64,000 nucleotides of DNA. Origin: Propionivibrio sp. (GTDB lineage Bacteria > Pseudomonadota > Gammaproteobacteria > Burkholderiales > Rhodocyclaceae). The stretch is from NCBI RefSeq assembly GCF_016790145.1, contig NZ_JAEUOI010000049.1, forward strand, positions 1 through 64,000, read 5' to 3'. The translations under genes were made by a program, and so were the position numbers. Every line of letters starts with the position of its first letter. Within the stretch, counting starts at the first letter, position 1. Below, piece after piece: positions 1 to 64,000 of the stretch. Under the pieces are notes generated by a model, which saw only the letters and a program-made list of their open reading frames with translations, was not told the origin of the DNA and made no database searches.

Positions 1-311
1 CACGATTTTCCGGCGTGCCAGGCACGGGCATTTTCATCGACAAGCTGGACGATCCTGCCGTCCCGGCCGATCAGATAATGCGCACTGACCTTGCGCTCAG
101 GCGAGGTTAGCGTGAGCAATGCCTCGTCCAGGGTGTCGTCAGTGGTATGGTGAATAATCACCAGATTCGGACGGCGTTGATCGAAGTTTGGCGAGGCCAC
201 TTGATCGATCTGCATCCTTGTGCGCGGCTGGTGTGGAAGCGGCGCGCAGGCGACCAGGATTGCCGACATGAGGCCAACAATCAGGGGGCAGTGCAAGCGG
301 GTGAGTTTCAT
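1..311 (-). CDS. N-acetylmuramoyl-L-alanine amidase (AmiD/AmpD family), 3' end cut by the window
   Basis: Only the first ~103 codons are inside the window. The translation starts with a lipoprotein signal (basic MKLTR, hydrophobic stretch, lipobox LVAC at residues 18-21), so the product is probably anchored in the outer membrane. It continues into the amidase_2 fold: VIIHHT carries a zinc-ligand histidine, followed by SAHYLIGRDGRIVQLV and RAWHAGKS, the usual family blocks. Family role: cleavage of the amide bond between N-acetylmuramic acid and the stem peptide in wall turnover or recycling. The start lies 2 bases after the stop of tag, so the two genes are probably co-transcribed. Family assignment is firm; AmiD rather than AmpD rests on the lipoprotein signal. 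Confidence 0.85.
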   Translation of the reverse strand, partial: MKLTRLHCPLIVGLMSAILVACAPLPHQPRTRMQIDQVASPNFDQRRPNLVIIHHTTDDTLDEALLTLTSPERKVSAHYLIGRDGRIVQLVDENARAWHAGKS

Positions 312-313
312 GG

Positions 314-904
314 TTAGCGGCGTGATAAGCAGAGGATATTTTGGACTTCGTCGTGCCGCGGACAGCTCGTTATATGATCATTGACCATACCTGTGGCCTG
401 CATGAAGGCATAACAGATCGTCGAACCGACAAACTTGAACCCTGCGCGCCCCAGGGCCTTGCTCATCTCATCCGACTGTATCGTCCTGGCCGGTACCTCA
501 GCCATCGAGATCCTTCGATTTTGAATCGGAACACCCTCAACAAACTGCCATAGAAAATCACTGAATGACTGGCCACTTGCCGTGAGCGCCAGGTAGGCTT
601 TGGCGTTCTGAATGCTTGCCGCCACCTTGGCACGATTTCGGACGATCCCTGAATCGGCCAACAGGGCGGCTACTTTTTCATCGCCATACCGGGCAATGAG
701 CAGCGGATCGAAACCGTTGAAGGCGTGCCGATAGTTTTCCCGTTTTTTGAGGATCGTCGCCCAAGACAAACCGGCCTGTGCGCCTTCCAGGATCAGAAGC
801 TCAAACAAGGCTCGATCGTCGTGGAGCGGAACACCCCATTCCAGATCATGGTATTCACGGTAAAGCTCGAAACTTTCGCTCCAGGGACAACGTTCCATCA
901 GCAT
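314..904 (-). CDS. tag: DNA-3-methyladenine glycosylase I
   Basis: 196 residues, normal length for Tag. Base-excision repair enzyme that removes 3-methyladenine from alkylated DNA in the cytoplasm. Family blocks visible: RCPW near the N-terminus, YHDLEWGVP, the helix-hairpin-helix region with ILEGAQAGLSWATIL, and FKFVGSTICYAFMQATGMVNDH near the C-terminus. The candidate structural-zinc ligands (Cys in RCPW, His in YHD, His in NDH, Cys in SCP) are all present. Two in-frame ATGs (codons 1 and 3) are possible starts; family members usually begin at MERC, so codon 3 may be the true one. Amidase gene follows directly. High confidence in function. Confidence 0.95.
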   Translation of the reverse strand: MLMERCPWSESFELYREYHDLEWGVPLHDDRALFELLILEGAQAGLSWATILKKRENYRHAFNGFDPLLIARYGDEKVAALLADSGIVRNRAKVAASIQNAKAYLALTASGQSFSDFLWQFVEGVPIQNRRISMAEVPARTIQSDEMSKALGRAGFKFVGSTICYAFMQATGMVNDHITSCPRHDEVQNILCLSRR

Positions 905-1034
905 GAACTCGGGAAATAAATGATCACTTTAGACCCAGGGGACTGGATGCTACGACTTGTTCGCTTTGGTCCTCAATTTCAATAACGATGAGCATCATAA
1001 TGCACCTCTTTCCAGGCGGTGATCAAAGGCATCA

Positions 1035-1057
1035 CTTTGGCGCTAATTTGGCCAAAG
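1035..1057. other. 7-base inverted repeat in the 224-base gap 905-1128
   Basis: CTTTGGC and GCCAAAG form perfect 7-base arms around a 9-base spacer, about 130 bases upstream of tag. No T-run follows, so it is more likely a protein-binding site or chance structure than a terminator. The rest of the gap shows no convincing gene. Confidence 0.25.
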
Positions 1058-1128
1058 CTTTCATTGAGGGCTTGGCGCCGGGTAACTGCTCCGCTTCGCA
1101 TTGCGCCATTCAAGCATTTTCTAAAGGA

Positions 1129-1704
1129 TTAGCTTGAGGCAGCCCTGAACTTGCCTGAATATCGGAACACTTGGCCAAGAAGCGGGTGTGTCAGGCGAAA
1201 ATCCATAGCGAAATGGCTGTCGTCCACGGCTTCCTCTACGATGGTGGTACGTCCGAGAACCAGCCATTCCGGGATGGGCAGCAACAGTGGGCCAAGCTTC
1301 ACAACAAACTGAACACCGCGGTAATGGAGCCGGCCCTCCTCCACGCGCGGGGCCATCTGTAAGCCGAGCACCGGATTAACGAACTCAATGAGTTGATTGC
1401 TACCGACCGCGACCCAGAAGCTGTTGAAGCAGACTACCTTCCCTTCGGGATACGTGAGGGTCCGCCGCCAATACTGCCTATCGCCAACAACGCTCTTTTC
1501 GACGCGCGTGGATACACGCCGGCCGCTTCGATTTACGAGCGCACCGAAGACCCGCAGCACGCTAAGACAGGGCTGCATGAACTGCGGATACTCGATATCC
1601 ATGTGACCGGTGTCAGTCGTTGTGCCAAAGCGATAGTGCGCCTGCAAGGCCGTTGGCAGCTTGTCCCAGTCGGCACCAAGCGCTGATTGCATCAAGCTTT
1701 TCAT
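1129..1704 (-). CDS. DUF4166-type protein
   Basis: 191 residues resembling DUF4166: N-terminal LMQSALGADWDKLPTALQAHY (family start), then a beta-rich body with YPEGKVVCFNSFWV and a C-terminal FAMDFRLTHPLLGQVFRYSG block. No signal peptide or membrane segment. Function is unknown in the family, where DUF4166 domains often sit beside or are fused to short-chain epimerase/oxidoreductase domains, as here. Its ATG overlaps the stop of the DUF2269 gene (ATGA), so it is the last gene of a translationally coupled operon with the membrane protein, epimerase and DUF2269 genes. Confidence 0.8.
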   Translation of the reverse strand: MKSLMQSALGADWDKLPTALQAHYRFGTTTDTGHMDIEYPQFMQPCLSVLRVFGALVNRSGRRVSTRVEKSVVGDRQYWRRTLTYPEGKVVCFNSFWVAVGSNQLIEFVNPVLGLQMAPRVEEGRLHYRGVQFVVKLGPLLLPIPEWLVLGRTTIVEEAVDDSHFAMDFRLTHPLLGQVFRYSGKFRAASS

Positions 1705-2180
1705 GATCCCGTTCCCGGGATGTGCTTGAAAACCATAAACGTCACCACAAGCACCATCAAGGTGAAAGCAGGGACGCCCAGCCAGAACCAGCAGCGCGCC
1801 ATTCGCCAGTAGATCGCGGGCAGAGGAGACTCATGAGCGACGGCATCGGCGACGATCTTGTGCATGCGGATCTGCAAGTAAACCACCGGTAGCCAACAAA
1901 CGCCTGCAGAGACGAACATAAAGATGCTGGCCGCTATCCATGGCGTGGCCAGCGGCAGATCGAGCAGATACACCATCCACAGTCCACTGATGGGCTGAAA
2001 GATCACCGTCGGCGTGGTAAAAATCCAGTCGGCCAGGACAACATGCCGATTGGTGGCGGCAATATGGGCGACATTTGCACTGCGGTCGGCCATCCATTTG
2101 TAGAACGCACTGCCAAGGCCGGTGCCGAATAGAAGCACCATGCTGAGAATGTGCACTGTTTTGAGAACTGTGTAGGTCAT
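1701..2180 (-). CDS. DUF2269-like integral membrane protein
   Basis: 159 residues from the ATG at 2180; the open frame extends further upstream, but that part lies opposite the epimerase frame and is not credible. Four hydrophobic helices are visible: roughly residues 6-25 (LKTVHILSMVLLFGTGLGSAF), 50-72, 80-100 and 130-152. The pattern HIL..VLLFGTGLG..F matches DUF2269, small inner-membrane proteins of unknown function with conserved histidines that may bind metal or heme. Start overlaps the epimerase stop by ATGA, its stop overlaps the DUF4166 start, so expression is coupled. Confidence 0.8.
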   Translation of the reverse strand: MTYTVLKTVHILSMVLLFGTGLGSAFYKWMADRSANVAHIAATNRHVVLADWIFTTPTVIFQPISGLWMVYLLDLPLATPWIAASIFMFVSAGVCWLPVVYLQIRMHKIVADAVAHESPLPAIYWRMARCWFWLGVPAFTLMVLVVTFMVFKHIPGTGS

Positions 2181-3042
2181 GAGCAACTCCCTGTGGACAT
2201 GGCATCGGAGAAGAGCAAGCGCGGTTCGACGGTCAGCGGCATACGCCCCAGGAACTGCACAAGCGGGCGGACATCGGCACAACAGCCTTTTTGCAGCATG
2301 CGAAGATTTTCCGCTTGCAGCAGGGGATTGAAGTGGCGCCCCAGCCGTGCAAAAGCCATCGCCATCGGAAACGGGATGTGCAACAGTCTTGCCTTGGGCA
2401 GGCCTTGGGCCTGACGCAAACACTGCAGCCATTCTGCGAACGTGATCGTTTCGTTGCCGGAGATGTCCAGCGTCTGCCTTGCCTCCGATGATGTGAGGCT
2501 CTGCATTACGGTCGCCACCACATCGTAAATATGTACCGGCTGCAGTTTCTGCTGACCGTCGCCGATGACAGGAATCAGCGGCAATGCCGCCAGCCGCATG
2601 AACAGGTCTGCGCTCTTGCCTCCCCGGCCATAGATCAGCGACGGGCGCAGCACGAACCAGTCGAGATCTAGGCTGCGCAGGCAATCGTCAGCAGCACGCT
2701 TGCTCAGATGGTAGGCCGAAAACGCCTTCTCATCGGCGCCCAGCGCAGAGATCTGAGCACTCGACCAACGCCTGCGTGCGAGCAGGCGCGAAACAATGCC
2801 GCCGGGGCAAGGGTATGCAGGGGTGCAAAGCGCTGGGAGCCGCTTTCGCCAATGATGCCCACGCTGTTGATGACCGCGTCGACCCCTTGCAGATATGGCA
2901 ACCAATCTGCCGGGGCTTGCATGCGGCAAACATCGATGCCGTGGCGACGTGACAGCGGTTTCACCTGGTGGCCAGCAGCGGTCAGCGCAGCTTCAACGTT
3001 GCGGCCAATGAAACCGCTGGCGCCGGCAAGCAGGATGTTCAT
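2177..3042 (-). pseudogene. NAD(P)-dependent epimerase/dehydratase (SDR, NDUFA9-like), interrupted by a frameshift near 2750-2762
   Basis: Two frames together encode one atypical SDR. The first (from ATG 3042) has the Rossmann motif MNILLAGASGFIGRNV and continues DAVINSVGIIGESG to CSHAGVGRVL. The second resumes at QISALGADEKAFSAYHLSKRAADDCL (YxxxK at AYHLSK), then FVLRPSLIYGRGG and a C-terminal region. The junction at GVGRV/QISALGA is exactly where the family has VQISALGA, so a one-base loss (about 2750-2762) splits an otherwise intact ~288-residue protein. Neither half is otherwise degraded, which fits a recent mutation or a sequencing error. The start overlaps the upstream gene and the stop overlaps DUF2269, so the frameshift falls in the middle of a coupled operon. 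Confidence 0.8.
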
Positions 3043-3383
3043 GCTGCGCTCCCTGGATTTTGTGGAGTTGCTACGAACTGGCCCAAACGCTTGCCGATCG
3101 AATGCAGGCCGATGAGCAAACCGCCCAACGCCGCCATAAGCGCAAGGCGCAGGCTGTCCATCGGGTCGCTGAAGTGCGAGAACAGATCCACCGTCAGCAC
3201 AAGGAGCAGAGGGGCGATCATCAGCATCACTTTCGTGTAACTCAACCAGAAGACGGCGGCCTGTTCATCCGGGCAAATTCGGCCGAGGACATTCACCAGC
3301 GGACCGGAAAGCACGTACAGCACTGCGAAACTCAAGGCAACGCTGATGAGGGATTCGGCAAAAAGAAGGGAATAGGCGTTCAT
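3039..3383 (-). CDS. Small hydrophobic membrane protein (function unknown)
   Basis: 114 residues starting at ATG 3383, chosen because AGGAGT lies 6 bases upstream and the longer upstream extension has no membrane-protein character. Three hydrophobic segments: about residues 7-27 (FAESLISVALSFAVLYVLSG), 44-65 (AVFWLSYTKVMLMIAPLLLVLTV) and 80-98. Sequence does not match a family I can name with certainty. It is the first gene of the operon: its stop overlaps the epimerase start (ATGA). Role presumably linked to the epimerase/DUF2269/DUF4166 group; this is context only. Confidence 0.65.
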   Translation of the reverse strand: MNAYSLLFAESLISVALSFAVLYVLSGPLVNVLGRICPDEQAAVFWLSYTKVMLMIAPLLLVLTVDLFSHFSDPMDSLRLALMAALGGLLIGLHSIGKRLGQFVATPQNPGSAA

Positions 3384-3505
3384 GAAAGACTCCTGATTTG
3401 TGATTGGAGCCCTCAGTGTGTAGATTGGCGACCTGAAATTCTTCCGATCTGATCGAAACGGAACACATTTCGGCTCCGGAAAGATCATTTCGGAGCAACA
3501 GGCGA

Positions 3506-4573
3506 CTATTTGGAAGCGGCGATCTTGGTGTGCAGCTTGCGGTACTGGCCGGGGGTCATGCCCTCAATCTCGCGAAACGCCTCGTAGAAGTTCGATTGCG
3601 AGGTGAATCCGACACTGAGACCGACAGACAGGACGGAAGCTGAGGATTCGGCGCACAACATGGTCTTAGCGGCTCCGACACGCCGCTCGCGCAGGTAGCG
3701 GGAAAATCCTTTCCCCAACCGGGTGTTCATCAACTCCGACAATTGGTGGGTACTGAGTTCCAGACGTTTCGCCAGGCCTGGCAGGCTCAATTCCGAATCC
3801 ACATAGATTCGATCGGTCAGCATCAGGTCATCCAGCCTGGACAGCACGGCATCGCAATCCACATTGGCGAGAGTCGAGCTGGCATAAGCGGATTGAACGG
3901 TTTCCCTCACCTCCGCGCTCAACTTGGGCCGCAGGCCGAGAGTTGTCTGTACCAGAAAGAAAGCCGCGCCTATCGATATCGCGTAGAGGCTGAAAAACAG
4001 CTTGTCCGGCAGCGCCGCCTGGGCCAACCCAAGGATTGAAACACCGATCGCAATGGCAAAAACGCTCCCCAGCAGAATCATTTCCCGATTGAAGCTGGCT
4101 CGCTCACGGCGGAGGGCATAGAGGCTGCGCGCCAACCACAACAAATAGCCGGCGCCAAGCATGAACGCCAACGGCAAGGCCAGGTCGTCAGGCAACAAGG
4201 GGGAAATCAAGACTGGCACCGCATGCCCCATCAGCGCCGGCCTGATCGAAGGCAGGGTTTGTGGGTGCAGTAAGGGTTGGCTGAACAGGAAGAAGGCCGG
4301 TGCCACGGCAAACAGGGTCATTCGGTAAGGAAGCGACACAACCCACGCCTGGTCGAGGTAAAGCCACAAGAAATGCGCAATCTGCAAGCCGCTAAGCGCT
4401 AACAGGAGTGTAAGACCCATGACTCTCGACATCGCCTGATCCTGATATTGATCGCTGCGGAAGTGGGTCAGCGCAAGGGTGATCGCGCTGAAAATCGAGA
4501 AGCCGGCGAGAAGAATGGCGAGTGAGGTCACAGCAAGTGCAAAGTAATTATTCTGATCCATTTGAATGGACAT
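3506..4573 (-). CDS. AraC-family transcriptional regulator with multi-pass membrane N-terminus
   Basis: The N-terminal ~210 residues contain about seven hydrophobic helices (for example FALAVTSLAILLAGFSIFSA and MGLTLLLALSGLQIAHFLWL). The C-terminal ~100 residues are an AraC double helix-turn-helix: LSLPGLAKRLELSTHQLSELMN and VGLSVGFTSQSNFYEAFREIEGMTPGQYR. This architecture marks membrane-embedded AraC regulators that sense an envelope or extracellular signal. I place the start at the ATG at 4573 (MSIQMDQ), just before the first helix; an ATG at 4633 and one at 4561 are alternatives, none with a strong ribosome site. Next to the epimerase operon on the same strand; target unknown. Confidence 0.85.
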   Translation of the reverse strand: MSIQMDQNNYFALAVTSLAILLAGFSIFSAITLALTHFRSDQYQDQAMSRVMGLTLLLALSGLQIAHFLWLYLDQAWVVSLPYRMTLFAVAPAFFLFSQPLLHPQTLPSIRPALMGHAVPVLISPLLPDDLALPLAFMLGAGYLLWLARSLYALRRERASFNREMILLGSVFAIAIGVSILGLAQAALPDKLFFSLYAISIGAAFFLVQTTLGLRPKLSAEVRETVQSAYASSTLANVDCDAVLSRLDDLMLTDRIYVDSELSLPGLAKRLELSTHQLSELMNTRLGKGFSRYLRERRVGAAKTMLCAESSASVLSVGLSVGFTSQSNFYEAFREIEGMTPGQYRKLHTKIAASK

Positions 4574-4771
4574 GTATTCAGGCCATAGTGATTCGGCAGC
4601 AATTTTGTCAGCATTCGCCCTTGATGCGGTCATTAAACTTCAAAGATGTTATTGAATAGTCTGGGTAAACGGGTTTCACCGTTAAATATCGGCAAGCGAG
4701 ATCAATCTTGCCCTGATTTTGCAGGCGATCCCAACTCATGATGGCAGTGCCGATTGATCTGCTGTCGCAGT

Positions 4772-4810
4772 TGCAACAATGTTGCATCTGAAGCATGGCT
4801 ATGGTTTAAT
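4772..4810 (+). promoter_or_regulatory. Predicted Zur-type operator overlapping a sigma70 promoter
   Basis: TGCAACA-A-TGTTGCA (4772-4786) is a perfect 15-base palindrome. It overlaps the first five bases of a -35-like hexamer TTGCAT (4782-4787), followed by a 17-base spacer and a -10-like TTTAAT (4805-4810). The Fur/Zur-family gene starts 30 bases further on. A repressor site over the -35 box directly before its own regulator and a zinc-import operon is the expected arrangement for zinc-dependent autoregulation. Assignment to Zur is inference from position; the palindrome is seen directly. Confidence 0.6.
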
Positions 4811-4839
4811 CGCCGCTCAAAATCCTTTGGCCGGATACC

Positions 4840-5277
4840 TTGTCCTCTCCTGATCTTCCCAGTAATGACGCTGTCGCCGGGCATATTCGCCGTGCCGGCG
4901 CGCGCGCGACACCAGCGCGAATTCGAGTCATGCAATTGCTGCACGCCGCCCCGACAGCGCTGTCGCACAACGAGATCGAGCTGGCGCTGGGCGCCCCAGC
5001 CATCGACCGGGTCACGCTCTATCGCGTTCTCGACTGGCTGGTCGAGAGCGGGCTGGCGCACAGGAATGCCGATGTCCATCGCGTTTTCCGTTTTTCGGCC
5101 TCGGTCGCCGGCGAGCATACGACGCATATCCATTTTCGTTGCGAGCATTGCGGCGGGGTGTTCTGTCTCGATGCCGCACCACCGGCCGCACCAAGCCTGC
5201 CAGCAGGTTTCACATTGTCGCGCATGGATTTTGATCTGCGCGGACGTTGTGCGCACTGCGCCGGGACGAAGCAATGA
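4840..5277 (+). CDS. zur: Fur-family zinc uptake regulator (Zur-like)
   Basis: 145 residues, TTG start. Winged-helix DNA-binding domain (about residues 15-85: RATPARIRVMQLLHAAPTALS, VTLYRVLDWLVESGLAHR) followed by a metal-binding dimerisation part with THIHFRCEHCGGVFCL and a second CxxC at RCAHCAG, the paired cysteines of the structural zinc site. Expected role: zinc-bound repressor of zinc acquisition genes. First gene of the plus-strand operon that continues through znuABC; its stop overlaps the next start (ATGA). Zur rather than Fur/PerR is supported by the downstream zinc transporter, not by the motif alone. Confidence 0.88.
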   Translation: MSSPDLPSNDAVAGHIRRAGARATPARIRVMQLLHAAPTALSHNEIELALGAPAIDRVTLYRVLDWLVESGLAHRNADVHRVFRFSASVAGEHTTHIHFRCEHCGGVFCLDAAPPAAPSLPAGFTLSRMDFDLRGRCAHCAGTKQ

Positions 5278-5447
5278 GCGCCCGGACGCCGATCCCGGTC
5301 ACCCGCCTCACCGGCTTGCCAGGCGTCGACAAGACGAAGCGGCTTGAACTTAAGCCCCTGCTGCAGCAGCCGGCGCTGGCCAGAAACAACGTCGAGATAG
5401 CCTGCGCCAGGCTCTGCGCGCTTGAAGTGATGGAGGCCAGGCGGTGA
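5274..5447 (+). pseudogene. Degenerate N-terminal remnant of a COG0523 (CobW/ZigA) P-loop GTPase
   Basis: A 57-codon frame coupled to zur (ATGA overlap) and to the next gene (GTGA overlap). Its opening, PIPVTRLTGLPGVDKTKRL, followed by LLQQPALARNNVEI, lines up with the start of COG0523 zinc-metallochaperone GTPases (consensus P.PVTVLTGFLGAGKTTLLN, then LL..PALADTAVI.NE). The Walker A Gly-Lys-Thr-Thr core is ruined (GVDKTK) and the protein stops after ~57 of the usual 320-400 residues. COG0523 genes commonly sit in Zur regulons, so this looks like a decayed former member of the operon. It may survive as a spacer that maintains coupling, or be a small unrelated peptide; similarity was judged by eye. 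Confidence 0.5.
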
Positions 5448-5725
5448 AGCGGCTTCGTTATCTGCTGCTCGCCGTCCTCTTGCTGCTCGCGCAGAGCGGA
5501 GCCCTGACGCATGCGCTCGACCATCTGCACCCCGATGCCGGGGAACCGCCCAGTCATGCCTGCGCACTGTGCATTGCAGCCCAGGGTCTCGATGCGCCAC
5601 TCGCATCCGTAGCGCCAGACTTCGCCTTGTCTGCGGCCAACTTCGCGCCACCTATGGGCGAGAGTGTTGCAGCTCCAATCCCCAGTACTGTTTCTCCGCG
5701 CGCCCGCGCCCCGCCCCTCGCCTGA
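5444..5725 (+). CDS. Small exported DUF2946-like protein
   Basis: 93 residues, GTG start overlapping the previous stop (GTGA). Signal peptide at residues 1-20 (KRLRYLLLAVLLLLAQSGAL), then a short segment with potential metal ligands: THALDHLHPDAG followed by SHACALCIAA (His residues plus CxxC). DUF2946-type proteins are short periplasmic or membrane-anchored proteins of unknown function found in metal-related operons. The C-terminal third is low-complexity (Ala/Pro/Arg). Placed between zur and the zinc-operon channel, it is plausibly a periplasmic zinc-handling factor, which is inference. Confidence 0.65.
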   Translation: MKRLRYLLLAVLLLLAQSGALTHALDHLHPDAGEPPSHACALCIAAQGLDAPLASVAPDFALSAANFAPPMGESVAAPIPSTVSPRARAPPLA

Positions 5726-5741
5726 CTGAAGCGCAAACCTG

Positions 5742-5756
5742 CCGCCCGCCGGGCGG
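5742..5756 (+). other. GC-rich hairpin between DUF2946 gene and porin gene
   Basis: CCGCCC and GGGCGG pair around a 3-base loop, 16 bases after the DUF2946 stop and 27 before the porin start. A T-rich stretch follows (ending CTTTT) but not a clean U-tract. It could slow transcription or set the ratio of upstream to downstream products rather than terminate fully. Confidence 0.35.
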
Positions 5757-5783
5757 TGTTCTGCATTCTTTTCAGGAGACATC

Positions 5784-7196
5784 ATGCGTACCCCTCGCAT
5801 CCTCACGCTGTCGGCGTTCGCTTTGGCGCTGTCGCTGGCGCTTCCCGCCCAGGCGGCCAATGATGCGGATCTGGCCCAGATTCGCGAACAACTCAAGCAA
5901 ATGAAGGAAAACTACGAGCAGCGCATCGCCGCGCTCGAAAATCGTCTGGCGCAAGCCGAATCAACGGCGAGCAAGGCCGAGACCGTGGCCGACAAGGCCG
6001 AGGCCAGCGCCTCACAAGCCCAGGCTGCCGCCCAGCAGGCCAGCCAGCGGCCGGCGTCGGCGAACAGCTTCAACCCGGAACTTTCACTGATTCTGGTCGG
6101 CAATTACACCAATCTGTCGCAAGACCCCAACCAGCGCCGTCTGCAGGGTTTCATGCCGTCGAACGGCGAGCTGTTGCCGGCAGAGCGCAGCTTCAACCTT
6201 GGCGAATCGGAGCTGACGTTTTCAGGCAATATCAATCACCTGTTCCGCGGCACCCTGATCCTGGCCATCGCGCCGGACAACACGCTTGGCGTCGAGGAAG
6301 CGAACTTCCAGACGCTTGGTCTCGGCAATGGTTTCAATTTGAAGGCCGGCCGTTTTTTCTCCAGTGTCGGCTACCTCAACGACATTCACGCACACGCCTG
6401 GGACTTCTCCAACGCGCCGCTGCCCTACCAGGCCTTTTTCGGCGGCCAACTCGGCATGGACGGCGTGCAGGCGCGCTGGCTGGCACCCGGCGACACTTAT
6501 TTCGAAGTCGGTGTCGAGGCGGCGCGCGCACTCAGCTTCCCGGCGGCTGACGAGACGCGCAACAAGAACGGCCTGATGTCGGGCGCTGTCTTTGCGCATG
6601 TCGGCGGCGATCTCGATGTCTCGAACAGTTGGCGTGCCGGTCTTTCGTATTTCTATGCCGAACCGAATGGCCGTGACTATGACGATCCCTTGAACGACAC
6701 CACTTACAGCTTTTCCGGTAGCAGCAAAACCTGGATTGCCGACTTCGTCTGGAAGTGGGCGCCAAACGGCGACGCCAGCAGGCAGAACCTGAAGCTGCAA
6801 GGGGAATACTTCAATCAGTCGGAAGACGGGACGCTGGTCTACGATGTGCACGGTACCGCCCTGGGTACGCAGAGCGGCAGCTTCAACAACCGCCAGTCGG
6901 GCTTCTACGCGCAGGCCGTTTACCAGTTCATGCCGCACTGGCGCATCGGTTATCGTTACGACCAGCTCTACTCAGGCAACCCGAGTTTCGGACACGACCC
7001 GCTCACCAGTGAATTCCCTTCGCTCAAGGATTTCAACCCGAAGCGGAATACGCTGATGGTGGACTGGACGCCGGACGAATTCTCACGCTTCCGCCTGCAA
7101 TACGCGCAGGACAAGACGCGGCCGGAGGCAACGGACAATCAGTTCTGGGTGCAGTACATCATGAGTCTGGGTGCCCACGGCGCCCACAAATATTAA
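5784..7196 (+). CDS. Outer-membrane beta-barrel channel of the zinc operon
   Basis: 470 residues. Signal peptide residues 1-24 ending PAQA; then a coiled-coil segment of ~60 residues (DLAQIREQLKQMKENYEQRI ... AEASASQAQAAAQQASQ); then a barrel with alternating aromatic/charged strands, TWIADFVWKWAPNG, GFYAQAVYQFMPHWRIGYRYD and a C-terminal FWVQYIMSLGAHGAHKY. A TonB box and plug domain are absent, so it is porin-like, not a TonB receptor. N-terminal coiled coil plus barrel resembles trimeric porins that contact peptidoglycan. Position between the regulator and ZnuA-like genes implies a zinc- or metal-complex-permeable pore induced on zinc starvation. The terminal histidines (AHGAHKY) are noteworthy. 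Confidence 0.75.
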   Translation: MRTPRILTLSAFALALSLALPAQAANDADLAQIREQLKQMKENYEQRIAALENRLAQAESTASKAETVADKAEASASQAQAAAQQASQRPASANSFNPELSLILVGNYTNLSQDPNQRRLQGFMPSNGELLPAERSFNLGESELTFSGNINHLFRGTLILAIAPDNTLGVEEANFQTLGLGNGFNLKAGRFFSSVGYLNDIHAHAWDFSNAPLPYQAFFGGQLGMDGVQARWLAPGDTYFEVGVEAARALSFPAADETRNKNGLMSGAVFAHVGGDLDVSNSWRAGLSYFYAEPNGRDYDDPLNDTTYSFSGSSKTWIADFVWKWAPNGDASRQNLKLQGEYFNQSEDGTLVYDVHGTALGTQSGSFNNRQSGFYAQAVYQFMPHWRIGYRYDQLYSGNPSFGHDPLTSEFPSLKDFNPKRNTLMVDWTPDEFSRFRLQYAQDKTRPEATDNQFWVQYIMSLGAHGAHKY

Positions 7197-7206
7197 GGAT
7201 CAACCA

Positions 7207-8115
7207 ATGAAACGCCTATACGCAATCGTCCTCGCCGTGCTGCTGTCAGCCTTCGTGCTGCCCGCTCACGCCAGCCTCAAGATCTTTGCCACCGTTCCCG
7301 AGTGGGGCGCGCTGGCGCAGGAAATCGGCGGCGAGCAGGTCAAGGTCTACACCGCAACGAATGGCCTGCAAGACCCGCACCGCATCGATGCCAAGCCTTC
7401 GCTGATCGCCCAGGCGCGTTCGGCACAACTGGTGGTGGCGACGGGAGCCGAACTCGAAATCGGCTGGCTGCCGGTGGTCATCCGCGAATCCGGCAACGCA
7501 CGCATCCAGCCCGGCCAGCCCGGTTTCTTCGAAGCGGCACGCTACGTGACCATGCTCGATATCCCGGCAGTTCTCGACCGGGCGCACGGCGACGTGCACG
7601 CCGGCGGCAATCCGCACATCCAGACCGACCCGCGTAATCTGCTCAAGGTCGGCGAAGCGCTGAGCGCGCGCATGGCCGAGATCGATCCGGCCAATGCAGC
7701 GGCCTATCAGTCCGGCTACAAGGTGTTCGCCGACAAGCTGCGCAGCGCGATTGCGCGCTGGGAGAAGGAAGCCGCGCCGCTCAGGGGCGTGCCCATCCTC
7801 GTTCAGCACAGGGCTTTCCCGTATCTGCAAAACTGGCTCGGCTTGAAGGAGATTGGCAGTCTGGAGCCCAAACCCGGGGTCGAGGCGTCAAGCGCCTACC
7901 TCGCCGAGATCCTGGCGCAACAGGCGGTGCAACCGGCAAAAATGGTCATCCGCCCAGCCTATCAGTATGACACCCCCTCGCTGTGGATTTCCGAGCGCGC
8001 CAAAATACCCGCGGTAACACTACCGTTCACCATTGGCGGCACGCCGGAAGCGAAAGACCTGTTCTCGCTGTATGAGGATACGATTCGCCGTTTGCTCAAG
8101 GGCTGGCAAGGATGA
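7207..8115 (+). CDS. znuA: Metal ABC transporter substrate-binding protein (ZnuA/TroA family)
   Basis: 302 residues from ATG 7207 (AAGGATC ribosome site 6 bases upstream; start just before the signal peptide MKRLYAIVLAVLLSAFVLPAHA). Cluster A-I periplasmic binding protein. The three histidine ligands appear as DPHRIDAKPS, GNPHIQTDP and VQHRAFPYL, and an acidic fourth ligand is expected near the C-terminus. The His-rich loop typical of many ZnuA proteins is only a short HGDVHAGGNPH. Delivers Zn(II) (possibly Mn) to the ZnuB permease. Its stop overlaps the ATPase start by 4 bases. Zinc is favoured over manganese because of the Zur-like regulator. Confidence 0.88.
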   Translation: MKRLYAIVLAVLLSAFVLPAHASLKIFATVPEWGALAQEIGGEQVKVYTATNGLQDPHRIDAKPSLIAQARSAQLVVATGAELEIGWLPVVIRESGNARIQPGQPGFFEAARYVTMLDIPAVLDRAHGDVHAGGNPHIQTDPRNLLKVGEALSARMAEIDPANAAAYQSGYKVFADKLRSAIARWEKEAAPLRGVPILVQHRAFPYLQNWLGLKEIGSLEPKPGVEASSAYLAEILAQQAVQPAKMVIRPAYQYDTPSLWISERAKIPAVTLPFTIGGTPEAKDLFSLYEDTIRRLLKGWQG

Positions 8116-8681
8116 GCGCCGCCACCCTGTTCGAAGTCGATGCCCTGAGCGCCGGCTATGCGCGTCCGGTCGTAGGCCCGGTTTCCTTGCGCCTGGGCGG
8201 CGGTGAAGTGCTCGGCATCGTCGGCCCGAATGGCTGCGGCAAATCGACCCTGCTCGCCGCATTGACCGGATCGGCGCGGATTTTCTCGGGTCGCATCGAC
8301 AAGCGGCCGGGCCTGCGCATTTCCCTGCAGCAACAGCAGGCACCTGCCATCGAGGGTATCCCCTTCAACGGCGCCGAACTACTGTCCCTGACCGGCGCCA
8401 GCGCCGAGGGATTGCCGCCCTGGCTGGAATCGCGTCTCGCCGAGCGGCTCGATCGCCTGTCCGGCGGGCAGTTGCAATTTCTCTATCTGTGGGCCTGCCT
8501 CCAGGCGCCAGCCGATGTCGTGCTGCTCGACGAGCCGACCAACAATCTCGACCCGGATGGCATCTCATTTCTCGAAGGAGCGTTGCGTCGGCGAGCGGGC
8601 GAAGGAGCCAGTCTGCTCGTCGTCAGCCATGACGCGCGATTTATTGATGCGGTATGTGATCGCACGGTGGTGCTCGGATGA
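8112..8681 (+). CDS. znuC: Metal ABC transporter ATP-binding protein (ZnuC-like)
   Basis: 189 residues, shorter than typical ZnuC (~250) because the C-terminal metal-sensing extension is missing. Walker A GPNGCGKSTLL (about residues 36-46), Q-loop region with SLQQQQAP, signature LSGGQLQFLYLW, Walker B VVLLDEPTNNLD and switch His in VVSHDARF. Hydrolyses ATP to drive import through ZnuB. Overlaps both neighbours by ATGA, so the three transport genes are translationally coupled. Confidence 0.88.
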   Translation: MSAATLFEVDALSAGYARPVVGPVSLRLGGGEVLGIVGPNGCGKSTLLAALTGSARIFSGRIDKRPGLRISLQQQQAPAIEGIPFNGAELLSLTGASAEGLPPWLESRLAERLDRLSGGQLQFLYLWACLQAPADVVLLDEPTNNLDPDGISFLEGALRRRAGEGASLLVVSHDARFIDAVCDRTVVLG

Positions 8682-9490
8682 ATACTGAATTACTTTTCGA
8701 CCCGTTGTTTGCCGAGCCCTTTGTCACCGGTCTTGTCTTCGCCATTCTGTTGCCCTTGCTCGGTTGCTATCTACGCCTGCGCGACGAGTGGCTGGCGGCA
8801 CTGGCTTTCGCCCAGACCGCTGCCGCCGGTTCGTTGCTGGCCATGCTCTTCGGGTTGCCGCTGGTACTCGGCGGGCTGGTCGCCGCCGGTCTGGCGGCCA
8901 GTCTCAAGCACGCCTTTGAAGGCGCCACACGTGGCACCCAGGGTGCCGCCTACGCGATGCTGCTGCTGCTCGGCTGGGGCGTTTCGGTGCTGCTGGTAGC
9001 CAACCTGCCGCTCGCCGAACGCATGGGCCATGCACTGTTCGACGGCCAGCTTTACTTCACGGACCGCTCGCATCTGATCAACGCCGGGGTCTTTGCGCTG
9101 CTGTCGTTTTTCAGCCTGTACTGGCTGTCGCGCCGTCTGCTGCTGGCGCACTTCTTCCCCGACTTTTTCCGCGCGCGTGGTCTGTCCGAGCGCCGTGCGC
9201 ACTTTGCCTTCGACCTGCTGGTGGCCGGTGCGCTGGCGCTGTCGACCATGAGTGTCGGTGTGATGGGCGCTTTCGCGCTGATCTTCGTGCCGCCGCTGAT
9301 CGCCTTCAACTGGGCCGACGGCTGGCACCGGGCCTTGCTGCTGGCGGTGCTGAGCGGCCTTCTGGCGCATGTCGTGGCGTTTGCGCTGGCGCTATTGCTG
9401 GACCAGCCATTTGGGCCTCTGCTTGGCTTGCTCCTGGTCGGCATGGGTGTGTTGAGCGCTCTGCTACGCAGCTTAGGCGCTCGTCACTGA
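8678..9490 (+). CDS. znuB: Metal ABC transporter permease (ZnuB-like)
   Basis: 270 residues with about eight hydrophobic helices, including FVTGLVFAILLPLLGCYLRL at the N-terminus and LLVGMGVLSALL at the C-terminus. ABC-3 family layout: early FAQTAAAGSLLAMLFGLPL block and the MSVGVMGAFALIFVPPLIAF segment that docks on the ATPase. Inner-membrane pore of the zinc importer. Last gene of the operon beginning at zur; a ~100-base gap separates it from the next gene. Confidence 0.88.
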   Translation: MNTELLFDPLFAEPFVTGLVFAILLPLLGCYLRLRDEWLAALAFAQTAAAGSLLAMLFGLPLVLGGLVAAGLAASLKHAFEGATRGTQGAAYAMLLLLGWGVSVLLVANLPLAERMGHALFDGQLYFTDRSHLINAGVFALLSFFSLYWLSRRLLLAHFFPDFFRARGLSERRAHFAFDLLVAGALALSTMSVGVMGAFALIFVPPLIAFNWADGWHRALLLAVLSGLLAHVVAFALALLLDQPFGPLLGLLLVGMGVLSALLRSLGARH

Positions 9491-9589
9491 TCAGGGCATC
9501 AAAACCAGAAAACGGGCTGAAATTGCAGAGTGCAGGGGGATGTGTTAAAACAGACGCCTGTCGATCAAGTCGGTTTGTCACTGCGGACT

Positions 9590-10837
9590 ATGGTTTTCTC
9601 TTTTTTCAAAAAAACGCCGGAAAAAATGGTCTCCAGGCCGGCTGCCGTACCTCGTGCCAAAGAGGCGCGTCAGGAAGCGCCTCTGGCGCCAAGGGAAAGT
9701 GCGCCCGCTGATACGCCCGTACCTTCCGGCGCGTCGGCCAAGTCCAGTACCACGCCTGCGCCAAAGCTTGCCATCGAAGACCCTTCATCGCTCGACTTCA
9801 GTGATTTCGTATTCAGTGAGAGTTCGCCGGATTTCCACACAGAAGCTGAAATTGACCCGGTCGATTCCGAAGCCCAGGAAGCAGCGATTCTCTATGCCAA
9901 CGGGCAGGACGAAATGGTTCGCACACTGCTTGAGAATGCCGTACGCATTCATCACTTCGGTCCGGGGGAGCGCTTGTGGATGATGCTTTTCGACCTCTAC
10001 AAACTGAGCGGACAAAAGGCGGCATTCGAAGCGCTGGAGATTGATTACGCCCAGTCCTTTGAAAAATCGCCGCCCGGCTGGCGCGACAAATCCAGCGGGC
10101 AGGCAAAAACCAAGGAAGTGCTTGCCGGAAGCTTTTTGTTCCGGGGAACCCTGACCGGCGATAACAACACGGCGTTCGACGCCATTAGCCAGGCGCTCGA
10201 AAAGAATCCGAGGCTGCGTCTCGATCTCTCGAAGGTCAGTCGCCTCGATGCCGGAGGGTGTGCTCGCTTGCTGAGCCTTTTGCAGCAGGCAAGAAAAGCC
10301 AGGCGCGAAATCGAGTTGCTGGGTCGAGACACACTGCAAGCGCTGCTCGAAAAGTGCGTCGAGAGTGGGCGGAGCGAAGACAAGGAATGCTGGCTTATGC
10401 TCCTGGAATTGCGCCAGCTGCAGGGGCAGTACGAGAGATTCGAGGATTTGGCAATAAACTATGCGGTGACCTTCGAGGTTTCGCCGCCGTCCTGGGAGGC
10501 CAAACGGGTCGCCGCACCCGAGCCGGTAGCTCAGATAGCAAGGGATCCGGTTGGCGATGAGGTGGACGTTGACGCCTACGGGCTGCATGGCGATATCAAG
10601 GCGTCTCGTTTTGGCGATCTGGCGGCGTATGCCGGGGTGCACGATCCGGTGCTCATCGATTGCGTTGCCCTGAAACGTATCGATTTCATCAGTGCCGGTG
10701 CGCTGCTCAATGTGTTGACGACGATCCGGCGCAGCGGCAAGCAGATCGTCTTTCGCTACCCCAACCATCTCGTTGCCGAGCTATTCGGTGTCGTTGGACT
10801 GAAAGCGGTAGCGAGCATCATCTTTGCAAAACACTAG
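9590..10837 (+). CDS. STAS-domain protein with an internally duplicated module
   Basis: 415 residues from ATG 9590 (MVFSFFKKTPEK); a GTG at 9530 is an upstream alternative. A low-complexity Pro/Ala/Lys linker (residues ~15-65) leads to two copies of a helical unit plus STAS fold. Copy 1: LWMMLFDLYKLSGQKAAFEA, then SFEKSPPGW and STAS segment FRGTLTGDNNTAFDAI...LRLDLSKVSRLDAGGCARLL. Copy 2: CWLMLLELRQLQGQYERFED, then TFEVSPPSWE and LHGDIKASRFGDL...VLIDCVALKRIDFISAGALL. No enzymatic motifs; STAS domains mediate protein-protein signalling. Lies 9 bases before hslV on the same strand, so probably co-transcribed with the HslVU protease. Exact partner unknown. Confidence 0.8.
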   Translation: MVFSFFKKTPEKMVSRPAAVPRAKEARQEAPLAPRESAPADTPVPSGASAKSSTTPAPKLAIEDPSSLDFSDFVFSESSPDFHTEAEIDPVDSEAQEAAILYANGQDEMVRTLLENAVRIHHFGPGERLWMMLFDLYKLSGQKAAFEALEIDYAQSFEKSPPGWRDKSSGQAKTKEVLAGSFLFRGTLTGDNNTAFDAISQALEKNPRLRLDLSKVSRLDAGGCARLLSLLQQARKARREIELLGRDTLQALLEKCVESGRSEDKECWLMLLELRQLQGQYERFEDLAINYAVTFEVSPPSWEAKRVAAPEPVAQIARDPVGDEVDVDAYGLHGDIKASRFGDLAAYAGVHDPVLIDCVALKRIDFISAGALLNVLTTIRRSGKQIVFRYPNHLVAELFGVVGLKAVASIIFAKH

Positions 10838-10846
10838 GGTTTAGTC

Positions 10847-11383
10847 ATGGAGCAATACCACGGCACGACGATCCTGTCGGTGCGTCGAGGCCAGCGGGTG
10901 GCGATGGGCGGCGACGGACAGGTCACGCTCGGCAACATCGTCATCAAGGCCAGTGCGCGCAAGGTTCGGCGCATTCATCAGGGAAAGATTCTGGCCGGCT
11001 TTGCCGGCGGCACGGCGGATGCATTCACGCTCTTTGAGCGTTTCGAAGCCAAGCTCGACAAGCATCAGGGTAATTTACTGCGCTCGGCGGTCGAACTGGC
11101 CAAGGACTGGCGCAGTGACCGGGCGCTGCGCCGGCTGGAGGCGATGCTGGCTGTGGCCGATCAGGAAAATTCACTGGTGATTACCGGCAACGGCGACGTC
11201 CTGGAGCCTGAGTACGGCATTGTCGCCATTGGTTCAGGCGGCGCTTTTGCCCAGTCGGCGGCACGTGCGTTGATCGAGAATACCGAACTCGATCCGGCCG
11301 AGGTCATCCGCAAGTCGCTCACCATCGCTGGCGATCTGTGCATCTACACCAACCACAGCTTAACCATCGAGACGCTTGACTGA
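10847..11383 (+). CDS. hslV: ATP-dependent protease proteolytic subunit HslV
   Basis: 178 residues. Begins [15 protein letters not shown]; the propeptide MEQYHG is removed to expose the N-terminal threonine nucleophile (TTILSV), as in other betaproteobacteria. [25 protein letters not shown] and [22 protein letters not shown] are the hallmark blocks. Forms the ClpQ-type dodecameric chamber capped by HslU; heat-shock-linked degradation of misfolded and regulatory proteins in the cytoplasm. hslU follows after 37 bases. Confidence 0.98.
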
Positions 11384-11420
11384 ATGGTCTTGTGGCCACT
11401 GATCACAGCGCAGGATTGAC

Positions 11421-12752
11421 ATGACTCAACTGACTCCGCAGGACATTGTTAACGAACTCGACAAGCACATTGTCGGGCAGGGAAAGGCCAAGAAGGCCGT
11501 TGCCATCGCGCTGCGCAACCGTTGGCGGCGCGCGCAGGTTGAAGAGCCCTTGCGCCAGGAAATCACCCCCAAGAACATTCTGATGATCGGGCCGACCGGT
11601 GTCGGCAAGACCGAGATTGCGCGTCGTCTGGCGAGGCTGGCGCACGCGCCATTCATCAAGATCGAGGCGACCAAATTCACCGAGGTCGGTTATGTCGGGC
11701 GCGATGTTGAAACGATCATTCGCGATCTGGCCGAAATTGCCATCAAGAACGGTCGCGATCAGGCAATGAAGGCCGTTCGCGTGCGCGCCGACGATGCAGC
11801 CGAGGAACGCATTCTCGATGTCTTGCTGCCGCCGGCACGGGGAAATTTTTTCAACGATACGCAAGCGGCCGACGAGGGAGCAACACGGCAGAAGTTCCGC
11901 AAGAAATTGCGCGAAGGACTGCTTGATGACAAGGAGATTGAAATCGAGCTGGCCGGGCCGGCGATGCAGGCCGAGATCTTTGCCCCGCCCGGAATGGAGG
12001 AACTGACTTCGCAGATCCAGGGCATGTTTCAGAACATGGGCGGTGCGCGCAAGAAGTCGAGAAAGCTGAAGATCAGCGAAGCGCGCAAGCTGCTGGTCGA
12101 AGAAGAAGCGGGCAAGCTGGTCAACGACGAAGAGGTCAAGCACGATGCCGTGCGTGACGTCGAGCAGAACGGCATCGTCTTCCTCGACGAGATCGATAAG
12201 ATTACCTCGCGCAGCGATTCGCATGGTGCCGATGTCTCGCGCCAGGGCGTGCAGCGCGACCTGCTGCCGCTGGTCGAGGGAACGACAGTCTCAACCAAAT
12301 ACGGAATGATCCGCACCGATCATGTGCTGTTCATCGCCAGCGGCGCCTTCCATCTGGCCAAGCCCTCGGATCTTATTCCGGAATTGCAGGGACGCTTTCC
12401 GATCCGCGTTGAACTCGATTCACTCTCGGTGGCCGATTTCGAGCAGATTCTGACCCAGACCGATGCCTGTCTGACCATGCAGTATCAGGCGCTGCTGGCC
12501 ACCGAGGGTGTCTCGCTTGAATTCCTGCCGGATGGCATCCAGCGCCTGGCCGAGGTGGCCTGGTCGGTCAATGAGCGCACCGAAAACATCGGCGCACGCC
12601 GCCTGTACACCGTCATGGAGCGGCTGCTTGAAGAGGTTTCGTTCAGTGCCGGCAGCGCAGGGGAGCAAACGATCCGGATCGACGCCGAGTATGTTGATGG
12701 GCGACTCGAAGAACTGGCCAAGAACGAGGACTTGTCGCGCTACGTTCTTTAG
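11421..12752 (+). CDS. hslU: HslU ATPase subunit of the HslVU protease
   Basis: 443 residues, standard length. Starts [20 protein letters not shown]; Walker [16 protein letters not shown] at residues 57-71; the intermediate (I) domain spans roughly 110-230; Walker [13 protein letters not shown]-terminal [12 protein letters not shown] tail that docks into HslV. AAA+ unfoldase that feeds substrates to HslV. Its stop lies 4 bases from the end of the convergent usp gene. Confidence 0.98.
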
Positions 12753-12756
12753 CGCT

Positions 12757-13188
12757 TTACTTGACGAGCAATACGGGGATATCCGAAAGCTGCAGGACTT
12801 TCAGCGTAATCGACCCCAGGAGCAACTCCTTGAGCGCCCCCCGGCCGTGCGTGCCCATGACGATCTGGTCACACTGCAACGATTTGGCCAGGCCGGTGAT
12901 CACTTCAGCCACCCTGCCGACTTCCAGGTGACAGACATAGCGGGCGCCAGCCGCATCAAGCAGCGCGCAGGCGCCGCGCAAGGCCTGCTCGCTCTGCTCA
13001 CGATGAAAGGCGGCCGTCTGCTCGTGGCTGACGAAACGGCTGACATCGTGCGAAAAGGGCGTCTGAACGTTAACCAGGTGGATCTCGAGATCTTCGGGGC
13101 TGAGGTAAAGGGCGCGTTTTGAAATAAGCAATGCCACGCCCCGTAGAGCGCATTCGGAACCGTCAATCGGTAGAAGTACCCGTTTCAT
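12757..13188 (-). CDS. Universal stress protein (UspA family)
   Basis: 143 residues, single Usp domain. N-terminus MKRVLLPIDGSECALRGVALL and C-terminal ATP-binding block IVMGTHGRGALKELLLGSITLKVL match ATP-binding Usp proteins. Cytoplasmic stress-response protein, usually induced by starvation or anaerobiosis. Convergent with hslU. The 174 bases upstream (13189-13362) contain no convincing gene. Confidence 0.92.
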   Translation of the reverse strand: MKRVLLPIDGSECALRGVALLISKRALYLSPEDLEIHLVNVQTPFSHDVSRFVSHEQTAAFHREQSEQALRGACALLDAAGARYVCHLEVGRVAEVITGLAKSLQCDQIVMGTHGRGALKELLLGSITLKVLQLSDIPVLLVK

Positions 13189-13362
13189 AAAATGGCTTTC
13201 GTCGGTGAAGAAGCGTGACTAGCACGCAGGCAGGCAAAAATTGTCCGGCAGGAAAATCGACTTATCCCTGCCTTGGGGTGACTGTATCCATTTGTACCGC
13301 AAATCGGAAACCAGGAAAACAGGAGTGTGAAGATTTCTTCGCTTGAACCATTTTCCCCTGGG

Positions 13363-14049
13363 TCATGCGGCCGCTGTCTTGCGGGCGACCAGAACCCTGC
13401 CAATGATGAGGGTCAGCGCTGCAAAGGTGATCGGCACGATCTGCTGCAAGACATGAAATTCGAGATCCACCCAGTCCTTGATGACGGGGTCGGTGACGGC
13501 CATTTCACCGGCGACATAACCAATCAGACCGGCACCGATGGTGATGATCACCGGAAAACGTTGCATCAGTCGAAGCAGCATGTTCGCTCCAAAAACAACG
13601 AGTGGAATCGACAGGCCGAGGCCAATGACCAGAAGGGGAATACTGCCTCTGGCTGCTGCCGCGACACCCAGAACATTGTCCAGGCTCATCACCATGTCGG
13701 CAAAAAGTATAGTCCGGATGGCGGCGGCGAGACTGCGGCCAGGTTCGATATCGCTTTCGCCTTCGTCTGAATCGAGAAGCCGGATGCCAATCCACATCAG
13801 AAAAACGGAGCCGATCAGCTTGAGGTAGGGCATGGTCAGCAATGTCACTGCCGTGAGGGTCAGCACGATGCGCATGGTGATCGCGGCAGCGGCACCCCAG
13901 GCCACCGCTTTTCTTTGCTGCTCGGGCGGCAATGCGCGTGCGGCCAGGGCAATTACAAGTGCATTGTCGCCGGAGAGCACGATGTCAATTCCGATGATCT
14001 GCACAAGCGGAATCAGAAACTCCTGCGTCGAAGATAGAAATTCAAGCAT
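13363..14049 (-). CDS. TerC/YjbE-family integral membrane protein
   Basis: 228 residues from ATG 14049 (MLEFLSSTQEFLIPLVQIIG); longer upstream reading frame discarded because the family starts here. Seven hydrophobic helices; conserved acidic blocks IDIVLSGDNALVIALAA and FADMVMSLDNVLGVAAAA are the two TerC metal-binding motifs. Family members export Mn(II) or help metalate exported proteins. No yybP-ykoY type leader was recognised upstream (14050-14244). Neighbours give no further clue. Confidence 0.88.
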   Translation of the reverse strand: MLEFLSSTQEFLIPLVQIIGIDIVLSGDNALVIALAARALPPEQQRKAVAWGAAAAITMRIVLTLTAVTLLTMPYLKLIGSVFLMWIGIRLLDSDEGESDIEPGRSLAAAIRTILFADMVMSLDNVLGVAAAARGSIPLLVIGLGLSIPLVVFGANMLLRLMQRFPVIITIGAGLIGYVAGEMAVTDPVIKDWVDLEFHVLQQIVPITFAALTLIIGRVLVARKTAAA

Positions 14050-14243
14050 CCTGGGCGTTCTGCCGGTCCGATCAGTCAGGTATCCATGATACAGGCTGAC
14101 GGCACACATGAGCATGGGCCTGGGCTGCGTCTGTTTGCACCAGAAAAGCCCAGTCCTGGGTTGCTCTGTGGCCAGGCCGGTGGAAGAGAACGAGATCAGC
14201 CTGGCCAAAAATCGAATTCGGATTCCTTTGATAGAACAAATGA

Positions 14244-14275
14244 ACTATCGATTGACAGATTTTCGGGGGCGGTGA
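14244..14275 (-). repeat. Copy 1 of a 32-base conserved motif
   Basis: 26 of 32 bases match positions 15469-15500. Shared core (plus strand): GACAG.TTTTCGGG.GC.GTGA preceded by ACTAT. It covers the end of the hypothetical gene and lies ~195 bases upstream of the TerC-family start, read in the same orientation as copy 2 relative to the minus-strand genes. Confidence 0.5.
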
Positions 14276-14649
14276 GATTTGAGTCTCACCAGGTCAGGCT
14301 CCTGGGCTACCCCGTTATCATCCTCATTGATGGCGTCGCTTTGGCCTTCACACCACCCCAAAGCATAAATATCAAGTTCGTCACGGTTCATTCCCTTTTG
14401 GAATTCATAGACAGACGCAACGGCTTGCGAGAACATCATTACATTCATATCGTTGGCTTCCTGGTAAGCCATGCTTTTCGGGAATCCATCATCTCTGAGC
14501 TGGGCCAGCTTATTAACGATCACGACGTACTTTACGCATGTGAGATCATCAAATTCGTCGAGATCTTCTGCATGTGCGGATCCGATGCAAGCCAGAAGCA
14601 ATACAAGGGTGAAATAACAAGGAAATGCATTTTCGCTGCGCTTGCGCAT
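14245..14649 (-). CDS. Hypothetical secreted protein
   Basis: 134 residues. Signal peptide at 1-27 (CYFTLVLLLACIGSAHA, cleavage before ED). The mature part is acidic with two cysteines (in LTCVKYV and GWCEGQ) that could form a disulfide, and a basic tail KSHRPRKSVNR. No family recognised. Its 3' end overlaps a 32-base motif repeated near 15469-15500. Judged real from the clear signal peptide and codon use, but no functional assignment is possible. Confidence 0.55.
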   Translation of the reverse strand: MRKRSENAFPCYFTLVLLLACIGSAHAEDLDEFDDLTCVKYVVIVNKLAQLRDDGFPKSMAYQEANDMNVMMFSQAVASVYEFQKGMNRDELDIYALGWCEGQSDAINEDDNGVAQEPDLVRLKSHRPRKSVNR

Positions 14650-14730
14650 GATTAACTTCCACTCCGTTGGCTGGTGGTTAAACCCTTCAAGTACGCGTTC
14701 GATACAGAATCGTCAAGGGTTGCTGGCATG

Positions 14731-15411
14731 TCAATCAGCCATGAACCGGCCAAGCGATGACTGACCCAGCTTCGCTTGTTTCTGCAAATGGTGACGCGTA
14801 TAAGGCTTGCTATTCCCGGACAGCAGCAAGGAGGCTTTGACTTCCCAGTCATGCGTAGGCAGATATTCTGAAGTGGATGTGCCAAACGCCAATAACAGAA
14901 CGAGTGGGGAAAGGCGAGCAAACCAGGGCCGCTGGATAGTACCTTTCATCGCATTCAGCGCTAAAACGCTCACCGCCATGCCCAGTATCCAGGCGGAAAC
15001 GACTTCGCTATGGGTATGCGTGTCGAGAGCAACGCGTGAAACACCTACGCCGGCTCCAAGCAACAGGCCAAAGCCAGCTCCAGCAAGGCTGATACGCTGC
15101 TCCTCAGACGCCAGAAGCCAACTGAAAAACACGGGCAACACTGAAGTTGCAAGCAAGGTATGCCCACTGATTCCGGTGAAGTCGAGATATGAAATGCCGA
15201 AACCCCAGCCAAAAAAAAGTACCTTGGTGGCCAAAGTCACCATGACGGCCAGGGCAAGCGCTATCAGCCAGATGCGGACGGCCTCCTTCTGGAAAGATTG
15301 CCAAAGACCTGTTGCTGAAATGACCAGAACAGGCATCATCAGGCCAGTCGAACCCAGGTGAGTGAGGACGCTCCAGAGGTACGCTGTATTCAGTTGTTTT
15401 CCTGCAATCAA
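14731..15411 (-). CDS. PAP2-family (acid phosphatase/lipid phosphatase-like) membrane protein
   Basis: About 226 residues from a TTG at 15411; an ATG at 15525 is in frame, but a TATAAT box at 15448-15453 lies between, which favours the shorter form. Five to six hydrophobic helices. PAP2 motif 2 appears as TGISGHTLLATSVL and motif 3 as GVSRVALDTHTHSEVVSAW with the catalytic histidine. Motif 1 is weak (KVLFFGWG), so it may act on an undecaprenyl- or phosphatidyl-phosphate, or be a divergent member. C-terminal ~50 residues are polar. Start uncertain; family fairly sure. Confidence 0.75.
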   Translation of the reverse strand: MIAGKQLNTAYLWSVLTHLGSTGLMMPVLVISATGLWQSFQKEAVRIWLIALALAVMVTLATKVLFFGWGFGISYLDFTGISGHTLLATSVLPVFFSWLLASEEQRISLAGAGFGLLLGAGVGVSRVALDTHTHSEVVSAWILGMAVSVLALNAMKGTIQRPWFARLSPLVLLLAFGTSTSEYLPTHDWEVKASLLLSGNSKPYTRHHLQKQAKLGQSSLGRFMAD

Positions 15412-15447
15412 GGATAAGGATCGAGAGGATAGGGTAGTATTTCCTGG

Positions 15448-15500
15448 ATTATAGCGTATGGAAAATTTACTATTGACCGACAGGTTTTCGGGAGCTGTGA
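15448..15500 (-). promoter_or_regulatory. TATAAT box for the PAP2 gene with copy 2 of the 32-base motif upstream
   Basis: On the minus strand a perfect -10 hexamer TATAAT (15448-15453) is preceded by the motif CGAAAACCTGTCGGTCAATA within 15469-15500, which is repeated at 14244-14275 (26/32 identity). No good -35 hexamer is seen at 16-18 bases, so the motif may be an activator site replacing the -35 box. Confidence 0.5.
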
Positions 15501-15586
15501 AGCGCCAGCTTTTGGTGCTCGCCATGGCGAATGTATGCGGGCCCGGCATACAGGTATGATGATCTGAGGCATTGCGCGGAGTACAC

Positions 15587-16048
15587 ATGGCAACTACACA
15601 ATGGACGTGCAAACTGACGCTGATCGTCGTGCTGGCGTTGGGCGGCTGTTCGGGTGGAATACCGGCCAATACGGGCCAGAACGGTAGCACGCTTGCGCCC
15701 TGCCCGGCTTCGCCAAACTGCGTGTCGTCACTGGCCAGCGCTGAAAGCCAGCGGGTTGCAGCCTTGCCCTACAGCGGCGATGCGGCGCAGGCGCAAAGCC
15801 GGCTGCTTGGCGTGCTGAAGGGCATGGAGAGAGTGCACATTGTGCGCGTCGAAGAAGCTTATATTCATGCCGAATTCCGCTCGGCGCTGCTCGGCTTTGT
15901 GGACGATGTTGAATTTCTTTTCGATCCGCCCGGCACCATTCAGATTCGCTCGGCGTCGCGCCTCGGCTACTCCGATTTCGGCGTGAATCGTGAGCGCGTG
16001 ACGGCTATCCACGCCCTCTTCGCCGCTTCGGCCAAAGCGAACTCATGA
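15587..16048 (+). CDS. DUF1499-family lipoprotein
   Basis: 153 residues. Lipobox LALGGC at about residues 17-22 indicates an outer- or inner-membrane lipoprotein. Family blocks CPASPNCVSS, VRVEEAYIHAEFRSALLGFVDDVEFLFDPPG and IQIRSASRLGYSDFGVNRERV are typical of DUF1499. Function unknown. Divergent from the PAP2 gene; the start is decided by ATG 15587 directly before the signal peptide. Confidence 0.88.
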   Translation: MATTQWTCKLTLIVVLALGGCSGGIPANTGQNGSTLAPCPASPNCVSSLASAESQRVAALPYSGDAAQAQSRLLGVLKGMERVHIVRVEEAYIHAEFRSALLGFVDDVEFLFDPPGTIQIRSASRLGYSDFGVNRERVTAIHALFAASAKANS

Positions 16049-16450
16049 GCGTCCTGAGTGTTGACTGCGGGGGAATGTAATCATCGCGCTGTGCGCGATT
16101 GGCTCAAGGCGAATTCTCCGGTGCAGTTCTCTGTTCATGTCAGCGGAAGCGATCAATACGGTACTGGAAGCCTGCCCCGCGTGGCTCCCAATTTTTCAGC
16201 TTTGAGTGTTTCAAACGGTCTGCATGCCAGGAAGGGCAAGTATCTGCAAATGCTCGCTCGCAGAAGGCCATGTTTGTGCGCTGCTCACGTAAAGATGCTC
16301 CAGGATCGCCAATCGACGGGTGTTGCAGGGCAGAGGCTGAAAAACCGTGGTTTAATTTTCCGTGGATTTAGAGCGGATCGGGAGGCCATCGATAAAGCAG
16401 AGTGCTTCAAGTCTCAAGGGAAAGGCAATATCAATTGGTTCCCAGATCGC
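16049..16450. other. Intergenic stretch of about 400 bases without a recognised gene
   Basis: Only weak short frames occur. A perfect 7-base hairpin (ATCGCGC-TGT-GCGCGAT, 16083-16099) lies 34 bases after the DUF1499 stop and may mark transcript ends, although no T-run follows. No PIN-domain toxin partner for the adjacent VapB-like remnant could be read here. Confidence 0.45.
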
Positions 16451-16612
16451 CTATAGCCCGAGGAGATCCTTTGTTTTGACTGGAAAAATAATCAGTCGAC
16501 CGCCGCCCCTCTTTACAATCACCCCATTGCTTGGAATTTCAAATACGTTTGGTATAAACAACACTAGATTGGAAGCATCGCGAATGATCTGTACATGGCA
16601 TTTGGGTAGCAT
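16451..16612 (-). CDS. Short VapB/AbrB-like antitoxin remnant (orphan)
   Basis: 53 residues from ATG 16612. The stretch VQIIRDASNLVLFIPNVFEI followed by VIVKRGGGRLIIFP follows the swapped-hairpin AbrB/MazE pattern of VapB antitoxins (K.F.NGRSQAVRIPKEF...VII.R.G..LIL.P). Full VapB proteins have ~70-80 residues with a toxin-binding tail; here the tail is only KTKDLLGL and no PIN toxin gene follows on the minus strand. Probably a leftover of a toxin-antitoxin pair; identification by eye, moderate to low confidence. Confidence 0.4.
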   Translation of the reverse strand: MLPKCHVQIIRDASNLVLFIPNVFEIPSNGVIVKRGGGRLIIFPVKTKDLLGL

Positions 16613-16680
16613 GCTTTGATTCCGCAAATGAATTGGACTGGTTTGGCCCCCTTGGAGGCGAGTATCTGGCAGCGGCATTC

Positions 16681-17436
16681 TCAGGGAAGTTTGCCGGCCG
16701 CGATCATGCGGTTCATTAATACGTAAGGTGGAATCCAGATGACAATGTCGTCGAACTCGCCACCGGTAGGGACAGTCGATTGGTTCCTGGAAAAAAAGCT
16801 TATCGTCGCACTGGCATTGATATCCTCGTCGGCGTTTGTGGTTGATCCGTCCGCTAATGCCGTACCGTCCTCAGTGAGGCCCCAGTTATTCTTCCCAGCG
16901 GAATAAATGACTGCCGGAGCACATGGCGATCCAACGCTGCAAGCGCCAGCTATGCCGATGAGGTAGCTGGCTGTGCCGGCGTTGTCACGTGTCTGAACCT
17001 TCTTTCTGCCGATGGTGCTCAGGGTGAAAGCGGCATTGGCATAAAGTGGGGTAACGCTATAGCGGATCATCTTGTTCCAGGCATCGGTTTTCTTTACGCC
17101 CAGCGTTGTCCAGGGTATGAAGCCGGTGCAAGCTGCATCGTCCGCGCATAACGCTGGATTTTCCGTGCCGTCGGCTAACGAGGTTGCCGGTCGCGGGAGC
17201 CGACCGTTGGTGACGGCGAAGCCGATCAGCGCCTCGCGAATCTCGTTGATCTGCTGCTGAGTCTCGTTGTAGTACCGCTGATCGATCTGCGCTGAAAGAG
17301 GGGACATCAGGCTGCTCAGGAGCAGCCCGACGATGATGAGAACGATGGCCATTTCAACCATTGTGAAGCCCCCATGGCCTTGTTCGGGAGCGCGTTCCCG
17401 AGTGAAAGCGGTCAGGGGCAGGGCGAGCTTGGGCAT
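16681..17436 (-). CDS. Type IV prepilin-like protein (MSHA/type II pseudopilin class)
   Basis: 251 residues from ATG 17436. Long leader (~25 residues) then the prepilin peptidase site HGG|FTMVEMAIVLIIVGLLL, with Glu at +5 and a 20-residue hydrophobic helix. The large C-terminal globular part carries cysteines (ALCADDAACTG, GACSVGSPC) likely forming disulfides. Last gene of the pilus operon; overlaps the preceding gene by 25 bases. A bulky pilin with few copies is typical of a minor or tip pilin rather than a major subunit. Confidence 0.82.
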   Translation of the reverse strand: MPKLALPLTAFTRERAPEQGHGGFTMVEMAIVLIIVGLLLSSLMSPLSAQIDQRYYNETQQQINEIREALIGFAVTNGRLPRPATSLADGTENPALCADDAACTGFIPWTTLGVKKTDAWNKMIRYSVTPLYANAAFTLSTIGRKKVQTRDNAGTASYLIGIAGACSVGSPCAPAVIYSAGKNNWGLTEDGTALADGSTTNADEDINASATISFFSRNQSTVPTGGEFDDIVIWIPPYVLMNRMIAAGKLP

Positions 17437-18377
17437 GGGATGACGTCCAACTTGCTTGTGCCGATTGTGATCCTGGCCGTACCCGCGCTGAGACGCTGGT
17501 ATGTTACTAGCGGAAGCCAAGCATTTGGGTTGAGCCAATTTACAAGAGATGCTGGATTTATGCTGAAGTCGTTGTAGGGCAGTTTACCAGTTGCCGTACC
17601 AGGGTCGCCGTTGCCATCGATACCGCTATCGGCCCAAGGGAAAGTCGCGTTGTCGGCATAGTAACGGCGCAATCCCCATTGCGGGGATCCTGGCGCATTA
17701 TCGTCAGGGCCTCGGATTTCAGCCAGGACCCGCTGGTTAACGGTGCGAAAGATGTCGTCGCGGGTGATGGCTAATGCCTTGTCGTTGAAAGTCGCTGACG
17801 GTAACCCTGAAATGTAGGCATTATCGCCGTCGTTGTTGTTACCGTCGAGGTAGTCGGCGACGGCATTGCTCGGGCGGCCATTCTGGTTGACCAAGGGGGC
17901 ACCAGGGGAAAAAACGATGGCAGCGATATTCAAGGCACCGTCAAGCGTGAGTTCCAGAGCCTTCTGGGGGTTGATCGGCTGGGCCGCTGCGTTGTCGCGC
18001 AATCCTGGGGAAAGTGCGTACCACAGCCTGTCCCCGTTGCCATCAAGCAACTCGGGCAAGTCGAGCGTTTTCCATGGAAAGCGTCCGACATAGGATGTGC
18101 AATTTCCTCCGACACCATCCGCAACCCCGTCGTTATCCACGTCGGGGCAGGGCAAGCTACCGGGTCGGTTGGCGTCGGTGGCAGCTCGTCCGATCAGGGC
18201 TTCCTTGGCCTGTGCCATGGCGGTGGCCGTCGCCTTGTCCCGTTGGTTTCGTGCGCTTGTTCCGCTGCTCTGTCCCAAGATCCAGGTGGTAGCGGCGAGA
18301 AAAATGAAGAGCATGAAAATGAGCAACGCTGCTCCATGCTGAGGGATTGAAAAGGATGGGGATATGTTTCGAACCAT
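17412..18377 (-). CDS. PilX/MshP-like pilus assembly protein
   Basis: 321 residues. N-terminal pilin-like segment QHGAALLIFMLFIFLAATTW lacks the +5 Glu, as in PilX/PulK-type minor pilins. The globular part has aspartate/asparagine-rich, calcium-loop-like stretches (CPDVDNDGVADG, DYLDGNNNDGDN, SGIDGNGDPG) and paired cysteines (PCPDV/GGNC and CPSSPCP). Role presumably initiation or tip of the pilus. Downstream of the MshK-like gene by 3 bases. Confidence 0.75.
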   Translation of the reverse strand: MVRNISPSFSIPQHGAALLIFMLFIFLAATTWILGQSSGTSARNQRDKATATAMAQAKEALIGRAATDANRPGSLPCPDVDNDGVADGVGGNCTSYVGRFPWKTLDLPELLDGNGDRLWYALSPGLRDNAAAQPINPQKALELTLDGALNIAAIVFSPGAPLVNQNGRPSNAVADYLDGNNNDGDNAYISGLPSATFNDKALAITRDDIFRTVNQRVLAEIRGPDDNAPGSPQWGLRRYYADNATFPWADSGIDGNGDPGTATGKLPYNDFSINPASLVNWLNPNAWLPLVTYQRLSAGTARITIGTSKLDVIPCPSSPCP

Positions 18378-18380
18378 GGC

Positions 18381-18878
18381 TTATTTCGTGGCAGTCGACC
18401 TGGTGCTGATCCGCCCACCATTAAGCAAGTCAGTCGCTACCCCCGTATTTCTATTGATCGTACCACCCACCCTGGCGTTACCTGCCGGGGATTCGCTGGC
18501 CTGAACGACGACCTTGCCCGGATCTTTTCGTCTCGGTGTGACGCTTACGCCACTCGGTGTTTCATTCTCGTTTTGTGCGACGCCGTTGACCCATACCGTG
18601 CGCTTGCCGCTGCTGCGCGTGACGACGCCGTCGATGGTCAGCGTCGGGTCTTCGGGAATTTCCTGTTTTTCCTGAATGTTGAGTTGCCGCTGGCGGTCTA
18701 GGGTCTGCCGGCGTTCAGGTGTGAAGAACAGGCGTCCAAGTTCGTCCGAAGATTCCTGGGCACTGGCGTTCGTGCAGAAGGCGGCAACGAGTGCCAGGGC
18801 GGCAAGCAGCCCGGCAAGGTTCGTGTAAAGTCTGGTTCGCAGCGGGGGCGTATTCATCGGGATGTTCGCCTTCCTCAT
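18381..18878 (-). CDS. MshK/PilP-like periplasmic pilus protein
   Basis: 165 residues with a signal/anchor helix at about 20-40 (LAGLLAALALVAAFC...ASA). The following SSDELGRLFFTPERRQTLDRQ and LTIDGVVTRSSGKRTVWVNG resemble the MshK-type start that links inner-membrane assembly proteins to the secretin. The C-terminus is low complexity. Start ATG 18878 overlaps the PilO-like stop; MNTPPLR (18857) is an alternative start. Assignment is largely by position and pattern. Confidence 0.65.
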   Translation of the reverse strand: MRKANIPMNTPPLRTRLYTNLAGLLAALALVAAFCTNASAQESSDELGRLFFTPERRQTLDRQRQLNIQEKQEIPEDPTLTIDGVVTRSSGKRTVWVNGVAQNENETPSGVSVTPRRKDPGKVVVQASESPAGNARVGGTINRNTGVATDLLNGGRISTRSTATK

Positions 18879-19474
18879 TTGCTCGCCACTTCGTGCAGCG
18901 TGACCCAGTCGATCTGGCAGTCGGCCTGCAACTGAGCCGGGGTTCCGCCTTCGGCGCCGCCACGCGGAAGGCGCGAGACGTTACAGCTCTTGACCTGGAT
19001 CAAGGCTCTGGCCTGCTGGCGCAGGTCGTCAAGCAGGCGTGTCAGGTCTTCCTCGTGCAGCAGCTTGAGTTGCACTTTCATTGAACTGGAAAAATAGGCG
19101 TAACCACTGCCCAGGGTGGTGTCGAGCGCTCGTTGCGGTGCGATCTCGTATTGCAGGTCGAGCAGTCGCCGCCGGTCGCGAATCTCCTTGAGCAGTTCGA
19201 CCCATTCGATCCGCTGTTCTTCGCCGACCACACCACGCGCCTGGAGTTTGTGGAATATGGCGGATTTCTGGCGGATCTCGTCTTCTTCGCTGCGTACCCG
19301 CTTGAGCTTGCCGTCAAAATCGTTGCGTTCCGCCTGGGCGGCGGCCTGCTCAAGTTTTGCCGTTTTGATCAGGTTCAGAGAAAGGTAGACGGTGCCGGCG
19401 CCGATAGCCATCATCATCAATGCCGCAAGCAGGCTGAACTGCAGTTTGGGGAGGTCAGCGCTGCCGATCTTCAT
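18875..19474 (-). CDS. PilO/MshJ-like inner-membrane pilus assembly protein
   Basis: 199 residues: one N-terminal transmembrane helix (FSLLAALMMMAIGAGTVYLSL), a coiled coil (KTAKLEQAAAQAERNDFDGKL), and a C-terminal alpha-beta region with YAYFSSSMKVQLKLLHEEDL that fits the ferredoxin-like fold of PilO. Part of the PilMNOP-type alignment subcomplex. Coupled to genes on both sides (overlaps of 4 bases). Confidence 0.78.
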   Translation of the reverse strand: MKIGSADLPKLQFSLLAALMMMAIGAGTVYLSLNLIKTAKLEQAAAQAERNDFDGKLKRVRSEEDEIRQKSAIFHKLQARGVVGEEQRIEWVELLKEIRDRRRLLDLQYEIAPQRALDTTLGSGYAYFSSSMKVQLKLLHEEDLTRLLDDLRQQARALIQVKSCNVSRLPRGGAEGGTPAQLQADCQIDWVTLHEVASK

Positions 19475-21012
19475 GATCCGATTTTCCTGATGACTTGCAG
19501 GCTGAAAGAGCGCGGCTTGTTGTCTTCGAGCGTGGTGTCGCCGCCCTTGAGCGACTTGCCGGATTCGATGTCAAAGGGCCGTTGCAGCACTTCAACCTGC
19601 AATTTCGGATTGGCTTTCAGCGCATCGACCAGAACATTGAAGGCGCCGAGCATTTGCCGTGCGTTGGCGTTGGCGCCGAGCTTCAGGGTGCCGCGCACCA
19701 GGACAGCTTCGTTGTCGTCGGCAATGGCGCTGGACCCAGACGCCTGGCCTGTGGCCTTGACGGCGGCAACGTCGAGGCCACCCACCTTCCAGTCAATGCT
19801 GTCGAGTTCTGCTGCCGGAGCGGCCTGCAGGGCGCGGCTGATCTCGCGATAGAGGCCGTTGGGGGAGGCGCTCATTTTTTCAAGTTCAATATAACGGTCA
19901 ATAATGCGGCGCAGCGATTCGTTGTTGGTCGGGATCGGCGGAAAGGTTTTGACAATGTCGCTGTAGCGCTGACGGGACAGGCTGGCCTCGCTTCTGAGCG
20001 CTCCTGCGTCCTGATTGATGGCATAGGAATCGAACAGAAGTTTTCCGGAGAACAGCAGGCAGCCGAGCAGGACGAGCGCGCCGAGGCCGTGGAGCGCGGA
20101 ACGAATCTGCCCGAGATGATGATCGTGACGCTGGTCGTCGCTGGCAAACTGGATTCGCGGCGGTGCGATGATCAGCAAATGGAGAAAGAGCGGCTCGCAA
20201 TGCGTATCGGGCGGCGGTATTTTCAGCCCGGTTTTTTTTGCACAGTCCTCGATATCGAGGATGTTGAAACTGATCGTTGTGGTGTCGATGCAACTGTTCT
20301 GGATGGCTTTCAGTGCGCCAGGGTGCGCCAGAATGTGGGCCTGGATCGGCTGGTTGCGACCGATCAGACGCTGGCTGGCGAGGTATTGCTGGAGCTTGAA
20401 CGCTTCGCCGGAAAATGCTTGCGCAATGCCGCCAATACTGCTGTTCTGCAATGGCGTGAGTCGGCTGAAATGCAGTTCGCCCTTTTCAAAATAGCTCTGC
20501 CGGATGCTTTGATCCTGGACGCTCAGCAGCAGGCACTGATCGGCGGTGAGCTGGAGTTTTTTCAGCAACGCGGGGGCGAGCAGCGGCAGCGAGAAAATGC
20601 CGGACAACGCTGCACCGGCGTCGGCGATGGCCTGCAGCCAGGGGGCAAAGAAATCGTTATTGGTCAGCGCGGCGAGCATGATGCGCTCATCCTTGCGCTT
20701 GTTTTTTTCGTAGCCCAGCGACAGCGAGGCGGTCAGTTCAGCGTTGAAAAACAATTGCCCTAGCTTGCGCGCAATGATGGCTTTGCGATCCGCGCCATGC
20801 AGGAAAGGAATGGTCTCGATCTGGAAACCTTCCTCGGAGACATTGACCAGTATCGAAAAAACGCTTTTGGGATTCTGCTCAAGATAGGCGGTAAAATCCT
20901 GGTGACCAGGTTCGGTTGCCGCGAACTGCCCTTCACTCATCAGCTCGCCCGACTGCCAGCGGTAGGCGCTCATCTGATGTGCACTGAGGTAAAGCAGGCG
21001 GCTGGTTTTCAT
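19471..21012 (-). CDS. MshI-like protein: actin-like (PilM) region joined to a PilN-like region
   Basis: 513 residues. Residues ~1-290 form an actin-like/PilM type domain (opening RLLYLSAHQMSAYRWQ, GIFSLPLLAPALL, LLLSVQDQSIRQSYFEKGEL). A transmembrane helix at ~312-330 (HGLGALVLLGCLLFSGKLLF) and a PilN-like periplasmic part follow, with conserved spacing. In many systems PilM and PilN are separate proteins, so this is a fusion or a MshI-type single chain. Couples the cytoplasmic ATPase to the PilO/PilP periplasmic complex. Confidence 0.75.
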   Translation of the reverse strand: MKTSRLLYLSAHQMSAYRWQSGELMSEGQFAATEPGHQDFTAYLEQNPKSVFSILVNVSEEGFQIETIPFLHGADRKAIIARKLGQLFFNAELTASLSLGYEKNKRKDERIMLAALTNNDFFAPWLQAIADAGAALSGIFSLPLLAPALLKKLQLTADQCLLLSVQDQSIRQSYFEKGELHFSRLTPLQNSSIGGIAQAFSGEAFKLQQYLASQRLIGRNQPIQAHILAHPGALKAIQNSCIDTTTISFNILDIEDCAKKTGLKIPPPDTHCEPLFLHLLIIAPPRIQFASDDQRHDHHLGQIRSALHGLGALVLLGCLLFSGKLLFDSYAINQDAGALRSEASLSRQRYSDIVKTFPPIPTNNESLRRIIDRYIELEKMSASPNGLYREISRALQAAPAAELDSIDWKVGGLDVAAVKATGQASGSSAIADDNEAVLVRGTLKLGANANARQMLGAFNVLVDALKANPKLQVEVLQRPFDIESGKSLKGGDTTLEDNKPRSFSLQVIRKIGS

Positions 21013-21054
21013 TGGTAGTCAGGTTATGGCGAAATCAGTTAATACCAATCAGCG

Positions 21055-21159
21055 AACCACCAAGGCACCAAGAGCACCAGGTTTCACCAGGAATACAGAA
21101 AGATAAAAATGCCTTTCGCTGGTGCCCCATGGTGAACGTGGTGACTTGGTGGTGAATCA
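21055..21159. repeat. CACCAAG-type inverted intergenic repeat
   Basis: The left part (ACCACCAAGGCACCAAGAGC, 21055-) and the reverse complement of the right part (ACCACCAAGTCACC, from ~21138-21157) are imperfect inverted copies, and short CACCA units recur across the element. Such TTCACCACCAAGGCACCAAG repeats occur between genes in many bacteria. Here it fills the 177-base gap between the MshI-like and GspF-like genes, inside the operon. Confidence 0.6.
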
Positions 21160-21189
21160 TTTGCCCTTGCTCTCTATCATCATGAGTGG

Positions 21190-22392
21190 CTAGGTTTTTA
21201 TCTTGCTGATGACGTCGTATACCGGCCCGAGAACCGAAAGCATGATCCATCCGAGCAGGCAGCCAAGAACAACGGTAAGAATAGGTTCAATCAGTTGCTG
21301 CGCCCGTTCGACTGATTCCCTGACATCGCGATTATAGAAGTAACTGACGTTGATCAGCGCAGCGTCGAGCGAGCCGGTGCTTTCTCCGACGCGCAGCATG
21401 CGGATCACCAGCGGCGGAAAAAAGCCGATGCTGTGGAAAGCCGCAGTGACATTCTGGCCCTCGCCGATCAATTGTTCGACGCGTTCCAGCCCTTGCCGAA
21501 CGACCAGATTGCCGACCACGTCCTGCGTGGTGCGGATCGATTCAAGAATTGGTATGCCGGAGGCGTAGAGCAGGGCGAAGGTATTGGCGAAGCGGGAGAG
21601 GATGATCTTGCGCAGAATCTCGCCAATCAGCGGCAGCTTCAGCTTGATACCGTCATAGCGAACGCGCGCCAGCGGATTGTGGTGCAGCAGGATTTTCAGG
21701 CCGAGTACCAGCACAATGGGTAGCAGCAGAGCGACATACCAGTAGGACACCAGCAGGTCAGAAACAAAAAACAGCACCTGGGTCTGCAAGGGCAGAACCT
21801 GCCCCATGTTTTTAACGAACTGCTTGAGTTGCGGCACCATGTAGATCATCAGGAAGAAGGTGGCCGAGAGGACAACGGTGCCGACAAAGGCCGGGTACAT
21901 GATGAGTTTCTTGGTTTGCGAGGCCAGTTCGTCTTCCCATTTCAGGGATTCGGTCAGGCTTTGCAATACCTGCGGCAGTCGGCCGGTGGTTTCGCCGGCG
22001 CGTATCAGGCTGACAAAGACCTTGTTGAAGACTTTTGGCTGCTCGTCCATGGCCTGTGAGAGTTTCTGGCCGCCCTCGATCGATTCAATCAGGCTGGCGA
22101 CCACTTCACGAAAGCGTGGGTGCTCAAGGCTGTCGCGCAGATCCGACAAACCTTCCAGGATCGGCACACCGGCGCGTACCAGGAGTTCGAGGTGAAAGCA
22201 GAAGTGGATGATCTCGCGACGTGGAACGCCGCCGGCTGCGAAAAGGCGGCGATTGCTGATCGGTTCGCCGGTGATCAGATCCAGTTCCATGCGCCGCAAG
22301 CGCATCTCCAGGTCGACGATATTGAGCGCGTCGATTCGGCCGGCAATCGAACGACCATCGGGGCCGACCGCCTTGTAGGTGTAGAGCGACAT
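21190..22392 (-). CDS. GspF/MshG-type inner-membrane platform protein
   Basis: 400 residues. Starts MSLYTYKAVGPDGRSIAGRID, two repeated T2SSF domains with hydrophobic helices near residues 165-190 (LIMYPAFVGTVVLSATFFLMIY), 215-240 and 375-397 (LTVVLGCLLGWIMLSVLGPV). Platform protein for pilus or pseudopilus assembly that contacts the GspE-type ATPase. ATPase gene is 13 bases upstream in the operon. Confidence 0.93.
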   Translation of the reverse strand: MSLYTYKAVGPDGRSIAGRIDALNIVDLEMRLRRMELDLITGEPISNRRLFAAGGVPRREIIHFCFHLELLVRAGVPILEGLSDLRDSLEHPRFREVVASLIESIEGGQKLSQAMDEQPKVFNKVFVSLIRAGETTGRLPQVLQSLTESLKWEDELASQTKKLIMYPAFVGTVVLSATFFLMIYMVPQLKQFVKNMGQVLPLQTQVLFFVSDLLVSYWYVALLLPIVLVLGLKILLHHNPLARVRYDGIKLKLPLIGEILRKIILSRFANTFALLYASGIPILESIRTTQDVVGNLVVRQGLERVEQLIGEGQNVTAAFHSIGFFPPLVIRMLRVGESTGSLDAALINVSYFYNRDVRESVERAQQLIEPILTVVLGCLLGWIMLSVLGPVYDVISKIKT

Positions 22393-22405
22393 GAGCGTCA
22401 GTGCC

Positions 22406-24112
22406 TCACATGCGGTCGGTCAGGTCGACAACGCGGCCGAGTTCCTCAAGCGAGGTGGAGCCGTCAAGAACGCGCCGCAAGCCGTCGTCAGCGAGCGCAA
22501 CGAAGCCCTGGCGGTCGGCCAGATGGCGGATCTCGCGAACGGTGCAGCGACGGGCGATCAGTTCATCCATGTCGGCGTTCATGCGCAGCAGTTCCATGAT
22601 CGCCAGGCGGCCGCGATAACCCTGGAAATCGCAGCGTTCGCAGCCGCAGGGGCGAAAAATCACCGGCCGTGGTGTGTCGAGGGTGCCGCCGAGCAGACGC
22701 GCTTCGTGCGCCTCTGCCTGGTAGGGCGTTTTGCAGTGCAGGCACAGGCGACGAATCAGGCGCTGGGCTACGATGCCAATAATGTTACCGGCCATGATGT
22801 CGGGCAGAATGCCGATGTCTAGCAGTCGCGGGATGGCGCCGATGGCCGAGTTGGTGTGCAGCGTCGAATAAACCTGATGGCCGGTCATGGCCGCGCGCAG
22901 CGCCATTTCGGCGGTGTCCGCGTCACGGATTTCACCGACCAGAATAACATCGGGATCCTGACGCATCATCGAACGGATGCCGTTGGCAAAATCGAGTTTG
23001 GCCGCTTCGGCCACCGAGGTCTGGCGAACCAGGGTCATCGGGTACTCGACCGGGTCTTCCAGGGTCATGATGTTCAGGCCCTCGGAGTTGATGTGGTTGA
23101 GCACCGAGTAAAGCGTTGTCGTCTTGCCGCTGCCGGTCGGACCGGTGACCAGGATGATGCCTTCCGGGCGGGCAATCATCAGTTTGAGCTGATCGAGCTG
23201 CTTTTCAGTCAGACCCAGACCTTCGAGCGGGACCAGGCCTTTCTGGCGATCAAGTATGCGCAGGACAATGTTTTCGCCGTGAATCGTCGGCTGGGCGGAA
23301 ACACGAAAATCAATCGGCCGACCGCGCATGTTGAGTGTGATGCGGCCGTCCTGTGGCGCGCGCGTCTCGGCGATGTTCATTCCGCTCATGACCTTGATGC
23401 GTACCGCCATCGCTGGCCAGTAGGACTGGTGTAGCGAGCGTACCTGCCTGAGCATGCCGTCGATGCGGTAGCGAATGCGCAGGAAGCCGGTTTCGGGTTC
23501 GAAGTGGATGTCGGAGGATTCGCGTTTTACGGCATCGGTCAGGATCGAGTCGATCAGCCGGACGACCGGTTGGCTGTATTCGTCGGCCGACGATTGCAAC
23601 CCGCGAAAGTCGATTTCCCCCGTTTCAATCTCGTGCAGGATGCCGTCGATCGACAATTCATAGCCGTAGGCCTGGTCGATCGCGCGGTCGATCTCGGTTT
23701 CGCCGGCGAGCAGGGTATCAATCTCGATGGCATCGCTGGCCAGACCCCGGATCTTGTCAAGTGCGACGATGTCATTTACGTCGGACAGCGCCAGCGTCAG
23801 GCGTTGATGTTCGGCATCGTAGTCTAGGGGCAGCAGGTGGTGGCGTTTGGCCAGATCGCGCGGCACCAGGGCCAGTGCCGAAGGGTCGATGATCGCGTTG
23901 GAGAGGTCGATGCTCTGCTTGCCGAGGCTCTCGGAGAGCGCGTCGCGCAGTGTGGCTTCGGATACGAAGCCGAGCGAAACCAGCAACTTGCCAACCGGCT
24001 GGTTGGATTTCATCTGTTCGAGCAGGGCAATCCTGAGCTGATCCTCGCTGAGAATGCCTTTGGCGATCAGAACCTGGCCAAGTTGTCGCGGACGGGGTGC
24101 AGGGGCGTTCAT
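22406..24112 (-). CDS. GspE/PilB/MshE-type assembly ATPase
   Basis: 568 residues from ATG 24112 (MNAPAPRPRQLGQVLIAKG). N-terminal GspE-type domain (GILSEDQLRIALLEQ), then the ATPase domain: Walker A GPTGSGKTTTLYSV at 324-337, Asp box, Walker B VILVGEIRD at ~389-397, His box. Four-cysteine zinc site: CLHC (457-460) and CGCERC (489-494). Hexameric motor powering pilus extension; MshE relatives bind c-di-GMP through their N-terminal domain, which makes the GGDEF protein in this window interesting. Upstream TPR gene is 49 bases away. Confidence 0.95.
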   Translation of the reverse strand: MNAPAPRPRQLGQVLIAKGILSEDQLRIALLEQMKSNQPVGKLLVSLGFVSEATLRDALSESLGKQSIDLSNAIIDPSALALVPRDLAKRHHLLPLDYDAEHQRLTLALSDVNDIVALDKIRGLASDAIEIDTLLAGETEIDRAIDQAYGYELSIDGILHEIETGEIDFRGLQSSADEYSQPVVRLIDSILTDAVKRESSDIHFEPETGFLRIRYRIDGMLRQVRSLHQSYWPAMAVRIKVMSGMNIAETRAPQDGRITLNMRGRPIDFRVSAQPTIHGENIVLRILDRQKGLVPLEGLGLTEKQLDQLKLMIARPEGIILVTGPTGSGKTTTLYSVLNHINSEGLNIMTLEDPVEYPMTLVRQTSVAEAAKLDFANGIRSMMRQDPDVILVGEIRDADTAEMALRAAMTGHQVYSTLHTNSAIGAIPRLLDIGILPDIMAGNIIGIVAQRLIRRLCLHCKTPYQAEAHEARLLGGTLDTPRPVIFRPCGCERCDFQGYRGRLAIMELLRMNADMDELIARRCTVREIRHLADRQGFVALADDGLRRVLDGSTSLEELGRVVDLTDRM

Positions 24113-24161
24113 TGGTCGTTTTGGAGCGAACGCAAAGTAAGAGGATTGCAGCGTGCCAGAA

Positions 24162-25427
24162 TCACGGTTGCAGTTCAAGGACGCGGTTTTTGACCTGGTT
24201 TCTGTCAAATGAAATGTTCTGCGAGTTGTTGTTCAGTGCGGCGGCGCTCAGTGCCATGCGGTAATATTGCGCGGCCAGCTTGTTCTGGCGCAGGTGATCG
24301 AGGCTGACGGCGAGGTTGAAGATGAAATCGGCGTTGTCCGGTTCGCCGGAATAGGCCCGGAAGTAGGCCTGCTGTGCCTCGCTCCAGCGAAGCTGGCGGG
24401 CATAGAGGTTACCCAGGGCGAAATGCAGCGCAGACGAATCCGGCTGGCTTGCCAGAGCCGTTTTCAGGCGGCTTTCGGAATGCACGGGATCGGCCTGGCC
24501 CCGTGTATTGAGCAGGCCGGCCTGGGCCGTGGCGTTGTTGGGGTCGGATTCGAGCGCGCGCTGATAAAATGACTGCGCCTGTTCGGCTTGCCCCTGGCGT
24601 GCGGCGATGGTGGCCAGGCCGAGCAGCGCATCGGTGTTATTCGCATCGCTGCGCAACACCTGCTGGTAGTCGCGCTGTGCCGAGTCGAGCTGGCCTGCCT
24701 GCAAGGCGTCATAGGCACGATCAATAGTCTGGTTTGATCCGGGCTGGCTTCTGCTCAAACGAAGCGTGCCGTCCGGCACGGCCTGTGCCGAAGGCCTCGG
24801 CGGGCGAGTCGCACGTTCGAATGTCGGTGCGGGTGCAGGCGCTGTCCTGGAGGGCGACGACACCGGTGGCGGCAGCAGGGCCGGCAAGGGCTTTTCCGTT
24901 TGAGCGGTGGCCGGCGCCGGTCCTTGTTGCGGTGCGACGGCGGCCAGTGGCTGCGTCGGCGGCAGCGCGGGTCCCGGCCGGGCCAGAGAACTGCCGGAAA
25001 CGGATTGCAATTGCCACCAGAAATAACCAGCGATCCCAAGTGCAACAAACCCCGCCAGCCCAAGGAGCAGCCAGAGTCCGGTACGCGGCGTGGGCGCCTG
25101 TTTTGCAGAAAAGACGTTGCGTACGGTACTGCGCTCGCGCTCTTCGCGAGGGTGTGTATCGGACAACCCTGACACGGTATCTGGCTTGCGTCGTGCGTTG
25201 TTGGGTGCTGGCCTTGATACCGATGCCAGATCGGCGTCGAGCGAATCGCTATGCAACGAGAGATCAGGCAGCGGCGATGTCGACGAATGGTGTAAAGACG
25301 CAGGCGGGGTCATTTCTTGCAGCGTTAATTCGGATACGGCAACGGGCGCGGCTCCTGGCGCATTGCCCTCGCCGGCCAGCCGTTTGGCTTCCTCGGCCTT
25401 CTTGAGGGCTTCCATGAGCAGGCTCAC
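24162..25427 (-). CDS. MshN-like TPR protein with single membrane anchor
   Basis: 421 residues. N-terminal cytoplasmic part (SLLMEALKKAEEAKRLAGEG), transmembrane helix ~117-136 (GLWLLLGLAGFVALGIAGYF), Pro/Ala-rich linker, then at least four tetratricopeptide repeats (AYDALQAGQLDSAQRDYQQV, ALLGLATIAARQGQAEQAQS, ALHFALGNLYARQLRWSEAQ, FNLAVSLDHLRQNKLAAQYY). Probably a periplasmic scaffold for secretin or pilus assembly. Overlaps the secretin stop by 4 bases. Confidence 0.85.
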   Translation of the reverse strand: MSLLMEALKKAEEAKRLAGEGNAPGAAPVAVSELTLQEMTPPASLHHSSTSPLPDLSLHSDSLDADLASVSRPAPNNARRKPDTVSGLSDTHPREERERSTVRNVFSAKQAPTPRTGLWLLLGLAGFVALGIAGYFWWQLQSVSGSSLARPGPALPPTQPLAAVAPQQGPAPATAQTEKPLPALLPPPVSSPSRTAPAPAPTFERATRPPRPSAQAVPDGTLRLSRSQPGSNQTIDRAYDALQAGQLDSAQRDYQQVLRSDANNTDALLGLATIAARQGQAEQAQSFYQRALESDPNNATAQAGLLNTRGQADPVHSESRLKTALASQPDSSALHFALGNLYARQLRWSEAQQAYFRAYSGEPDNADFIFNLAVSLDHLRQNKLAAQYYRMALSAAALNNNSQNISFDRNQVKNRVLELQP

Positions 25428-27232
25428 TGGCCTTGCTCCGAACGTCGCTCAGGCACCGTGAAGGGCTGGAAAACCTGCTCCGGTACAAAGAATTCCTTGC
25501 CCGGCAGGGTGTCCCTGAACACGTTGAAATCGCCGCTGATCGAGGCATCCCTGATGACTGTCGGGCGCAGCAGAATGACCAACTCCGACTTTGCCGAGGA
25601 GTTGGCACGCGTGTTGAATGCCTCGCCAAGGAACGGGATGTCACCGAGAATGGGCAGGCGGCCGGTCTTGTTATCCATGCGGTCTTCCATCAGCCCGCCA
25701 AGTACCGCGATGTCGCCGCTTTCAATGCGCATCAGCGATTCGATCTCGCGCGTGCGAATCTGCGGAACGAAGTTTGGGATGTCCTTGGGGATGATTGGGT
25801 TGGGATCCCTTTTCAGTTCGGAGATGCTGGAGATCGACGGTCGCACGTTAAGCGTGACGGTGTCGCCATCGCTTATCTGTGCCGTCAGACTCATGAAGAA
25901 ACCAACCGCAACGGATTGCGGCGTGGTGGTCACCCCAACCGTGGTACCCACATTGACCGTTGTTGTTGTGTCCGACTTGACGTTGAAATAGACATAGTCT
26001 TCAGAGACCTTGAGCGTTGCGGTCTGGTTGTTGAGGACAGTCAGTTTGGGGCTGGAGAGTACCTTGACGTTGCCAAAGGAGCGCAGCAACTCGACCGTCG
26101 CCAACAGATTGAGCGGGTTGAGACTCTTGTACTTCAGGACGAAAGGCGAAACGGCATTGGGAACATTGGTCGTCAGTGTCGGCCGGGTGATGCTGTATTC
26201 GGAGCCACTGGTTATTCGACTCCACTCGATACCTTGCTGGTAGCCATCGCTCAGGGTGACTTCGACAATGGTGGCTTCGATCAAAACCTGACGCCGGGCG
26301 CTGCTCATCACGCGATCAATGAACTCCTGCACTTTTTCGTGTTGCCGCGTGGTGGCACGAACGTTAATGATTCCCGACTCCGGGTTGGCAATCACCGATG
26401 CCGCTTCGCGGAAGGTCATGCGCTTGACAACCAAAGCACCGCTGTTCTGAAGGGAAGCCGGATTCGGGCTGCCGGCCAGCGTCTGGTTGACATGGCTGCC
26501 ACGGGCGGCGTTGACCGTTGGTGTAGTGGCCCCCGTTCCGGTGGTGCTTTGTGATGTGTTTTGCTCGGTCACTGTCTCGGTAGAGCCCTCTGGGAATATC
26601 TTGTCTGTTTCATACAGCAACTCCTTCAGGTTCTTTTCAAGCGATTCCCAGAAGTGGTTTTTCGACTTGTTCTCGATCTGGATCCGGGACGTATTGCCGG
26701 TACCTGCGACCCCGCCGCTGCCGGTTGCCAGCGCACTGGTCGATATCTGGGTGTTGGTCGATACCGTTCCGGTAACGTCACGCGCCATGTTGACGTAGTC
26801 GATCTTATAGTTCTTGAGGTAGGGGGTGTCGGGCATCACCGCGAGATTGGGGCCGTCAAGCTCAAAGCGCATATCGACCTGTTTTGAAATGCGGGTGAGC
26901 AGTTGCGGCAGTGTCTGGTCGATGGCGTTCATGCTGACAAAACCGCTGATTCCGGGATGGATATCGACGTTCAGTTTGGCATCGCGAGCGAGGGCAAAGA
27001 GCAGATCCTGAACCTTGACGTTATTGACCACCACGCTGTACGTCTCCGTTTTGCCGACCGCCTTGGGTCTGGGCAGAGAAGCAATCTGCTGTACAGGCTG
27101 CGGGATCGCGCCCGGTGATTTGGCGACGTCTTCGGCACGCAGATGTCCACTCGATGGCCCGCCGCTCAGCGTCGACGATGCGCAGGCCGTGAGCAGGAGC
27201 GCAGTCAGTGTGGCGCCAACAATTCTCAGCAT
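25424..27232 (-). CDS. Secretin (MshL/GspD-type outer-membrane channel)
   Basis: 602 residues with a lipoprotein signal (LTALLLTAC). N-terminal N0/STN-like domain (KVQDLLFALARDAKLNVDIHPG), N1-type region (ASVIANPESGIINVRATTRQHE), then the secretin core ending EIESLMRIESGDIAVLGGLM and GDIPFLGEAFNTRANSSAKSELVILLRPTVI. Forms the dodecameric gated pore for the pilus. Transcribed from its own candidate promoter at 27264-27291 as well as from the upstream operon. Confidence 0.92.
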   Translation of the reverse strand: MLRIVGATLTALLLTACASSTLSGGPSSGHLRAEDVAKSPGAIPQPVQQIASLPRPKAVGKTETYSVVVNNVKVQDLLFALARDAKLNVDIHPGISGFVSMNAIDQTLPQLLTRISKQVDMRFELDGPNLAVMPDTPYLKNYKIDYVNMARDVTGTVSTNTQISTSALATGSGGVAGTGNTSRIQIENKSKNHFWESLEKNLKELLYETDKIFPEGSTETVTEQNTSQSTTGTGATTPTVNAARGSHVNQTLAGSPNPASLQNSGALVVKRMTFREAASVIANPESGIINVRATTRQHEKVQEFIDRVMSSARRQVLIEATIVEVTLSDGYQQGIEWSRITSGSEYSITRPTLTTNVPNAVSPFVLKYKSLNPLNLLATVELLRSFGNVKVLSSPKLTVLNNQTATLKVSEDYVYFNVKSDTTTTVNVGTTVGVTTTPQSVAVGFFMSLTAQISDGDTVTLNVRPSISSISELKRDPNPIIPKDIPNFVPQIRTREIESLMRIESGDIAVLGGLMEDRMDNKTGRLPILGDIPFLGEAFNTRANSSAKSELVILLRPTVIRDASISGDFNVFRDTLPGKEFFVPEQVFQPFTVPERRSEQGQ

Positions 27233-27263
27233 GCTCTGTCTCGTTCGTTATTGGGTTGAATTT

Positions 27264-27291
27264 ATCATATCACGTAAGGAGTATTCTTCAA
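27264..27291 (-). promoter_or_regulatory. Candidate sigma70 promoter for the secretin gene
   Basis: On the minus strand TTGAAG (27286-27291) and TATGAT (27264-27269) are separated by 16 bases, and the region 27250-27330 is clearly AT-rich compared with the surroundings. It lies in the only sizeable gap (110 bases) between the AAA-SPOR gene and the rest of the operon, so the operon may have an internal start. Confidence 0.5.
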
Positions 27292-27342
27292 GTCACTGAT
27301 TTGTATTGAATGAATATCATCATTGATGCTGTTGTTTTTTCT

Positions 27343-28716
27343 TCAGCGCAGCTTGCTCACGGTGCGAATATAAGGGTTGCTGATCGAGCTTGTCTTGGCC
27401 AGGGTGTGCAGCTCTGCCCTGGCAGCTTCATGGGTGGGGTAGTCGCCGTAGATGACGCCGAGCCGCTCGCGTCCGCTCAGTCTTGAGCGATAGACACGGA
27501 TTTGCTGCGGGTCGAGCGACCCGGTGTTGCTTTCCAGAAAAATCTCCACCTCACGCTGATTGTTCCCATCGGTGTTCAGGAGCTGGATGAAGTAGTGGGT
27601 ATCCGGCGTATTTTTCAACCAGTCTTCGCTTGCGGCAATGCGTTCGGCAAGGGTCGGCGGCTTCTCCGGGAGAGGTGCGGGGGGGATTTGCGGCATGGAA
27701 GGTGCGTAGGTCGTCGAGGCGCTCGCTACGGTAGCCTGGGGTAGCGCGTCGGTAGCCGTTGCCGCTGGCGTTGGGGTTGCAACAGTGCTTGCCGGTACCG
27801 GCGCGCTGGCCGACGTATAGCTTCCGGCGAAGTAGGCCAATGCCGCAATGAGCGAAATGGCGCCGGCGCCGGCTATCCAGGTCATGGGCTTGGCGTTGCC
27901 GTCACGCATGGGGTTGAACTGGGCATCGCGGATCGCCGCCTTGATTTGCCTGGTGTCAATCTGATGCCTGTTTTCCGAAAAAGCCGAGAGCAGCGCCTTG
28001 TCGGCGAGGATATTGATGCGTCTCGTCAGCCCCTCCGAGGCCTTGCTGATCAGTTGTATGGCGCCCGGCGTGAACAAATCCGGTCCGTGATAGCCGGCGG
28101 CGCGGATGCGGAACATCAGGTAGCTCCCGATGTCGCTGCGGCGCAGGGGCTCCAGGGCGAAGTTATGCGTAATCCGTTCCTTGAGTTGACGCATGTTCTT
28201 TTCACCAAGATGGTCATCCAGTTCCGGTTGACCAAAAAGGACGATATGCAGCAGTTTGTGCCGGTTTGACTCAAGGTTGGAGAGCAGTCGGATTTCTTCA
28301 AGCGTTTCCGGCGGCATGGCATGCGCCTCGTCGATCATGACGACAACCTGGCGACCGGCGGCGTAAATTTCAAGCAGACGATCCTGAAGAGATCGTAACA
28401 GCAGGTGCGAGCGGGCTTCCGGCAGCGGTGTCTGCAATTCCTCGGCGATGGCGTAGAGAATCTCGTCGCGCGACAGCGAAGGATTGGCCAGGTAGACCGT
28501 CTCGACGTTGTCCGGAAGTTTCTCCAGCAACATTCGGCAGAGCATGGTTTTGCCACTACCGACTTCGCCACTGACCTTGACGATCCCTTCGTCGTGCGTG
28601 ATGGCGTAGATCAGGGCTTCGAGCGTGGCTCCGCGGTTGGCTCCGGCAAAAAAGAATTCGGTATGCGGCGTGATGCGAAACGGTGCTTCACGGAGTCCGA
28701 AATGGTCAAGATACAT
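27343..28716 (-). CDS. MshM/ExeA-type AAA ATPase fused to a SPOR domain
   Basis: 457 residues from ATG 28716 ([21 protein letters not shown], the canonical ExeA/MshM opening). Walker A SGEVGSGKTMLCRMLLE, Walker B VVVMIDEAHAMPPETLEEI, then a transmembrane helix at ~260-280 (TWIAGAGAISLIAALAYFAG). After a Pro/Ala linker the C-terminal ~80 residues (HYFIQLLNTDGNNQREVEIF ... VIYGDYPTHEAARAEL) form a SPOR-like peptidoglycan-binding domain. ExeA itself binds peptidoglycan by a different domain to place the secretin, so this fusion replaces one wall-binding module by another. Overlaps the regulator gene start/stop. Confidence 0.85.
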   Translation of the reverse strand: MYLDHFGLREAPFRITPHTEFFFAGANRGATLEALIYAITHDEGIVKVSGEVGSGKTMLCRMLLEKLPDNVETVYLANPSLSRDEILYAIAEELQTPLPEARSHLLLRSLQDRLLEIYAAGRQVVVMIDEAHAMPPETLEEIRLLSNLESNRHKLLHIVLFGQPELDDHLGEKNMRQLKERITHNFALEPLRRSDIGSYLMFRIRAAGYHGPDLFTPGAIQLISKASEGLTRRINILADKALLSAFSENRHQIDTRQIKAAIRDAQFNPMRDGNAKPMTWIAGAGAISLIAALAYFAGSYTSASAPVPASTVATPTPAATATDALPQATVASASTTYAPSMPQIPPAPLPEKPPTLAERIAASEDWLKNTPDTHYFIQLLNTDGNNQREVEIFLESNTGSLDPQQIRVYRSRLSGRERLGVIYGDYPTHEAARAELHTLAKTSSISNPYIRTVSKLR

Positions 28717-30176
28717 TACTGCTCCCTGGCAAAGGATTCCATGCGGTTGTAGAGCGTCGTGCGGTTGATTCCGAGCAGACGTGCGGCCTGGCTGACGTTG
28801 CCATGCGCCAGCCGCAGTGCGGCCTCGATGTAATTGCGCTCGGTTTCGGCCAGCAGGCAATCCAGATTGAAAGGATCAGACTGTTGCAGGCGCCGACTGG
28901 CCGCCACGATCAGCGCATCGCTATCGGCGCTGACGATCGACGGTGGAGCGCTGATCGGCGCAAGAGGTTCGTCATGAAGATCCAGTTCGGCTTCCAGAGC
29001 GCTGTTCGGTACGGTCTGCCCCGGATACCTGGCCGTCAGGCGAATGACGATGTTGCGCAGTTCGCGCACATTGCCGGGAAAGCTGTAACGCGACCAGAGC
29101 ACCCGTGCCTCGCCGGAAAGCACAAATGGCGCTTGCTGCGCAGGCGCTGCGAAGCGTCGGCTGAAGTGTTCGAGCAACAGGAATTTGTCGTCATCCATGT
29201 CACGCAAGGGCGGTACGCTGATCGTGAAAACAGAAAGACGGTGATAGAGATCGGCGCGGAAGTTGCCGGAGCGGACCTCCTTGCGCAGGTCACGGTTGGT
29301 GGCGGCAATGATGCGTGCGCGGCTGATGTACTTCTGCGTTTCACCGACCCGCTGATATTCGCCGTTCTCGAGTACACGTAACAGTTTGGCCTGTAGTTCG
29401 AGCGGTAGCTCGCCGATCTCATCGAGGAACAGCGTGCCGTCGGCGGCGTCTTCAAAAAAACCTGATTTTGCCGTGGCGGCGCCGGTGAACGCGCCTCTGG
29501 CATAACCGAACAGGGTAGGTTCGACCAGGCCGGGTGAAATGGCCGCGCAGTTGAGCGCAAAAAAAGGCTTGTTGCGGCGTTTCGTATCGTTGTGCAGGCA
29601 AGTGCTGGCGACGATTTCCTTGCCGCAACCCGACTCGCCTTCGATCAGAACCGGGAAGGGCGAATCGGCATATTGCTGCAACTGCAACTTCATTTTCTGG
29701 ATTGCCGGGCTGTTGCCGATCAGCGGCGACGCCGATAGTCCCGGTGTGTATTTTTCGGCCATTGCGCGATACCCCAATGCCCGCTGCAGAACCTTGTGCA
29801 GTTCGGCAGGGTTGCACGGCTTGGCGACAAAATCTATGGCCCCCAGGGTGCGGGCATGGCGGGCATTGCCGGCATCGCTCTGGCCTGAGAGGACGACGAT
29901 CCTGATATCCGGAGACAGCTTCAGCAGATCCGAAATCAGCGCGAATCCCTCGTCCGGACGGTGAGGCAACGGCGGCAGACCAAGGTCGATCAGCGCAAGC
30001 TCCGGGCTGCGGCGCAACTGACGGAGCAGTTGGGTGCAGTGCGTGCGCGAGTGGCTGGTGATCACTTCGAACACCGGGCTCATCGAAAAGCTCAGCGTGT
30101 CGGAAATCAGCGGGTCATCGTCAACGATGAGCAACAGTGGTTTTTCCGGCAAGTTGGTTTCCGGGGCATTGGTCAT
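28716..30176 (-). CDS. Sigma54-dependent response regulator (PrsR/NtrC type)
   Basis: 486 residues: receiver domain (DDD at 19-21, phospho-acceptor Asp64 in ALIDLGLPP, Lys in VAKP), AAA+ domain with Walker A GESGCGKE (180-187) and the sigma54-contacting GAFTGA loop at 228-233, and a Fis-type HTH at the C-terminus ([20 protein letters not shown]). Activates RpoN promoters on phosphorylation. Its stop overlaps the MshM-like start, so it leads the pilus operon. No cognate histidine kinase is adjacent, so it is probably phosphorylated by a remote kinase. Confidence 0.93.
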
Positions 30177-30541
30177 GGAGGGGGTGTCATTGATCCGGCA
30201 AAAAGGACACTACATTATTTCACAATTTCCCGAGCCTCCCGGAAACTTGCTCGGCAAGCCTGCTGTTTTCTCGGGGAGTAGCTTACGCGGGATGTGCGTG
30301 TGACTATTTCCGGCAGGCATCGGATCACGAAGCCAACATCATAACGCCCGCAAAAAGGATGCTACCCGACGCCAACTGATCTTGCAACGCAAGAACGCGA
30401 TTGTGCATGAATCGCTACCCTGGGCCAGGGCGACGTTGGTATGCTGACGCCGATGTGCAGTCATCCACCTGGCGGCATGGGTGCGTATCGGGAAATCTGC
30501 GGATTCGGCGTGTTTTGGCGTGGTATAGATGGAGGAATGGC
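30177..30541. other. 365-base gap upstream of the sigma54 regulator
   Basis: Contains an AT-rich patch just upstream of the regulator start (around 30200-30230, minus strand GAAATAATGTAG) that could be its promoter. No credible gene, RNA or repeat recognised in the remainder. A -24/-12 sigma54 element was not found. Confidence 0.4.
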
Positions 30542-31003
30542 TTAGATCATCTGCCAGCGATCAAAGGTCGCCGCCTGGCCGTGGCACACGCCCTCTTCGT
30601 CAATCAGGTTCCACACCACCGCCTGTTCGATGCGAAAGCGCTGGCCACTTGCCGAGATCCGCACACCCGCATAATCGTCGATAAATCCGTCTCGACTGAC
30701 TCGTTCGAGCAATCGTGCCCGCTCTTCCCGCATCACAGGCTCGGCCGAATAGCGTGAAGGCAGGCGGGTAAAGCCGGCAAAGTCCATAGCAAAGACTTCA
30801 AGCGCCAGCCGGTTGCCATAAAAGAATACCGGATCGGCCTCGCTGCCATGCGCGACGATCACACACGGCGCGTTCCACAGGCGTTCGGGGGTAGGGTCGT
30901 TGAGCAGCGCTTGCCCGGTCAGGCGCAGGAAGCTGTCGGCAATGAGCGCCAGCCGGCGGCGCAGTTGCTCGTCGAGTACAGGTTCGTCAATAGCGCCAGC
31001 CAT
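30542..31003 (-). CDS. MEKHL-domain protein
   Basis: 153 residues from ATG 31003, 2 bases after the response regulator stop. Soluble protein with PAS-like features: DPVFFYGNRLALEVFAMDFAGFTRLPSRYSAEP and RISASGQRFRIEQAVVWNLIDEEG match the MEKHL family (PAS-related sensor fold). The longer upstream frame is inside the regulator gene. Placed in the AlgZ/AlgR operon it may sense a ligand for that system, which is inference. Confidence 0.75.
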   Translation of the reverse strand: MAGAIDEPVLDEQLRRRLALIADSFLRLTGQALLNDPTPERLWNAPCVIVAHGSEADPVFFYGNRLALEVFAMDFAGFTRLPSRYSAEPVMREERARLLERVSRDGFIDDYAGVRISASGQRFRIEQAVVWNLIDEEGVCHGQAATFDRWQMI

Positions 31004-31005
31004 GC

Positions 31006-31773
31006 TCAGGAACTGAACTGCCTGGCGTAGGATTTGACCAGCGGCCACTGTCGACGGCTGACCGGCAGTTTCTCCGGGATACCGCGCAGCAGCGCCTGCC
31101 ACTGCGTCTCGGCATCGTCGGTGGCGCTTTTCTCAAAGCCGGCAATAGCCTCCCTGGCGACCAGCACGCTGCGGTGCAGCCGTATGAAACGCTCGGAGAA
31201 CTCCTGCTCAAGATGCGTCAGCGATTCGTCGAGCAGGTATTCCCGGCTGGCAGTGCGTGCCGTCACGTATTTGAGGTCGGCCTTGAGGTAGAGGATTTCC
31301 GGCAGCGGTATCAGCAGCAGCCGACCCCGTTCGTGGCAGGAGAGATGCGTGCGTGCGCCTTGCTGGATTTGCGCCAGAACCTGAGGAGCCATAGGTGGCC
31401 GGCTGTAGTTGACTTTATGCAAGGCCGCCGCCAGCCGCTGCGCACGCACCGGCTTGACCAGATAGTCGATGGCGTTGAGTTCGAACGCCTGCACCGCATA
31501 AGCATCATAGGCCGTAACGAAGATGATGACGGGAGGATGTTCAAGCTGAGCGAGGTGCCGCGCCAGTTCGATGCCGTCCATCTTCGGCATGCGGATATCG
31601 ATCAGTGCCACATCCACGGGAAGTTCCTCAATGGCCGCTAACGCAAGCAGTCCGTTGGCCGCTTCGGCGACGACGGCGTTCGGTACCTCGGTCGCCACGT
31701 CGGCAAGTAGATCGCGCAAACGCTGGCGCGCAGGCGTCTCGTCGTCAACAATCATCACGGAAAGAGTCTTCAC
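31006..31773 (-). CDS. algR: LytTR-family response regulator (AlgR-like)
   Basis: 255 residues from GTG 31773, chosen because it overlaps the sensor stop (GTGA) and has GGAG nine bases upstream. Receiver domain (DDE at 10-12, Asp59 in ALIDIRMPKMDG, Lys in YLVKPVRAQRL) and C-terminal LytTR DNA-binding domain (LYLKADLKYVTARTASREYL, FIRLHRSVLVAREAI). In Pseudomonas, AlgR with AlgZ/FimS controls exopolysaccharide and type IV pili. Pilus operon is next door, suggesting a similar connection, which is inference. Confidence 0.88.
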   Translation of the reverse strand: MKTLSVMIVDDETPARQRLRDLLADVATEVPNAVVAEAANGLLALAAIEELPVDVALIDIRMPKMDGIELARHLAQLEHPPVIIFVTAYDAYAVQAFELNAIDYLVKPVRAQRLAAALHKVNYSRPPMAPQVLAQIQQGARTHLSCHERGRLLLIPLPEILYLKADLKYVTARTASREYLLDESLTHLEQEFSERFIRLHRSVLVAREAIAGFEKSATDDAETQWQALLRGIPEKLPVSRRQWPLVKSYARQFSS

Positions 31774-32807
31774 GGAATAGTACTCCGGCAAGGTAAAACG
31801 ATATGCACACGGTACTCCTGCAAACCATTGGCGAGCGTCACTTCTTTCGTTTCCAGACGCGCCTCGAGATCATAATACAGCGCCAGTCGCTCACGGATAT
31901 TGGCCAGCGCCATGTGGTTGCCACCCTGTCCTGCATAACGCCCGGAGCACGGATTGGCGACATCGATGTGCAGTTCGTCGGCGTACCGGGTAAAGCAGAT
32001 GCGCACCGTACCGGCCTCGCCTGACGGTTCGATGCCATGATATACGGCATTTTCCAGCAAGGGCTGCAACATCAGTGGCGGCACCTTCAGATCGACGGGT
32101 ACATCGGCGATTTCCCACTCGACGTTGAGCCGTTCACCCAGGCGCAGCTTTTCCAGATTGAGATACTGGCGACAGAGGGCAATCTCGTCGGCGAGCGGCA
32201 ACAAATCGCGGTGATCGCGCATCAGTGCGCGATAAAGCTCGGCCAGTTCCTCAAGCGCTGTTTCGGCGCGCCTGGGTTCGGAACGGATCAAGGAAAGCAC
32301 GGCGTTCAGGCTGTTGAACAGGAAATGCGGACGGATACGCGCGGTCAGTGCCTGCAGTCGCGCCTCGGCCAGTGCCGGTGAAAAGGCTCTGGCGCGCAAG
32401 GCAAAATACAGCAGCAGGGTGCCGGCCAGCAGCCCACCCAACGCTGCGGCACGTGCCAGGCGCGGCCAGCCGCCATCATCGATTCCCATGAAGCGCCAGA
32501 AATCGAGTAACAGGGCGGACGTGACAGCGGCCAGAAGGATCACCACGGCCTGCCCGATCGACGGCCACATACGTCGTAACACCTTTCCAAGCAGCGCCAG
32601 AAACGCCAGATTGAAAAGCAGCAAGGGTTGCACCCAGGCCGCCATATCGACATAGCGTTGCATCCAGTCGCCGATTCCCGTGCTCTGCACCAGCGCCGCC
32701 GCCAGGGCGATCAGGTTTGCGCCGAGCAGAATGCGCAGCATGACACCGAAATTACGGAAGTCCGGCAGCGGCAGCAGGCGCGCAGTGTTTTGCTTTATAC
32801 TGGGCAT
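31770..32807 (-). CDS. algZ: LytS-type sensor histidine kinase (AlgZ/FimS-like)
   Basis: 345 residues. Four to five membrane helices in residues ~22-138, then the His_kinase domain with His161 in [20 protein letters not shown] and an ATPase region ([35 protein letters not shown]). Unorthodox kinase that pairs with LytTR regulators. Divergent from argH, the same neighbourhood as in Pseudomonas, where argH flanks algZ-algR; this synteny supports the naming. Confidence 0.88.
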
Positions 32808-32870
32808 ATAGTGGTCGTGGTGCCTGTCAGGGTTCCATATGCCATTCTAGCCCACGAACTTGCTTTCATC

Positions 32871-34277
32871 ATGAACCCAGCGCAACCTTCTTCGCCGACA
32901 CCCTCTGCACAATACACCTGGGCTGCCCGCTTCAGCGAACCGATGTCCGATCTTGTCAAGCGCTATACGGCTTCGGTGGGCTTCGACCGGCGCATGTGGC
33001 GGCAGGACATTCGCGCATCGCTTGCGCACGCACGCATGCTCGCCCGACAAGGCATCATTGCGCCGGAGGATCTCGCCGACATTCAGCGCGGAATGGCGCA
33101 GATCGTCAGCGAGATCGAAGCGGGTGCCTTTGTCTGGTCGCTTGACCTTGAAGACGTGCATCTCAACATCGAAAAGCGCTTGACCACGCTCGTCGGCGAT
33201 GCCGGCAAGCGCCTGCATACCGGCCGTTCGCGCAACGATCAGGTGGCGGTTGACATCCGGCTCTTTCTGCGCGACTCGATTGACGACATTCTCGTCTTGC
33301 TCGGGCAGTTTCAGAGCAATCTGCTCGAACTCGCTGAACGCGAAGCAGCGACGCCGATGCCGGGCTTTACCCACTTGCAGGTCGCGCAGCCGATCACCTT
33401 CGGCCATCATCTGCTGGCCTGGTTCGAGATGTCACGACGTGATGCGGAGCGCTTTGCCGACGTGCGCCGGCGCACCAACCGCCTGCCGCTCGGCGCGGCA
33501 GCGCTGGCCGGAACGAGCTACCCGATTGACCGCGAATTCGTCGCCGCCGAACTCGGTTTCGAGGGCCTGTGCGAAAACTCGCTCGACGCTGTTTCCGATC
33601 GCGATTTCGCTATCGAATTTTGCGCCGCCAGCGCCCTGCTGATGATGCACTTCTCACGCATGTCCGAAGAGCTGGTGCTGTGGATGAACCCGCGCTTCGC
33701 TTTCGTGAAGATGGCCGATCGCTTCTGCACCGGCAGCTCGATCATGCCGCAAAAGAAAAATCCGGATGTGCCCGAACTGGCGCGCGGCAAGACCGGCCGT
33801 GTATACGGCCACCTGACGGCACTGCTGACCCTGATGAAGGGGCAGCCGCTGGCCTACAACAAGGACAATCAGGAAGACAAGGAACCCCTGTTCGATACCG
33901 TCGACACGGTAACCGACACGCTGCGCATTTATGCCGACATGATCACCGGCATCACGGCACGCCCGGACAGCATGCGCGATGCGCTGCGCCAGGGCTTTGC
34001 CACGGCCACCGATCTGGCCGATTACCTGACGCGCAAGGGTCTGCCTTTCCGCGATGCACATCAGACTGTCGGGCTGGCCGTGCGCCGTGCCGAGGAACTT
34101 GGTATCGATCTGCCGCAACTCTCGCTTGCCGAACTGCAAGGTTTTTCTCCGCTCATTGGCGACGACATTTTTGCCATGCTCACAGTCGAGGGTTCACTGG
34201 CCGCGCGTAACCATATCGGAGGCACTGCCCCCGACCAGGTTCGTGCTGCCATCGTGCGTGCCCGGGGGCTTCGGTGA
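32871..34277 (+). CDS. argH: Argininosuccinate lyase
   Basis: 468 residues, normal length, starting ATG 32871. Family blocks: [57 protein letters not shown] and the signature [20 protein letters not shown]. Last step of arginine synthesis: argininosuccinate to arginine plus fumarate, cytoplasmic. Gene for a Ser/Thr kinase follows after 24 bases. Confidence 0.98.
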
Positions 34278-34301
34278 GGCCGGCGACCCGAGCGCTTCAG
34301 C

Positions 34302-35588
34302 ATGGATAAGATCGGCAAATACGAGCTTGTTCGCGAGCTCGGCCGAGGCGCTACGGCGACGGTTTATCTGGGCAATGACCCGTTCACGCAACGCGAGGTG
34401 GCGATCAAGGTCGCCTTCCCGGAAATCCTGAAGAATCCGGTACGCGGCAAACTTTACACCCACCTGTTTCTCAACGAAGCGTCGCTGGTCGGCAAGCTCT
34501 TGCACCCGCATATCGTGCAGATCTTCGACGCGGTGGTTGCCGAAGATCTCTGCTATATCGTTATGGAATACGTGCCGGGCGGCACGCTGGAAGACTTTAC
34601 CAGACCGGACAGCTTGTTGCCCATCGAGCGCGTTGTCGAAATAATTTTCAAGTGCACCCGAGCTCTTGATTTTGCCTACCGCATCGGCATTACGCATCGT
34701 GACATCAAGCCGGCCAACATCCTGTTTGCCGGCAGCAACCCGAACTCGGGAGACATCAAAATCTCCGACTTTGGTGCAGCCATTATCGAAAACCCGGAAC
34801 GTACCCAGGTATCGGGTATCGGCTCACCCGCCTACATGTCGCCGCAACAGGTCAGGGAATTACCGCTCGACCACCAGACCGATATTTATTCGCTCGGCGT
34901 GGTGATGTATCAGTTGCTCACCGGCCAACTCCCCTTTCAGGCGAGCACCAACTACAACATCATCTACCAGATCATCAACACCGAGCCCACCAGGCCTTCA
35001 AATCTGCGCAGCAAAATTCCTGAAGTGCTGGATACCATTGTTACCCGCGCCATGTGCAAGGATACGCAGCATCGTTACCAGCACTGGGAAGAATTCGCGC
35101 ACGATCTGGCTCAGGCTTTCCGCAACAAGCAGTTGAAGGCGCCCGCTCGCGATTTTTCCGAATCAGAGAAATTCGACACTCTGCGCGGGCTACCGTTTTT
35201 CGGTGACTTCTCCGACGCCGAACTCTGGGAAGTACTGCTTTTTTCGCGCTGGAGCAGCATTGCTCCCGATGAGGCTATCATGCACGACGGAGACTCCGGA
35301 GATTTCTTCTGCTTCCTTGCCGAGGGCGAACTTAAAGTCACCAAGCATGGCCGGATTCTTAACCTGCTGACCACCGGCGACTGCTTCGGCGAAATGGCGG
35401 TTATCCGCAAAAGGATACAGACCCGCGGTGCGGATGTCGTCGCGCTGACCCAATCCAAAATTCTCACGATCAAGGGTGAGTCCTTGCGGCAAGCGTCAGA
35501 GTCCTGCCGTATGCACTTCTACCAATCCTTCCTTGATGTTCTGTCGAGTCGCCTGGAACTCGCCAACGCCCGGCTGGCAGCATTCTAG
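34302..35588 (+). CDS. Serine/threonine protein kinase with C-terminal cyclic-nucleotide-binding domain
   Basis: 428 residues. Kinase domain at ~5-270: Gly loop ELGRGATATVYLG, Lys in VAIKVAF, catalytic HRD in ITHRDIKPANILF, DFG in ISDFGAAI, APE-like SPAYMSPQQV and DIYSLGVVMYQLLTG. The last ~130 residues form a cNMP-binding fold: WSSIAPDEAIMHDGDSGDFFCFLAEG, NLLTTGDCFGEMAVI and RIQTRGADVVAL, which corresponds to the phosphate-binding cassette (FGE..A, R.A). No membrane segment, so probably cytoplasmic and allosterically controlled by a nucleotide; other combination-type folds without nucleotide binding cannot be excluded. Confidence 0.88.
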   Translation: MDKIGKYELVRELGRGATATVYLGNDPFTQREVAIKVAFPEILKNPVRGKLYTHLFLNEASLVGKLLHPHIVQIFDAVVAEDLCYIVMEYVPGGTLEDFTRPDSLLPIERVVEIIFKCTRALDFAYRIGITHRDIKPANILFAGSNPNSGDIKISDFGAAIIENPERTQVSGIGSPAYMSPQQVRELPLDHQTDIYSLGVVMYQLLTGQLPFQASTNYNIIYQIINTEPTRPSNLRSKIPEVLDTIVTRAMCKDTQHRYQHWEEFAHDLAQAFRNKQLKAPARDFSESEKFDTLRGLPFFGDFSDAELWEVLLFSRWSSIAPDEAIMHDGDSGDFFCFLAEGELKVTKHGRILNLLTTGDCFGEMAVIRKRIQTRGADVVALTQSKILTIKGESLRQASESCRMHFYQSFLDVLSSRLELANARLAAF

Positions 35589-35591
35589 TCG

Positions 35592-36125
35592 TCAGTGGCC
35601 ACAGAAAGGCGGCGAGCTATCCCGCCCCGAGTCATCAGGGCGCTGGTAGGTCGTGCGAACCAGGCCGGTGCTGGCGTCGAACATGACATCGAAAAAGGCC
35701 AGACGGCTCCCGCCGTCGCAGAAACGCCATTCCCAGGCGAGTTCGTTGCTCAACCGGTAATACTGCGTCCGCAGTGGCGCTGAGGGCCCGAGCAGACGCA
35801 GCACGGACGATTTATCACTCTTGCCGGGTTCGATGCGCGCAAAGTGCGCCATGTCCAGAACACCCTCGATCCGTTCCAGCCGGCCATCCTTCCCAATGAA
35901 CACCATGAAGGTCTGACTACCGGCCGGACCGCGCGGATAGGCCAGTTGCTCGCGCCCATCGTCGTCTTTCCAGCGCATTGCCGGCTCACCCATCGAGGCC
36001 ATGACCTCGGGCAACGTCGCTACGCCCGGTTTCAGGTTGCTGCCGCTATAACCGGCACAGGCCGAAAGAAGCACCGTAATCGCGAGAGCCACCACGCGGC
36101 CCAAAACTGATAAACCATTCTGCAT
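35592..36125 (-). CDS. BamE/SmpA-like outer-membrane lipoprotein
   Basis: 177 residues from ATG 36125 with a GGAGG-like ribosome site (TGGAGGCGGT). Lipobox ITVLLSAC at about residues 16-23. One or two BamE-like repeats: LKPGVATLPEVMASMGEPAMRWKDDDGREQLAYP and the following YYRLSNELAWEWRFCDG. Possibly a periplasmic lipoprotein related to outer-membrane assembly, though function is unproven. Convergent with the kinase gene (3-base gap). Confidence 0.75.
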   Translation of the reverse strand: MQNGLSVLGRVVALAITVLLSACAGYSGSNLKPGVATLPEVMASMGEPAMRWKDDDGREQLAYPRGPAGSQTFMVFIGKDGRLERIEGVLDMAHFARIEPGKSDKSSVLRLLGPSAPLRTQYYRLSNELAWEWRFCDGGSRLAFFDVMFDASTGLVRTTYQRPDDSGRDSSPPFCGH

Positions 36126-36282
36126 ACCGCCTCCAGGCTTTGAAAAGCATGGCCTATTTTCACACAAGTACCCATCTTGCGAGCCCTCATCAACGCATAA
36201 GCAAGCGTTCATTCAACTCCGCTCATGGTGCCGCAGTTCATGCGCCCGGCACATTGTTCCCCTTTGGAAATTGACGCGCATA

Positions 36283-36310
36283 TGATAAATTAGCAATTGC
36301 TAATTTATCA
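36283..36310. promoter_or_regulatory. 28-base perfect palindrome, probable operator
   Basis: Half-site TGATAAATTAGCAA mirrors exactly into TTGCTAATTTATCA. It lies in an AT-rich patch within GC-rich DNA, 15 bases before the start of the AhpD-like gene; AAAGGAG follows as the ribosome site. Probably a repressor site (MarR, Rrf2 or ArsR type are the candidates); no regulator gene is next to it. Confidence 0.7.
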
Positions 36311-36325
36311 AACAAAGGAGCGGTC

Positions 36326-36679
36326 ATGAGCAAGTCTTTCACCACGATCACCAGTGACGTCGCCAAGACACTGGGTACCTTGCGCAAGGAAATCCCTGAA
36401 ACGATGCAGGGTTTCAATGCCCTGTCCAAGGCGGCACTGGCGTCCGGCGCGCTTTCCGCTCTCGACAAGGAACTGATTGCCCTGGCCATCGGTGTTGCCA
36501 GCCGCTGCGACGCCTGTATCGGTTTCCACGTCAAGGCGCTGATCCGCCTGGGCGTCAGCCGCGAGCAATTGATGGAAACGCTGGGCGTTTGCACTTACAT
36601 GGGTGGCGGTCCGTCGCTCATGTACGCTGCCGAGGCGGTACGTGCCTACGAGGAATTCACCGTCGGCAAAACGACATAG
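36326..36679 (+). CDS. AhpD-like carboxymuconolactone decarboxylase-family protein
   Basis: 117 residues. The redox motif SRCDACIGFHVKALI contains CxxC and the downstream His typical of AhpD-type proteins; helix-rich, cytoplasmic. Related proteins act as alkylhydroperoxidases or thiol-redox partners. Single gene with strong ribosome site 8 bases upstream and a palindromic operator. Convergent with grxD after ~120 bases. Confidence 0.85.
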   Translation: MSKSFTTITSDVAKTLGTLRKEIPETMQGFNALSKAALASGALSALDKELIALAIGVASRCDACIGFHVKALIRLGVSREQLMETLGVCTYMGGGPSLMYAAEAVRAYEEFTVGKTT

Positions 36680-36788
36680 CGAAGCATCAGGCCGACAGGA
36701 AGATGGTTTTCCCGGATCCGCTATCCACGCATTGATCGTGCTTGTCAGCGGCGCCACGCTGGACGCGATGGGAAAACCGGTCAAGGCG

Positions 36789-36807
36789 CGGACTGACGAT
36801 CAGTCCG
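36789..36807 (-). terminator. Hairpin spanning the end of grxD
   Basis: CGGACTGA-CGA-TCAGTCCG, 8 paired bases; the last codons and the stop of grxD lie in the stem. No T-run follows in either direction. May act as a processing or weak termination structure. A separate 9-base inverted repeat (GGTTTTCCC at ~36705 and GGGAAAACC at ~36770) is present between the two genes. Confidence 0.4.
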
Positions 36808-37123
36808 GTACGGCGATGCCTTCGAGCAACTTTTGCAGTTCGCCGCTCTGATACATCTCGCGCATGATGTCGCAGCCGCCGACGAATTCGCCGCGAATGT
36901 AGACTTGTGGAACCGTCGGCCAATTGGAGAATACCTTGACTCCGTCGCGAATCGCCTGATCCTCGAGTACATTGACGCTGAAGAAAAGCGGCAGATTGCA
37001 AGCTTGCAGAATCTGCACGACCGTAGCCGAAAAACCACACATCGGCGCCTTCGGCGTTCCCTTCATGTAAAGCACCACCGGGTTGCTGGTGACCTGTTCC
37101 TTGATCAGTTGCTGCACGTCCAT
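36800..37123 (-). CDS. grxD: Monothiol glutaredoxin (Grx4 type)
   Basis: 107 residues with the CGFS active site at residues 29-32 (MCGFSATVVQIL), WPTVPQVYIRGEFVGGCDIM for glutathione binding. Fe-S cluster carrier and storage protein in the cytoplasm. Last gene of the hemA-prfA-prmC-grxD operon, 38 bases after prmC. Confidence 0.97.
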   Translation of the reverse strand: MDVQQLIKEQVTSNPVVLYMKGTPKAPMCGFSATVVQILQACNLPLFFSVNVLEDQAIRDGVKVFSNWPTVPQVYIRGEFVGGCDIMREMYQSGELQKLLEGIAVPD

Positions 37124-37161
37124 TGAAAACCTCTTTAGGGTTGGATGAAGAAAATCATTGA

Positions 37162-38004
37162 TCAGCGTATCGGGTGGCGCCCGCCACTGACTCGTTCTAT
37201 CGCTGCACCATCACGCCAGGAAGCGGGATCGGCAAAACCCGCCGCACGCAGCAGATTCCGTACTTCGACCGCCTGATCGTAGCCGTGTTCAATCAATAGC
37301 CAGGCGCCGGGCAACAAATGCTTGCGCGCGCCCTGAATCAGGGTGCGAATGCACGCCATCCCGTCACCCCCGGGAACCCCGTCGCTCAGCGCATCCTGCG
37401 GCTCGAACGGCAATCCGTTCTGCTGCAAGTGCGGATCGCCATCGGCGACATAGGGCGGATTGGAGACAATCAGGTCAAAGCGCTGCGCCGCAAGCGGATC
37501 GAACCAGTTCCCTTCAAGGAAGCGTATATCCACACGGTGCCGCCGTGCATTGACGCGAGCACATTCGAGCGCTGCTGCAGACACCTCAACTGCGCTTACT
37601 GCGGCCGAAGGGCAGAGCCGTGCCAGCAGGATGGCGATAATGCCTGATCCGGTGCCGAGATCGACAATGCGTGGCGCGGCAAAGGCCTGTGCCCGCTTCA
37701 GCGCCTCATCGACAAGGACTTCCGTGTCCGGCCTTGGAATCAGCACGGCCGGGGAGACGGTAAATTCAAGCCCCTTGAAAAAGGCGCTGCCCAGCAGATA
37801 AGCGAGCGGTTCGCCGGCCTCACGACGCACAAGCAAATCAGCGAACTGCGCGGCCTGCGCAGTCGACAGCTCACGTTCAGGATGCGCAATCAGGTCGGCA
37901 TGCGTGCAGGCACCGACATGTTCCAGCAGCCGCCTGGCATCCCGCCGGTCGATGCGCTGGCTGGCCCGGCGCCAGGCTGCGCCGATCTGCTCCGTCCCGC
38001 CCAT
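37162..38004 (-). CDS. prmC: Release factor N5-glutamine methyltransferase
   Basis: 280 residues from ATG 38004. SAM motif IVDLGTGSGIIAILLA, catalytic NPPY in LIVSNPPYVADG, and the IPRPDTEVLVDEAL helix typical of PrmC. Methylates the GGQ glutamine of release factors. Directly after prfA (4-base gap), whose product is its substrate. Family length 270-290. Confidence 0.97.
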   Translation of the reverse strand: MGGTEQIGAAWRRASQRIDRRDARRLLEHVGACTHADLIAHPERELSTAQAAQFADLLVRREAGEPLAYLLGSAFFKGLEFTVSPAVLIPRPDTEVLVDEALKRAQAFAAPRIVDLGTGSGIIAILLARLCPSAAVSAVEVSAAALECARVNARRHRVDIRFLEGNWFDPLAAQRFDLIVSNPPYVADGDPHLQQNGLPFEPQDALSDGVPGGDGMACIRTLIQGARKHLLPGAWLLIEHGYDQAVEVRNLLRAAGFADPASWRDGAAIERVSGGRHPIR

Positions 38005-38008
38005 CCGC

Positions 38009-39091
38009 TTACTCCGGGTCCGCCAGGGCAGCGAGTTGTTCGGCCTGATGTTCGTTGGCCAGCGCACCGACCAGTTCGTCGAGATCGCCGTCCATGATCG
38101 AGTCGATCTTGTACAGCGTCAGATTGATGCGATGGTCGGTCACCCGCCCCTGCGGAAAATTGTAGGTACGGATTCGTTCTGAGCGATCGCCGCTGCCGAT
38201 CAAACTCTTGCGTGTCGAAGCAATTTTTGCGTTCTGCTCGCGCTGCTGCGCGTCCCTGATGCGCGCCACCAGAACCGACATCGCTTGCGCCTTATTCTTG
38301 TGCTGCGAACGTCCGTCCTGGCATTCAACGACGATGCCGGTCGGCAGATGGACGATGCGTACCGCCGAATCGGTCTTGTTGATATGCTGCCCACCGGCGC
38401 CCGAAGCGCGGAAGGTATCGATACGGATTTCCGCCGGGTTGATGTGCACGTCTTCCAGCTCGTCGGCCTCCGGCATCACGGCGACGGTACACGCCGAGGT
38501 GTGGATGCGACCCTGTGCTTCGGTTTCCGGCACGCGCTGCACACGGTGCCCGCCCGACTCGAACTTGAGCTTTGCATACACTCCGTTGCCGACAATGCGA
38601 GCGATCACTTCCTTGTAGCCGCCGACTTCCGATTCATTCGCCGAAACCACCTCGACCTGCCAGCGCTGCCGCTCGGCAAAGCGCGTATACATGCGGAACA
38701 GATTGCCGGCGAACAGCGCCGACTCGTCGCCGCCGGTTCCGGCACGTATTTCGAGAAACACATTGCGCTCGTCGTCGATATCCTTCGGCAAAAGACGCTT
38801 CTGCAACTCGATCTCGATCCCGGGCAGACGCTCCCTGGCCGCTTTCATCTCCGCTTCGGCCAGCTCCTTCATTTCCGGATCGGCCATCATTTCAAGGGCC
38901 GACTGCAGGTCGGCCTCGGTCAGACACCAGGTCTGGTAGAGCGCGACCACCGGGCCCAGCTCGGCGTGTTCGCGCGTCAGCTTGCGGTACTGATCCATGT
39001 CGCGAGTCGCCTCACCGCTGGCCAGAATGCGATCCAGTTCGTCCAGGCGTCCGGCAAGATTCTCAAGTTTGTCGCGAATGCTTTGTTTCAT
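38009..39091 (-). CDS. prfA: Peptide chain release factor 1
   Basis: 360 residues, normal. GGQ motif in [19 protein letters not shown]; class-defining opening [19 protein letters not shown]. Terminates translation at UAA and UAG. Position between hemA and prmC is the common proteobacterial order. Confidence 0.98.
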
Positions 39092-39112
39092 GGGGAAGGC
39101 AACACGATTGAT

Positions 39113-40375
39113 CTACTCGCCGGAGTGGGCGTCGGGATGAAGGTGAAACAAGCGTGTTGCCAGCGCCTGCAATTCGCTGCGGTCGCCCTCGGCCTGATTC
39201 AGGGCCTGCGTCGGCGAATGCAGGAACTTGTTGGTCAGCCGGTGCGACAATTGATCAAGCACGCTCGCCGGATCTTCTCCCTTGGCCAGCAGCTTGAGCG
39301 CATGCTCCATTTCGTGGCGACGGGTGCGTTCGGCGGTATCGCGCAGCGAACGGATCACCGGCACCGTTTCGCGCGTTTGCAGCCAGAGCAGAAAGCGGTC
39401 GACGCGCGCGGCCACGATCGCCTCGGCATCGAGCACCGCCGACTGTCTCGATTCCAGTCCGGACTCGACGACCTGGGCGAGATCATCGACGGTATAAAGA
39501 AAAACATCGTCCAGTTCGCCGACTTCGACTTCAACGTCGCGCGGCACGGCCAGATCGACCATGAAGATCGGGCGGTGACGGCGTGCCCGTATCGCCCGCT
39601 CGACCAGCCCCAGGCCGATGATCGGCAACTGGCTGGCAGTGCAGGAAACGACGATATCGAATTCGGCCAGGCGCTCGCCGACCTCTTCCAGACGGATCGC
39701 CGTCGCGCCGAAACGATCGGCCAGGCCGCGGCCGCGATCAATCGTCCGGTTGGCGATAACGATCTGTTTCGGCTTCTGTGCAGCAAAGTGGGTGGCGCAC
39801 AGTTCGATCATCTCGCCGGCACCGATAAACAACACGCGCTGCCCGGCAATATGCTCGAAGATACGCTCCGCCAGTCGCACCGCCGCAGCGGCCATGGACA
39901 CGATGTTGGTGCCGATGGCGGTTGTCGAACGCACATCCTTGGCCACCGCGAAAGAGTTCTGGAACAGCTTGTTCAAGGTCGCGCCGAGCGTTCCCGCTTC
40001 CCTGGCAATACGCACCGCTTCCTTCATCTGGCCAAGAATCTGCGGCTCTCCGAGCACCATCGAATCGAGCCCGCTGGCAACGCGAAAGACGTGGCGCACC
40101 GCTTCGCGATCCGGGTGGGTATAGAGATAAGGCTCGAGCGCATGGTGCGGCACGCTGCGGTAGTGCTCGAGCCACTGGAGGGCACCCTGCGGCGCTTCGG
40201 CCTGGCAGTAAAGCTCGGTCCGGTTGCAGGTCGACAAAATCGCCGCCTCATGCACCCGTCCGCCGCTCGCCAGGTCGGTCAGCGCCCGGCGCAACTCCTC
40301 GGCATGGAAACCCACCTGCTCGCGCACTGCGAGCGGCGCCATGCGGTGATTGATGCCGAGAGTAAAAAGAGCCAT
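39113..40375 (-). CDS. hemA: Glutamyl-tRNA reductase
   Basis: 420 residues. Catalytic Cys in [14 protein letters not shown] (about residue 50), NADPH-binding [20 protein letters not shown], and [20 protein letters not shown] near the C-terminus. First committed step of the C5 pathway to tetrapyrroles: Glu-tRNA to glutamate-1-semialdehyde. First gene of the operon; prfA follows after 21 bases. Confidence 0.98.
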
Positions 40376-40645
40376 GAAATGTGCAGGTCAGGAGTTTTCC
40401 GTTCAGCCCGGAGAGTGCCGAAGTCAGCAGGCGATTATAGCACCCGGCCCTCTACCGCCCAGGATGACGCCGATCAGAGCAGGTTCGTCGGGCTATCCCG
40501 AAGCAAATCAACCTGGGGCGCAGCCTTGCGGCCTGTAAGCCGGCCTGAAATCTGGCTGTAAGCCTCGTTTACGTGAGATCTGCAGCAATGCAGGCTGGTC
40601 AGCCAATAAATACGCCACTCAACAAGATGCCAGGCTGTAGATCGT
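40376..40645. other. 270-base gap between hemA and glcF
   Basis: Contains two near-repeated GCCTGTAAGCCGGC / GGCTGTAAGCC segments (about 40529-40566) but no gene or clear terminator. Presumably carries the hemA promoter on the minus strand. Confidence 0.3.
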
Positions 40646-41914
40646 CTATCTATCCGACCTCAGGCGCTCGTCAATCAGTTCGATCCAGTGCCGAACAGGC
40701 GTCGCCGTACCGCTCTGCAATTGTGTCTGGCAGCCAATGTTGGCGGTAACGAAGATGTCCGGCGAACCGGCGTAGAGCGCCGCCAGCTTGTTGTCGCGCA
40801 GTTGCCTGGAGAGTTCGGGCTGGGTGAATGAGTACGTTCCCGCCGAACCGCAGCACAGCTGCGGATCGGCGACCGGTGACAACTCATAGCCGGCGGCGGC
40901 CAGCAAGGACTCGACGAGACCACGGATTTTCAGCCCATGCTGCAATGTACAGGGCGAGTGAAAAGCGACCCGCCGACGGATGCCGACGCCGGCCCTGCTC
41001 AACAATTCGCCCAGCCTTTCCTGCTCGGCTACAAGTACTTCCGATACGTCACGCGCCAGCGCAGAAACACGTTCTGCCTTCTTCGCGTAAGCCGGGTCGT
41101 GCTGCAACAGCTTGCCGTATTCGCGGACCTGCAGACCACAGCCCGAGGCCGTGATCACGATGGCTTCGACGCCTCCGGTTTGTTGCGGTTCGATATGCGG
41201 CCACCAGGCATCGATCAAGCGGCGCATATCGTCCAGCGCCGCTTCCGGCGCGTTGCTGTGGTAGCGCAGTGCTCCGCAACAAGCGGCACGGGGCGGAGCG
41301 AACAGTTCAATGCCGAGCTTGTCGAAAATCCGTACGGCGGCGGCATGGGTGTTTGGCGTCAGCGAGTGCTGTCCGCAACTGATGAGCGCAATCATGTGCC
41401 GTTGCAGCGCAACGGACGGCCTGTCCGGCAACGCCGTACCTGCACCGGCGGACGGCATCGGCAGCTTGTCGGCGAGCACAGCGGGCATCAGTGCACGCAT
41501 CGATTGGCCGATGTTGATCGCCGTCTTTAAAACGCCGGGACGCGTTATTGTCTCGCGCAGCAGATAACGGGTGACCTTTTCCGCGACAGGACGTGCGACG
41601 CGTTGCTCAATGACTTCGCGTCCGATATCGAGCAAGCGGTGATAGTTCACTCCCGATGGACAGGTTGTTTCGCACGAGCGACAGCTCAGGCAGCGATCGA
41701 GGTGCACTTGCGTGCGGCGGGTGACCGGGTGGCCTTCAAGCATCTGTTTGATCAGATAGATTCGACCGCGCGGCCCGTCCAGTTCGTCACCCAGCAATTG
41801 ATAGGTCGGACAGGTGGCGTTACAGAACCCGCAGTGCACGCAACTGCGCAAAATGGCGTCGGCTTCCTTGCCTTCGGGCGTGTCCTTGATGAAACCGGCG
41901 AGATTGGTTTGCAT
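40646..41914 (-). CDS. glcF: Glycolate oxidase iron-sulfur subunit
   Basis: 422 residues. Two ferredoxin motifs CVHCGFCNATCPTY and CLSCRSCETTCPSG near the N-terminus, each able to bind [4Fe-4S], and two CCG domains (RAACCGALRYH and LCCGSAGTYS) for electron transfer. With GlcD and GlcE it oxidises glycolate to glyoxylate and passes electrons to the membrane quinone pool. Last gene of glcDEF. Confidence 0.95.
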   Translation of the reverse strand: MQTNLAGFIKDTPEGKEADAILRSCVHCGFCNATCPTYQLLGDELDGPRGRIYLIKQMLEGHPVTRRTQVHLDRCLSCRSCETTCPSGVNYHRLLDIGREVIEQRVARPVAEKVTRYLLRETITRPGVLKTAINIGQSMRALMPAVLADKLPMPSAGAGTALPDRPSVALQRHMIALISCGQHSLTPNTHAAAVRIFDKLGIELFAPPRAACCGALRYHSNAPEAALDDMRRLIDAWWPHIEPQQTGGVEAIVITASGCGLQVREYGKLLQHDPAYAKKAERVSALARDVSEVLVAEQERLGELLSRAGVGIRRRVAFHSPCTLQHGLKIRGLVESLLAAAGYELSPVADPQLCCGSAGTYSFTQPELSRQLRDNKLAALYAGSPDIFVTANIGCQTQLQSGTATPVRHWIELIDERLRSDR

Positions 41915-41927
41915 GATCAGTAGAGGC

Positions 41928-43022
41928 TCATAAATCGGGATACAGGCGACCGAGGTTGAACACCCCCAGGGGATCGAAAGCGAGTTTCAGATTGTGGTGA
42001 ATGCGCCCCAGCGGTGCGGCAAGCGGCTGAAAGACACCGAGTGCCGCCTTCTGCGCCGCGTCCGCCCGAAACAGGGTAGCATGGCCGCCGGATTGCTCTG
42101 CGGCTATACGAATCGACTGATCGGCTGGCGTACCCAGTCCACGCAGCCAGCGCTGCGCGCCGCCCCATTCGACGAGTTGCTCGCCGGGCAACGCCAGTAC
42201 TGCGCTTGTTGCAGGCACGGCAAGCCGCCACAGCGGCGCATCGCCGGCAAAGAAGGGATGGCTCTGCTCACGCAAGCCGAGCCAGAACGCCGTCGACTCC
42301 TCAGGTGTGACGCGCTGACCGCCAAGTTTCGCCGTTGCCGCGCTGACCGCCGCTGCGGCACCCGAGAGGCGGACATGCAGACTGTTCGCGGCCCAGGCCG
42401 ATGCCGAAATGGGCAGCGGCTGCCCGCCCCACTGGTTAAGCAAATTGAGTGACTTCTCCTGATCCAGATCGAAACGCAAGGTCTGCTCAGCCAACGCAAC
42501 CGGCATCACCTTGAGCGATACTTCAACAATCAGGCCAAGCGTGCCCAGACTTCCGGCCAGCAGTCGCGAAACATCGTAACCGGCAACATTCTTCATCACC
42601 TGCCCGCCAAAGTTGAGCAATTCGCCCTGGCCGTTGATCATCTTCACGCCGAGCACAAAGTCGCGCACGGCTCCGGCCTGCACTCGGCGTGGGCCACTCA
42701 GCCCGGCGGCGACACAGCCACCGAGCGTCGCCCCCGGGTCAAAATGCGGCGGCTCGAAGGCCAGCGACTGAGCATTTTCAGCCAGTGTCGCTTCCATTTC
42801 GGCGAGTGGAGTACCACAGCGCGCCGTAACGACCAGCTCGCTCGGCGCGTAAGCCACGATGCCTGAGTGCTCGCGTGTATCGAGCAGCTCACCGACCAGC
42901 GACTGGCCATAAAAATCCTTGCTGCCGCCGCCGCGCAGACGAATTGCCGTCTTCTCGGCCGCCGCCGCCCGCACGCGCCCGGTCCAGCGCTCAAGGCAGG
43001 AATTGGCTTTCTCGCCCATCAA
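41928..43022 (-). CDS. glcE: Glycolate oxidase FAD-binding subunit
   Basis: 364 residues, FAD-binding PCMH domain at the N-terminus (AIRLRGGGSKDFYG, GVVPSELVVTARCGTPLAEM-type region, GATLGGCVAAGLSGPRRVQAG). Shorter than GlcD because the C-terminal part is reduced. Overlaps the glcD stop by 4 bases, so expression is coupled. Confidence 0.92.
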   Translation of the reverse strand: MMGEKANSCLERWTGRVRAAAAEKTAIRLRGGGSKDFYGQSLVGELLDTREHSGIVAYAPSELVVTARCGTPLAEMEATLAENAQSLAFEPPHFDPGATLGGCVAAGLSGPRRVQAGAVRDFVLGVKMINGQGELLNFGGQVMKNVAGYDVSRLLAGSLGTLGLIVEVSLKVMPVALAEQTLRFDLDQEKSLNLLNQWGGQPLPISASAWAANSLHVRLSGAAAAVSAATAKLGGQRVTPEESTAFWLGLREQSHPFFAGDAPLWRLAVPATSAVLALPGEQLVEWGGAQRWLRGLGTPADQSIRIAAEQSGGHATLFRADAAQKAALGVFQPLAAPLGRIHHNLKLAFDPLGVFNLGRLYPDL

Positions 43023-44521
43023 TACCTCGTCGCCGCGTTGACTGACGCGTTGTCTGCACCATCGGCGGCACTGCGGGTCAGGCGGTATTCGCGACAGCGC
43101 GCAGCCGTTGGAATCACCTTGCCCGGATTGAGCAGGCCCTCGGGGTCGAAAGCGCGCTTCAGGGCATGGAAAAGCGCCAGTTCAGCCGGCGTGAACTGGG
43201 CACACATCTGGACGATTTTCTTGATGCCAACGCCATGCTCGCCGGTAATCGTACCGCCCAGCTTGACCGACAACTCCAGTATCTCGCCGCCAAAAGCCGT
43301 CGCCAGGTCGAGTTGCCCCGGCACATTGGCGTCGTACATGATCAGCGGATGCAGATTGCCGTCGCCGGCGTGAAAAACGTTGGCGCAACGCAAGCCGTAA
43401 CGCTCCTCCATGCCGGCGATGGCGATCAGCATCCGCGCCAGATTCTTGCGCGGGATGGTGCCGTCCATGCACAGATAGTCCGGCGTTATACGTCCGACTG
43501 CCGGGAAAGCGGCTTTGCGCCCGGCCCAGAACATCAGACGTTCGGCCTCGTTCTGCGAAACGCGAATTCCGGATGCGCCGCTTTGCCTGAGCACTGCCGT
43601 CATGCGCGCCATTTCCTCGGCCACCTCTTCCGGCGTACCGTCCGACTCGCAGAGCAGTATGGCCTCGGCGTTCAGGTCATAACCGGCCTTGACGTAGGGC
43701 TCGACGGCGTGGATGGCCTTCCTGTCCATCATTTCGAGGCCGGCCGGAATGATGCCGGCCGCGATGATGCTGGCCACCGCGTCACCGGCCTTGGTGACAT
43801 CATCGAACGAAGCCAGAACCACCTGCGCCAGTTCCGGCTTCGCTGTAAGCCTGACCGTGACTTCGGTGATCAACGCCAGCATGCCCTCGGAGCCGTTCAT
43901 CAGCGCCAGCAGGTCGTAGCCGGGCGCATCGAGCGCCGCATTGCCGAATTCGACAATTTCTCCTTCAATGGTCAGTCCGCGAACGCGCAGCACATTGTGC
44001 ACGGTCAAGCCGTATTTCAGGCAATGCACACCGCCCGAATTTTCGGACACATTGCCGCCGATGGTGCACGCAATCTGCGAGGAAGGGTCCGGTGCGTAAT
44101 ACAGCCCGTGCTCGGCAGCGGCCTCGGAAACAGCCAGATTGCGTACGCCAGGCTGAACGATGGCGGTTCGCGCCAGGGCATCAAGCTTGACGATTTTCTT
44201 CAGCTTGGCCAGCGACAACACAACCCCGTCGCGATGCGGCATGGCGCCACCAGACAAGCCGGTAGCCGCGCCACGGGGAATGACGGGCACTTTAAGCGCA
44301 CTGCAAATTTTGAGGATGGCTTGTGCCTGCGCCTCGTTTTCGGGCAAAACAACGATCAATGGCAACTGGCGGTAAGCCATCAGTCCGTCGCACTCGTAAG
44401 GGCGCAAGTCCTCCTCGTCAACCAGCAGGCTCAGCGCTGGCAAAACCTCGCGCAATTGTGCCAACAAACGCTGTTTTTCAACAGCAAATCGCGGCACGGT
44501 AAAGGCACTGTCAGTGCTCAT
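43019..44521 (-). CDS. glcD: Glycolate oxidase FAD-linked catalytic subunit
   Basis: 500 residues. PCMH-type FAD site PVIPRGAATGLSGGAMPH and GGNVSENSGGVHCLKYGLT; C-terminal FAD-linked oxidase domain ending VFHAGDGNLHPLIMYD and GEHGVGIKKIVQMCAQFTPAE. Oxidises glycolate (possibly D-lactate or 2-hydroxyglutarate family members cannot be excluded, but the GlcE/GlcF neighbours make glycolate most likely). Confidence 0.94.
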   Translation of the reverse strand: MSTDSAFTVPRFAVEKQRLLAQLREVLPALSLLVDEEDLRPYECDGLMAYRQLPLIVVLPENEAQAQAILKICSALKVPVIPRGAATGLSGGAMPHRDGVVLSLAKLKKIVKLDALARTAIVQPGVRNLAVSEAAAEHGLYYAPDPSSQIACTIGGNVSENSGGVHCLKYGLTVHNVLRVRGLTIEGEIVEFGNAALDAPGYDLLALMNGSEGMLALITEVTVRLTAKPELAQVVLASFDDVTKAGDAVASIIAAGIIPAGLEMMDRKAIHAVEPYVKAGYDLNAEAILLCESDGTPEEVAEEMARMTAVLRQSGASGIRVSQNEAERLMFWAGRKAAFPAVGRITPDYLCMDGTIPRKNLARMLIAIAGMEERYGLRCANVFHAGDGNLHPLIMYDANVPGQLDLATAFGGEILELSVKLGGTITGEHGVGIKKIVQMCAQFTPAELALFHALKRAFDPEGLLNPGKVIPTAARCREYRLTRSAADGADNASVNAATRY

Positions 44522-44877
44522 GCGGCATCCTCAATCGCTAAAACAGACGCTTGTGTGAAGGCGCCCTCACGGCAACTTTCGCTCGTCGTATATAGCGAAT
44601 ATCAGCGAAGCCATCGGAACTTGGATTACGAGTAAACAATAAGAATGCATCGCTGGTGAAAGGTTCCCGGAGTTTGTCGCATTTTGGCGGTTTGTTCTCC
44701 GTTACCTAATTCACCGGCTGGAAGCAACCCTGACTGGCAGTCACTGTGAGACGGGCGTCTTGGGTAAGCACATCCTCACTTCTGCGGGAGTTTTGAGTTG
44801 AGGCCGCTTGTTCAGGGCTCACATGTCGTGCTGTTTCATGTTGATTGGCTACCCGGCCATCCTGTTGCCGCGTCCGG
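44522..44877. other. 356-base gap between glcD and the hypothetical gene at 44878
   Basis: No credible gene or hairpin-plus-T terminator found. Contains an AT-richer patch near 44620-44650 (TAAACAATAAGAATG) that might hold regulatory sequence for glcD. Confidence 0.35.
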
Positions 44878-46074
44878 CTAAAGACCGAAGATCCCCTTGA
44901 TTACACCCCCGACACCCATGCCGGGTATTTCCTGCGACGGTGAGGCATCCTGGCTCCTGCCCGAAGAGCGGCGCCCACCGCCCTGCTCGTCCATGCCAAG
45001 GACGGTCATGCCGGTCGACTTGATGCGCACGCGCACGGCCCATTCGGGATCCCAGGGCGCTTTCGGATTGGCCGGGCGCGGCGGATGCGCGAGATCGAGT
45101 TCCGGCCCGTAGGCGATCATGCGCACCATGGCGCCCTCGACGGCGCCGAAGATGCCGGCTGGAATGGCGCAATTCTGAATGTTCGGCGCCAGCACGACCT
45201 TCTCGCCGATCAGCTTCCTGACTTGCGCCGGCGGCAGATAGTCGATCAGGCCCCAGCCCGGATCGGGCTGTTCGCTGGAGCTCCAGATGATCATTTCCTC
45301 CTCGCCGCGAGCGCCCGTCGCGGAAAGGAAGTAGCCCTGCGCCGCATTGATCGATTGCCAGCTGACGGTGACCGAAGCCTTGGGGTCGCCGCTCGTGCTC
45401 ATCCTGATTCTGGGCATGAAGTCATAGGCATCGCGCAAGCTGAAGCGCAGCCCTGCCGGAACGCCTTCGCCGCTGACCGCGTGATCGCCCTCGAGCGACG
45501 CGCCGTTCGGCACGCGCTGACGGTCGCGCTCGTTCGGCCAGACCGACCGCCCCGGAACGGCCTTGGCACCGCGGTCGGGAGCGAAGCGGCCGGTCATGAA
45601 GCGCGACCATTCATCGGCGCTGGATCTGGAGAAATCAACCACCCGTGGCTGGCCGGGACGTACCTTGTCGCTGCAGCCCCAGTAAAACACCAGTTTGCCT
45701 TTCGGCTTTTCCGCGCTGCCTTCACGCTCTCCAGCGGAGCGCCCGCCGGCGACCGGAATCAAGGGCAGGCTGTTGCCCATGCGCAAGCCAGGCGGAATGG
45801 CGTGCGTGCCCTCAGTGCCACTGGCCTTCAGGCGGGTGTAGAGCGCCGTGTCCAGCCATTGCCCCGGCGCCCCACCACCCATTTTGGTAGCGCCGAACAT
45901 GCCACCGAACATGGCGCCCTCACCGGACTCCATATCGCCCATGCCGGGAATCGACATGCTGTTGGTGGCAACATCCATCCAGAACTGGGCGACGGGTGCT
46001 TTCGTCTGCGCCAGCGCAGCAAGGGGGGGAAGGGCCAGAACGGTTGCCAGGGCGGCGGCGATGCGAGTAGACAT
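44878..46074 (-). CDS. Hypothetical periplasmic protein
   Basis: 398 residues from ATG 46074 (MSTRIAAALATVLALPPLAALAQ). Signal peptide ending ALA; the mature part begins with a Met/Gly-rich region (MSIPGMGDMESGEGAMFGGMFG), followed by a beta-rich body (KLVFYWGCSDKVRPGQPRVV, SVTVSWQSINAAQGYFLSATG) and a C-terminal Gly/Arg/Ser-rich tail ending GGVIKGIFGL. No family recognised. Divergent from gloA; no clear partners. Judged real from its length and signal peptide. Confidence 0.7.
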   Translation of the reverse strand: MSTRIAAALATVLALPPLAALAQTKAPVAQFWMDVATNSMSIPGMGDMESGEGAMFGGMFGATKMGGGAPGQWLDTALYTRLKASGTEGTHAIPPGLRMGNSLPLIPVAGGRSAGEREGSAEKPKGKLVFYWGCSDKVRPGQPRVVDFSRSSADEWSRFMTGRFAPDRGAKAVPGRSVWPNERDRQRVPNGASLEGDHAVSGEGVPAGLRFSLRDAYDFMPRIRMSTSGDPKASVTVSWQSINAAQGYFLSATGARGEEEMIIWSSSEQPDPGWGLIDYLPPAQVRKLIGEKVVLAPNIQNCAIPAGIFGAVEGAMVRMIAYGPELDLAHPPRPANPKAPWDPEWAVRVRIKSTGMTVLGMDEQGGGRRSSGRSQDASPSQEIPGMGVGGVIKGIFGL

Positions 46075-46274
46075 GATTGCCTCATTCAACAGGAAAGGGA
46101 ATCCAGTATAAATCATGATGCCCAGGCCACGCTTGCGCAAACCGATCGGCGTGATTTCGGGCGGCGCCGGAATTAAACGCGATAGAATCGACCCGTCGAC
46201 GGTCACTCTGGAGCGCACGCACTCCTGTTTGCGGACCGCTTCGCACCGTGTTCAAACCACCCTGGGGAAATTTC

Positions 46275-46667
46275 ATGAGAGTCCTGCACACCATGATCCG
46301 CGTCGGCAACCTTGAACGTTCGCTGGCTTTCTACACCGAAGTACTTGGCATGCGCCTGCTGCGCCGCCAGGATTACCTCGAGGGTCGCTTTACGCTGGCC
46401 TTTGTCGGCTATTGTGAGGAAAGCGAGGGCGCGGTTCTCGAACTCACGCACAACTGGGATACGGTATCCTACGAGCTGGGCAATGCCTTCGGCCACGTGG
46501 CGTTGGCCGTCGACGATGCCTACGCGGCGTGTGCGCAGATCAAGGCCAGGGGCGGCAAGGTCACGCGCGAGGCGGGGCCGATGAAGCACGGCAGCACGGT
46601 CATCGCCTTCGTCGAAGACCCGGACGGCTACAAGATCGAACTGATCCAGAAAAAAATGACGCACTGA
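46275..46667 (+). CDS. gloA: Lactoylglutathione lyase (glyoxalase I)
   Basis: 130 residues from ATG 46275. Starts [20 protein letters not shown]; metal ligands His5, Glu in AVLELTHNW, His in [10 protein letters not shown] and Glu in YKIELIQ. Converts the methylglyoxal-glutathione hemithioacetal to S-lactoylglutathione, cytoplasmic detoxification. Next gene starts 5 bases later. Confidence 0.97.
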
Positions 46668-46671
46668 GCGC

Positions 46672-47277
46672 ATGGCCTTCCCGTCCTTCTTTTCCGAAGT
46701 CCTGCCCATTGTCATGCATGACCGGCTGGCCCAGTTTCTCGGCGCCGCCGATGGCGGCATCATCGAATATCGCTATGCCGATGCGGTCAAACTCGCCGGA
46801 CATTCCTGCCCGACGGTGGCCGGCGCCTACCTGCTTTGCAGCCGCGTACTGGCTGCCCTGTACCCGGACGAACTGCCTGAGCGGGGTGAGATTCAGGTCG
46901 ACTTCCGTGCTGCTCAGGACGCCGGCGGCGTCGGCGTAACCGCCACCGTCGTCGGCTTGATTACCGGTGCAGCCGGCATCGGCGGCTTCCAGGGTATCGC
47001 CGGACATTTCTCGCGCCGCCACCTGCTCGGCTTCGAGGAACTCGATCAGCCGGGCGAGATCCGCTTCACGCGCCGGGACAATGGCCAGAGCCTCAGCGCC
47101 ACGCTGCATCTCGAGCTGGTCGCCCCCGACCCGCGCAGCGGACCGCTGCTGCAACGCCTGCTGGCCGGCGAACGCGATCCGCTGGTCGGCGAAGTCTTTG
47201 CCACCCTGTGGCAGGATCGCGTGCGGCGGATTCTCGTCGATCACTTCGACGACCCGCATCTGCTCAGTATCGCCTGA
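46672..47277 (+). CDS. FmdE-like protein
   Basis: 201 residues, ATG 5 bases after gloA. The block DAVKLAGHSCPTVAGAYLLC resembles the GH.CPG/T motif of the FmdE family, probably a metal- or redox-site region with conserved His and Cys. The rest is ordinary alpha-beta sequence without membrane segments. Some FmdE relatives are molybdenum- or nickel-related accessory proteins, but function is not established here. Confidence 0.6.
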   Translation: MAFPSFFSEVLPIVMHDRLAQFLGAADGGIIEYRYADAVKLAGHSCPTVAGAYLLCSRVLAALYPDELPERGEIQVDFRAAQDAGGVGVTATVVGLITGAAGIGGFQGIAGHFSRRHLLGFEELDQPGEIRFTRRDNGQSLSATLHLELVAPDPRSGPLLQRLLAGERDPLVGEVFATLWQDRVRRILVDHFDDPHLLSIA

Positions 47278-47441
47278 TGACGATGAGCAGTCGGTCCCTG
47301 CGAGAAAAGTTAAAAGTCAAACGAGTGCATCCGTTCTGTTGTCGCAAGCTGCCCGCCCTGAATCTGTATTGTTTCCTGTCGTGAAGCATCCCGAGAGCAA
47401 TTTGAAGCAGACCCTGACAACCGACCCGACTCCCCACCCCC

Positions 47442-48971
47442 ATGCTGAACAACGCCCCCACACCATCCCCCGACACCGACGCCCTGCGCAAAAGCTACGA
47501 CGAGTTGCCCTACGATAACCTGCCGCGCTACACCACCCACCCCGACTGCCTGGCGACCGCCGCGCGCCTGCGCGGTCTCGAGGTGCCGTCGGTGGCCACG
47601 GCGCGGGTGCTCGAACTGGGATGCTCGACAGGAGTCAACCTGATCGCCCTGGCCGTCGCCATCCCCGGCGGACGCTACACGGGCATCGACCTGTCCACCG
47701 CCCACATCGACTCGGCAGTGTCGCTCGCCAAAACCCTGGGACTCGAGCAGGTGAATTTCGCGGCGGCCGACCTGCGCTCGCTCGCCGGGACGCTGGGCGA
47801 GTTCGACTACATCGTCTGCCACGGCGTCTATTCGCACGTACCGGCCGACGTGCAGGAGGCCATCCTTTCAATCTGTGCCCACAGCCTGGCGCCCAATGGT
47901 GTCGCCTGCATAAGCTACAACACCTATCCCGGCTGGTACCTGCGCGGCATGATTCGCGACCTGTTGCGCTGGCACGTTCGCGACACGCCCGAACTGGCGC
48001 AGCAGGTCGCCCGGGCGCGGGAGTTCATGCAGGTGCTCGCACGCCAGGCCCAACCCCCCGGTGGCTGGTATGCCGGAGCGCTTGGCGACGAGGCACGCAT
48101 TCTGGCGGACTCGCTGGACAGCTATATCGCCCATGAGCACCTGGATCCGGTCAACGAGCCGCTCTATCTGATTGAGTTCGTCGCCCGGGCGCGGCAACAC
48201 GGCCTTGAGTACCTGGGCGAAGCGCTTCCTGAGCCCCAGCTCTGCGATCTGCCGGGCGATCTCGGAGCGGCGTTGGCAGGACTCGCCGACGACCCACTGG
48301 CACAGGGCCAGTACCTGGATTGCTTCCTAGGGCGCGCCTTTCACCGCACCTTACTTTGCCGTGCCGACGCTGCGCCGCGTGAGCGCACTCCGCTGGAAAC
48401 CGTTCAGTCTTTGCTGGCACGTGCGCGCGCCACGCCGGTTTCGGAGCAGCCGCGGGTAAGGGAAATCGTAGTGGAGAACTTTCGCACGGCAGACGGGTAC
48501 GCCGCCTCCAGCACCGATCCGCTGATCAAGGCCATGCTCGTTGCCCTGCGACGACGGGCACCGGGCATGCTGAGCTTTGCCGCGTTACAGAACGAAGTTC
48601 GGGAGATGCTTGCGGGCGCCTGGCCGGCGTGCTATCGCGAAGACGACCCGGTGCCGCTGGCGGAGGCGCTGCTCAGGCTCCATCGCGGCAGCCTGCTGAG
48701 CTTGCACACGCTGGACATCGCGTTTGCTACCGAGGCCGGCACGACGCCGCGTGCAAGCCCCCTCGCCCGCGAGCAGGCGCGAACAGGCGCGCGGGTGACC
48801 AGCCTGCGGCACGACACCATCGAACTTGACGCGACGCAGCGGGAGTTACTATGCCTGCTGGACGGCACACAGGACCGCCGTGAGCTGCTGGCGCGATGCC
48901 CGTGGCTGAGTGCGGAGTTGCTGGAAAAGACGCTTGGCCATATGGCCCGGCATGCCTTGCTGAAACAATGA
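47442..48971 (+). CDS. SAM methyltransferase with C-terminal methyltransferase regulatory domain
   Basis: 509 residues. N-terminal class I methyltransferase: SYDELPYDNLPRYTTHPD, SAM motif VLELGCSTGVNLIALAV at 56-72, FDYIVCHGVYSHVP and SYNTYPGWYLRGMIRDLLRW. The middle HEHLDPVNEPLYLIEFVARARQHGLEYLGE matches the MethyTransf_Reg (PF10119) type, followed by a winged-helix-like C-terminus (LLCLLDGTQDRRELL). Substrate unknown. Converges (42-base gap) on a Nif11-type peptide gene, which makes peptide modification a reasonable hypothesis; no other modification gene is in the immediate region. Confidence 0.85.
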   Translation: MLNNAPTPSPDTDALRKSYDELPYDNLPRYTTHPDCLATAARLRGLEVPSVATARVLELGCSTGVNLIALAVAIPGGRYTGIDLSTAHIDSAVSLAKTLGLEQVNFAAADLRSLAGTLGEFDYIVCHGVYSHVPADVQEAILSICAHSLAPNGVACISYNTYPGWYLRGMIRDLLRWHVRDTPELAQQVARAREFMQVLARQAQPPGGWYAGALGDEARILADSLDSYIAHEHLDPVNEPLYLIEFVARARQHGLEYLGEALPEPQLCDLPGDLGAALAGLADDPLAQGQYLDCFLGRAFHRTLLCRADAAPRERTPLETVQSLLARARATPVSEQPRVREIVVENFRTADGYAASSTDPLIKAMLVALRRRAPGMLSFAALQNEVREMLAGAWPACYREDDPVPLAEALLRLHRGSLLSLHTLDIAFATEAGTTPRASPLAREQARTGARVTSLRHDTIELDATQRELLCLLDGTQDRRELLARCPWLSAELLEKTLGHMARHALLKQ

Positions 48972-49013
48972 CCCGCGGTGCGAAGCGCCAGGGCGCGCCG
49001 GGAAACGACAGAT

Positions 49014-49298
49014 TCAGACGGAGCCATCGCCGAGTTTGTAGATCCCGTCGATGCTCATTTTGATGGGCGGTCCTTCGATAGAGACTTTACTCTGCCGGAG
49101 CAGGGTCGTCTGCAGCTTCGGGCTGCTCAGGTCAAAGCCCTGTATAAGGCCGCCTGCCACCTGGTCGAGAGATGCGTCGCTCAGTTCGTCCGAACCAAGG
49201 GCAATCCCGTAACGCCCGGCCAGCGCCACCAGTTCCTTGCGCAAACCTTCGTCTTCGCTTGCTTTCTTCAGAAAAGCCGAAATCGTATTCGTTTCCAT
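49014..49298 (-). CDS. Nif11-type leader peptide protein, candidate RiPP precursor
   Basis: 94 residues with an exceptionally good ribosome site (GGAGGTGA, 3 bases before ATG 49298). Residues 1-50 match the Nif11/NHLP leader pattern: ISAFLKKASEDEGLRKEL, GIALGSDELSDASLDQVAGG, ending in the Gly-Gly cleavage site at 49-50. The 44-residue tail after GG starts LIQGFDLSSPKL and ends YKLGDGSV; it has no cysteine but eight Ser/Thr residues. Such leaders guide enzymatic modification and export; here the only obvious enzyme is the convergent methyltransferase. Could also be a non-RiPP Nif11-fold protein. Its own promoter is described separately. Confidence 0.75.
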   Translation of the reverse strand: METNTISAFLKKASEDEGLRKELVALAGRYGIALGSDELSDASLDQVAGGLIQGFDLSSPKLQTTLLRQSKVSIEGPPIKMSIDGIYKLGDGSV

Positions 49299-49336
49299 CT
49301 GTCACCTCCTCGGTGTTCGGGTTAAACGGAAAGGCC

Positions 49337-49403
49337 ATGATAGGGCGCTGTGGGGACACGGACAAGCGAACTGTTACGCAGCAAAGCTGTGACCTGTGTC
49401 ACA
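49337..49403 (-). promoter_or_regulatory. Promoter of the Nif11-type gene with a consensus CRP-like site
   Basis: Minus strand: -35 TTGTCC (49360-49365), 17-base spacer, -10 TATCAT (49337-49342). Upstream, TGTGA-N6-TCACA (49388-49403) is a perfect CRP/FNR-family consensus half-site pair centred near -65 relative to the predicted start, compatible with class I activation. Together with the strong ribosome site this predicts regulated, high expression of the peptide gene. The CRP match is seen directly; the regulator is inferred. Confidence 0.6.
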
Positions 49404-49467
49404 CCCGATGGTTCATGAGAACAGGAAATCCGACGCCTTCCAACAACATGCAATTTCCCATACCTTC

Positions 49468-49857
49468 TCATAACGGCCATGGGTGTGTTCTTTGCGAGTC
49501 TTCTTCGGCCAATTCAGCGCATTCGGCATCGCTGAAAATCCGCGAGCGGGTGTGAAAGGCCTTGCCCTCCGGGCCTTCCAGCGAGAAGGTGCCGCCGTGG
49601 CCGTCGATCACGTCGATGATCAACTGCGTGTGTTTCCAGTACTCGTATTGCGACTTTCCGATGTAGAAGGGGCAGCCGCCGATTTCGCCGAGATATACGT
49701 CACCGGCGCCGATGGTGATTTCGCCAGGCAGGTAGCAATTGGCCGCGCTGTTGTCGCAGCAGCCGCCGGATTGGTGGAACATCAGTTCGCCATGCTTCCT
49801 TTTCAGAAGTTCGATCAAGTCCAGGGCGGCTTGGGTGGCAACGACTTTTTCTACCAT
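49468..49857 (-). CDS. DUF779 protein associated with aldehyde dehydrogenase
   Basis: 129 residues. Conserved FHQSGGCCDNSAANCYLPGE motif with three cysteines, DVYLGEIGGCPFYIGKSQYEYWKHTQLIIDV; this is the DUF779 signature seen beside acetaldehyde/aldehyde dehydrogenase genes. Possibly a metal- or redox-active partner of the dehydrogenase. Follows the dehydrogenase gene by 57 bases on the same strand. Confidence 0.88.
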   Translation of the reverse strand: MVEKVVATQAALDLIELLKRKHGELMFHQSGGCCDNSAANCYLPGEITIGAGDVYLGEIGGCPFYIGKSQYEYWKHTQLIIDVIDGHGGTFSLEGPEGKAFHTRSRIFSDAECAELAEEDSQRTHPWPL

Positions 49858-49914
49858 GCTCGTCTCCGAAAATGAGGGGCGCTTGGCCGCCCCCGGGCCT
49901 TGTTTGTATTTAAA

Positions 49915-51435
49915 TCAGAAGAAACCCAGCTTCTTCGGGCTGTAGCTGACGAGCAGGTTTTTGGTCTGCTGATAGTGGTCGAGCATCACCTTGTGCGTTT
50001 CACGACCGATTCCGGATTCCTTGTAGCCGCCGAAGGTGGCGTGGGCCGGGTAGGCGTGGTAGCAGTTGGTCCATACGCGACCGGCCTTGATGGCGCGGCC
50101 CATGCGGTAGGCGGTATTGCCGTCGCGCGACCAGACGCCGGCACCGAGGCCGTAGAGCGTGTCGTTGGCAATCTCCAGGGCTTCGGCTTCGGTCTTGAAG
50201 GTGGTCACGGCGAGCACCGGCCCGAAGATCTCTTCCTGGAAAATGCGCATCTTGTTGTGGCCCTTGAACAGCGTCGGCTGGACGTAATATCCGTCGGCCA
50301 GATCGCCTTCGAGTTTGGCGCGGGCGCCACCGATCAGCAACTCGGCACCTTCCTGCTGGCCGAGATCGAGATAGGTCAGGATCTTGGTCAACTGTTCCTG
50401 CGAGGCCTGGGCACCCATCATCGTGTCGCTGTCGAGCGGGTTGCCCATCTTGATCGACGCAACGCGTTCGAGGACACGCGCCATGAACTTGTCATAGATC
50501 GATTCGTGGATCAGCGCCCGCGACGGGCAGGTGCACACTTCGCCCTGGTTGAAGGCGAACAGCACCAGACCTTCGATGGCCTTGTCGAAGAAGTCATCGT
50601 CGGCGTCGGCGATATCGGCGAAGAATATGTTGGGCGACTTGCCACCGAGTTCCAGCGTCGCCGGAATCAGGTTGTTGGCGGCGGCCTGCGCGATCAGGCG
50701 GCCGGTGGTGGTCGATCCGGTGAAGGCGATCTTGGCGATGCGGCGGCTGGTGGCCAGCGGCATGCCGGCTTCGCGGCCGTAGCCGTTGACGATGTTGAGC
50801 ACACCCGGCGGCAGCAGGTCGTTGATCAGTTCGGCGACGATCAGGATGCTGATCGGCGTCGATTCGGCCGGCTTCAGCACCACGCAGTTGCCGGCGGCAA
50901 TCGCCGGCGCCAGTTTCCACGCCGCCATCAGGATCGGGAAGTTCCACGGAATGATCTGGCCGACGACGCCGAGCGGTTCATGAAAGTGGTAGGCGACGGT
51001 GTTCTCGTCGATATCGCTGAGCGCACCTTCCTGCGCCCGCAGGCAGCCGGCGAAGTAGCGGAAGTGGTCGATGGTCAGTGGAATGTCGGCGTTCAGCGTT
51101 TCGCGGATCGGCTTGCCGTTGTCGACGGTTTCGGCGTAGGCCAGCAATTCCAGATTCTGTTCCAGGCGATCGGCGATCCTGAGCAGGACGTTGGCACGTT
51201 CAGCCGGCGGCGTACGTCCCCACGCGTTGGCGGCGGCATGGGCCGCATCCAGCGCCAGCTCGATGTCTTCGGCGCCCGAGCGGGCCACTTTCGTATACAC
51301 CTTGCCGGAGACCGGTGTGATGACATCGAAGTATTGACCCTTGACTGGCGGCACCCACTTGCCGCCGATGAAGTTGTCGTATTTGGCCTTGAACTGAAGC
51401 TTGGCGCCGGGTTGACCGGGGAATGCGTAGATCAT
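49915..51435 (-). CDS. NAD-dependent aldehyde dehydrogenase (AldB/ExaC type)
   Basis: 506 residues. ALDH fold: cofactor region [22 protein letters not shown], catalytic Cys in [18 protein letters not shown], catalytic Glu in [13 protein letters not shown]. The C-terminal [23 protein letters not shown] and oligomer-forming YSPKKLGFF tail fit AldB/ExaC-type acetaldehyde dehydrogenases. Oxidises acetaldehyde to acetate or related aldehydes. First gene of the pair; DUF779 follows. Function is high confidence, exact substrate is not. Confidence 0.93.
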
Positions 51436-51488
51436 GATGTCTCCTCATTATTGTCGATGAAAAAGTCCGGCAGGACCGATCTGCGAAA

Positions 51489-51514
51489 GCAAGCCCTGTG
51501 CAGAATCATTATAC
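51489..51514 (-). promoter_or_regulatory. Promoter elements for the aldehyde dehydrogenase gene
   Basis: Minus strand: TATAAT (51509-51514) could be a sigma70 -10 box, without a good -35. Alternatively CTGCACAGGGCTTGCT (51489-51505) resembles a sigma54 -24/-12 element (TGGCAC-N5-TTGCW) but lacks the GG at -25. Related dehydrogenases (aco/exa systems) can be RpoN-dependent. Undecided. Confidence 0.35.
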
Positions 51515-51733
51515 GATTGACAAGCTGTTGATTTATCGTGAAACCAGGACTTTTTGGACGGGTGTATATTTGAGTCCCTTTTGGCCTGCTGGTAAGGCTT
51601 TTTCAATGCCTTTCAACAGCACGGACCATTCACCGTAAAATTGTGTTTGTCGTTTGGCAACTGGTTTCCCGCGCCTTATCGGGCTAAACTTGAACGTCGT
51701 CTGCGTTTGCAGGCCATTTCGAGGAGAAGGATC

Positions 51734-51859
51734 ATGGGTAAGGCAAAGGAAACCAGCAAGGAAACCAAGAAACAACCCGCAAAAACCCCGAAGGAAAAGA
51801 AGGCCGCCAAACAGGCCAAGAAACACGCAGCAGATACCACTCCACTGGTTACGCGCTGA
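51734..51859 (+). CDS. Small lysine-rich protein (41 residues)
   Basis: Starts ATG 51734 behind a very good ribosome site (GAGGAGAAGG). Sequence is nearly all Lys/Ala/Thr/Glu (MGKAKETSKETKKQPAKTPK, KEKKAAKQAKKHAAD) with a short tail TPLVTR. Highly basic, no hydrophobic segment. Might bind nucleic acid or be a spacer-like or histone-tail-like protein; no family recognised. The ribosome site and clean frame argue it is expressed. Confidence 0.55.
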   Translation: MGKAKETSKETKKQPAKTPKEKKAAKQAKKHAADTTPLVTR

Positions 51860-51878
51860 GTGTCGCTTCGCTTGCCGG

Positions 51879-51900
51879 TCCGCCCTGCGGCGGATTTATT
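51879..51900 (+). terminator. Rho-independent terminator after the lysine-rich gene
   Basis: TCCGCC-CTGC-GGCGGA stem-loop (51879-51894) followed by TTTATTT; 20 bases after the stop at 51859. The end of the convergent gene (51896) lies within the T-tract, so it may work for both directions. Confidence 0.75.
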
Positions 51901-52369
51901 TCACGTCGTACTCGAAGCGTGCCGCCACCTGGCCTTCAATCACCACCTGGAGTCGCCGGTGGCCGGCGGGTTCGTTCTGACCGACAGCCCATTCGCCGTA
52001 AATCTTGCCGTCCACCGGCACCAGTTGTCTCTGGCTGACCTGGTTGCGTCGTTCGATGGGGATGTTCAGGCTTTCGCTTAAGGAATCCGCGGCATTCCCG
52101 GCCCTCGGCGGGCCAGGCAGCAGATATTCCTCGCGCACGCTCAGGGTGCGCCGGGCGGTTTTTACTTCGATGATCCAGCCGTAGCGCTGACCCACCTTGT
52201 GCGGAACCGTATCGCCTGGCTCGAAGACCAGTTCCTCCGGATTGCTGACGTCGAAGAGGCCAAACTCGGCATTGATGATTTCGACTGGCGCTTCCGCCGG
52301 TCCGGGCGACGCAGCAAAGGCGATCCCGGCCATCAAGGCCGTGATCAGGATCAGCGTTTTACGGATCAT
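51896..52369 (-). CDS. Hypothetical secreted protein (type unknown)
   Basis: 157 residues from ATG 52369 (MIRKTLILITALMAGIAFAASP, signal peptide with cleavage near AFA-AS). Mature part is beta-rich and neutral: EIINAEFGLFDVSNPEELVF, ERRNQVSQRQLVPVDGKIYGEW. The GQRYGWIIEVKTARRTLSVREEYLLPG segment suggests an immunoglobulin-like or lipocalin-like periplasmic fold; not recognised as a family. Shares its 3' end with the terminator at 51879-51900. Confidence 0.6.
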   Translation of the reverse strand: MIRKTLILITALMAGIAFAASPGPAEAPVEIINAEFGLFDVSNPEELVFEPGDTVPHKVGQRYGWIIEVKTARRTLSVREEYLLPGPPRAGNAADSLSESLNIPIERRNQVSQRQLVPVDGKIYGEWAVGQNEPAGHRRLQVVIEGQVAARFEYDVK

Positions 52370-52508
52370 TCGGGCAACTCCATGATATTCCATCTTCCGA
52401 AAGTGGCCATTGCCACTTTCGAGACACTTGCACCTTCATTTCCCATTAGTTTTATTGGTCAGTTCGCTCTACAATCCGATCTTGTTCAACCGAGTGAAGG
52501 AAATCATC

Positions 52509-52961
52509 ATGTTTAAAAAGATCACCGGAATCATTGCCATTGCCACATTATGCCTGACCACCTCCGGCAGTGTCGGCGCCAACGAACACCAGAAGGCCGC
52601 CAAGCCGGATGCGACGATCGAGTTCTCCGGCGGCTCTGTTGCCATCGGCATCGGTTTTACCTGGGGTGGCGGCGATGTCAAGTTCAATGGCAAGACCTAC
52701 AAAATCAAGATTGAGGGGCTGTCGGCTGGCGAAGTTGGCGGAACCAAGCTCTCGGCGAAGGGCACGGTCTACAACCTCAAGCAGATCGGGGACATCGAGG
52801 GGACGTTCCGCTCAGGTGCTGCGGGCGGCACCCTGATTGGCGGTGGCACCCGGGCCTCGATGAAAAACGACAAGGGGGTTGAGATCAAGATCGAGACGAC
52901 GGCCAAGGGTCTGAGCCTGAAGCTGGCCGCAGAAGGCGTCAAGATCAGCCTGGAGAAGTGA
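52509..52961 (+). CDS. Small exported protein (DUF1134/EipA-like)
   Basis: 150 residues from ATG 52509 with ribosome site GAAGGAA. Signal peptide (MFKKITGIIAIATLCLTTSG...GANE). The mature part is glycine-rich beta sequence: IEFSGGSVAIGIGFTWGGGD, TYKIKIEGLSAGEVG, TRASMKNDKGVEIKIETTAKGLSLKLAAEGVKISLE. This resembles DUF1134/EipA-type periplasmic proteins (conserved envelope factor in alphaproteobacteria), similarity judged by eye. Nothing about function can be stated firmly. Confidence 0.55.
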   Translation: MFKKITGIIAIATLCLTTSGSVGANEHQKAAKPDATIEFSGGSVAIGIGFTWGGGDVKFNGKTYKIKIEGLSAGEVGGTKLSAKGTVYNLKQIGDIEGTFRSGAAGGTLIGGGTRASMKNDKGVEIKIETTAKGLSLKLAAEGVKISLEK

Positions 52962-53130
52962 TTCCCGAATTTGCCCGACTTGCGCGCAGCGTCGCGTCGG
53001 TCGTGCACCTTGGTTAATCGACAAAACAAAGCTGTTGCCGCGCCGACACGCAGGCCTCTCAAATCCAGCCAGGTCTAACAGGCGGACAAACTATATTCGG
53101 GAGAGGCGCGAACCGCATTGATCCTTGTGG

Positions 53131-53703
53131 CTAACGTGTGTGCGCCAGGTCAGCGAGAAATTCGGTGTAAATTTTCGCCAGCGCCTGTTCCATCGCCACG
53201 GCGAAGGCATCCAGCGAGTCGTCTGCGGCGGCTTGCTCGGCCTGATACGTCCTGTTCAGAAGTGTTTTACCACCGGCCAGCAGGCGCAGTTCCAGCGCCA
53301 CGACGGCCTTGCTGTTCTTGCCGGACAGCACGCGCTCGAAACCGAGGATGCGCCCGTCGACAACGTAGGGCGCATTGCTGCCGCCGGAAAGATCAAGCGC
53401 GCTGCCCAGGCTGCTCACGAAATGGCCCTGCACCATCTGTGCCGGCGGATAAAGCCACAGGTGATAGTGATACTGGCGCAACTGGCGCAGGCTGCTTTCT
53501 TCGGCGTAGATGATCGGGCGCTCGGCATACAGGCTGTCAGCACGGAATGTCTGTACGGCAACGGCACCGGGCAAGGCCTTGCCCGCAGACGAAACACTCA
53601 CCGGCTGCAGGCGGTAAAAGCGGTCGCTCGGTGCCGGCGGCACACTGCCGCAGGCGGCAAGCAACAGACAAAAGCTGAGAAGGGTGGCGTGCAGTCGGTT
53701 CAT
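53131..53703 (-). CDS. ABC-type transport auxiliary lipoprotein (MCE/Mla system)
   Basis: 190 residues. Lipobox LLAAC at residues 14-18. The ABC_trans_aux (PF03886) type domain starts DRFYRLQPVS and includes RPIIYAEESSLRQLRQYHYHLW and VALELRLLAGGKTLLNR. Typical outer-membrane partner of MCE transporters, comparable to PqiC/LetC. Overlaps the mlaD-type gene by 4 bases (ATG at 53703). Confidence 0.82.
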   Translation of the reverse strand: MNRLHATLLSFCLLLAACGSVPPAPSDRFYRLQPVSVSSAGKALPGAVAVQTFRADSLYAERPIIYAEESSLRQLRQYHYHLWLYPPAQMVQGHFVSSLGSALDLSGGSNAPYVVDGRILGFERVLSGKNSKAVVALELRLLAGGKTLLNRTYQAEQAAADDSLDAFAVAMEQALAKIYTEFLADLAHTR

Positions 53704-54584
53704 TGCGCTGCTCCTGCGGCGGCATCGGTTGGCGGGCGGCTCTGGATCAGCGCGGCCGGATTCTCGCGAATGGTGCGGGAAAATTCATTGAGGTTGCGTC
53801 CAGCCGCTTCAAGCTGGTAGAGCGTCGCATCGACGCGGCGCAACGATTCCTTCAAATCCTTGCCGCTGCTGTTGACGATTCCGCGCGAATCCTTGACCAG
53901 CCCTTCGACCTCGGCACGAACACCGGAGAGATCGCTCGACAACTTGAGCGCGTTGGCCGAAGCGCCATCGGCGTTCTGCAGCATCCGGTTCCAGTGCTTG
54001 ACGTTTTCGTCACTGAACAGGGCATCGACGCGCCCCGCCGTGCGGTTGATGCGTTCTATGGTCGAACGCATGTCGGCCATCGCCGGCGCAACGTTCTGGT
54101 TGATCTGCGCGAGCAGCGGCTTGATGCTGGTTTCGGTGATCTTGCCGAGTTCGCTGGCCAGCGTAGCGACCGACTCCATCAGGTTGACGCTGCTGTCACC
54201 GAGAATATCTCCGCCCACCGCCACGATGTCGCGGCTACTGCCTTCCTTGATCTCGACCAGGGGAGGGCTGAGCAAACCCGGCGTGGCGATCAGTGCGCGA
54301 CTGTCGACAGGAATATTCACCGGTTTTCTCAGGTTGAGCGTGATGCGATACCTGGTGCGCTGGTCACGCGTCACCGGCGCAACCAGAGTCACGTTGCCCA
54401 CTTCGTAGCCTTCGTAAGTCACTACTGAACCCTCCTTGATTCCCGCCACATTCGGGAAGTGGGTAAAGTAAATATCGCCTTTGGCGCTATGCCCGGTAAT
54501 CCGGTACAGCGCGTAGAACAGCACGGCGGCCATCAGCAGCACGAAGCTGCCGACCAGCAGGTAATTGACGTTGTCGCGCTTCAT
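53700..54584 (-). CDS. mlaD: MlaD-family MCE lipid-binding protein
   Basis: 294 residues. One N-terminal transmembrane helix (VNYLLVGSFVLLMAAVLFYALY), a MCE domain (FPNVAGIKEGSVVTYEGYEVG...LSPPLVEIKEG), and a C-terminal helical region with coiled-coil character (LSGVRAEVEGLVKDSRGIV). Forms the periplasmic hexameric ring that holds lipids. Part of the four-gene operon with MlaE/MlaF-type proteins and the auxiliary lipoprotein. Confidence 0.88.
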   Translation of the reverse strand: MKRDNVNYLLVGSFVLLMAAVLFYALYRITGHSAKGDIYFTHFPNVAGIKEGSVVTYEGYEVGNVTLVAPVTRDQRTRYRITLNLRKPVNIPVDSRALIATPGLLSPPLVEIKEGSSRDIVAVGGDILGDSSVNLMESVATLASELGKITETSIKPLLAQINQNVAPAMADMRSTIERINRTAGRVDALFSDENVKHWNRMLQNADGASANALKLSSDLSGVRAEVEGLVKDSRGIVNSSGKDLKESLRRVDATLYQLEAAGRNLNEFSRTIRENPAALIQSRPPTDAAAGAAQ

Positions 54585-54611
54585 CGTGGTTTCATCCTGA
54601 AAACCTCATGG

Positions 54612-55412
54612 TCAGAAAATCTCCCGGGTCAGTCGTTCCATGTACTCATCGGGGTTGATGGCTTCGTTTCTCGGTTTGCGGTTGAGCAGGGACTGGATTC
54701 GCTCATTGCTGCTGGCGCGGACGGCGGCGACCGTATCCGACATCAGGATGCGTCCCTGGTCGAGCACGGTGATGCGGTCGGCAATCTTGAAGGCACTTTC
54801 CAGCTCGTGCGTAACCACGACAATCGTCATGTTCATGGCATCGCGCAGGATCAGGATCAGTTCGTCCAGTTCGGCCGAAACCACCGGGTCGAGCCCGGCC
54901 GAAGGCTCGTCGAAAAACAGCAGGCGCGGGTCCATGACGATGGCCCGGGCCAGCGCCGCGCGCTTGATCATCCCGCCCGACAACTCGGATGGCATCAGGT
55001 TTTCAAAGCCGGCCAGATTGACCACCTCCAGCTTCATGCGGCTCATGATGCGCATGGTGTTCTCGTCGAGCCGGGTATGTTCGCGCAGCGGCAGCTCGAC
55101 GTTCTCGCCGACGGTCATCGAGTTGAACAGCGCGCCGCCCTGAAACGCCACGCCCATGTTCTTGCGCAGGTCGTACATCTCGTCGGCACTCAGCTGAGTG
55201 ATGTCCTTGCCGAGCAACCTGATGCTGCCCGAGGTCGGCTGATGCAGGCCGAGCAGATGGCGCAGCAGCGTGCTCTTGCCCGAACCGCTGCCACCCATGA
55301 TGACCATTATTTCACCCTGCCGCGCCTGAAAGCTGATGTCGTCGAGGATCTTCCTGCTCCCGTAGTGGGTGACCAGATGGCTGACGTCGATGGCAAGGTC
55401 GGTAGCGTTCAT
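54612..55412 (-). CDS. mlaF: MlaF-type ABC transporter ATP-binding protein
   Basis: 266 residues. Walker A GGSGSGKSTLLRHLLG, signature LSGGMIKRAALARAI, Walker B LLFFDEPSAGLDP. Drives phospholipid movement through the MlaE permease for outer-membrane asymmetry. 15 bases upstream lies the mlaE-type gene, 27 downstream the MCE gene. Confidence 0.93.
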   Translation of the reverse strand: MNATDLAIDVSHLVTHYGSRKILDDISFQARQGEIMVIMGGSGSGKSTLLRHLLGLHQPTSGSIRLLGKDITQLSADEMYDLRKNMGVAFQGGALFNSMTVGENVELPLREHTRLDENTMRIMSRMKLEVVNLAGFENLMPSELSGGMIKRAALARAIVMDPRLLFFDEPSAGLDPVVSAELDELILILRDAMNMTIVVVTHELESAFKIADRITVLDQGRILMSDTVAAVRASSNERIQSLLNRKPRNEAINPDEYMERLTREIF

Positions 55413-55427
55413 GGAATACGCAAGCCC

Positions 55428-56231
55428 TTAACGGCTCGTGAGAAAAGTAAAGACCATGTCGGCGAGGATGATGCCGATGCAGCCGAGGACCACGGCGCGC
55501 GTTGTTGCCTGCCCGACCCCCTCGGCGCCGGCACTCACGTTGAAGCCATTGCCGGCGCCGATCAGGGTGACGATCACGGCGAAGATGAAGCTCTTGAGGA
55601 CGCCGTGAATCACGTCTTCGGCGACCAGCACTTCGAAGGTACGCTCGAAGAAAATGCCCATCGGCAGACTCAATTCGCCGGCGCAGTACAGCGCCCCGCC
55701 GAACAGCGCGACCAGGTCGGAAAGAATGGTCAGCGCCGGCAGGGTGAGCAACATGGCGGCAAGCAACGGCGCCACCAGATAGCGCACCGGGTTGATGCCG
55801 ATCACGCGCAAGGCGTCGATCTCCTGCGAAATCTGCATGGTACCGATGCGCGCGGCGATCGCCGAACCCGAACGGCCAGCAACGAAAATGCCGGTAATCA
55901 GCGGTGCGAATTCACGCGTTACCGACAGCGCAATGCCGAGCACCACCTGCCCCTCGGCACCAAACGTCCGCAGTGTATAAATGCCCTGAATGGCCAGCAT
56001 CATGCCGGTGGCAAATGACGCCAGCGCGACAATGGGTATGGCGTTAACGCCAACGCCGACCGCCTCCTTGAAAACCGCACCCAGACGCACCGGCTGCCGG
56101 CGCCAGTGCCCGAAGAGCAGCCAGTAAAACGCTTCGGCCAGCAGGGCGGCGTGGTAGCCAACCTCCCTGACCGATTGCAGGCTGCGCTGGCCAACCTGGG
56201 AAACGAAGGAAAGTAGCGGATTCAAGGTCAT
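55428..56231 (-). CDS. mlaE: MlaE-type ABC transporter permease
   Basis: 267 residues. Five or so hydrophobic helices including VGVNAIPIVALASFATGMMLA and IFAVIVTLIGAGNGFNV. Conserved GRSGSAIAARIGTMQISQEIDALRVIGINPVRYLVAPLLA, the hallmark of MlaE. Inner-membrane component of the MCE lipid transporter; first gene of the operon. Confidence 0.93.
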   Translation of the reverse strand: MTLNPLLSFVSQVGQRSLQSVREVGYHAALLAEAFYWLLFGHWRRQPVRLGAVFKEAVGVGVNAIPIVALASFATGMMLAIQGIYTLRTFGAEGQVVLGIALSVTREFAPLITGIFVAGRSGSAIAARIGTMQISQEIDALRVIGINPVRYLVAPLLAAMLLTLPALTILSDLVALFGGALYCAGELSLPMGIFFERTFEVLVAEDVIHGVLKSFIFAVIVTLIGAGNGFNVSAGAEGVGQATTRAVVLGCIGIILADMVFTFLTSR

Positions 56232-56352
56232 CCGATCAATAAAAATTCAGGATCCGTCATCGATTGTTTCTGGTGCTATCCGGATGCTGCCGAAACCCCG
56301 GGGCTGTCGCACCACAAACGTCGGGTTACGGCCCGATCCGACCCGCATCTTC

Positions 56353-56685
56353 TCATCTCTGCTGCGCCATGCGCTCGTCAAGCGACGCATGGATCGGAAA
56401 CACCTTGTCCAGGCGCGCCAGTTTGAGCACGTTCATCGCTGACTGCGCCACCGCCACCAGAGCAAACTCAAGACCCTGCTTCTTGGCCGTCTGATAGCCC
56501 TCGACCAGACTCGCCACGCCGGAACTGTCCATGTAGCTCACCGCCGAGAGGTCGACGAGCAGCGGCGCTTTCAGCTTGAGGCAATCGAGGATCGCTTCGC
56601 GTGCCCTGGGCGAGGAATGCAGGTCAACATCGCCGGAGAGTCGCACAAGCTTGTAGGGTGGCCGGTCTTCAATCTGAATTTCCAA
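56353..56685 (-). CDS. STAS-domain anti-sigma factor antagonist (RsbV/SpoIIAA-like)
   Basis: 110 residues from a TTG at 56685; AAAGGA lies 6 bases before it. The STAS fold: KLVRLSGDVDLHSSPRAREAILDCL, LLVDLSAVSYMDSSGVASLVE with the phosphorylatable serine in DSSG, GLEFALVAVAQSAMNVL. Antagonist that binds and inhibits the anti-sigma factor kinase encoded next (56700-57119). A longer frame upstream overlaps that gene and is not used. Confidence 0.85.
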   Translation of the reverse strand: MEIQIEDRPPYKLVRLSGDVDLHSSPRAREAILDCLKLKAPLLVDLSAVSYMDSSGVASLVEGYQTAKKQGLEFALVAVAQSAMNVLKLARLDKVFPIHASLDERMAQQR

Positions 56686-56699
56686 TGGGCATCCTTTAA

Positions 56700-57119
56700 T
56701 CAAATCCGCTTGCTCAGTTGCAGGCAGTTGGCAAAACCTTCCGGTGCCTGAACGTAAGCGACACCGTCCATCAACTCGCGCATGAAATGCACTCCCAACC
56801 CGCCGGGGCGCAGTTCGTCGAGATTCCTTGGGCACAAATCCGCGTCGCAAGCCGGCAAGCCATTATCCAGCAAAAGCGCTACCAAAACATCGTCATCAAC
56901 GCCCAGACGCAGCGTGAACTGATTCCCGTCGGCAAACCCGTAGCCGTGCTGAATGATATTCATGCAGGCTTCATTGATCGCCAGCACCATCTGTTCGCTG
57001 CATCCCTCGCCGGATTTCTTGTCACCTCGTGCTCGCTGGCAGGCATCGCGAACGGCCAGACGCACCTCGGAAAGCACCTCGGTACTCGCCGGGAAGCACC
57101 GATCGAGCAGCCAGACCAT
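56700..57119 (-). CDS. Anti-sigma factor serine kinase (RsbW/SpoIIAB-like ATPase)
   Basis: 139 residues. HATPase_c fold with N-box EACMNIIQHGY and G-box GGLGVHFM; ATP-lid region RPGGLGVHFMRELMDGV. Phosphorylates the STAS antagonist in the partner-switching cycle. 14 bases before the STAS gene; overlaps the phosphatase gene by 1 base. Confidence 0.88.
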   Translation of the reverse strand: MVWLLDRCFPASTEVLSEVRLAVRDACQRARGDKKSGEGCSEQMVLAINEACMNIIQHGYGFADGNQFTLRLGVDDDVLVALLLDNGLPACDADLCPRNLDELRPGGLGVHFMRELMDGVAYVQAPEGFANCLQLSKRI

Positions 57120-58387
57120 CAGCCGATCACCAGCAGGGTCAGGTCGTCGTGCAGGCGCTCACCGGGGCGCACCAGCGCCTCGGCAACGCGAGCGAGTTGA
57201 TCGGCTGGCGGCAAGAGGGAGTGTTTGTCGAGAAGGGCTTTCAGGCCGAATAGTTCGAGCATCCTGCCCTCCGCCGCCCAGCCCTCGGTCACACCATCGG
57301 TAAAAATAAAAAGCCGGCCGCCATCGAGCTGCAGACGCTGCTCAAAGTACGCCATGCCGGGAACGATGCCGAGCGGCGGCGAGGATTCCTCCAACTCGCT
57401 ATAAGCGCCCGTCCGGGTCCGATAGAGCGGCGGCTGATGCCCGGCGTTGGCAAAAATGACTTCTCCGCTCGTCGGATCGAACACCCCGGCCGCCATCGTG
57501 ACGAACATCCCGCGGCTGGCCGTTTCCGAAATTTCGTCGTTGAGTATGGTCAGCAGGTGTGCCGGATCGAGCACCGTTTTGCCGAGGCAACGGAACAGGC
57601 TGATCGTCTTGGCCATCAGCATGGCAGCGTTCATGCCCTTGCCCGACACGTCGCCCAGACCCCAGGCGATGCGCCCGTCGGCGATTGGGAAGAAATCGTA
57701 AAAGTCGCCGGAAACTTCCAGCGCCGAAAGATTCAGCCCGTGCACCGGGAAGTCGGCGGCCGGCTGATCCGGCAGCAGATTGCGCTGAATCTCGCGCGCC
57801 AGATCGAGTTCGCGGCGCATGCGCTCCTGCTCGACCAGCGCCCCGGTCATCTGCGCGTTGTGAACGGCCAGCGAAACCAGACCGGCCAGCACCTGTAGGA
57901 AACGCTTGTCGGCTACATCGAACAGACCGTCGCCCTTGCGCTTGTTGATCACCTCCAGGGCGCCCAGCATGCGCCCCTTGACCATCAGGGGCGCGCACAG
58001 GATGGAGCGGGTGGTGAAGCCGGTGCTGTCATCGACGGCTTTGCTGAAGTCACTGTCGGCCGAGACGTCGCGCACCAACTGTACGGAATTGCTGGCCAGC
58101 GCGCGACCGACAATGCCCTGATTTCTGGCGATGGTCAGGCCTCCGATGGAGACCGGTCCGGCGCAGGCCAGGCAGGTCAGCTTCTCGTTCGCTTCATCGA
58201 GCAGAAAGATGGAAGCCGCTTCGGTATCCATGTAGGCCATGATCTGGCGAACCGCGTTGGCCAGGGTTTCGTTCATCGCCGGAGAACCGACGAAGTCCTG
58301 GCTGATCGCCAGCAGCAGCTCCATATCGTCCGCCAGCCTGGGATTGGCACCGTTATCGACCAGTTGTTTGGCGTGCTCGACGGTCAC
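57119..58387 (-). CDS. GAF-PP2C (SpoIIE/RsbU-type) phosphatase
   Basis: 422 residues. GAF sensor domain at ~25-180 (NETLANAVRQIMAYMDTEAA, IVGRALASNSVQLVRDVSADSDFSKA), coiled coil, then SpoIIE/PP2C domain: LSALEVSGDFYDFFPIADGRIAWGLGDVSGKGMNAAMLMA with metal-binding Asp residues. Dephosphorylates the STAS protein in response to a ligand bound by GAF. Three-gene module (phosphatase, kinase, antagonist) resembles RsbUWV; no sigma factor gene is adjacent, so the output may be a distant sigma factor or another protein. Confidence 0.9.
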   Translation of the reverse strand: MTVEHAKQLVDNGANPRLADDMELLLAISQDFVGSPAMNETLANAVRQIMAYMDTEAASIFLLDEANEKLTCLACAGPVSIGGLTIARNQGIVGRALASNSVQLVRDVSADSDFSKAVDDSTGFTTRSILCAPLMVKGRMLGALEVINKRKGDGLFDVADKRFLQVLAGLVSLAVHNAQMTGALVEQERMRRELDLAREIQRNLLPDQPAADFPVHGLNLSALEVSGDFYDFFPIADGRIAWGLGDVSGKGMNAAMLMAKTISLFRCLGKTVLDPAHLLTILNDEISETASRGMFVTMAAGVFDPTSGEVIFANAGHQPPLYRTRTGAYSELEESSPPLGIVPGMAYFEQRLQLDGGRLFIFTDGVTEGWAAEGRMLELFGLKALLDKHSLLPPADQLARVAEALVRPGERLHDDLTLLVIG

Positions 58388-58520
58388 TGCAGGAAGCTCC
58401 GATTGATCAGACTGCCGGAAAGCGAATTATCCCTGATTCTCCGGTCAAGTGCTTGTACCCCATAGGCAAGCCAGGCGGCCGCAATGCGCCTCGTTACAAT
58501 GATCGAACTACAGATTTTGC

Positions 58521-60257
58521 TCACCCCGGCTTAGCGTCATGAAAGCGCACCAGATTGCGCCCCGCCTCCTTGGCTTCGTACATTGCCGAATCAGCCCACT
58601 TCAGGACGTCGTCCTGGCTGGCTTCATGATTGACAAACAAGGCCACGCCAATACTTGCGGTGCACAGATGTTCGACCCTGCTCTCCACCTTGCCCTCCTG
58701 CCGGATTGTCAGTCGATAGGGTACCGACAGGGTGAGCCGGATTTTTTCGGCAATGAGCCTGGCTTGCGCCGTTGATTCGCTTTTATCCGTATCCAGATCG
58801 CTGATCATCACCACAAATTCATCGCCGCCGAAGCGCGCGACGGTGTCCATTTCGCGCACGCAGGATTTCAGGCGCTCCGCCGCCTCAATCAACAACAGAT
58901 CGCCTACGGCATGCCCGTGCAGGTCATTCAGCGGCTTGAAGTTGTCCAGATCCAGGAACATCAGTGCGCCATAGCAGCCGCTGCGCTTGCTGGCGGCCAT
59001 GCTCTGGCTCAGGCGGTCGTCAAGCAGGCGGCGGTTGGGCAGTCGCGTGAGTGTGTCATAGAAGGCCATTTGATGCACCTGGTCTTCCATCAGCTTGCGT
59101 TCGGTAATGTCGATGTAGATGGTGACGAAACCTCCGTCAGGCAATGGCATGCCGCGAATCTCCAGCGCCATTCCGTTGGGACGCACCCGCTCGATCGTGT
59201 GTGGCTGGAAGTTGCGGGCGCGGGCGACGATCTCGGCCACCTGCTGATCGGGGTCGCCAGGGCCGTATTCGCCACGCTTCGCGTTATAGCGGATGAGGTC
59301 CTCAAAATGAAGTTCCGGCTTGTCGAACAGGGCGTCGGGCAGTTCGAGCAATTCCTTGAACTGATCGTTGCTGGCGACCAAGCGCAAGTCAGCGCCGAAC
59401 ACGGAGACGGCACCGGGGAAATTCTCGATGATGGTCGACAGCACGTGGTTCTGCCGCAGCAGTTTTTCTTCGTTACTCTTTTGCTCGGTGATATCGGTGT
59501 ATGTGGTGACGAAACCGGATTGATTGCCGCCGAGAACAAACGGGTAACCTTCGACGAGCAGTACGCGGCCATCGCGCGCCTGGCGCTCGAAGCGATGAGG
59601 CTCGAAGCGGCGGGCCAGTGCAACGCGCTGGCGAACCAGTTCCTCGGGATCGCCAGGGCCGTACTCGCCGCGCCGGGCCGGGTAGCGGATCAGTTCCTCG
59701 AAGTGCACGTACTTGTACACTGCACCGCGCGGCAGACCAAGAATGTTGTAGATCTGCTCGTTCCAGAACATCAGACGCAGATCCTGATCGAATACGGTAA
59801 CGCCGACGCGCAGACTTTCGAGCAGGGCGTTGAACTGGCTGATGACATCCTCGCGCTCTTCCTCGGCGCGTTTCTCTCTGCTGATGTCGTGGAAGGTGCC
59901 GGCGTAACGGGTGGCCTGACCCTCGGCAGCGAGCGGAGCGCCACGCACCGAAATGCTGGCCTTGCCACCCTCACCGTGTTTCAGACGCAGTTCCTGGTGC
60001 AGCGACAGGCCCTGCTTGACCGCCGCCTCAAGCGTATTCATGAAACGTCTGCGTTCACCGTCCAGCAGAACCTCGATCCACGATCCCGGATGCAGGCCCG
60101 TGATGCCGGCAATAGACTCCAGCAGACTCAATGACTGCGCTGGCAGCCAGAAACTTTCGGCGTCCGGATCGTACTCCCAATACCCGACACGTCCGACGCG
60201 CTGTATGAAATCAAGCTGCTGGTGCTCTGCACCGATGCCGTGATCCTCCGGGGTCAT
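58521..60257 (-). CDS. PAS-PAS7-PAS7-GGDEF diguanylate cyclase
   Basis: 578 residues. One ordinary PAS (about 15-130) followed by two PAS_7-like domains: copies share FEELIRYPARRGEYGPGDPE and FEDLIRYNAKRGEYGPGDPD. The GGDEF domain (~408-570) has FFGGDEF-type active site FGGDEFVVMISD, and an inhibitory I-site RxxD five residues upstream (REMD-TVARF-GGDEF), so c-di-GMP feedback is likely. No membrane segment, suggesting a soluble cytoplasmic sensor (redox or ligand). May control the MshE-like pilus or other c-di-GMP targets; inferred. Confidence 0.92.
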   Translation of the reverse strand: MTPEDHGIGAEHQQLDFIQRVGRVGYWEYDPDAESFWLPAQSLSLLESIAGITGLHPGSWIEVLLDGERRRFMNTLEAAVKQGLSLHQELRLKHGEGGKASISVRGAPLAAEGQATRYAGTFHDISREKRAEEEREDVISQFNALLESLRVGVTVFDQDLRLMFWNEQIYNILGLPRGAVYKYVHFEELIRYPARRGEYGPGDPEELVRQRVALARRFEPHRFERQARDGRVLLVEGYPFVLGGNQSGFVTTYTDITEQKSNEEKLLRQNHVLSTIIENFPGAVSVFGADLRLVASNDQFKELLELPDALFDKPELHFEDLIRYNAKRGEYGPGDPDQQVAEIVARARNFQPHTIERVRPNGMALEIRGMPLPDGGFVTIYIDITERKLMEDQVHQMAFYDTLTRLPNRRLLDDRLSQSMAASKRSGCYGALMFLDLDNFKPLNDLHGHAVGDLLLIEAAERLKSCVREMDTVARFGGDEFVVMISDLDTDKSESTAQARLIAEKIRLTLSVPYRLTIRQEGKVESRVEHLCTASIGVALFVNHEASQDDVLKWADSAMYEAKEAGRNLVRFHDAKPG

Positions 60258-60288
60258 TCCTTTCCTCCCGACGATATAGCGGCCGTCA

Positions 60289-61227
60289 TCATTGAACTAC
60301 GGCCCATTTCCCGGCGGAATCGCGCACGGCGACGTGCTGGGGCGGGTATAGAACGCCAAGCACCATGGCCAGTCCCATTTGCACTTCGTCGCCCTTGATC
60401 CGTGCGAAGGCTTTGGCGTCGCTCGTATAGAGGTTGCCCGTCTTGCTGCGCACCACGACTTCAGGATTGCCGGTGATAACGAAATCGAGCTTGTCGGTGC
60501 TGACCGGGACGACCCGGATGCCCGCCGCGTAGCCCTTGTTGAGTATCTTTGATTTCTGAATCCCGGCCAGGTCAAGCTGAAGCCCTGGCGTGCTGGCGTC
60601 CTTCAGCAATTGGTAAGCGCTGGCGAATTCCGGCTTGAAAGTCTCCGCCCGCGCTGCGACCAGCGCCGCCAGATCCTGCCTGTCGGCGTCAGTCAGCGCG
60701 GTGATTGGCGTATAGTGGTGCCACGGTCGGTCGGCAGCGAAATCTGCGACAAACTCGCGCTCCAAAACGATCTTGCCGACGTTCTTTTTCCTGTTGTCTA
60801 CGCCTTCATCGCTCTGGTTGGTCGCGCTCATCTGGCCCGGGCCTTTCTCCGTGCGCGTCACCTGATCGGTCACTAACGCCCAGCGAAGTTGCGCATCGTA
60901 GGGCGTCTTGGCGTTGGCGGGTACAAACTCGATACGGATTTTGTTCTTGCCCTTGCGTAGCGCTGGCCCCATGGAACTGGCCGGTACCCACACGGCGCTT
61001 CCGATTTCACGATTGTCGAACAGGACGGGAACTTCACGCTTCTGGATTTCCTGTTCGGCGACCGGAACATTGTTGATAAACACGTTCGCCTTGCCGGCCA
61101 CGATTTCCACATGGTCTGACTTTAGCGGATCGCCGACAAAGGGTGAAAAGTTGAATTCGATGTTGAGCACCACGGCCGAGGCCAGTGAGGAACAGAACAG
61201 AAGCAGGGCTGCGATTAAGCTACGCAT
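60289..61227 (-). CDS. Hypothetical secreted protein
   Basis: 312 residues from ATG 61227 (MRSLIAALLLFCSSLASAVV, signal peptide). GAGGGGAA-like ribosome site. Mature part without recognisable domain; includes FSPFVGDPLKSDHVEIVAG (a carbohydrate-binding-like start), long polar stretches and a C-terminal FARIKGDEVQMGLAMVLGVLYPPQ. No family identified. Single gene downstream of the GGDEF gene, transcribed toward it. Confidence 0.6.
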   Translation of the reverse strand: MRSLIAALLLFCSSLASAVVLNIEFNFSPFVGDPLKSDHVEIVAGKANVFINNVPVAEQEIQKREVPVLFDNREIGSAVWVPASSMGPALRKGKNKIRIEFVPANAKTPYDAQLRWALVTDQVTRTEKGPGQMSATNQSDEGVDNRKKNVGKIVLEREFVADFAADRPWHHYTPITALTDADRQDLAALVAARAETFKPEFASAYQLLKDASTPGLQLDLAGIQKSKILNKGYAAGIRVVPVSTDKLDFVITGNPEVVVRSKTGNLYTSDAKAFARIKGDEVQMGLAMVLGVLYPPQHVAVRDSAGKWAVVQ

Positions 61228-61568
61228 GGTGTTTCCCCTCTTGAAAGTTATACTGCGATCATTATCCCGGCACAGCATTTCCGGGAATCATTCTGAAATT
61301 GCCGCCCGGCACGTTGGCGTATTGTATAACTACGCTGATGCTGGCTGTCGTCAGGACGGCTTCATCTTGCTGCCCGTGCCAAAGCAAGCCCTGCCAATAC
61401 GTCATTTTGACCCGAAGCCTGTCCTAGTGCTCCGCAGAGGGCGACTTAAGTCCCGAGCGGACGGCTCCCTTGAAGCACACTGACCTTAACCTTCACCGAC
61501 CTTGCCAGCCCGGGTGATTTGCACGACCATGTCTGCTTTTGCGTGTTGTTGATCGCCCTTATCCCGCC
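61228..61568. other. 341-base divergent intergenic region
   Basis: Between the hypothetical gene (minus) and the efflux adaptor (plus). AT-rich stretches (61240-61275, 61320-61335 with ATTGTATAACTACG) are promoter candidates for both directions; no gene or hairpin-plus-T terminator recognised. Confidence 0.35.
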
Positions 61569-62723
61569 ATGTCTCCCTTGATTCGCCGCCTGCTGATTAC
61601 CCTCGCCGTCATCGCCGCCCTCATCGTCCTTTTCTGGTGGATCGGTCGACCGAAGCCGATTGCCGTGGTCGTCAGGGAAATTGATCGCGGCAAGGTCGAG
61701 TCGAGTATCGCCAATACTCGCGCCGGCACCATTGAAGCCTGCCAGCGCACCAAGCTATCGACCATCATGGGTGGCCGCATTGAGGTGCTGGCGGTGAAGG
61801 AGGGCGACCGCGTGAAGAAGGGCCAGTTGCTGATGAAGCTGTGGAACGACGATCAGCAGGCGCAGAGCACGCTGGCGATGGCGCAGGTAGCCACCGCCCG
61901 GCAACGAGTGAACGAAGCCTGCGCGCAGGCGGCCAACGCCGAACGTGAAGCCGAACGCCAGGCCGCGTTGCGCGAAAAGGGTTTTGTCTCCACCTCGCGT
62001 GAAGAATCGGCGCGCACCGAGGCGCAGGCCAAGCGCGCCGGCTGCGAGGCCACCCGGGCCGATGTCGCGCAGTTCCAGGCCAAGGTCAACGCCACTCGCG
62101 TCGAGCAGGGGCGGACGATTCTCTACGCGCCATTTGACGGTACCATCGCCAAGATCGTCGGTGAGATAGGCGAATACTCGACGCCTTCGCCACCCGGTGT
62201 GCAGACGCCGCCGGCCATCGACCTGATCGACGACTCGTGTCTTTACGTCAAGGCGCCGATGGATGAAGTCGACGCGCCGAAGATCATCACTGGCCAGCCG
62301 GTACGTATCAGCCTCGATGCGTTGCCCAAACAATCCTTTCCCGGCAAGGTCAGGCGCGTTGCGCCTTACGTTTCGGCGATCGAGAAACAGGCGCGTACGG
62401 TCGACATCGAAGCCACTTTCGACAATCCCGAAGCGCCTGGCAGGTTGCTGGTCGGTTACAGCGCCGACATCGAAGTGATCCTTGCCGTGCGCGACAACGT
62501 GGTACGCGTTCCCACTTCGGCGCTGCTCGAAGGCGCTCGTGTGCTGGTGGCCAGGGCCGACGACAAGCTTGAAGAACGCAAGATAAAAACCGGGCTGGCC
62601 AACTGGGAATTTACCGAAGTGCTGGAAGGTCTCAATGCCGGCGAACGCGTCGTCACCTCGCTTGAGCGCGTCGGTGTCAAGGCCGGCGCTGCCTTTGTCG
62701 TCGAGGCGACGAACTCCCGTTGA
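61569..62723 (+). CDS. Periplasmic adaptor (HlyD/MacA-type) of an efflux pump
   Basis: 384 residues from ATG 61569 (MSPLIRRLLITLAVIAALIV, membrane anchor). Lipoyl/barrel-sandwich parts VLAVKEGDRVKKGQLLMKLW and TILYAPFDGTIAKIVGE, long alpha-hairpin with coiled coil (AQVATARQRVNEACAQAANA...), then beta-barrel and membrane-proximal domains (VRISLDALPKQSFPGKV). Such adaptors bridge an inner-membrane pump and an outer-membrane channel; both are missing next to it. Confidence 0.85.
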   Translation: MSPLIRRLLITLAVIAALIVLFWWIGRPKPIAVVVREIDRGKVESSIANTRAGTIEACQRTKLSTIMGGRIEVLAVKEGDRVKKGQLLMKLWNDDQQAQSTLAMAQVATARQRVNEACAQAANAEREAERQAALREKGFVSTSREESARTEAQAKRAGCEATRADVAQFQAKVNATRVEQGRTILYAPFDGTIAKIVGEIGEYSTPSPPGVQTPPAIDLIDDSCLYVKAPMDEVDAPKIITGQPVRISLDALPKQSFPGKVRRVAPYVSAIEKQARTVDIEATFDNPEAPGRLLVGYSADIEVILAVRDNVVRVPTSALLEGARVLVARADDKLEERKIKTGLANWEFTEVLEGLNAGERVVTSLERVGVKAGAAFVVEATNSR

Positions 62724-62798
62724 TACTCAAAACCTCAGTTGAGCACGAGCAATTGGCCGAAACATCCAGTTTGTCGAGCGTTTGGCCCTCACCCCAAT

Positions 62799-62838
62799 CC
62801 TCCCAGAGGGGAGGTTCGAGAGTCGCTGGCGCGACTTT
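62799..62838. repeat. REP-like hairpins in the adaptor-yggU gap
   Basis: CCTCCC-AGAG-GGGAGG (62799-62814), part of a CCCTCACCCCAATCC...GGGGAGG element resembling the common CCCTCACCCC repeat family, followed by AGTCGC-TGGC-GCGACT (62820-62835). Only 122 bases separate the neighbouring genes. Confidence 0.5.
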
Positions 62839-62845
62839 CACGCCA

Positions 62846-63142
62846 ATGATCGTCGAGTGGCTGCGTGAATGTGACGGGTATACGCGGCTGACGCTGCACA
62901 TCCAGCCGGGCGCAAGTAAAACTGAAGTTGCCGGAATCCATGGCGATGCACTGAAAATTCGCTTGGCCGCAGCGCCGGTGGATGGCAAAGCCAATGCCGT
63001 TTTGATCGGGTTTGTTGCTGATCGGCTGGGGCTGGCAAAGTCGGCAATCCGCCTTAAAAGCGGCCAGACTTCGCGGCGCAAGGTGCTTGAAGTCGTCGCA
63101 GCGCCGGTTGACACTGCGCAACGCTTGCTGCCGGATACCTGA
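62846..63142 (+). CDS. DUF167 (YggU family) protein
   Basis: 98 residues from ATG 62846. Conserved DUF167 motif: LTLHIQPGASKTEVAGIHGDALKIRLAAAPVDGKANAVLIGFVADRLG and SGQTSRRKVLEV. Cytoplasmic small protein of unknown function. Longer upstream frame was dropped because it covers the repeat region. Confidence 0.9.
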   Translation: MIVEWLRECDGYTRLTLHIQPGASKTEVAGIHGDALKIRLAAAPVDGKANAVLIGFVADRLGLAKSAIRLKSGQTSRRKVLEVVAAPVDTAQRLLPDT

Positions 63143-63267
63143 GAGAGTGAATTCTTGCGTCACGAATCGCCGTTCCTTGCCTGCCCGTTACCTTGTTGCC
63201 GACGGGCCAGCGTGGCAACGTGGTAGAATCGTGCCCCCTGCCTGTACCCATCTGATTGATCTTCAAT

Positions 63268-63888
63268 ATGTTCTCCGGAATCATTGCCGCACTTGGACGG
63301 ATTACCGAACTGACGCCGCGCAACGATGGCACGCCGACCGTTCGCCTCAGCATCGATGCCGGACAACTCGACCTCGACGACGTCACGCTGGGTGACTCGA
63401 TAGCCTGCAACGGCGTCTGCCTGACCGTCGTCGATACGCAGGAGAACAGCTTCTTTGTCGACGTCTCGCCGGAAACGTTGTCCTGCACCATCGGGCTTGA
63501 CGCTCCCGGCCCGGTCAATCTGGAAAAGGCGTTGCGCCTGGCGGATCGTCTTGGCGGTCACCTGGTCTCCGGTCACGTCGATGGCGTTGGCGAGGTGCTG
63601 CGCTTCGATCCAGTTGGCGATAATCGCCTGCTGGAAATCCGCGCGCCTGAGGCTCTGGCCAGATACATTGCGCGCAAGGGCTCTATCACCGTCAATGGCG
63701 TCAGCCTGACCACCAATCGGGTGAGCGGTGCCTGTTTTACCATCAACCTGATTCCGCACACCCTGGAGGCGACGACGCTTGGTTGCCTGAAAGCGGGTAG
63801 CCGGGTCAATCTCGAAATCGACCTGATCGCGCGCTACGTCGAGCGCATGCTCAATCCTGACGCTTGCGACGCGTCCGAGGCTGGATAA
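63268..63888 (+). CDS. ribE: Riboflavin synthase alpha chain
   Basis: 206 residues from ATG 63268. Opens MFSGIIAALGRITEL; two lumazine-binding repeats with SIACNGVCLTVVD and SITVNGVSLTTNRV. Forms riboflavin from two 6,7-dimethyl-8-ribityllumazine molecules. Preceded by a TAGAAT-like -10 (63224-63229); no FMN riboswitch recognised. ribBA follows directly. Confidence 0.97.
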   Translation: MFSGIIAALGRITELTPRNDGTPTVRLSIDAGQLDLDDVTLGDSIACNGVCLTVVDTQENSFFVDVSPETLSCTIGLDAPGPVNLEKALRLADRLGGHLVSGHVDGVGEVLRFDPVGDNRLLEIRAPEALARYIARKGSITVNGVSLTTNRVSGACFTINLIPHTLEATTLGCLKAGSRVNLEIDLIARYVERMLNPDACDASEAG

Positions 63889-64000
63889 ATGTCACCACAA
63901 CACCGATCCGCCATTGCGCCGATCGAAGAAATCATCGTTGATATGCGCGCCGGGCGCATGGTCATCCTCGTTGATGAAGAAGATCGCGAAAACGAGGGCG
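63889..64000 (+). CDS. ribBA: 3,4-dihydroxy-2-butanone 4-phosphate synthase (RibBA or RibB), cut by window end
   Basis: ATG 63889 follows the ribE stop by 0-1 bases. The ~37 visible codons contain [26 protein letters not shown], the start of the DHBP synthase domain with the acidic DEEDRENEG metal/active-site motif. Whether the GTP cyclohydrolase II half follows cannot be seen. Confidence 0.9.

Follow-up and report, generated by a model that had tools for sequence, protein, structure and literature searches.

A Nif11-like precursor gene facing a PKMT-type methyltransferase in Propionivibrio sp.: a candidate locus for peptide lysine methylation

What does a methyltransferase related to lysine methyltransferases of surface proteins do beside the gene of a small, leader-bearing peptide? 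The question is raised by a 64,000-nucleotide stretch of Propionivibrio sp. DNA (the window), which is part of a 68,287-bp contig in a genome of 4.05 Mb with a completeness of 99.8%. A sequence-only reading had proposed a candidate minimal RiPP locus here; our analysis confirms the gene pair behind it and supports the interpretation in part: a 94-codon ORF faces a PF10119 methyltransferase gene, and the two genes are convergent, with stop codons 42 bp apart (Table 1). This is a real peptide–methyltransferase pair that appears to be co-conserved, and we predict, with a probability of about 0.58, that the PKMT-type enzyme adds methyl groups to core lysines of the adjoining leader–core precursor.

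Table 1. Features of the precursor–methyltransferase locus (window coordinates).
Feature	Position	Strand	Basis or remark
PKMT-type class I methyltransferase, 509 aa	47442..48971	+	
Codon of His132, clade-specific	47835..47837	+	Trp in 108/108 other listed relatives
PF10119 region, methyltransferase residues 226-307	48117..48362	+	61.3 bits, cut-off 25.5
C-terminal winged-helix domain, residues 425-509, RRE-like fold	48714..48968	+	model pLDDT 95.5
Precursor peptide gene, 94 aa	49014..49298	-	ORF; 33 other homologues (phmmer); 44 including itself (profile)
Core, residues 51-94, tail KLGDGSV	49017..49148	-	4 Lys, 8 Ser/Thr, no Cys
Leader, residues 1-50, ends ELSDASLDQVAGG	49149..49298	-	column entropy, 34 sequences
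Shine-Dalgarno site AGGAGGTGA, 5' of precursor ATG	49302..49310	-	sequence

The precursor start is preceded by a strong Shine-Dalgarno site (GAGGAGGTGACAG-ATG). One promoter-like match 5' of the precursor (0.5 expected) and one terminator-like match near the stop codons (1.9 expected by shuffling) were set aside. A scan of the flanking ORFs recognised no other tailoring gene beside the precursor. In the adjacent region (window 49468-51435), a DUF779 protein adjoins the acetaldehyde dehydrogenase ExaC; DUF779 lies beside exaC, without the precursor/methyltransferase pair, in 2 of 27 sister genomes, and no insertion boundary of the pair could be read from these genomes, in which the gene order farther out differs. 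A role in anti-phage defence was rejected: the PADLOC mad2 match (66 bits) spans only residues 53-174 of the methyltransferase, and the precursor had no match.

A phmmer search recovered 33 other proteins matching the precursor at E ≤ 1e-3 (34 with the query), and a profile search brought the family to 44 proteins, query included. Given these homologues, the 44-member profile list and the lack of a second leader copy in the window by leader profile, the ORF is not a mere product of chance; judged from its sequence relatives, it looks like a genuine precursor gene with a conserved leader and a variable core. The GG site and the Ser/Thr-containing, Cys-free core of 44 residues described by the sequence-only reading were both found, the leader (residues 1-50) terminating in VAGG and the core holding eight Ser/Thr and four Lys. 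In the 34-row alignment, the mean column entropy is 0.45 bits in the leader versus 1.77 in the core, where it reaches 2.5 bits in the middle part (67-83) and falls to 1.08 in the tail (84-94). Lysine is present in 42 of the 44 family cores and cysteine in seven, while DGSV forms the C-terminal end of 32 of the 44 members. Paralogues occur under the consecutive locus tags IPJ48_21100 and IPJ48_21105 in one Propionivibrio MAG, and three family members lie on contigs of equal size (12,510 bp). In P0030, P0031 and P0032, this leader precedes a very short core (13-16 residues) that differs from the KLGDGSV type and in two cases ends in PGG.

The leader had been assigned to the Nif11 type, a designation that stands only in a looser sense. 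The precursor (P0001) scored 15.9 bits against PF07862 and 20.0 bits against TIGR03798, under the curated cut-offs of 23.8 and 32.3, respectively, and single scans of 10 close relatives put none of them above either value. Sub-threshold matches are nevertheless common, with 25 of 44 family members fitting PF07862 (E ≤ 0.05) and TIGR03798 matched by 33 of 44 (E ≤ 0.01), and the distant relatives P0164 and P0165, reached by the family profile, exceed the PF07862 cut-off. We therefore describe this leader as Nif11-like without assigning it to the Nif11 family. Other traits of Nif11/N11P precursors are present: a double-glycine leader with a hypervariable core in paralogous sets characterizes the family, and an NHLM C39-peptidase/ABC exporter is encoded in the genome, on another contig. 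The metagenome protein P0164 carries its Nif11 leader (37.1 bits) fused to a Tox-PAAR-like domain (30.7 bits, cut-off 31).

The PF10119 assignment of the neighbouring enzyme was confirmed well above the cut-off, and the same chain contains PF21782 (PKMT_2nd; 49.0 bits, cut-off 27.8) together with a class I SAM domain and a full-length PKMT fold. The protein aligns over its full length with the rickettsial lysine methyltransferases PKMT1 and PKMT2 (5dnk, 5doo), and the next protein by full-length fold, Rv2067c, is likewise titled a lysine methyltransferase. Asp102 and His146 of PKMT1 contact AdoMet (PMC11784438); read with a one-residue chain offset and the residue numbering of that paper, they align with Asp83 and His127 of the window's enzyme, so both are kept. 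The sequence-only reading had suggested an unrecognised peptide modification. We correct this expectation: the methyltransferase is specifically PKMT-like, and the predicted chemistry is thus lysine N-methylation.

The close enzymes form one clade in the tree of listed relatives (12 of 12 together, support 1.0). Compared without the fragment P0046, which leaves 12 clade members and 108 others listed, the clade differs near the active site. A motif search in 109 further loci found the position of His132 in 64, with Trp in each, and did not find the motif in the other 45. Leu111 of the clade is Ile in 96 of the 108 others, and the tail from Asp474 measures 36 residues in the clade versus mostly 60 in the other listed relatives. 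In class I methyltransferases, the loop that follows strand 4 borders the acceptor site. Leu111 aligns with PKMT1 Ile130, a residue whose change to Ala affects the Km for OmpB (PMC11784438). These changes might mean that the enzyme tailors the peptide at a group other than lysine, with His132, Leu111 and Arg112 fitting another acceptor (a freed N-terminus, His, Asn or a carboxylate); further enzymes, encoded with the exporter, might first have processed the core. We consider this unlikely, as the three closest full-length folds are all lysine methyltransferases, the AdoMet-contacting Asp and His are kept, and nearly all family cores contain lysine.

The enzyme ends in a winged-helix domain that weakly resembles RiPP recognition elements (RREs) in the structural model. 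When this domain was compared by VIA-align, the four PKMT entries were followed by 22 matches of which 13 carry a recognition element (at most 14 of the 46 listed). Foldseek returned no significant match for the RRE resemblance, and the best non-PKMT match by sequence, PqqD, had a non-significant E of 0.12.

To gauge co-occurrence, each protein was represented by its longest contig, and equal size of the longest contigs served as a proxy for precursor and enzyme lying on the same contig. By this proxy, and among the best 120 of 2,061 enzyme relatives, 7 of the 12 other enzymes with at least 57% identity pair with a precursor, versus none of the 107 with at most 46% identity, a count from which P0103, an enzyme without contig data, had been dropped (Fisher p 1.4e-8, relatedness ignored). 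Counting against co-conservation, the remaining 5 of the 12 close enzymes, in the same best 120 of 2,061, have no precursor partner. Nor is the link complete from the precursor side: of the 16 precursor contigs that reach 3 kb, only 8, the window's included, carry an enzyme among the matches listed, and of 22 shorter ones none does among the same matches. Relatives of precursor and enzyme likely sit together elsewhere, and the co-occurrence of this leader with the PF10119 protein, offered earlier as a check, apparently amounts to co-conservation.

Outside the close clade the picture is different. A PKMT relative occurs in 28 of 395 genomes of the taxonomic family, this genome included, the others at no more than 38% identity. 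Thirty other PKMT matches were found in the family, and no leader was seen around the 29 that were checked (48 overlapping stretches, the flanks being widened for 20 of them). Across GTDB genomes, the best 80 of 548 PKMT relatives were kept (33-43% identity; many loci truncated at contig ends): 62 ORFs at these loci fitted a loose GG pattern, none leader-like by eye, and the leader profile matched only a long segment in L055, which was rejected as a leader and treated as noise (E 0.25). A general PKMT–Nif11 pairing was accordingly rejected; with no leaders near the other family PKMTs checked or at the GTDB loci kept, the pairing seems to belong to this single enzyme clade and not to PKMTs in general.

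The precursor itself is rare. Among 28 genus genomes, the precursor, a close PKMT and an NHLM ABC1 protein over the cut-off are each confined to a single genome, namely this one; one other has a 28% partial relative. The precursor had one true match across 249 family genomes, after one spurious match was discounted, and one match in 300 genomes of the order. The discounted match, in another family genome (L012), lies antisense to a regulator-like ORF. Scanning with the precursor alignment gave no relatives among 597 pattern matches in genome contigs, a set in which the window's own genome is perhaps not included, and none among 59 pattern matches in viral contigs.

This distribution bears on the possibility that the enzyme methylates a cell-surface protein and that the adjoining peptide is an independent, bacteriocin-like gene. 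Such a role is the known function of the enzyme family, as rickettsial PKMTs act on OmpB and KmtA acts on AtaA (PMC11784438). The convergent gene orientation would fit it, as would the PKMT relatives of other family genomes that occur with no leader nearby. It is nonetheless improbable in our assessment, since co-location with a precursor is seen only in the close clade (by equal-size contigs among the best 120 of 2,061) and the clade-specific changes lie close to the active site. OmpB is an autotransporter. The known surface substrates have YadA-anchor or autotransporter domains, and neither type was found in this genome, which also counts against a surface-protein substrate.

The peptide could instead be an unmodified GG-leader bacteriocin exported by an NHLM system, the methyltransferase being an immunity, regulatory or chance neighbour. 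The Cys-free core and the lack of another recognised tailoring gene in the flanking ORFs scanned are compatible with this, but we regard it as very improbable: the precursor appears co-conserved with the enzyme (on the same equal-size-contig proxy and best 120 of 2,061), the enzyme bears an RRE-like domain, and a fixed leader with a variable core is what tailored precursor families show.

The sequence-only reading had noted no C39 peptidase/ABC exporter in the window and reasoned that export would need a remote or shared system; such an exporter does exist elsewhere in the genome. The genome's only Peptidase_C39 match at E ≤ 0.001 is found on a different contig, hence its absence from the window, and it sits in an NHLM ABC1 protein (1011 bits, cut-off 853) beside an NHLM ABC2 (872 bits, cut-off 709), a pair adjoined by HlyD and OEP (outer-membrane efflux) proteins. 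The ABC1 cut-off is passed in this one of the 28 genus genomes, the others having lower-scoring ABC proteins. Three GG-leader precursor-like ORFs are also carried by the exporter contig, and one precursor there reads ELSDDALDQVSGG versus ELSDASLDQVAGG in the window precursor, the common pattern being ELSDxxLDQVxGG. The conservation of related NHLP leaders has been argued to reflect handling by a shared exporter (PMC2887384). From this argument, the presence of the NHLM C39 exporter and the like leader ending on its contig, export of the precursor in trans by the NHLM system is predicted by analogy as likely.

Other peptide loci in the same genome deserve mention. On the exporter contig, a Nif11 precursor that exceeds both cut-offs is directly followed by, and overlaps by 4 bases, a gene for a PrmC-like methyltransferase with a PqqD-like C-terminus (a sub-threshold PqqD match). 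The same contig (L009 11523-16636, G000:C129) holds an MvdD-like ATP-grasp protein, a TIGR04500 maturation protein and a GG precursor, a graspetide-like arrangement. Elsewhere (L002 58-2870, G000:C22), a Nif11-like ORF of 108 aa lies 3' of an arginase-family gene and faces two FeeM N-acyl amino acid synthase genes; the arrangement resembles arginase/acyltransferase RiPP loci such as selidamides, though the arginase-family gene could be a housekeeping one.

Taken together, we propose the following course for the lysine-methylation reading. The precursor, on sequence comparison, would be made with its conserved 50-residue leader and variable core; the methyltransferase may bind the leader through its C-terminal winged-helix domain. 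Methyl transfer to core lysines, as the PKMT relatives suggest, would fall to its SAM domain, whose acceptor loop is altered in this clade alone. The genome's single C39-peptidase NHLM exporter, with HlyD and the outer-membrane efflux protein, would then cleave behind the GG motif and carry the core out of the cell in trans. The product may be secreted and act upon neighbouring bacteria or between them, as is usually guessed for such systems. A broader proposal, which we put forward tentatively and hold to be rather doubtful as a whole, is a new RiPP class in which Nif11-like precursors are N-methylated at core lysines by a PKMT with a built-in leader-recognition domain, the RRE-type C-terminal fold also extending to rickettsial-type surface-protein methyltransferases, which would then share an origin with peptide maturases.

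If true, these ideas would establish a bacterial enzyme family dedicated to peptide lysine methylation and findable by genome mining, an added tool for peptide editing, and a recognition-element-like fold in PKMTs would offer a testable idea of how they choose substrates; the methylated lysines of AtaA have no clear surrounding consensus (PMC11784438). The precursor–PKMT combination was not named in the titles or abstract openings of the open-access literature searched. The accessible part of a review of RiPP methyltransferases mentions neither a PKMT-type enzyme nor Nif11 (0 occurrences), and the only RiPP lysine side-chain methylation described there concerns a family of fungal peptides and nisin, in the latter case as a side activity (PMC11285071).

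Among known systems, N11P precursors (TIGR03798/PF07862) with the NHLM cassette (TIGR03796/03797) share the GG leader of about 50 residues, the hypervariable core, the paralogues and the NHLM exporter (PMC2887384), whereas the window leader scores under both curated thresholds, has no recognised lanthionine or azole enzyme beside it and is partnered by a PKMT. RRE proteins (PqqD, LynD/TruD, TbiB1 and the PbtF RRE) are a looser parallel, the likeness of the C-terminal domain being non-significant by sequence or Foldseek and leader binding here predicted. PKMT1/PKMT2 (5dnk, 5doo) and KmtA have the full-length fold in common with the window's enzyme, including the C-terminal winged helix, but the window's clade (57-92% identity) is linked to small precursors, has His for Trp and a shorter tail. 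Finally, lysine N-methylation of a ribosomal peptide is shared with the epichloecyclins, fungal RiPPs with dimethyl-lysine (GigC), and with CypM acting on nisin Lys12; according to the accessible text of the review, those cases either come from fungi or reflect a side activity of an N-terminal methyltransferase (PMC11285071), while the window presents a bacterial PKMT.
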